22,401 nucleotides of DNA, taken from positions 1 to 22,401 of IMG/VR virus record IMGVR_UViG_3300021085_000243; one strand, given 5' to 3'. Source of the DNA: a virus. Below, one piece after another: positions 1 to 22,401 of this stretch (position 1 is the first letter of the stretch; every line of letters starts with the position of its first letter). The translations under genes were made by a program, and so were the position numbers. Below the pieces are notes generated by a model. It was not told where the DNA came from and searched no databases. It saw only the letters and a list, made by a program, of their open reading frames with translations.

Positions 1-275
1 CTAACCCTTCTATGCCCGGTATGGTAAAGATAGGCTATACTAATGGAGACCCGGAGGGACGAGTAAAGGAGATTAATAGAGCAACGGGTATCCCAACGGA
101 CTTTATTGTAGAGTATGCTATACCTTGTGTAAATGGATATGAAGTAGAGCAACTAATACATGAAGAGCTAAACGACGTAAGAGTCAATAATAGAAAAGAG
201 TTTTTTAATATTAATGTCGAAGAAGCTAAACACTTGTTAGACGAAATTGGTAAACCATATGTTATACATAACTAA
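1..275 (+). CDS. T5orf172/MUG113 GIY-YIG-type protein, 5' end missing
   Basis: The open frame runs off the left edge (codons in phase from base 3), so the Met at base 12 is internal. The residues before it read NPS, giving NPSMPGMVKIGYTN, which matches the usual first motif of the T5orf172/MUG113 branch of the GIY-YIG superfamily (N-P-x-M-P-G-x-V-K-I-G-x-T). Further family landmarks follow: the DPEGR..EIN..TGIP block, the EVEQLIHEEL helix with its Glu and His, and the REFF-like KEFFNI near the C terminus. Family members are small DNA-binding or nuclease-like proteins common in phages, either free-standing or fused to other domains. Whether this copy cuts DNA cannot be told without the missing N terminus. 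The end overlaps the start of the lipoprotein gene by 17 bases. The family call is firm and the role is inferred. Confidence 0.82.
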   Translation, partial: NPSMPGMVKIGYTNGDPEGRVKEINRATGIPTDFIVEYAIPCVNGYEVEQLIHEELNDVRVNNRKEFFNINVEEAKHLLDEIGKPYVIHN

Positions 276-900
276 ATCGCGGTGCAACTTGCGCGCGTTT
301 CGCGCGGCGGCTTCGCTTATTATACTATCCGCCCTCTATTCTTGCCAACCTCAAGATGACCTTTTTAGTACTCCATGTGAGACAGGTTATTGTGATGCTT
401 ATATTATATCTCCTACTAATGCTGATGAAAATGGTTTTATTCGAACCGAATTAGATTGGACGGGAGAGTATTGGCCTTACTTTACACTTGATGTAGAAGC
501 AGATAAAACAGCAGATGTATTTAAATATAATGGTGAGTCGGTAGTACAAGCTCAGTTTGATACAGATTCTTACTTCATACTTAGTGACTCCCTTAGTGTA
601 ACTATAAACTTATATAATCCATGGCAAGGATTAGAAACTTGGGGAGGATACCCTATACCCGTTAGAGACACGATAATAACACTCAGTCAATACGCAGGTG
701 AGATAGTACCGGTAGTTCAAAACACCAATATATATTTTTCCGAAGATGAAGTTGGCAGGTTTACTACAAGACGTGTTGTTGGACCTTTTCCACCTACTAT
801 GATAGGAGATACCGTTACAGTGTATATGAAGGTAAAGTGGGATTTAGGTGGTGAGATTTTAACGAAAGATAATTATATTCAAAAATTTATCATTGAATAG
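259..900 (+). CDS. Predicted lipoprotein with type II signal peptide
   Basis: The N terminus has Lys and Arg, then a hydrophobic run (ASLIILSALYSC), giving a lipobox LYSC with the lipidated Cys at about residue 29 counting from ATG 259. Residues QPQDD follow; acidic residues soon after the Cys resemble the surface-export signal of Bacteroidota lipoproteins. The mature part of about 185 residues is acidic and looks beta-rich (many alternating T, V, I, Y). I recognise no domain. An in-frame TTG at 247 would give four more residues. A TTG at 289 would give a shorter, tidier signal peptide (MRAFRAAASLIILS). Phage lipoproteins can act in superinfection exclusion, but nothing here proves that. The signal-peptide codons are extremely GC-rich in an AT-rich gene (see the palindrome at 292-306). 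The gene overlaps the preceding one and is followed by an AT-rich gap. Confidence 0.7.
   Translation: MLYITKSRCNLRAFRAAASLIILSALYSCQPQDDLFSTPCETGYCDAYIISPTNADENGFIRTELDWTGEYWPYFTLDVEADKTADVFKYNGESVVQAQFDTDSYFILSDSLSVTINLYNPWQGLETWGGYPIPVRDTIITLSQYAGEIVPVVQNTNIYFSEDEVGRFTTRRVVGPFPPTMIGDTVTVYMKVKWDLGGEILTKDNYIQKFIIE
292..306. repeat. GC-rich perfect palindrome inside signal-peptide codons
   Basis: CGCGCG, TTT, CGCGCG forms a six-pair G-C stem with a three-base loop. It lies in a roughly 35-base GC-rich island (about 278-315) in an otherwise AT-rich region. It lies just after the stop of the upstream gene (275), but no clear U-tract follows, so a simple intrinsic terminator is doubtful. It could hinder translation initiation of the lipoprotein or mark an insertion or recombination point. 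Confidence 0.5.
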
Positions 901-1039
901 TTGCCTTTCTGCCAAATTTTTAATATCTTCGATATATGTTATATAAGATAATATATAGAATATAATAAATAATATATTAATAAACATATAAAATATATAT
1001 TAATAATACTTAATAATAATAAATTTAAAAAGGTTACCT
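901..1039 (+). promoter_or_regulatory. Very AT-rich intergenic gap, probable promoter region
   Basis: This 139-base gap has no gene and is close to 90% A+T. It is the longest non-coding stretch apart from the intron and separates the accessory left end from the late-gene block. It ends in AAAAAGG seven bases before ATG 1040, one of the few Shine-Dalgarno-like sequences in the window. ATAAATA (965-971) resembles the core of T4-type late promoters (TATAAATA), but in such AT-rich DNA this match could be chance. No hairpin terminator was seen. Confidence 0.4.
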
Positions 1040-1774
1040 ATGTTAGAAGCAGAACAAATTAGTAAGAACTACGAAAAGCATTTAAAGATTATAGACCATT
1101 ATCTTTCCGAAGATAGAGCTACTAAGGTAAAAGCTATGTTAAACCACTTAGGTGATAACTATGTAATGGCTCCTGCTAGTAGTAAGACTTGGTATCATAA
1201 TGCTTTCCCCGGTGGATATATTGATCATGTCAATAGAGTAGTTCAATTCGCTTTTAAACAAAAGGCTTTATATGAAGAAATGGGAGGTACTATTGACTTC
1301 ACTGATGAGCAATTAGCTTTCGCCGCTCTCTTCCACGATTTAGGAAAAATGGGTGATGGAGATGCTCCTAATTATATACCTCAGACGGATAAATGGAGAC
1401 AAGATAAGCTTCAAGAGAAGTATACCTATAATCCAGACTTACAGTTCATGCTTATTCCAGATAGATCTCTGTTTATACTACAGAAATTTGGTATTCAAGT
1501 TGATATGTTAGAGTTTTTAGGTATAAGATTACATGACGGCGTATTTGATAAAGCAAATGAAGCATACTTTTTCAGTAATATGGAGTCTTCTAGACAGAAA
1601 ACATCAATCATATCAGTTTTACATACAGCAGACTTTCTTGCTTCTAAGGTAGAGTACGATATGTGGAAGAGAAACGGAGGTTCTTCTAAACCAAAACGTC
1701 CTAAAACAACAGCATCCACAGGTAGATCCGTAAAATCATCGGAAGGACTGTCAAATATGCTTAAAAATTTATAA
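1040..1774 (+). CDS. HD-domain metal-dependent phosphohydrolase
   Basis: The metal-binding pattern of the HD superfamily is present in order: His63 (GGYIDHVNRV), His99-Asp100 (ALFHDLGK), His165 (RLHDG) and Asp198 (HTADFLA). Members hydrolyse phosphate esters of nucleotides, (p)ppGpp, cyclic nucleotides or dNTPs; the substrate here cannot be assigned. The 244-residue length fits a single-domain enzyme. The last 35 residues are Ser/Lys/Arg-rich and likely disordered. The start is supported by AAAAAGG upstream and by the AT-rich leader. The gene lies one base from the next ORF and just upstream of the late sigma factor, so it probably belongs to the same transcript. A role in tuning nucleotide or alarmone pools during late infection is inference. 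Confidence 0.82.
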   Translation: MLEAEQISKNYEKHLKIIDHYLSEDRATKVKAMLNHLGDNYVMAPASSKTWYHNAFPGGYIDHVNRVVQFAFKQKALYEEMGGTIDFTDEQLAFAALFHDLGKMGDGDAPNYIPQTDKWRQDKLQEKYTYNPDLQFMLIPDRSLFILQKFGIQVDMLEFLGIRLHDGVFDKANEAYFFSNMESSRQKTSIISVLHTADFLASKVEYDMWKRNGGSSKPKRPKTTASTGRSVKSSEGLSNMLKNL

Positions 1775-1775
1775 A

Positions 1776-2096
1776 ATGAACATAAATCCTACATCTTTTT
1801 ACATAATTTCCGGAATATTAGTTGCCATTATACTTTTTTTATCTTATATTGTAAGAAACCTACTAATGAAAGTAGAAAAATATGAAGATGTAACTGCAGA
1901 TCAAACACAATATTTACAGAACATCTCTAATGTATTAGGTGAATCTAAAAAACACTTACAGAGTCTTGACGAAAAGGGGGTATTTCAAAGCGATGATGAA
2001 GTTGGTTACTTTTTTGAACAAATGAAACAAGTTCAACAGGAACTAGACAGATATATCCTTCCCGATAATTATGGCAAGAAAAAAGAGCAAAGCTAA
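1776..2096 (+). CDS. Small single-pass membrane protein with coiled-coil tail
   Basis: Residues about 6-29 (FYIISGILVAIILFLSYIV) form one hydrophobic transmembrane helix near the N terminus. It is followed by about 75 polar, helix-forming residues (many Q, E, K; YLQNISNVLGESKKHLQSLDE) that may form a coiled coil. The charge pattern suggests the C-terminal part is cytoplasmic. The start lies one base after the HD gene's stop, and the end overlaps the sigma-factor start by 26 bases, so the three genes are translationally linked. I do not recognise a family. It may be an inner-membrane anchor or lysis-timing factor, but nothing in the sequence decides this. Confidence 0.7.
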   Translation: MNINPTSFYIISGILVAIILFLSYIVRNLLMKVEKYEDVTADQTQYLQNISNVLGESKKHLQSLDEKGVFQSDDEVGYFFEQMKQVQQELDRYILPDNYGKKKEQS

Positions 2097-2772
2097 CTAT
2101 TTTACAAAAGAAACTGAAGAGTATATAGTTAAGTATAATACTTCAACAGATGTTGAGTATAGAAATAGAATTTTTACCGAGCACATATATATTCCGTTCT
2201 ATAAGTTAGCGGAAAATATTATACATACCTTTAAGTTTTATTACACAGATGTAGAGCAGATAGAAGATTTAAAACATGAAATCGTATCTGTCCTATTAGA
2301 AGAAAAGATATCTAAGTTTGACCCAACGAACGGAGCTAAAGCTTATTCGTATTTTGGCACTATAGTCAAGAGATGGTTAATAAATTACACAAATAAAAAT
2401 TATAAAAAACTAAAACAGGTAGGTTCTTTCGATGATATGGAAGAATCATATTACCCAGGTGAAGGTAGAAAAGAAGGTTATGAAATACTACTCAGTAATT
2501 TTATAGACGTATGGGTAGATGAGATGTATAAAGAAATAGATATAAACTTTACTAAGGAAAACGAAAGAAGAATCGCCGATGCTGTACTTACAATCTTCAA
2601 GACTAGACACGATATAGATATATTTAAGAAAAAAGCATTATATATTTATATAAGAGAAATGACAGATTGTGACACTCCTCACCTAACTAAGGTAATTTCT
2701 GCACTTAAAGTAATGTTCTATGACAAGTTTCAAGCTAAATACGATTTAGGACATTTCGATATTAATGTTTAA
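2071..2772 (+). CDS. T4 gp55-like late-transcription sigma factor
   Basis: The protein has the layout of the T4 gp55 family of divergent, minimal sigma-70 relatives. It has a helical N-terminal half with an EDLKHEIVSVLLEE stretch. Next comes the hallmark segment at residues about 79-110 (KISKFDPTNGAKAYSYFGTIVKRWLINYTNK), which corresponds to sigma region 2, where core-polymerase binding and -10 recognition reside. A basic, helical C-terminal part follows. gp55-type factors direct host RNA polymerase to late promoters with only a -10-type element, together with a sliding-clamp coactivator. The 233-residue length is a little above T4 gp55. The start overlaps the membrane-protein gene, and the basic opening MARKKSKAN is typical. 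It sits immediately upstream of structural genes, which it probably switches on. Family call is good but made by eye. Confidence 0.78.
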   Translation: MARKKSKANYFTKETEEYIVKYNTSTDVEYRNRIFTEHIYIPFYKLAENIIHTFKFYYTDVEQIEDLKHEIVSVLLEEKISKFDPTNGAKAYSYFGTIVKRWLINYTNKNYKKLKQVGSFDDMEESYYPGEGRKEGYEILLSNFIDVWVDEMYKEIDINFTKENERRIADAVLTIFKTRHDIDIFKKKALYIYIREMTDCDTPHLTKVISALKVMFYDKFQAKYDLGHFDINV

Positions 2773-2774
2773 TA

Positions 2775-2790
2775 AGATATTTATATAAAA
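2775..2790 (+). promoter_or_regulatory. Repeated motif AGATATTTATATAAAA, candidate promoter element
   Basis: This 16-base sequence occurs identically at 14823-14838, both times in a short gap just upstream of a gene start in a block with almost no gaps. Here it lies eight bases before ATG 2799. The core TATTTATATA is also found before ATG 5680. It may be a phage late-promoter -10 element or an A/U-rich translation-initiation region. Confidence 0.35.
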
Positions 2791-2798
2791 ATATACTT

Positions 2799-3161
2799 AT
2801 GGCACTTGATAAAATCATATTTGGAGATAAGACATTATCCGACCTTTTCGGCGAGATACATGATAATCAGTCCCAAACAAAAGCACAGGTTAAGGCCCTC
2901 ATAGGAGAACTTAAACCATTAATAGAAAACATAGGAGATGCTACACTCATTGTTCCTATGATTAAAGAGTACATGGAAATAGGTGTAAAGAATGACGATG
3001 CACTTATAAAAATGGCAGCAATTATACAACGAATTGAATCTGCACAAGCTAAAGGAGATACAGGAGATATGTTTGACCCTGCTGAATTAGCTGCACTCCT
3101 AGAAACTAGTGAAGAGTTGAATGAGGAAGTAAACGAAAAAGAAGAACCAGATGCCATTTAA
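2799..3161 (+). CDS. Conserved-looking phage protein of unknown function, helical and acidic
   Basis: This is a 120-residue protein rich in alpha-helix formers. It opens MALDKIIFGDKTLSDLFGEI, which resembles N termini of small phage structural or assembly proteins, and ends in a very acidic tail (ELNEEVNEKEEPDAI). There is no signal peptide or membrane segment. Its C-terminal 11 bases overlap the spike gene's start, so the two are probably translationally coupled. A job in hub or tail assembly next to the spike is plausible from position alone. I do not recognise the family. Confidence 0.6.
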   Translation: MALDKIIFGDKTLSDLFGEIHDNQSQTKAQVKALIGELKPLIENIGDATLIVPMIKEYMEIGVKNDDALIKMAAIIQRIESAQAKGDTGDMFDPAELAALLETSEELNEEVNEKEEPDAI

Positions 3162-4290
3162 TGGAGGACTAGAAGCATACGTTAACAAGAGACCCTCATC
3201 AGTAAACTCTATACCAGAGTCATTTCCTGCTAGAGTGGTTGATATCATATTGGATGACGCTCATGAAGATTGGTCTACCTTTGGTGAAATAGAATCTCTT
3301 GGTGCTATAAGGTTTAGAGTAATAGGTCAACAACAAGATGAGAGTGACCCAAAGTTACTAGACATAGCATACCCCATTAATACTAACTTTAAGAACTACC
3401 CTCTACTTAACGAGATAGTCATAATTACTACTGCTCCATCAATAGAAAAAGATGATAGTGTAATTAACCATACACGGTTTTTCTATACTACAGTAGTTAG
3501 TATATGGAACAGCCCACATCATAACGCATTCCCAGACGTATATCAAAACCCAGGTGAACCTGACTTAGGTTATAATTTTGAAGATAAAGCAAATGTAGCC
3601 CCAATACAGCCTGCACAAGGAGATGTAATAGTAGAAGGAAGACAGGGTCAATCGTTAAGGTTTACAGGAACAGATTACGAAAAGAAGTTTGTTGAGACTA
3701 ACGAACAAAAACCAATAACCATTATTAGTAACGGAAAAGCTTCAGCAGATCCAGCAACCCCAGTTGTAGAGAATATTGATGATGACCCAGCCTCTATCTA
3801 CTTAGTAGAAGACCATACAGTACTTCTAACACAAGCTAATGATAAAAGAGATGCCTGGGATAGTGAACCAGATACAGCTGATAGCTACCAAGGTTCACAG
3901 GTATTAATAAACTCAGGAAGACTATTCTTTAACGCTAAAGAAGAAAGTGTATTATTTTCTGCTACAGAAGCAGTTGCCGGTAACGCTAATACTATTAGTT
4001 TTGACGGACAGGAGTATGTAGCATTAGATGCTACTAAAGTATATTTAGGAACTGAAGCATTTGGAGAAAGAGAACCAGTACTATTAGGTGCTACCACACA
4101 AGATTGGATGAGACAACTCTTATCTGAATTAGAACGACTAGGAAAAGCTCTAGCAGGAGTTGTACCAGCAGGATCCTCAGCAGGAGGACTAACACAAATT
4201 AAATCACACGGAGCATCAATGGCCTCTCCTTTAGGACAGATAAAGAAAGCCATCGATGATTTAGACTCCATTAAAGTATTTACAGAGTAG
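3151..4290 (+). CDS. gp5-like baseplate hub/spike protein with OB-fold
   Basis: Residues about 24-120 look like the N-terminal OB-fold of gp5/VgrG spike proteins: FPARVVDIILDD, then GAIRFRVI, then YPINTNFKNYPLLNEIVII. A second conserved block follows: QGDVIVEGRQGQSLRFTG, PITIISNGKA, DDPASIYLVEDHTVLL, and SQVLINSGRLFFNAKEESVLFS with repeated short beta strands. This fits a trimeric beta-structured needle under the tail tube. No lysozyme catalytic domain is seen between these parts, unlike T4 gp5. The C terminus (about 310-379) is helical and Gly/Ser-rich. At 379 residues it is shorter than T4 gp5 (575), consistent with loss of the lysozyme. The start overlaps the upstream gene by 11 bases; one base separates its stop from the next ATG. 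Confidence 0.72.
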   Translation: MPFNGGLEAYVNKRPSSVNSIPESFPARVVDIILDDAHEDWSTFGEIESLGAIRFRVIGQQQDESDPKLLDIAYPINTNFKNYPLLNEIVIITTAPSIEKDDSVINHTRFFYTTVVSIWNSPHHNAFPDVYQNPGEPDLGYNFEDKANVAPIQPAQGDVIVEGRQGQSLRFTGTDYEKKFVETNEQKPITIISNGKASADPATPVVENIDDDPASIYLVEDHTVLLTQANDKRDAWDSEPDTADSYQGSQVLINSGRLFFNAKEESVLFSATEAVAGNANTISFDGQEYVALDATKVYLGTEAFGEREPVLLGATTQDWMRQLLSELERLGKALAGVVPAGSSAGGLTQIKSHGASMASPLGQIKKAIDDLDSIKVFTE

Positions 4291-4291
4291 T

Positions 4292-5662
4292 ATGCCATTT
4301 GAAAAGTTTAAACCACCCAAGATACATGCAGCCATTGGAACAGCAATAGGTAAAGCTAATGGTGTGATCATAGCTAAAGCTAATAAATCTGTAACAAGTG
4401 CAACAAACAAAATGAGAGCAAAAGGATGCCCCGGTCCTGCTGAACTAGCAAAAGTAAGTAGCAAGATGGCTGGCCTTGGTGCCTTATCTGGTACATTAAC
4501 TAGCTCTATGGGTGCATTTGCAGCAATACCTAAATCGCTCAAAGCACCTATTGGTGGATTAAAAGCAGCCGTTAAGATTATTCTTTCGCTTCCTATACCA
4601 CAAGCATTTCCACACGTACAGGTAGGACCTCCTGGTCTACCGGTTAACATAACAACTAAGTATGCAGATACTCTAAACCTACTAAAGGAATTTATAGCAG
4701 CTATGGAAATAACCGCAGACGCTATTGATTTTAGTTTGAAAAACGTATCAAACTCAGTGGCCTTAATATCTGCTAGAGTTAAAGATTTAGAAGCACCTAT
4801 CAAAGCCTGTAAAATAGAAAATGCATTAAAAGCTAAACTTACCAAAGACCAAGCTAAAAAATTAAAACTTCTAGACGAAAATGGAGAATACATTACCTCT
4901 AATCTAGGTTCAAAAGTACTAGAAGAATCAAATACAAGACCAGCATCAGATCAAGTTAAACTTAATTTGAGCAAATCCTTAGGTGTTGATGTAAATATAA
5001 AAGGAGCAAAATCAATCGACTTTATTTTTGACCTGATGGATTCACCCATAAAGGATGGAGTTAGTGATGGAGATGCATATAGACTTACTCCTCCCGGCAC
5101 TATAAAACTACCAAACGGAGAAACACAGGATATAACTGGAAAAGAATTTGCCGTTATGACACAAACAGGACTTGACGATCAAGGCCTACCGATATTTGAA
5201 GCTAAATATGAAACTGTACAATCACTTAAGCCTGGCGGATTAACAGGTAAAGCCCAAGCACTTGCAGAATTAGATACTGTATTAGCAGAACTATCCGATA
5301 GGTTAAACGCTCAAGCTCTTAATGACACTTCAGATACAGGAACCGGTATTGACGCTTTATCAGCAGAAGCTAGCTTAGATATTGCAACCGAAACCTTACA
5401 AGAAATACAAACAGCACTAAAAGATCTCTCAAAAGATTTAGTAACTGAAGAAAAAGAAGCATTAGAAGACCCTGAACTATTTTATAAAGGGTACCAACTA
5501 AAGATAATTTCGGATCCGTCCTCGCCGAAACTAGCTCCTAAGCACTTTGCTATAGGAATAAAAGACGGAAAACAACAAATAAAAGGACCTTCTTCGTTTA
5601 GTTCTTCAAAAAAAGTACTTTTAGACGAAATAAAGTTCAGAATAGATAACCAACTTTCATAA
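4292..5662 (+). CDS. Tail/baseplate-associated protein of unknown function
   Basis: This 456-residue protein begins MPFEKFKPPKIHAAIGTAIG. Its first 130 residues are rich in Ala, Gly and Lys with amphipathic helices and a Pro/Gly patch (FPHVQVGPPGLPVNITTKYA). A helical middle follows (LLKEFIAAMEITADAIDFSLKNVSNSVALISARVKDLEAPIKACK), then a mixed region around the motif SLKPGGLTGKAQALAELD, and further helices. The C terminus (YKGYQLKIISDPSSPKLAPKHFAIGIKDGKQ) looks like a small beta module. The Ala/Gly-rich, membrane-like N terminus would suit a hub or tape-measure-related part, but it is too short for a tape measure and I cannot name a family. It lies between the spike gene and gp25, so it is almost certainly part of the hub or wedge. 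Confidence 0.6.
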   Translation: MPFEKFKPPKIHAAIGTAIGKANGVIIAKANKSVTSATNKMRAKGCPGPAELAKVSSKMAGLGALSGTLTSSMGAFAAIPKSLKAPIGGLKAAVKIILSLPIPQAFPHVQVGPPGLPVNITTKYADTLNLLKEFIAAMEITADAIDFSLKNVSNSVALISARVKDLEAPIKACKIENALKAKLTKDQAKKLKLLDENGEYITSNLGSKVLEESNTRPASDQVKLNLSKSLGVDVNIKGAKSIDFIFDLMDSPIKDGVSDGDAYRLTPPGTIKLPNGETQDITGKEFAVMTQTGLDDQGLPIFEAKYETVQSLKPGGLTGKAQALAELDTVLAELSDRLNAQALNDTSDTGTGIDALSAEASLDIATETLQEIQTALKDLSKDLVTEEKEALEDPELFYKGYQLKIISDPSSPKLAPKHFAIGIKDGKQQIKGPSSFSSSKKVLLDEIKFRIDNQLS

Positions 5663-5668
5663 CCAAAC

Positions 5669-5679
5669 TATTTATATAT
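5669..5679 (+). promoter_or_regulatory. TATTTATATAT core directly before ATG 5680
   Basis: This shares the 10-base core TATTTATATA with the longer motif at 2775 and 14823, but abuts the start codon. If it is the same element it cannot act as a -10 promoter for this ATG; an A/U-rich initiation signal is more likely. It could also be chance in AT-rich DNA. Confidence 0.25.
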
Positions 5680-6120
5680 ATGAAACTCGATCAATTACGC
5701 AAAATTATACGTGAAGAAGTTAGAGCAGCTGTTAAGGAGGAGTTACAAGACGTAATGAATGAAGCGGTAAAGTACGCCTCAGCTCCACAGCCTGAATTTA
5801 AGAAGTTTAACGAATACAAACCAGTTAAACAGAAAAGTTTAGAAAGAACTTGGTCAACAGGGAAAATGAATACAGGAACAGTTCCTTTAGAAGAGATGAT
5901 TAATCAAACAGCATCTTCTATGACAAAAGAAGACTATAACGGCCTCATGGGCGGTTCTGGTGCTTCTGCCCCTAACCTTGCTTCTTCTATGGCTTCGACA
6001 ATGGGAATGACTGGAAACAGTCAGCAACCAGGTATCGACATATCTAAATTAGATTTTGTTAAATCAGCAAAGTCAATTTTAGACAAATCAATGGAAAAAG
6101 ACAAAGTTAGAGGAATATAA
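5680..6120 (+). CDS. Small virion or assembly protein with basic-acidic helical N terminus
   Basis: The protein is 146 residues long. Residues 1-32 form a strongly amphipathic helix (MKLDQLRKIIREEVRAAVKEEL), a kind of opening seen in several small T4-like phage structural proteins. The middle is Pro/Lys-rich. Residues about 85-120 are low in complexity (Gly, Ser, Ala, Met), likely a flexible linker. The end is a short helical segment (LDFVKSAKSILDKSMEKD). No catalytic motif is seen. The stop overlaps the gp25 start in the sequence TAATG. Position before gp25 suggests a baseplate or assembly role, but the function is unknown. Confidence 0.6.
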   Translation: MKLDQLRKIIREEVRAAVKEELQDVMNEAVKYASAPQPEFKKFNEYKPVKQKSLERTWSTGKMNTGTVPLEEMINQTASSMTKEDYNGLMGGSGASAPNLASSMASTMGMTGNSQQPGIDISKLDFVKSAKSILDKSMEKDKVRGI

Positions 6121-6530
6121 TGGCATTTGAAGTAAAGAAAATAAACCCAATAGATCGTCAGCCAAGAAAAGCAGTTGGAATAGAACTACCTTTCTCAGCT
6201 AAATCTGTCTTTACTTCTAACTACCAAACTAAAGACTCTATAAAGAATAACTTAATTAACTTCTTCCTTACTAATAAAGGAGAAAGATATATGAACCCAA
6301 CGTTCGGTTCTACACTTAGAGAAAAGTTATTCGAAAATATCAATAACGATTTGCAAACTGAGATAGAGGGATTAGTAGACTTTGCTTTAGAAACCTACTT
6401 CCCAAATGTACAACCTATTAACATGCAAGTTATACCTGATACTGATAACAATCTAATTCAGTTCTATTTATCATATGAGATCGTTAATACAAATATTAAA
6501 GATGAGCTGTTAATTAATATAGAGCAATAA
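6120..6530 (+). CDS. gp25-like baseplate wedge subunit
   Basis: At 136 residues this matches the length of the T4 gp25 / gpW-lysozyme-like family of wedge proteins found in all contractile injection systems. The key motif is seen: a helix ending in NNLINFFLTNKGERYMNPTFGSTLREKLFE at residues about 41-70, where the family has L-x-T-x-x-G-E-R and FG-x-x-L. The C-terminal beta strands (NLIQFYLSYEI) also fit. In T4, gp25 joins gp6 and gp53 in the wedge core and helps initiate sheath polymerisation. Here gp6 starts at the stop codon (TAATG, one base shared), the same adjacency as in many myophages, which reinforces the call. Confidence 0.92.
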   Translation: MAFEVKKINPIDRQPRKAVGIELPFSAKSVFTSNYQTKDSIKNNLINFFLTNKGERYMNPTFGSTLREKLFENINNDLQTEIEGLVDFALETYFPNVQPINMQVIPDTDNNLIQFYLSYEIVNTNIKDELLINIEQ

Positions 6531-8341
6531 TGGCAGAAACTAGAGACATAAGATACATTAATAGAAATTTCGATGACTTTAAGTCACAGTTAGTTGAATA
6601 TGCAAAAGCATATTTTCCTGATTCTTATAACGACTTTGGTCCTTCCTCTCCTGGAATGATGTTTATCGAAATGGCATCTTATGTAGGAGATGTTCTATCT
6701 TTTTACCAAGATAATCAATTACAGGAAACATTCTTACAACACGCTAAAAACCCTGCTAATTTATATGCCTTAGCATATATGATGGGATATAAGCCTAAAG
6801 TTACTACAGTAGCAGAAGCAGAACTAGAAGTAACCCAACTTGTAGATGCCATTGGGTCAGAATATAAACCAGACTTTAACCAGGCTATTACAGTTACTGA
6901 GAACAGTACTATAAAATCAACTGCTCAAGGTAATCAGGTATTTCTACTTCAAGATAAGGTAGATTTTAACTTTTCAAGTTCTTATGATCCAACTGAAATA
7001 ACAGTTGCATCTCTTACTAATAATGAACCTTCTGAATTTTTACTGAAGAAAAAAGCTAAAGCATTCTCCGGTAAAATAAAAACAAAAAAAGAAACTTATA
7101 CAACTTCTAATAAATTCGCTACTCTAAATATATCAGACTCAAATATTATAGGTGTTTTAGATATAGTAGATAGCGATGGTAATATATGGTACGAAGTTCC
7201 ATTCTTAGGACAAGATACTATATTTGCACCAGAAACTAATACAGGTATAGAAAAATCGCAAGCCCCTAATTTACTTAAATTAAAAAAAGTCACTAGGAGA
7301 TTTGTAACTAGGTTTACATCTACAGGGGTTCTTCAAATACAATTTGGAGCTGGAATAAGCACTGAAGATGACAATGAATTTTTACCTGATCCAACTTCTA
7401 TAGGATACGGAACTAGACAAGGTACTAATCGTTTAGACTTTGCATATGATCCTTCTAACTTCTTATTCTCTAAGTCATATGGGCTAGCTCCTTCTAATAC
7501 AGAATTAACAGTTCGATATATAGTAGGTGGAGGTATAGAAGCAAATGCACCAGCAAATAGTATTACTTCTATAGACGCAATTACAACAACAGCTAATGAT
7601 TCTTCAAAAGTAGCGTCTCTAACGTTCAATAATCCCTCTCCTGCATTAGGCGGTAGAGATGGAGATTCAGTACAGGAGATTAGAGAGAACTCATTGAGAT
7701 CCTTTGCTGAACAACAGAGAACGGTTACACTTCAAGACTATACTGTACGTTCGTTATCCCTTCCTCCTATGTTTGGAAGTATAGCTAAAGTATACGTAAC
7801 ACAAGATAGTTCTACAAGAAGCACAGAAACGGTATTAAGCGATAATAGACTAGCTTTATCTCTATACGTACTAGCTTATAATAACGAAGGAGCTCTAGTT
7901 CCTGCGAGTAGAACATTAAAAAATAACCTCAAAACATATCTATCTCAGTTTATGATGTTAACAGATGCTGTTGATATAAAAGATGCATTTGTAATTAATA
8001 TTGGGATACAATTCGAAATCGTAGCACTACCAAACTATCAGTCAAGAGATGTGTTACTTAGTTGTACTGAAAAATTAAAAGAGGCTTTAGGACGTGATAA
8101 ACTGACTATTAATCAACCAATTAATCTATCTAATCTTTATACAACATTAGACAGAGTAAAAGGAGTACAAACAGTTAAAAATGTAAGTATTGTAAATAAA
8201 GCAGGCAAAAAATACTCTCAATTTGGATACGACATAACAGGAGCAACAAAAGATAATATAGTTTACCCTTCTTTTGACCCTTGTTGTTTTGAAGTAAAAT
8301 ATCCTAATCAAGATATTGAAGGGAGAGTAACAACATTATAA
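6530..8341 (+). CDS. gp6-like baseplate wedge protein
   Basis: At 603 residues this is near T4 gp6 (660). The N-terminal region (residues 5-95) carries the family signature: RDIRYINRNFDDFKSQLVEYAKAYFPD, DFGPSSPGMMFIEMASYVGDVLSFYQDNQLQETFL, and LAYMMGYKP. The C-terminal half contains the gpJ-like core with GGRDGDSVQEIRENSLRSFAEQQRTVTLQDY at about 364-395 and the final domain ending near VKNVSIVNKAG. gp6 dimers form the continuous ring of the baseplate that reorganises on contraction. The gene follows gp25 with a one-base overlap and is followed one base later by the next ATG, so the wedge genes are one translational unit. Confidence 0.93.
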   Translation: MAETRDIRYINRNFDDFKSQLVEYAKAYFPDSYNDFGPSSPGMMFIEMASYVGDVLSFYQDNQLQETFLQHAKNPANLYALAYMMGYKPKVTTVAEAELEVTQLVDAIGSEYKPDFNQAITVTENSTIKSTAQGNQVFLLQDKVDFNFSSSYDPTEITVASLTNNEPSEFLLKKKAKAFSGKIKTKKETYTTSNKFATLNISDSNIIGVLDIVDSDGNIWYEVPFLGQDTIFAPETNTGIEKSQAPNLLKLKKVTRRFVTRFTSTGVLQIQFGAGISTEDDNEFLPDPTSIGYGTRQGTNRLDFAYDPSNFLFSKSYGLAPSNTELTVRYIVGGGIEANAPANSITSIDAITTTANDSSKVASLTFNNPSPALGGRDGDSVQEIRENSLRSFAEQQRTVTLQDYTVRSLSLPPMFGSIAKVYVTQDSSTRSTETVLSDNRLALSLYVLAYNNEGALVPASRTLKNNLKTYLSQFMMLTDAVDIKDAFVINIGIQFEIVALPNYQSRDVLLSCTEKLKEALGRDKLTINQPINLSNLYTTLDRVKGVQTVKNVSIVNKAGKKYSQFGYDITGATKDNIVYPSFDPCCFEVKYPNQDIEGRVTTL

Positions 8342-8342
8342 T

Positions 8343-9398
8343 ATGGCAGTATATAGAATTTACCCGGAAAAAGATACCACGATTTGGTCTAAACCAAACG
8401 CAGCCGGCATGTACGCTAATGCTGGCCTAGATGAAATATTAGAAATTCGTTCATACCCTGATGACGATGGAATAGGACGCTCTAGCCGGATACTACTTAA
8501 GTTTAAAGATCGAGAAATAAACAGTGCATTGAGCACAAAAGTATCCGGCCCCTATTCTGCTTCCTTACATATGTACTTAGCATATGCAACAGAAATACCA
8601 GTAGACTACTCTCTACATGCTCACCCAATTTCTGCCTCTTGGGATAATGGAACTGGAAAAATAGAAGATGTTCCTGTAAACAGAACAGGTGTAAATTGGA
8701 GATATAGAAACGCTGGAGCTACCGATCAATGGATAGCCCTAGGAGGAGACTACTCAACCGGGTCTTATGACAGCTCATCTTCATTTGATCTGAAATCTAA
8801 TCACGATGTTGATATCGACGTTACTTCATATATAGATGCAGTTAGTAGCGGATCGATTGCTAACAATGGACAGTTAATTAAATTAGCAGATGACTTAGAG
8901 TTTGAAACAACCTCATCAATAACGTTACAATATTTTGGAGTAGATACTAATACAGTCTTTCCTCCTTACTTGGAATTTAAATGGAATGACTCATCTTATA
9001 GCAGTTCACTAACTGAATTATCAACAGATATAGCAACCATTAGTATAAAGAACCAAAAAGAAAAGTATGTAGATTCTGATAAAACTAGATTTAGAATATC
9101 AGCTAGACCAAAGTACCCCACAAGAGCTTTCTCTACTGGCTCAGTCTACCTTACTGAATATAAATTACCTCAAAATACATATTGGGCTATTAAAGATGAA
9201 TACAGCGATGAAATGATTATAGACTTTGACGAAATTTACACTAAAGTAAGCGCTGATAATACTAGTAGCTATTTTGACGTTTACATGGACAGCTTACAGC
9301 CAGAAAGGTATTACAGATTACTTCTGAAAACCTCTCTAAATGGTAGCGATATTGTAATAGATCAAAGAAACGTATTTAAGGTAGTAAGAAATGGGTAG
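8343..9398 (+). CDS. Virion protein with DNRLRE-like beta-sandwich N terminus
   Basis: The first 220 residues resemble the DNRLRE / CBM-like beta-sandwich: YPEKDTTIWSKPNAAGMYANAGLDEILEIRSY at 6-37, then RSSRILLKFKDREIN, then SASLHMYLAYA, and a YLEFKW strand at the end of the module. Such modules occur in secreted adhesins, and in phages in peripheral baseplate or fibre proteins. The C-terminal 130 residues form a second beta-rich domain (RFRISARPKYPTR...LPQNTYWAIKDEYSDEMIIDFD). The gene takes the place after gp6 where T4 has gp7, but no similarity to gp7 is visible. Function as a wedge-attached adhesin or structural spacer is inferred from position. The end overlaps the next gene by eight bases. 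Confidence 0.65.
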   Translation: MAVYRIYPEKDTTIWSKPNAAGMYANAGLDEILEIRSYPDDDGIGRSSRILLKFKDREINSALSTKVSGPYSASLHMYLAYATEIPVDYSLHAHPISASWDNGTGKIEDVPVNRTGVNWRYRNAGATDQWIALGGDYSTGSYDSSSSFDLKSNHDVDIDVTSYIDAVSSGSIANNGQLIKLADDLEFETTSSITLQYFGVDTNTVFPPYLEFKWNDSSYSSSLTELSTDIATISIKNQKEKYVDSDKTRFRISARPKYPTRAFSTGSVYLTEYKLPQNTYWAIKDEYSDEMIIDFDEIYTKVSADNTSSYFDVYMDSLQPERYYRLLLKTSLNGSDIVIDQRNVFKVVRNG

Positions 9399-9762
9399 AA
9401 ATATACAAATTAAAAAAACGGTTTACCAAAAAGATGATTACGGTAAAGTCATCGATAGAAGCTTTTCTAGCTTCAAAAAACCTGTACCTGATTCTACAGA
9501 AAAGACAGTAGAGCAATTTTTTAAAGATTACGAAGAATTATATTTAGAAATACCTATACAAGGTGATAGTCAATCACATGAGTATCTTTCTCTAAGAAGT
9601 GGAGACTTGATATCAATAAACGATATAGAACAAGACATTCAACCACTATTAGATGAAATAGCCGAATTGAGACAACAGTTACTCGATTCACAAAACGAAA
9701 TATTAGATCAGAGATTAGAGATTGCAAACCTAATAGCAGCAAACACCGGTGGAGAGAGTTAA
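9391..9762 (+). CDS. Small structural protein with C-terminal coiled coil
   Basis: This is a 123-residue protein. The N terminus is basic and beta-like (MGRNIQIKKTVYQKDDYGKV). The centre contains YEELYLEIPIQGDSQSHEYLSLRSGDLISIND. Residues about 83-118 make a heptad-like coiled coil (IQPLLDEIAELRQQLLDSQNEILDQRLEIANLI) suited to trimerisation or docking. It overlaps the preceding gene by 8 bases and the following GTG-started gene by 14 bases. It probably binds one of its neighbours in the baseplate. No named family recognised. Confidence 0.6.
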   Translation: MGRNIQIKKTVYQKDDYGKVIDRSFSSFKKPVPDSTEKTVEQFFKDYEELYLEIPIQGDSQSHEYLSLRSGDLISINDIEQDIQPLLDEIAELRQQLLDSQNEILDQRLEIANLIAANTGGES

Positions 9763-11254
9763 TTACATAGTAAAAAAAGCCGATATTGGTAATACATCCC
9801 TTGAAGAAAAGGATGCGATCCTTGTTGGACCTTTCTCAATTAATAATACTTTTGACTCCTCTAAAGATTTTATTGACCTTCATATATACTCAAACGAAGG
9901 AAAACTTTTAAAATCACAACTTAACTATAAAAGTAGTACTCAATCTACATTATCAGCCGGGGCTGGTAAAGAAGGAGCATCTAACTTAATTATAGAGCCA
10001 TATAAAGATGCTATTGCTAATGGCTTTTCGAACGGAGATATAAGAGTACATTATAACTTCTTTACAGATCTACTACACTTAAGAAAAACACCTCCTAGAT
10101 TCTTTATAGAAAAAATATCAGGAGATAGAACAGAAATACAGTTACTTACATTAGAGCTCACAGATGATGAAGTTATTCAATCTGTAGCTGAAGTAAGAGC
10201 TAAATTAGAAAATCAATCTTATTTTTCTGAGTTTAAAGTTTCATTTGGTAAAAATGAAATTAGTACAGGAATTAATATAGATGTAGTAGAGTATAAAGAC
10301 GGCCAGTCTATTATTGTAAAGCTACTTAACCCTCTTCCTTCTAAATTTACAAAGAAAGATATATGTCACCTATTAGAAATAGTAGCAGACAGCTCAGCAT
10401 TTGATATTGAATTAAAAGAAGTTCAAGAAGAAATCACAGTTCCTTTTATTAAAGGACCAAACTTTGATGCTACTTTAGATAAAGAAATAAGTAACCCTAC
10501 TGAGTTCTTCAATTTCGATGAACTCTTTAGTTATCCAGTAACAGGGTCTTATTATCAACTTTATTCTCTATTCAATGAGAAAGGTGCACAAATTAGTATA
10601 GACCATTCTGACTATGGAGACTTTATACATTTTTCATCTGCAGAAGAAAGACTAAGAAACTTTAAGTATAAGTTAGATCTTATAGATAACTACGAAGAAA
10701 ATAGATCAGCAGTTTCTGCGACTAACTATACTAAATTAGGAGCCTCTGGTAGTAAAGGTTATTATGACGGCTTAATTAAAGGTATAGTAGATAATTTTGA
10801 TCATTACGATAGGTACTTATATTATGAAAGCGGTTCTTACTCTTGGCCAAAAACTAACAATCAGCCTCCATACATTAACCAAACAAGCGCAACAGTTGAA
10901 AGTCAAAACTGGTTCGAAACTCAATTAGTTTCAGCCTCTAACTTTGATTTAACTAACTATGACGTTTTAACTAACGCTGTACCTTCTTACTTAAAAGAAG
11001 ACAAAGCTAACGAACCTCTTCTAATGTTTGTGCATATGTTAGCACAGCATTTTGATAACTTATGGATTTACTTTAAAGCGGTATCAAATAAATATGATGC
11101 AGATAATAGGCTAGACTTTGGTATATCTAAAGACTTAGTTAGATCAGCTATAGAAAGCTTTGGTATAAACGTTTATAATAGTAATAAAAATCTAGAAAAC
11201 TTATTTGCATCATTTAACGGTGAAAGCTATACCTCAGTAATACTCAGGAAGTAA
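9749..11254 (+). CDS. Large tail/baseplate protein, N-terminal part (split gene, GTG start)
   Basis: The first codon used is GTG 9749, inside the preceding gene; the opening VNYIVKKADIGNTSLEEKDAILVGPFSINNTFD is continuous and no ATG lies near. The 501 residues are mixed beta/helical, with aromatic-rich stretches (HYDRYLYYESGSYSWPKTNNQPPYINQ) and an end reading VYNSNKNLENLFASFNGESY. In the overlapping frame (minus one), coding-like sequence begins at 11224 and runs without a stop into the next gene (SNTQEVINHYMQITSGSGLEHLQ). From memory of related marine phage proteins, the two halves normally form one long polypeptide with the KEIYKRIYHNIPLL...KGT..GLRALIN block. The break is therefore either a frameshift, a sequencing error or a natural gene split. 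No classical slippery heptamer is visible. Confidence 0.65.
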   Translation: MERVNYIVKKADIGNTSLEEKDAILVGPFSINNTFDSSKDFIDLHIYSNEGKLLKSQLNYKSSTQSTLSAGAGKEGASNLIIEPYKDAIANGFSNGDIRVHYNFFTDLLHLRKTPPRFFIEKISGDRTEIQLLTLELTDDEVIQSVAEVRAKLENQSYFSEFKVSFGKNEISTGINIDVVEYKDGQSIIVKLLNPLPSKFTKKDICHLLEIVADSSAFDIELKEVQEEITVPFIKGPNFDATLDKEISNPTEFFNFDELFSYPVTGSYYQLYSLFNEKGAQISIDHSDYGDFIHFSSAEERLRNFKYKLDLIDNYEENRSAVSATNYTKLGASGSKGYYDGLIKGIVDNFDHYDRYLYYESGSYSWPKTNNQPPYINQTSATVESQNWFETQLVSASNFDLTNYDVLTNAVPSYLKEDKANEPLLMFVHMLAQHFDNLWIYFKAVSNKYDADNRLDFGISKDLVRSAIESFGINVYNSNKNLENLFASFNGESYTSVILRK

Positions 11255-11265
11255 TTAATCACTAC

Positions 11266-13383
11266 ATGCAAATTACCTCTGGTAGTGGGTTAGAACACCT
11301 TCAACCTATGCCAGCTGATAACTATCAGAAAGAGATTTACAAGAGGATATACCACAACATACCTCTTCTTACAAAAGCAAAAGGTACTCATAGAGGTCTT
11401 AGAGCACTTATAAACTGTTTCGGTATACCAGACAATTTGCTTACTATCAAGCAATTTGGAGGTACAGCGATAGACGGTAATAGACATTTTTCTACCCAAC
11501 AAGGAGTGACAAGCTCTTTAGATAAAGTAAGATTAGATAACTCAGGTAGTTTAGTGTCCGGTAGTACACTGTCACTATATACTTCTGTAGTAGATAGAGT
11601 ATATAAGTATTCTGATGACCAGCATACAGTAGAGGTAGGATTTGATATCTCAGATACTACTAACGACCTTATTCAGGCTAGAGTAAGTGGAAGCTTTGAC
11701 TATGATAACTATATTGGTGATCCTAGAGATGCACACTCAACTAATTATCACATACTTGATGAATTAGCAGAAAAAATATTTACCGATGAACAAGAAGGAA
11801 GTATTTACAACTACTGGAACGGAGTTCAAAAGCTTTGGCAAAATGCAGATTGGGATTGGAATGCAACTCCTTTTGAAGCATTTAGACAGACAGGTGACTT
11901 TATAAGGTTAATTAAATTCTTTGACAACTCTATTTTTAGAACAATTAAAGACTTTATTCCTGCTCGTTCTAATGTTAATACAGGGGTTATAATTAAACCT
12001 CATATTCTTAATAGAAGTAAAATAAAACAGGTAAAGGTTACCTATGATCATGAAATACACACAGGCAGTATAACCGTTGACCCTATCACAGGATCTCACG
12101 GAGGCACTTGGGATATGACTCCTTTAACTCCGTACACTACTAATTATTCTGCTAGTATTATTTCTCCATTAGGATTTGTTCCTAGACATGTAGAAGATGA
12201 ATCACCAAAATATACTGGTGAATTTAGCGGGTCATTATTAATTGCCTCAGACGGAGAATTAAACGCAGGTAACCCCTTTAAATCTCAAGCACAACCAATT
12301 GCTCAATTTTCATTAAGAGCATTTAACTTCTCATTACCTATTCCACTTGCTTGTGATGTGATATTAAATATTACTAAGGTAGGAGAGTTTTATAGGTTTA
12401 GCCCTGTAGGTCCTGGACTTGTAGGTATAACATACCCAACAACAGTCCCAAATAGTAGTTTAACTATTAGCAGCTCAGTAGATTATGATTTATATCAATT
12501 CTTAACTGCTACAGCTACTCCTACATATCCATATTATTTTGAAGGATGGTACGACGGAAATAACGAACTGACTGATAACCTAATACAGACTTCCTCTGTA
12601 CTAACTATATACGAAAATACTAACAGCACAATAGATCATTATTTTGCTCATTTTAGCACAGAAGCAGCAAACAGAGTAGTATATACATTTACAACTAACT
12701 ATCCTGATGGAACTGCAGATGGTACTATGAGAGAAGGAGTTTATGGGCTATTTGACTCTGTTCAATTAAATTACCCTGAAACTATTCCTTCAACTGGAAG
12801 TTACCAATATACTCAAAACTGGAACCTCTATAGCTCAATGGCTGCTGAGGCAGTAGATGGATACAATACATATCCTTTTTTAGGGTGGTATAACTCCGCT
12901 AACAACCTACTTACTACAAGTAGCTTAATAACTATTACCTCTGGTTCATTTGGTAATGCCACAGCATTTTACGCTAGATATACACCAGCTAAACATTATT
13001 TCACTTTCAGAAACTGGTTTAGAGTTACTAGTGATGGTAACAGTATATCAGATGACGGAACTTATCAACTATTCCAAAAACGTAATGCTGAACAACAAAT
13101 TACTCAAACAGCTGATCACGTGGTCAATAGCTACTTCTTAGCTGAAGAGTATAGAGCAACAAATAATTATTACAAATCCGTATACTATATTGATGTAGAG
13201 ATAGATGGAACTCTAGGAACAGGTTATACTTATAACTTTACGTTCCCTGAGAATACAAATCCTGATTATCATAGAGCGGTTAATTTTTATACTAACATAC
13301 TAGATACATATTTATATGAAAGAAACCTAGATGGTTACCATCATAGTACCAACATAACAGGTACTTTGCCGGCTACTATCTAA
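11266..13383 (+). CDS. Large tail/baseplate protein, C-terminal part, interrupted by group I intron
   Basis: The N-terminal part (20-75) holds the strongest motif, KEIYKRIYHNIPLLTKAKGTHRGLRALINCFGIP followed by IKQFGG. It resembles tail proteins of the gpI/P2-type baseplate group and recurs in marine phage structural proteins. Residues about 360-470 and 470-575 look like two InlB-type B-repeats, each with a (F/Y)-x-GWY core (YYFEGWYDGNNELTD; YPFLGWYNSANNLLTT), suggesting adhesion modules. The unspliced frame stops at TAA 13381, followed at once by two more in-frame TAA codons. These stops lie at the 5' edge of a group I intron. Splicing probably continues the frame into exon II (about 13622-13703), extending the protein by about 27 residues. 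The upstream half is the previous gene; ATG 11266 may be a true start or only an internal Met. Confidence 0.7.
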   Translation: MQITSGSGLEHLQPMPADNYQKEIYKRIYHNIPLLTKAKGTHRGLRALINCFGIPDNLLTIKQFGGTAIDGNRHFSTQQGVTSSLDKVRLDNSGSLVSGSTLSLYTSVVDRVYKYSDDQHTVEVGFDISDTTNDLIQARVSGSFDYDNYIGDPRDAHSTNYHILDELAEKIFTDEQEGSIYNYWNGVQKLWQNADWDWNATPFEAFRQTGDFIRLIKFFDNSIFRTIKDFIPARSNVNTGVIIKPHILNRSKIKQVKVTYDHEIHTGSITVDPITGSHGGTWDMTPLTPYTTNYSASIISPLGFVPRHVEDESPKYTGEFSGSLLIASDGELNAGNPFKSQAQPIAQFSLRAFNFSLPIPLACDVILNITKVGEFYRFSPVGPGLVGITYPTTVPNSSLTISSSVDYDLYQFLTATATPTYPYYFEGWYDGNNELTDNLIQTSSVLTIYENTNSTIDHYFAHFSTEAANRVVYTFTTNYPDGTADGTMREGVYGLFDSVQLNYPETIPSTGSYQYTQNWNLYSSMAAEAVDGYNTYPFLGWYNSANNLLTTSSLITITSGSFGNATAFYARYTPAKHYFTFRNWFRVTSDGNSISDDGTYQLFQKRNAEQQITQTADHVVNSYFLAEEYRATNNYYKSVYYIDVEIDGTLGTGYTYNFTFPENTNPDYHRAVNFYTNILDTYLYERNLDGYHHSTNITGTLPATI

Positions 13384-13621
13384 TAATAAGTCCGATTTAA
13401 ACTGGGTGAATTGCTGGAAACTCTTTAGAGCTTTAACTACCAAAGCGTAACAATGTTAAAGATTAGACAATCAGCAGCCAAGCTACAAGCCATCTTGTAG
13501 AAGGTTCAGAGACTACTGGAGGGAAAATGGGTTCCCTTAATAACCAGAATTAGCGCCCAGCAGGAGTAATCCTGATGATATAGTCCGATCTTCATGGAGA
13601 CATGAAGTTAACATAATGGTG
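13380..13621 (+). ncRNA. Group I self-splicing intron, IA-type, no internal ORF
   Basis: All core helices can be drawn. P3 is CUGGGUG (13402-13408) with CGCCCAG (13554-13560). P4 is UGCUG with CAGCA. The P5-side hairpin is CUUUAAC with GUUAAAG. P6 is GCC with GGU, plus a perfect CUACAAG/CUUGUAG extension. P7 is GACUA (13511-13515) with UAGUC (13581-13585). P7.1 is CUGG/CCAG, P7.2 AGGGAA/UUCCCU, P8 AGGA/UCCU, and P9 CUUCAUG-GAGA-CAUGAAG (13590-13607). P7.1 plus P7.2 points to subgroup IA. The P9 hairpin and the ending AACAUAAUG resemble the T4 td intron as I remember it. Edges are uncertain: 13380-13621 (U before, G at the end) is the pair that restores the frame, but no convincing P1 with the usual U-G pair supports it. 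Weak P1 alternatives place the 5' site after U13374 or U13362, and td similarity would end the intron at G13618 or G13619. Confidence 0.88.
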
Positions 13622-13703
13622 ATACGAAAGCGGACCTCCGGGCGAGCAAGTAGTGTATAAGGCCTTAAAACCTGGCGGATTAAGTACCATTACAAACGAA
13701 TAA
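13622..13703 (+). CDS. Probable exon II of the intron-split tail protein
   Basis: The frame reads YESGPPGEQVVYKALKPGGLSTITNE from 13623 and stops at TAA 13701, six bases before the next ATG. That spacing matches the tight packing of this genome, whereas the other two frames stop 50 or more bases earlier and use codons rare here. Joined to exon I it would read LPAT-I-YESGPPGEQ. There is no start codon of its own in good position, which favours an exon over a separate gene. An in-frame TGA at 13620-13622 must be removed by splicing for this model to work, which sets the intron's last base at or after 13621. The segment is GC-richer than its surroundings, so part of it could instead be structured RNA. 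Confidence 0.5.
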
Positions 13704-13709
13704 AGTAAG

Positions 13710-14801
13710 ATGACTGAATTAGATTTCAAAAACACTAACCCTACTTCATATGATGAGGGGAATGCTAATCTACTCTACAGCAGTAGTATAGGCACAGGTT
13801 CGTATGAACTACCCGAAGGTAAGTACGGCACATCAGGAAGCTTTAGTTATGATAAAGTATTAAGTAATGTAGAGACTGGCGGTTTCGGTAAAGAGTATTA
13901 TTTAGCCGAAGCATTATTTCCTCCTTATAAAGTGTTAGGATTAACTATACCTTTCAATAGTAAGAATAATGTTTCTTTAGAACAGACATTATCACAGGTA
14001 ACAGGAGTTAAACTTACAATGGGAAACTTACCTATAGAATTACAGACAACTGAAATATCTAAACAAGCAGGTTACTTTTTTATCCGTACCCAACCTACAA
14101 ATGTATTTTCATTACCGGTAGGGGAAGATGCAGCAGGAACTCCATTAGATTTAATTGTTGAGTTTATTTTTGCTCCTTACTTAGCTGATAAATTTAGTAA
14201 CAGTGACTTTAATGCATTAATAGGTAATGCCAGTACTAACTCAACTAGTACTGTTGCAATGGTAGTTGATAGAGAAGGAGATCAACTTAAACCTACTAAC
14301 TTAGGTGCAATCATATCTCAAACAGCAACAAAAGCAGCAGTTCAATATAGTAACTATACTACCACAGGATGGACTAATGCTAGGTACCACGGCTCTACTT
14401 TAAATAGTGGAAGCATTTTCGGAGAAGATCCAGCTATGACTTTAAAGGTTTTCCAAGGGTCAATTCATCCTTTAGACTCTTCTGCTAAGACTTTAATTAA
14501 TGCAGTTGAACAGCATTCTGATGATATTTATTATAATGATAATAGACTACCGACAGATTACATATCCGGGAGTGTATTATTTGTTACATCAAGTTCATTC
14601 CCTACATCTCGACCATCCAGCTACGGCACTAAGGTAAATGGTATATTGAACTTAAATAGAGGTAGCACCTTATATGAAGCAAGAGGAAATAAATTTATAA
14701 GGATAGTAGATAAAAAAATACTTGCAACTGATATATCAACAGTATTTACTACTAATGAATTTGGAAATATAATTAAATCAATAACCGGATCAGCATCATA
14801 A
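13710..14801 (+). CDS. Virion structural protein of unknown function
   Basis: This 363-residue protein opens MTELDFKNTNPTSYDEGNANLLYSSSIGTGSYEL and is beta-rich, with many Ser, Thr, Gly and Asn, typical of tail or fibre-base proteins. It contains ALFPPYKVLGLTIPFNSKNNVSLEQTLSQVTGVKL and a C-terminal LYEARGNKFIRIVDKKILATDISTVFTTNEFGNI. No membrane or signal segment is present. ATG 13710 is a natural start: an in-frame TAA lies nine bases upstream, so fusion to the intron-split gene is unlikely. A 51-base AT-rich gap with a candidate promoter motif follows it. Position between the large tail protein and the fibre genes suggests a baseplate-peripheral component. Confidence 0.65.
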   Translation: MTELDFKNTNPTSYDEGNANLLYSSSIGTGSYELPEGKYGTSGSFSYDKVLSNVETGGFGKEYYLAEALFPPYKVLGLTIPFNSKNNVSLEQTLSQVTGVKLTMGNLPIELQTTEISKQAGYFFIRTQPTNVFSLPVGEDAAGTPLDLIVEFIFAPYLADKFSNSDFNALIGNASTNSTSTVAMVVDREGDQLKPTNLGAIISQTATKAAVQYSNYTTTGWTNARYHGSTLNSGSIFGEDPAMTLKVFQGSIHPLDSSAKTLINAVEQHSDDIYYNDNRLPTDYISGSVLFVTSSSFPTSRPSSYGTKVNGILNLNRGSTLYEARGNKFIRIVDKKILATDISTVFTTNEFGNIIKSITGSAS

Positions 14802-14822
14802 CTTAACTAAAACATATATATT

Positions 14823-14838
14823 AGATATTTATATAAAA
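14823..14838 (+). promoter_or_regulatory. Second copy of AGATATTTATATAAAA, candidate promoter element
   Basis: This is identical over 16 bases to 2775-2790. It lies in the 51-base gap between two structural genes, 14 bases before ATG 14853. Shared placement upstream of starts in the rare gaps of the late block suggests a regulatory element; strand and role are inferred. Confidence 0.4.
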
Positions 14839-14852
14839 CACAATAACATAAA

Positions 14853-15509
14853 ATGGGATATTTAGACAATTCGATCGTGACAGTGGATGCGATCTTAACA
14901 AAAAAAGGTAGAGAGCTATTAGCTAGAGGGGATGGCTCTTTTAAGATTACCCAATTTGCATTAGCAGATGACGAAATCGACTACACCTTATACAATCCAC
15001 AACATCCCTCTGGTTCTGCACTCTACGGAGAAGCTATTGAGAATATGCCTCTATTAGAAGCATTTCCTGATGAGACTCAAATTATGAAGTACAAGCTTAC
15101 AACGCTACCAAGAGGTACTTCTAAGCTACCTATCTTAGGATTAGGTTTTACCTCTATTAGTCTTAAACAAGGAGAATCATTAGCAATTACACCTCAAACA
15201 TTAAACTTTGGAGGAGCAACTTCAACGTTTGAAGCAGGAGGGTATACTGCAACTATAGCAGACATTAGAGTATTAAACACATTTGCAGGAGTAGGTGTAA
15301 ACACTGAAGAAGCTGAAAAGCTAAATACTACAACGACAATTGGTACAAACGTATCAAAGAACGTTATTGGTACCTCAGTCAACCTAACAGCAACTACAAT
15401 TAATACTTTATTTGGATCAAGAACACAGCTACAGACAACACTTACAGTTATAGGAAGAGACTCTGGAGCTAGATTAACAATACCTGTAACCATCAATAAA
15501 TCTAATTAA
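14853..15509 (+). CDS. Phage virion protein, conserved-looking N terminus
   Basis: This is a 218-residue protein. The first 75 residues (MGYLDNSIVTVDAILTKKGRELLARGDGSFKITQFALADDEIDYTLYNP, then HPSGSALYGEAIENMPLLEAFPDE) form a segment I associate with structural proteins of marine myophages, though with no named function. The C-terminal half is Thr/Val/Asn-rich and beta-like (TTTIGTNVSKNVIGTSVNLTATTINTLFG), probably an immunoglobulin-like or decoration domain with an RLTIPVTI final strand. The start is supported by the motif-containing gap before it. The next gene follows two bases after the stop. It may be a baseplate or neck-associated structural piece. Confidence 0.68.
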   Translation: MGYLDNSIVTVDAILTKKGRELLARGDGSFKITQFALADDEIDYTLYNPQHPSGSALYGEAIENMPLLEAFPDETQIMKYKLTTLPRGTSKLPILGLGFTSISLKQGESLAITPQTLNFGGATSTFEAGGYTATIADIRVLNTFAGVGVNTEEAEKLNTTTTIGTNVSKNVIGTSVNLTATTINTLFGSRTQLQTTLTVIGRDSGARLTIPVTINKSN

Positions 15510-15511
15510 TT

Positions 15512-16558
15512 ATGTCATTTAAAAGATTCGATCAAGAAGATGTAGTAGTTAGTGCTGAGTCAATCTCAACACCAGTATGGTCAGGTAATAAAACAACTTT
15601 ATCAGGCTTTTATACATCCTCTACTCAAGTAGGTGGAGCCTCTGGAGATTATTACTACAACATTTATCAAACTGGCTCTGCTCTAGAAGATGCCAGAGTA
15701 CAATTTTCTCTAGCGTACGGCCATAAAAAAGGAAGCGGTAGTATATACTTTAACCCAACTGTACCAGGAAAGACTCCTTCTTCAACAATATACGGACAGT
15801 ATAGATCTTTAATTTTAGGTGATGAAGATTCAGAATTCTTATTCGGTGGAGTAGCTTCTGAACACTTCTATGCACTTTCTATTAACAGAGCTAGATTCAA
15901 AGAAAAGCTTTTACCAGGAACAGTATCTATTACTTTAGAACATTCAGCAAGTAATGGAAAATCATACAGTAGAACATTAACTGATGATAGTAAAGTTGCT
16001 TCAACAGTTACTTTTACTGATGCAGGTAGAGTATATGAATTAGTTTCCGGTTCACTAGGAAGTATCTATACAGGTTTAAACAGTAATGGATTTACTTCTA
16101 ATCATGGTTCATACGGAAAAGTATTACCAGATATCGGAGTAATATTACTTAACACAAACGCTCTTAACTCTGCACCAATTAGTGGAGGAGTAAGATTCGA
16201 AGCAAATGAATTACCTAACACAGTAACTTACTCTGGAAGTAAAAATAACTTACAACAAGGATTTGATCTGTTTCAAAGAGGAGGAGGATTTAGAGTACAG
16301 TCTGAAGAGACAATTGCGTCTAACTTTGTATTCGTTAGAGCAAGAAACTCAGAATTTAATTACTCTAGTAACCCTTCATTAATTACAGGTTCTGGAGAAT
16401 TGAGACATGATGTTCTTATTAACTCTCCTCAATCGTATATTACTTCAGTAGGATTATATAACGATAATAATGACCTCCTTGCTATCGCTAAGCTATCTAG
16501 ACCATTGTTGAAAGACTTTACGAAAGAAGCTCTAGTGAGAGTTAAGCTTGACTATTAA
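15512..16558 (+). CDS. Virion structural protein, paralogous C-terminal domain (copy 1)
   Basis: This is a 348-residue protein. The N-terminal part (MSFKRFDQEDVVVSAESISTPVWSGN; STIYGQYRSLILGDEDSEFLFGG; ALSINRARFKEKLLPGTVSITLEHS) looks like a conserved phage virion fold of unknown role. The last about 75 residues (FVRARNSEFNYSSNP...SYITSVGLYNDNNDLLAIAKLSRPL) match the end of the next gene in sequence order and spacing, so the two share a C-terminal domain. The start lies two bases after the preceding stop. No catalytic motif is seen. These two adjacent proteins may form a heteromeric layer of the baseplate or fibre base. Confidence 0.68.
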   Translation: MSFKRFDQEDVVVSAESISTPVWSGNKTTLSGFYTSSTQVGGASGDYYYNIYQTGSALEDARVQFSLAYGHKKGSGSIYFNPTVPGKTPSSTIYGQYRSLILGDEDSEFLFGGVASEHFYALSINRARFKEKLLPGTVSITLEHSASNGKSYSRTLTDDSKVASTVTFTDAGRVYELVSGSLGSIYTGLNSNGFTSNHGSYGKVLPDIGVILLNTNALNSAPISGGVRFEANELPNTVTYSGSKNNLQQGFDLFQRGGGFRVQSEETIASNFVFVRARNSEFNYSSNPSLITGSGELRHDVLINSPQSYITSVGLYNDNNDLLAIAKLSRPLLKDFTKEALVRVKLDY

Positions 16559-16561
16559 TGA

Positions 16562-17584
16562 ATGAGTACTTACAAAAAACTGAACCGCCAAGACGTATAC
16601 GTAACTGACTACTCTGCCCGTAAGCAGTGGGAGGCAAGCGGCAGTTTATTGTCCTCTTACAATATTGAAACCCTTAGAGGTTTTTCTGGATCAACACCGG
16701 GTTATTCTTACCCTGCTGATTTTAGAAATGATAGATATGAAAAATTAGTTTACGATAGTATTAAGCATAACTTTTATGCTGACGGTATAGGGAATGGGTT
16801 GTATAGCGGTTCAAGAGACTTATCACTACAATCTACCTTAACATTAAGCGGTTCAAGAGATATAAAATCAGAGGTAGGAGTAATATCGTTACCTAAAGGA
16901 GTTTTTGGAACACATATAGTCCCTAATACATTTGTATTTAGACCAAAATTCGAAGAAACAGTTGACGAGTACGTATTAGACGGATATGCGATAGATAGAA
17001 TCTCAGGCGAAAATGCATACATACATAATAATGAGTATTGGTATAAGTCTAATCCTATCGACTCTAAGGACTATGTATTAGCAGAAAATGATTTTGTAGA
17101 CGAATCAACATCAGAATATACAGAAATAAATTTAAACCAACAGAGAATTGAAATCATTGATGACGGAGACGGATCATTAATTTTCTCTGGTTCTGAAACA
17201 GTTTTCACTAGACCAAGACAGGTAGTAGGTGATATAATATATAATCAAGGCTTAGCAGTAATAACTAATCCTGAAGTAGCAAGATACTTGAGTACTTATT
17301 CTAGACATATATTACGATGGAAATCAAATCAACCTATTTATACATATAATGTACACTGTAAGGTACGAGATTCTGAAATGAATTTCACTTATAACTCTTC
17401 AGCTCAATCAGGAACTGAAGGTAAAATTGCCTCAAATGTAAGCAGTAGTTTATTTACTCCTTATATTTCCACAGTTGGACTTTATAATGATGCTAGTGAA
17501 TTGATTGCTGTCGCTAAAACTAACAGACCAATTCAAAAGACTCATAATACAGATATGACTTTTGTAGTAAAAATAGATATATAA
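16562..17584 (+). CDS. Virion structural protein, paralogous C-terminal domain (copy 2)
   Basis: This is a 340-residue protein with a different N-terminal part (MSTYKKLNRQDVYVTDYSARKQWEASG; GLYSGSRDLSLQSTLTLSGSRDIKSEVGVISLPKGVFGTHIVPNTFVF) that is rich in aromatic and Ser residues. The C-terminal about 75 residues (KVRDSEMNFTYNSSAQ...PYISTVGLYNDASELIAVAKTNRPIQK) parallel those of the preceding gene. A middle block DDGDGSLIFSG...VVGDIIYNQGLAVIT is beta-like. It starts three bases after the preceding stop, and its stop overlaps the next start by one base (TAATG). Duplication of a C-terminal module followed by N-terminal divergence is the simplest history. Confidence 0.68.
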   Translation: MSTYKKLNRQDVYVTDYSARKQWEASGSLLSSYNIETLRGFSGSTPGYSYPADFRNDRYEKLVYDSIKHNFYADGIGNGLYSGSRDLSLQSTLTLSGSRDIKSEVGVISLPKGVFGTHIVPNTFVFRPKFEETVDEYVLDGYAIDRISGENAYIHNNEYWYKSNPIDSKDYVLAENDFVDESTSEYTEINLNQQRIEIIDDGDGSLIFSGSETVFTRPRQVVGDIIYNQGLAVITNPEVARYLSTYSRHILRWKSNQPIYTYNVHCKVRDSEMNFTYNSSAQSGTEGKIASNVSSSLFTPYISTVGLYNDASELIAVAKTNRPIQKTHNTDMTFVVKIDI

Positions 17585-18222
17585 TGGCTATAACATTAAG
17601 AGCAAATAAAGGACAAGCATTAAGTTACGGGGAAATGGATATTAACTTCGGTTCATATTTCTATTCCAGTTCTTTGCAAGGTGCTAATCTACACCTTCAC
17701 TACACTAGTAGCTTAAATGTACCTATCAATCAACCTACTCACATTATACCTCTCCGATCAGGACAAGTAGCAGGTACAGATTTTAACATACAGTATAACG
17801 AAGCAGGTAACTTAGAAGGAGCTAGTGATTTTAATTATAGCGGCTCTAAGGTTGGTATTAACAACACGGTAAACGATTTAACATATAACCTTGAGGTATC
17901 AGGAAGTATTAGAGCTTCAGCAGCATTATTATCTAACTCTGATAAAAGGTTAAAAGAAAATATTTATATTATAGATAACGCTCTTTCTAGAGTGAAACAA
18001 TTAGAAGGTGTTTACTTCAATTGGAATGGAAAAGAAGAAAGACAAGTAGGAGTAATAGCACAAGATGTACAAAAAGTTCTTCCGGAAGTTGTTTCTGAAG
18101 ATAAAGATTCGTATCTTGCTGTAGACTACTCTAAGATTGTGCCTCTATTAATAGAAGCAATAAACGAACAGACCAATTTAATCTCCGACTTAGAAGATAA
18201 AATTAGTAAATTAGAAAAATAA
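17584..18222 (+). CDS. Short tail-fibre protein with S74 intramolecular chaperone
   Basis: The N-terminal anchor reads MAITLRANKGQALSYGEMDINFGSYFYSSS and is shared with the next gene. A short Ser/Gly-rich shaft follows. Residues 119 onward are a peptidase S74 (endosialidase-type) chaperone: SDKRLKENI, then ALSRVKQLEGVYFNW, then QVGVIAQDVQKVLPEVV, and YLAVDYSKIVPLLIEAINEQ, ending in a coiled coil (LISDLEDKISKLEK). In known members this domain drives trimer folding of the beta-helical fibre and then cuts itself off just before the conserved Ser, here Ser119. With only about 118 residues before the cut site, the mature fibre would be very short. Confidence 0.88.
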   Translation: MAITLRANKGQALSYGEMDINFGSYFYSSSLQGANLHLHYTSSLNVPINQPTHIIPLRSGQVAGTDFNIQYNEAGNLEGASDFNYSGSKVGINNTVNDLTYNLEVSGSIRASAALLSNSDKRLKENIYIIDNALSRVKQLEGVYFNWNGKEERQVGVIAQDVQKVLPEVVSEDKDSYLAVDYSKIVPLLIEAINEQTNLISDLEDKISKLEK

Positions 18223-18223
18223 G

Positions 18224-20053
18224 ATGGCTATTATATTAAGAGCAGACAAAGGAACACCGTTATCTCATACGGAGCTAGATAATAACTTTAGACAGTTATT
18301 CTATTCTGCTTCTTTTTCTGGTACTCAATTAAGTCTTTTTACTTCAGCTTCTTTAGACAATGAAGTTACAATTCCTTTCTCTACGCCCTACGGTAAAGAG
18401 TATTATGTACAATTCAAAGAAGGAAACGCTACAAGCGGATCAAATTCTTCATTTAGCGGCTCAGCTAACTTTATATACGATTATAGAAAGTTTCATTTAA
18501 AACATACGGGTTCATTTTTTAACATTGGAGATGCAACCATAGATGGTAATTTAACAGTTACCGGAACAGTTACTGCACAAGAAATGAGAACAGAGTTTAA
18601 CAACTCTTCAGTAGTATTTGATTCTGGTTCTACTAAATTTGGGGACACTGCTGATGATACTCATTCATTCACAGGAAGCCTAGAACTAGAAGGAAGTTTA
18701 ACTAGCTCAGCAGATTTATACATAGCAGATTGGGGAAGTGTTTCTGCATCATTAGCTTCTAATTTATATACAGAAAACGAAGCCTCTGCCTCTCAAGCAG
18801 CAGATCATACAGCTCTCTCTCAATCTTTAGCAGCACGTATTCAATCAGGAAGTGATTCAGTACAAGCTACATACTTAAGAAATACAACAGATACTTTAGC
18901 AGGTGACCTAACCGTTACAGGTAGAATTAACGCTACAGAAATTACCACTACCTATGTATCTTCTTCCATATTATATAACTCAGGTTCAAACGTATTTGGA
19001 GATGCAGCAAGTGATATTCATATCTTTACCGGTAGTATTCGATCAGAACATGCTATAACAGGTTCAGATGTAAGAATACAGCAATGGGGTAGTGTTTCTG
19101 CTTCATTAGCTAGTATAAGCACAACAGTTGGAGCTTTATCTACAGAGTATAGCGACCTTCAGAATATACCATCAGGTATAGTCTCCGCTTCAGCATTATT
19201 TGCACCCCCAATTCAAGGTACACTATCTTTATCTACAAACGGAGTAGCACAGACATCGATAGAGATACGAGATCTACAAAACGATTCTACCCCCGCTTTC
19301 GCAGATCTATCTCTTACAGACTTTACTTCTGTATCTGCTTCTTTAGCAGCATTAACTGCAGGTACTATAACCATTAATAATGATGCTAATAATAGAGTAC
19401 TAACTGCTAACGGTAATAGTACTTTAAATGGAGAAGCTAATTTAACTTTCGACGGCGACGTACTAGGAGTTAATGGGACTACATTAGGTCAATTTACAAA
19501 CTCAGATAGTGACATCGTTGGTCTTATTGGAGCAGGTTCTCAATTTGGAACATTAATTCAAGGAGTTGAAAATGGACATATAGTTGTCGGTCTTAGAGAT
19601 AATGACTCTGACGAATCATTTTCAGTAGTAAGTGGAAACAGCGATTATTATGCAGATAGTACTTACGACAAATTAGTATTTAAGGTAACAGGAGGAGGAG
19701 CTACTACGATAGGAGGAAGCTTAACAGTAAGTGGTTCAATAGTATCCACAGGTGATATAACTGCATATCATACTTCAGATGAAAACTTAAAAGATAATAT
19801 CGAGTTGATACAACAACCAATCGATAAGATAAAACAAATAAAGGGAGTATCCTTTGACTGGAATGATAAGTCAGAACATACAGGCCATGATATCGGAGTA
19901 ATAGCACAAGACATAGAAAAAATTCTTCCTGAAATAGTTGCTACCAGAGATAATGGCTTTAAAGCAGTACGTTATGAGAAATTAGTCGCGTTATTAATTG
20001 AAGCGGTCAAAGACCAGCAGTCACAAATAGATGAGCTGAAAGCAAAGCTCTAG
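18224..20053 (+). CDS. Long tail-fibre protein with S74 intramolecular chaperone
   Basis: This is a 609-residue protein. Residues 1-35 (MAIILRADKGTPLSHTELDNNFRQLFYSAS) match the anchor of the preceding gene. The shaft contains repeated units of the form SS-x-x-(F/Y)-x-SGS-x-x-FGD...H-x-FTGS (about 127-150 and 247-270), each followed by WGSVSASLAS, plus SVSASLAAL later, typical of trimeric beta-stranded fibres. Residues about 518-609 are the S74 chaperone: SDENLKDNI, KIKQIKGVSFDWND, IGVIAQDIEKILPEIV, FKAVRYEKLVALLIEAVKDQQ, then a short coiled coil. Predicted self-cleavage before Ser518 would release the chaperone. The shaft before it is the likely receptor-binding region. It starts two bases after the short fibre's stop. 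Confidence 0.9.
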   Translation: MAIILRADKGTPLSHTELDNNFRQLFYSASFSGTQLSLFTSASLDNEVTIPFSTPYGKEYYVQFKEGNATSGSNSSFSGSANFIYDYRKFHLKHTGSFFNIGDATIDGNLTVTGTVTAQEMRTEFNNSSVVFDSGSTKFGDTADDTHSFTGSLELEGSLTSSADLYIADWGSVSASLASNLYTENEASASQAADHTALSQSLAARIQSGSDSVQATYLRNTTDTLAGDLTVTGRINATEITTTYVSSSILYNSGSNVFGDAASDIHIFTGSIRSEHAITGSDVRIQQWGSVSASLASISTTVGALSTEYSDLQNIPSGIVSASALFAPPIQGTLSLSTNGVAQTSIEIRDLQNDSTPAFADLSLTDFTSVSASLAALTAGTITINNDANNRVLTANGNSTLNGEANLTFDGDVLGVNGTTLGQFTNSDSDIVGLIGAGSQFGTLIQGVENGHIVVGLRDNDSDESFSVVSGNSDYYADSTYDKLVFKVTGGGATTIGGSLTVSGSIVSTGDITAYHTSDENLKDNIELIQQPIDKIKQIKGVSFDWNDKSEHTGHDIGVIAQDIEKILPEIVATRDNGFKAVRYEKLVALLIEAVKDQQSQIDELKAKL

Positions 20054-20070
20054 CGACAAAACTTAAACAT

Positions 20071-20562
20071 ATGAACATGCCAACATTACCTACCTGGACT
20101 TTTCAGGGTAGGCTTATAACAGAGATTTCAGATATGCCGAAAGGCACTTATGGTTTCATTTATGAAACTAAACATAAGCCAACCGGCTTGAAGTACATAG
20201 GAAAAAAAGTACTATTCTTTGAGCGCAACAAAAGACTAGGCAAAAAAGCCCTTGAAGCTTTGAGAGAAGAAAGAAAGGCAAAAGGTATAGGAGGAAGAAC
20301 TCCTCTAAAACAAAAGGTAATTACAGAATCAGATTGGAAGGACTATTATGGTTCACATAAAGATATTTTAAAATACGTTAAAGAGTCGAAGGACTTAAGA
20401 AGTGATTTCGAAAAGAGAATACTAGCATTTGTACCTAATAAGAAGCTCTTAACCTATTTTGAATGTAAGTACCTATTTATAAATGAAGTACTAGAACATA
20501 ATGACGTATATATAAACGACAATGTACTAGGAAAATTTTATAGAAAAGATTTTATATTATGA
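20071..20562 (+). CDS. GIY-YIG endonuclease, free-standing
   Basis: This is a 163-residue protein with the GIY-YIG core: YGFIYE at residues 27-32 and KYIGKK at 41-46, then basic residues (FFERNKRLGKK) where the family has its catalytic Arg, and a later acidic helix (LTYFECKYLFINE) that can supply the catalytic Glu. The block ESDWKDYYGSHKDI and the ending NDNVLGKFYRKDF are typical of a phage group of such enzymes. They nick or cut DNA; many are homing endonucleases of the Seg type. It sits after the fibre genes rather than inside the group I intron, so it is free-standing. Its stop overlaps the next start by four bases. Confidence 0.8.
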   Translation: MNMPTLPTWTFQGRLITEISDMPKGTYGFIYETKHKPTGLKYIGKKVLFFERNKRLGKKALEALREERKAKGIGGRTPLKQKVITESDWKDYYGSHKDILKYVKESKDLRSDFEKRILAFVPNKKLLTYFECKYLFINEVLEHNDVYINDNVLGKFYRKDFIL

Positions 20563-21341
20563 TAAAACTACAAGAACTAGTCGGCGTACCATCACTACAG
20601 TATCACATAGACAACGGTCTCTCTTTACATGAGAATGTCTACCGCTATAGCTCTGACGCCTTTATACAATTGTTCACTGAAGCAAGAACCGCTCTTAGAG
20701 ACGGTAAAATTAAGCTTAACGAAGAAGATTCATACTTAATCGAAAACACAGATATAGGAGAGTATGGAGAGTATAATGGTATGAAAGTACCTTTAGACTT
20801 ACCTATGGTATCATCTGGTAAAGATCCTTTATTTGAAATTGGATCTCTAATTGATGAAATGTTAGAAAATGAAGACCTATTAGACGAAGGAACATCTATA
20901 TCAGAAATGATTGACTACGACTTAGTCAAAGAGTTAGTTGAGTCAATGGGTGCTACTATTAATATGGAAACATTTAGAAAAGCAGTCAAGCTTAATGAAG
21001 AGTTAGATTATTCTGGGTTTGATATGCTTAAAGCTTCTGTAGATTATATTTCTGAAGCTGAATATAGAGGAAAAAAGGTTGCACTTAACAAACCTAAAAG
21101 AGGTGGAAGTAAAAAGTTCTACGTATATGTTAAGAGTAAGAAAGGAAACGTTAAAAAAGTTTCTTTCGGTGATACTGGACTTTCAGTTAAACTTAAACAA
21201 AGAGGAGCAAGAGCATCTTTTGCTGCTAGACATAAATGTGCAACTAAAAAAGATAAAACAAAAGCAGGTTATTGGTCATGTAATATTGGCCGTTACTGGA
21301 AATCATTAGGCGGTGGATCAAACTTCTCAGGTTACTGGTAG
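20559..21341 (+). CDS. Phage protein with basic Cys-containing C-terminal domain
   Basis: This is a 260-residue protein. The N-terminal 165 residues are acidic and helical (LFEIGSLIDEMLENEDLLDEGTSISEMID). From about residue 168 the character changes to a strongly basic domain, EYRGKKVALNKPKRGGSKKFYVYVKSKKGNVKKVSFGDTGLSVKL, then ARASFAARHKCATKKDKTKAGYWSCNIGRYWKSL with Cys227 and Cys241. I have seen this C-terminal pattern (ARxSFxARHxC...KAxYWSC) in several T4-like marine phages, without an assigned function. It could bind nucleic acid, and the two Cys with nearby His could hold a metal. The start overlaps the nuclease gene by four bases; the end overlaps the cupin-like gene. Confidence 0.68.
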   Translation: MIKLQELVGVPSLQYHIDNGLSLHENVYRYSSDAFIQLFTEARTALRDGKIKLNEEDSYLIENTDIGEYGEYNGMKVPLDLPMVSSGKDPLFEIGSLIDEMLENEDLLDEGTSISEMIDYDLVKELVESMGATINMETFRKAVKLNEELDYSGFDMLKASVDYISEAEYRGKKVALNKPKRGGSKKFYVYVKSKKGNVKKVSFGDTGLSVKLKQRGARASFAARHKCATKKDKTKAGYWSCNIGRYWKSLGGGSNFSGYW

Positions 21342-21630
21342 ACCATATTCTGAAATAAAAGAGAATGGTTATATTATAAGGGAGTTTTCTCAAAATACTT
21401 CCTCATTCGAATTCGTATGGCATAGAGACAAAGAAGATAGGATAGTTGAAGCGATAGGAAAAACAGATTGGAAATTTCAATTAGATAACGAGGTTCCTAA
21501 AGAAATAAATCGTATCTTTATTCCTAAAGAGACTTATCATAGACTTGTAAAAGGAACAGGGAATCTAAAAGTACGAATAAAAGAAGTTACAGATATTGAA
21601 GACATTCATAATAACACTGAGTCAAAATAA
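21313..21630 (+). CDS. Cupin-like small beta protein, GTG start
   Basis: The frame opens at GTG 21313, inside the preceding gene by 29 bases; no ATG is available upstream of the conserved part. The 105 residues are beta-rich: IIREFSQNTSSFEFVWHRDKEDRIVEAIGKTDWKFQLDNEVPKEINRIFIPKETYHRLVKGTGNLKVRIKE. The order WHRD...GKTDWKFQ.D...P...IFIP...YHR..KG...L is what a small cupin would show, with His residues placed where a metal could bind. I infer a cupin-like fold, not an activity. The end overlaps the glycosyltransferase gene by 35 bases. Confidence 0.6.
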   Translation: MDQTSQVTGRPYSEIKENGYIIREFSQNTSSFEFVWHRDKEDRIVEAIGKTDWKFQLDNEVPKEINRIFIPKETYHRLVKGTGNLKVRIKEVTDIEDIHNNTESK

Positions 21631-22401
21631 AGACTCTCTAAAATCAGCTCAACAAACAATTCAATCTGCAAAAGATGTTGGGTACGATGAACCTATAGAG
21701 TTATTTGACGCAGTACTTCCCAACCAATGGAAAGATATTCTACCTGACGATAATAGTCACTTTAGCAGATACGGAAGACCGGATAATGTAGGAGCCTGTT
21801 TTGCATCACACTATTTACTTTGGAAAAAATGTTTAGAATTAGGAGAGCCAATCTTAATTTTAGAGCACGATGCTATATTTGTAGATAATTTACCCGACAT
21901 AGAATTTGATCAATGTGTTAACTTTGGTAGACCAAGTTACATAAGACCGTATGAAATGATTTACGAAGAACCACAAGATGGTCTTCACCCCTTAATACAG
22001 CTAAACTTTTTAGGTCACCATGCTTATGCAATTAAACCTTCAGCAGCAGCTCAGTTTATAAGTGATGCAGAACATAGAGAGTTAACCGCTAATGATGTAT
22101 GGATAGATAAAATTACTTATCCCTGGTTAGAAGAGTATAGACCATACCCTATCATAGCAGATACTAATTTCTCAACAGTACAGACCGACTTACCAGAAGA
22201 TTTACCCCTGATACAGGAATACCTTAAAGTCACAGCTAAAGATAGCCCTAATCGTAGTTATATAGAAAAATGGTTCCCTCAAGTACTAGAAAAACAATCT
22301 AACAGACATATAAAAGCAACTGCTGATGAACTACCAAAAGAGTATGTAGAGCTTTATCCTGGGTATTGGGAGAACGATATTTATGCATGGATAAGAAAAC
22401 C
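21596..22401 (+). CDS. GT25-type glycosyltransferase, 3' end missing, TTG start
   Basis: The frame is open from TTG 21596 to the right edge of the window. The start gives MKTFIITLSQNKDSLKSAQQTIQSAKDVGY, the usual opening of family 25 glycosyltransferases (LPS biosynthesis type). Then comes NVGACFASHYLLWKKCLELGEPILILEHDAIFV at about 64-96. The SHYLLW helix and the EHDA box (residues 90-93, the DxD-like metal and sugar-nucleotide site) support the call. The later part has GHHAYAIKPSAAAQFI and ANDVWID, matching the acceptor-side motifs. Phage glycosyltransferases may modify host surface sugars, virion proteins or DNA; the target is not shown. The start lies in the end of the cupin-like gene. Other upstream starts are blocked by lack of a suitable codon near the conserved opening. 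Confidence 0.8.
   Translation, partial: MKTFIITLSQNKDSLKSAQQTIQSAKDVGYDEPIELFDAVLPNQWKDILPDDNSHFSRYGRPDNVGACFASHYLLWKKCLELGEPILILEHDAIFVDNLPDIEFDQCVNFGRPSYIRPYEMIYEEPQDGLHPLIQLNFLGHHAYAIKPSAAAQFISDAEHRELTANDVWIDKITYPWLEEYRPYPIIADTNFSTVQTDLPEDLPLIQEYLKVTAKDSPNRSYIEKWFPQVLEKQSNRHIKATADELPKEYVELYPGYWENDIYAWIRK

Follow-up and report, generated by a model that had tools for sequence, protein, structure and literature searches.

Reading frames at the join

Does the large gene in the tail region of this linear virus record, all 22,401 bases of which were analyzed here as the window, encode two proteins, one protein obtained through a change of frame, or one protein whose frame has been broken by the lack of a base? 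The upstream part (9749–11254, plus strand) starts with a GTG at 9749, encodes 501 amino acids and ends with the TAA at 11252–11254, and the downstream open frame (11224–13383, plus strand; 719 codons) is preceded by a TGA at 11221–11223. The second frame stands at −1 relative to the first and overlaps it by 31 bases, and the residues SNTQEVINHYMQITSGSGLEHLQ lie in the downstream frame. The initial annotation had proposed a large tail protein split at this place, and the upstream stop, the opening of the downstream frame, the peptide it quoted and the two CTCAG motifs (11233–11237 and 11243–11247, counted by eye) are all as it had described them. In the sequence as written, translation would end at 11252, and the first ATG of the downstream frame (11266–11268, plus strand), 11 bases past that stop, would be a possible re-initiation start if the break were real. 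Relatives match the upstream part to about residue 496, its final five residues being out of frame with them, and the nearest relatives match the downstream frame from its residue 6–9 onward. Because the two halves align to a single continuous protein in relatives, chance is not at issue.

Scans of IMG/VR with each half yielded the best 80 of 184 relatives for the upstream part and nine loci for the downstream part, and the "phages" collection contributed four Flavobacterium phage immuto records, Microcystis phage Mel-JY01 and one uncultured phage. With one locus taken per contig, 82 records were compared (L002–L081, L091 for immuto and L092 for Mel-JY01; the uncultured phage, LR756508, was left out at the join), of which 79 reach the join, since L010, L019 and L075 end before it. 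A single uninterrupted frame crosses the join in 79/79 of these (68 distinct translations), as it does in L106, which was found later via the C-terminal part; the immuto annotation gives the gene as a single CDS of 1,265 amino acids, and L036 has a stop further downstream of the join. The continuity of related proteins, which the initial annotation had stated, is therefore borne out by all 80 examined relatives whose sequence extends to the join, and none of them is divided into two genes with the same boundary, the arrangement that it had set against its own proposal. The collections may omit near-identical records, so siblings that carry the break are possible. A search for copies from the same population, with gapped exact patterns against viral_contigs and genome_contigs, gave 0 matches, and it is uninformative because it failed to return even the record of the window itself.

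The comparison defines a family of long tail-region proteins, 902–1,860 residues in length among 50 distinct complete copies, and neither half of the window's gene matches a Pfam or PHROGs family. The name "tail protein" comes from the gene neighborhood alone. The 603-aa gene at 6530–8341, which lies three genes further upstream, has a match to PHROG 219 (baseplate wedge subunit), and nearby genes in immuto are annotated as baseplate assembly, baseplate wedge and tail fiber; on these grounds a role of the large gene in the baseplate or tail is probable. When 40 relatives were searched against PHROGs (E ≤ 0.01), families matched one or two members each, with one member assigned to "baseplate wedge subunit." The PDB gave no convincing relative by sequence (best E 0.09) and none by fold at E ≤ 0.001 with the AlphaFold model of relative L004, which is weak (mean pLDDT 58.9). 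Nine BFVD entries were obtained at E ≤ 0.001, all of them uncharacterized phage or virus proteins of 756–1,287 amino acids, with TM-scores of 0.20 or less.

The one-base difference and its possible sources

Base-by-base comparison with 20 relatives places the point of break at 11237–11239 (plus strand), within the codon of a conserved glycine. Thirteen of the 20, including the nearest relatives L002–L005, agree with the window in local length except that the window is exactly one base short, and the remaining seven are two codons shorter at the join, in frame; L106 likewise reveals a one-base gap in the window. The missing base falls inside the codon after residue 496, where a protein alignment of 40 relatives has glycine in 39 and a gap in the 40th, Mel-JY01. 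Beyond the break, the window's downstream frame agrees again with the relatives. The CTCAG pair, which had been placed at the point of change by the initial annotation, looks incidental and is not part of this difference, because the window departs from its nearest relatives by a single base instead of a whole repeat unit, and because L002–L005 lack the pair at the join; some others, e.g., L012 and L015, have a single CTCAG there. The same 5-base direct repeat, which spans the break, is what could be said for phase variation, in which slipped-strand mispairing would toggle the gene on and off, but no tandem array lies near 11237 (arrays in the window are found only at 940–1025 and 20452–20491), no long homopolymer exists at the break, and the size of the difference is again not that of a repeat unit. 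We give this explanation practically no weight.

A real gene split would mean that chains of 501 and 705 amino acids, the second re-initiated at Met 11266, are made separately and assembled in the tail. The closeness of this ATG to the upstream stop would suit such a mechanism, as would the variable length of relatives at the break and its loop-like place, given that residues 493–521 of the L004 model are of low confidence and lie between helices 480–490 and 523–536. However, pLDDT is under 50 in 416 of the 1,079 modeled residues, which makes a low-confidence location unremarkable, and the boundary is shared by 0/80 relatives. The nine codons between the break and Met 11266, moreover, still look like those of the nearest relatives when read in the downstream frame, although they are too few to weigh much and differ more from L006 and L012. 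A split of this kind is accordingly very improbable in our estimate, and we think it just as improbable that a real deletion has become fixed in one lineage, the two chains arising because translation terminates and re-initiates over a flexible linker; if that were true, a gene fission would have been observed in its earliest stage.

A programmed −1 ribosomal frameshift between 11224 and 11252 would yield the full-length protein from the sequence as it stands. The direction and the overlap of the frames would permit it, and the RNA that follows has a slightly more favorable fold than its shuffles (z = −1.83, with 11/200 shuffles as good), but no strict X XXY YYZ heptamer begins anywhere within 11215–11251, in accordance with the initial annotation, which had seen none. 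The relatives, with one frame each, need no shift, and the transition is conserved in 0/79 of them; a shift confined to one contig also lacks the conservation that PMC3711429 expects of programmed shifts. Such recoding appears even less probable than a split gene.

Since the relatives are continuous and no slippery heptamer is present, the break is better explained by an error or a recent indel than by a conserved split or a programmed shift, and of the four options that the initial annotation had left standing, recent indel and assembly error fit the findings while gene split and programmed shift do not. We are highly confident that the locus is one tail-region gene of about 1,200 codons that is one base short at 11237–11239, through an error or a very recent deletion private to this record. 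A consensus or assembly error would be the most likely source of the missing base, and a very recent deletion in a phage of the same population would be a less likely but substantial alternative. Sequencing errors are commonest at homopolymers, and that the break site is not a homopolymer counts against error. The break looks private to the contig, but near-identical records may be hidden from the collections, and this we infer, as we do the choice between error and mutation. The break is most likely an ordinary one, and the two ORFs should be annotated as one gene with a record-specific frame break, neither as two tail proteins nor as a case of recoding.

The substitution pattern of the gene is consistent with a recent origin of the break. 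For the window against L002, L003 and L004, dN/dS is 0.075–0.094 in the upstream part (9749–11236) and 0.056–0.064 in the downstream part (11266–13380), and among the intact L002, L003 and L004 it is 0.053–0.11 and 0.055–0.066, respectively; these values are approximate because dS exceeds 1 in every comparison that involves the window's halves and in most comparisons overall. Neither half shows the relaxed selection expected of a long-broken gene, and constraint on both is strong, roughly equal to that on the intact relatives. An assembly chimera was also considered and finds no support, as nucleotide identity to L002, L003, L004 and L006, taken in steps of 150 bases, does not jump where the frame changes.

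No other break was found in the window. When ORFs of at least 60 amino acids from 12 relative stretches were compared with it, the large tail-region gene was the only non-paralogous ORF split over two frames, a result for which paralogous fiber-gene matches were set aside and which may cover the first 4.8 kb only in part. The reverse comparison of 18 window ORFs with 80 relatives, amounting to 747 gene-by-contig pairs over 686 kb, flagged 12 candidate rows, namely four frame changes and eight in-frame stops, five of the rows coming from L036 alone; some of the stops may be natural gene ends. Isolated frame breaks thus form a low-level background in such contigs. One background example of the same kind is a −1 frame change in the L058 homolog of the 603-aa baseplate gene (2740–2749 of that contig). 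The 6.5-kb contig L036 has in-frame stops in homologs of four window genes and a frame change in that of a fifth, which may reflect a poor contig, a decaying genome or natural ends.

A C-terminal domain and a group I ribozyme core

Comparison of the gene also exposed the pairing of a C-terminal domain with a group I ribozyme that recurs on different tail genes. The C-terminal domain of the large tail gene (12988–13380, plus strand) is absent from several relatives, e.g., L004, L006 and L012, and a group I intron (ribozyme) core overlaps the 3′ end of the gene and continues past it (13304–13607, plus strand), with an Rfam RF00028 score of 89.6 bits against a gathering score of 50. Rfam also detects a core after the same gene in L002, L093, L095 and L119, the domain being common to the window and the relatives that bear the element, and detects none in L094, L100 and L097, which hold the gene end without the domain. 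An exact 27-base piece of the core is found in 14 viral contigs, after the large tail gene in four and after another gene in 10 (L107–L112, L114, L115, L117 and L118); chosen by the core, these contigs cannot show how often the domain lacks it. Of the 10, which include near-identical contigs, nine have an upstream ORF homologous to 16562–17584 of the window with an added C-terminal part, and L114 is cut by the contig end such that only the added part is visible. In a 10-sequence comparison, the domain of the window matches the added parts of L111 (E about 1e-18), L117 (3e-6) and L110 (2e-5), with weak matches to L114 and the L107–L109 group (0.004 to 0.07), and the added parts match one another too. 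The window's own copy of the second gene is without the added part. Among loci chosen by the domain, the core is present in 4/4, all four being the large tail gene and also found by the core. Gene ends with and without the element were compared, and no copy that has the domain but lacks the core, from which the exon ends could be fixed, was found.

A core-like sequence with 84% identity over 140 bases also exists in immuto (NC_055915.1, 145086–145372; L121, 2988–3274), partly annotated as gp045 and with no Rfam match at threshold. It follows a stand-alone 136-aa gene, gp046, the end of which shows weak similarity to the domain (E 0.003 in another 10-sequence comparison). An attractive reading of these sequence comparisons is that the domain may travel with the ribozyme to the ends of different tail genes, with putative splicing and mobility. 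Neither the window's copy of the domain nor that of L107 has a Pfam match, the L111 copy as query found no match in "phages," and the model of the window's domain (mean pLDDT 73.8) found no PDB fold at E ≤ 0.001; its best VIA match (Z 4.0, rmsd 4.4 over 87 residues) is not read as kinship. Searches for further copies of the domain gave only contigs already seen. No such pairing of a domain with a group I ribozyme was named in the literature searched, and we make no claim that it is unpublished.

Other features of the window were noted in passing. The neighboring tail genes at 15512–16558 and 16562–17584 have in common a C-terminal stretch of about 90 residues with about 35–38% identity, as seen via L093 and L094. 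The 212-aa gene at 17584–18222 resembles the first about 80 and the last about 120 residues of relatives of the next gene, a 609-aa S74 fiber gene (18224–20053), and is a short paralog without the middle. A SegE-like GIY-YIG endonuclease gene (20071–20562; Pfam PF19835) lies in the tail region and a glycosyltransferase family 25 gene (21596–22399; PF01755) downstream of the tail genes, and the repeat at 940–1025 is AT-rich, degenerate and situated between an ORF ending at 900 and one starting at 1040.

Comparison with known systems

Programmed −1 frameshifting of the lambda G/GT type is known in phage tail assembly genes. The window resembles that system in its tail module and in the −1 direction, but differs in that it has no slippery heptamer, the transition is not conserved, the gene is a different one, and the break lies inside a long protein. 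A likeness is also found in the singleton frame breaks of prokaryotic genes in PMC3711429, where isolated frame breaks validated by homologs are expected to be sequencing errors and not genuine indels. Two features of a singleton in that scheme, continuous homologs and a break not conserved in relatives, are found here: the homologs validate the broken frame, and no examined relative shares the site. The survey described there, however, deals with complete prokaryotic genomes, whereas the present case is an uncultured virus contig. The closest counterpart in a cultured phage is gp109 of Flavobacterium phage vB_FspM_immuto_2-6A (NC_055915.1, YP_010114574.1), a hypothetical protein of 1,265 amino acids that shows 45% identity over 95% of the upstream part and 40% over 51% of the downstream part. 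Its gene occupies the same place in the gene order, two genes separating it from the baseplate wedge gene, but it differs from that of the window in being a single uninterrupted gene.
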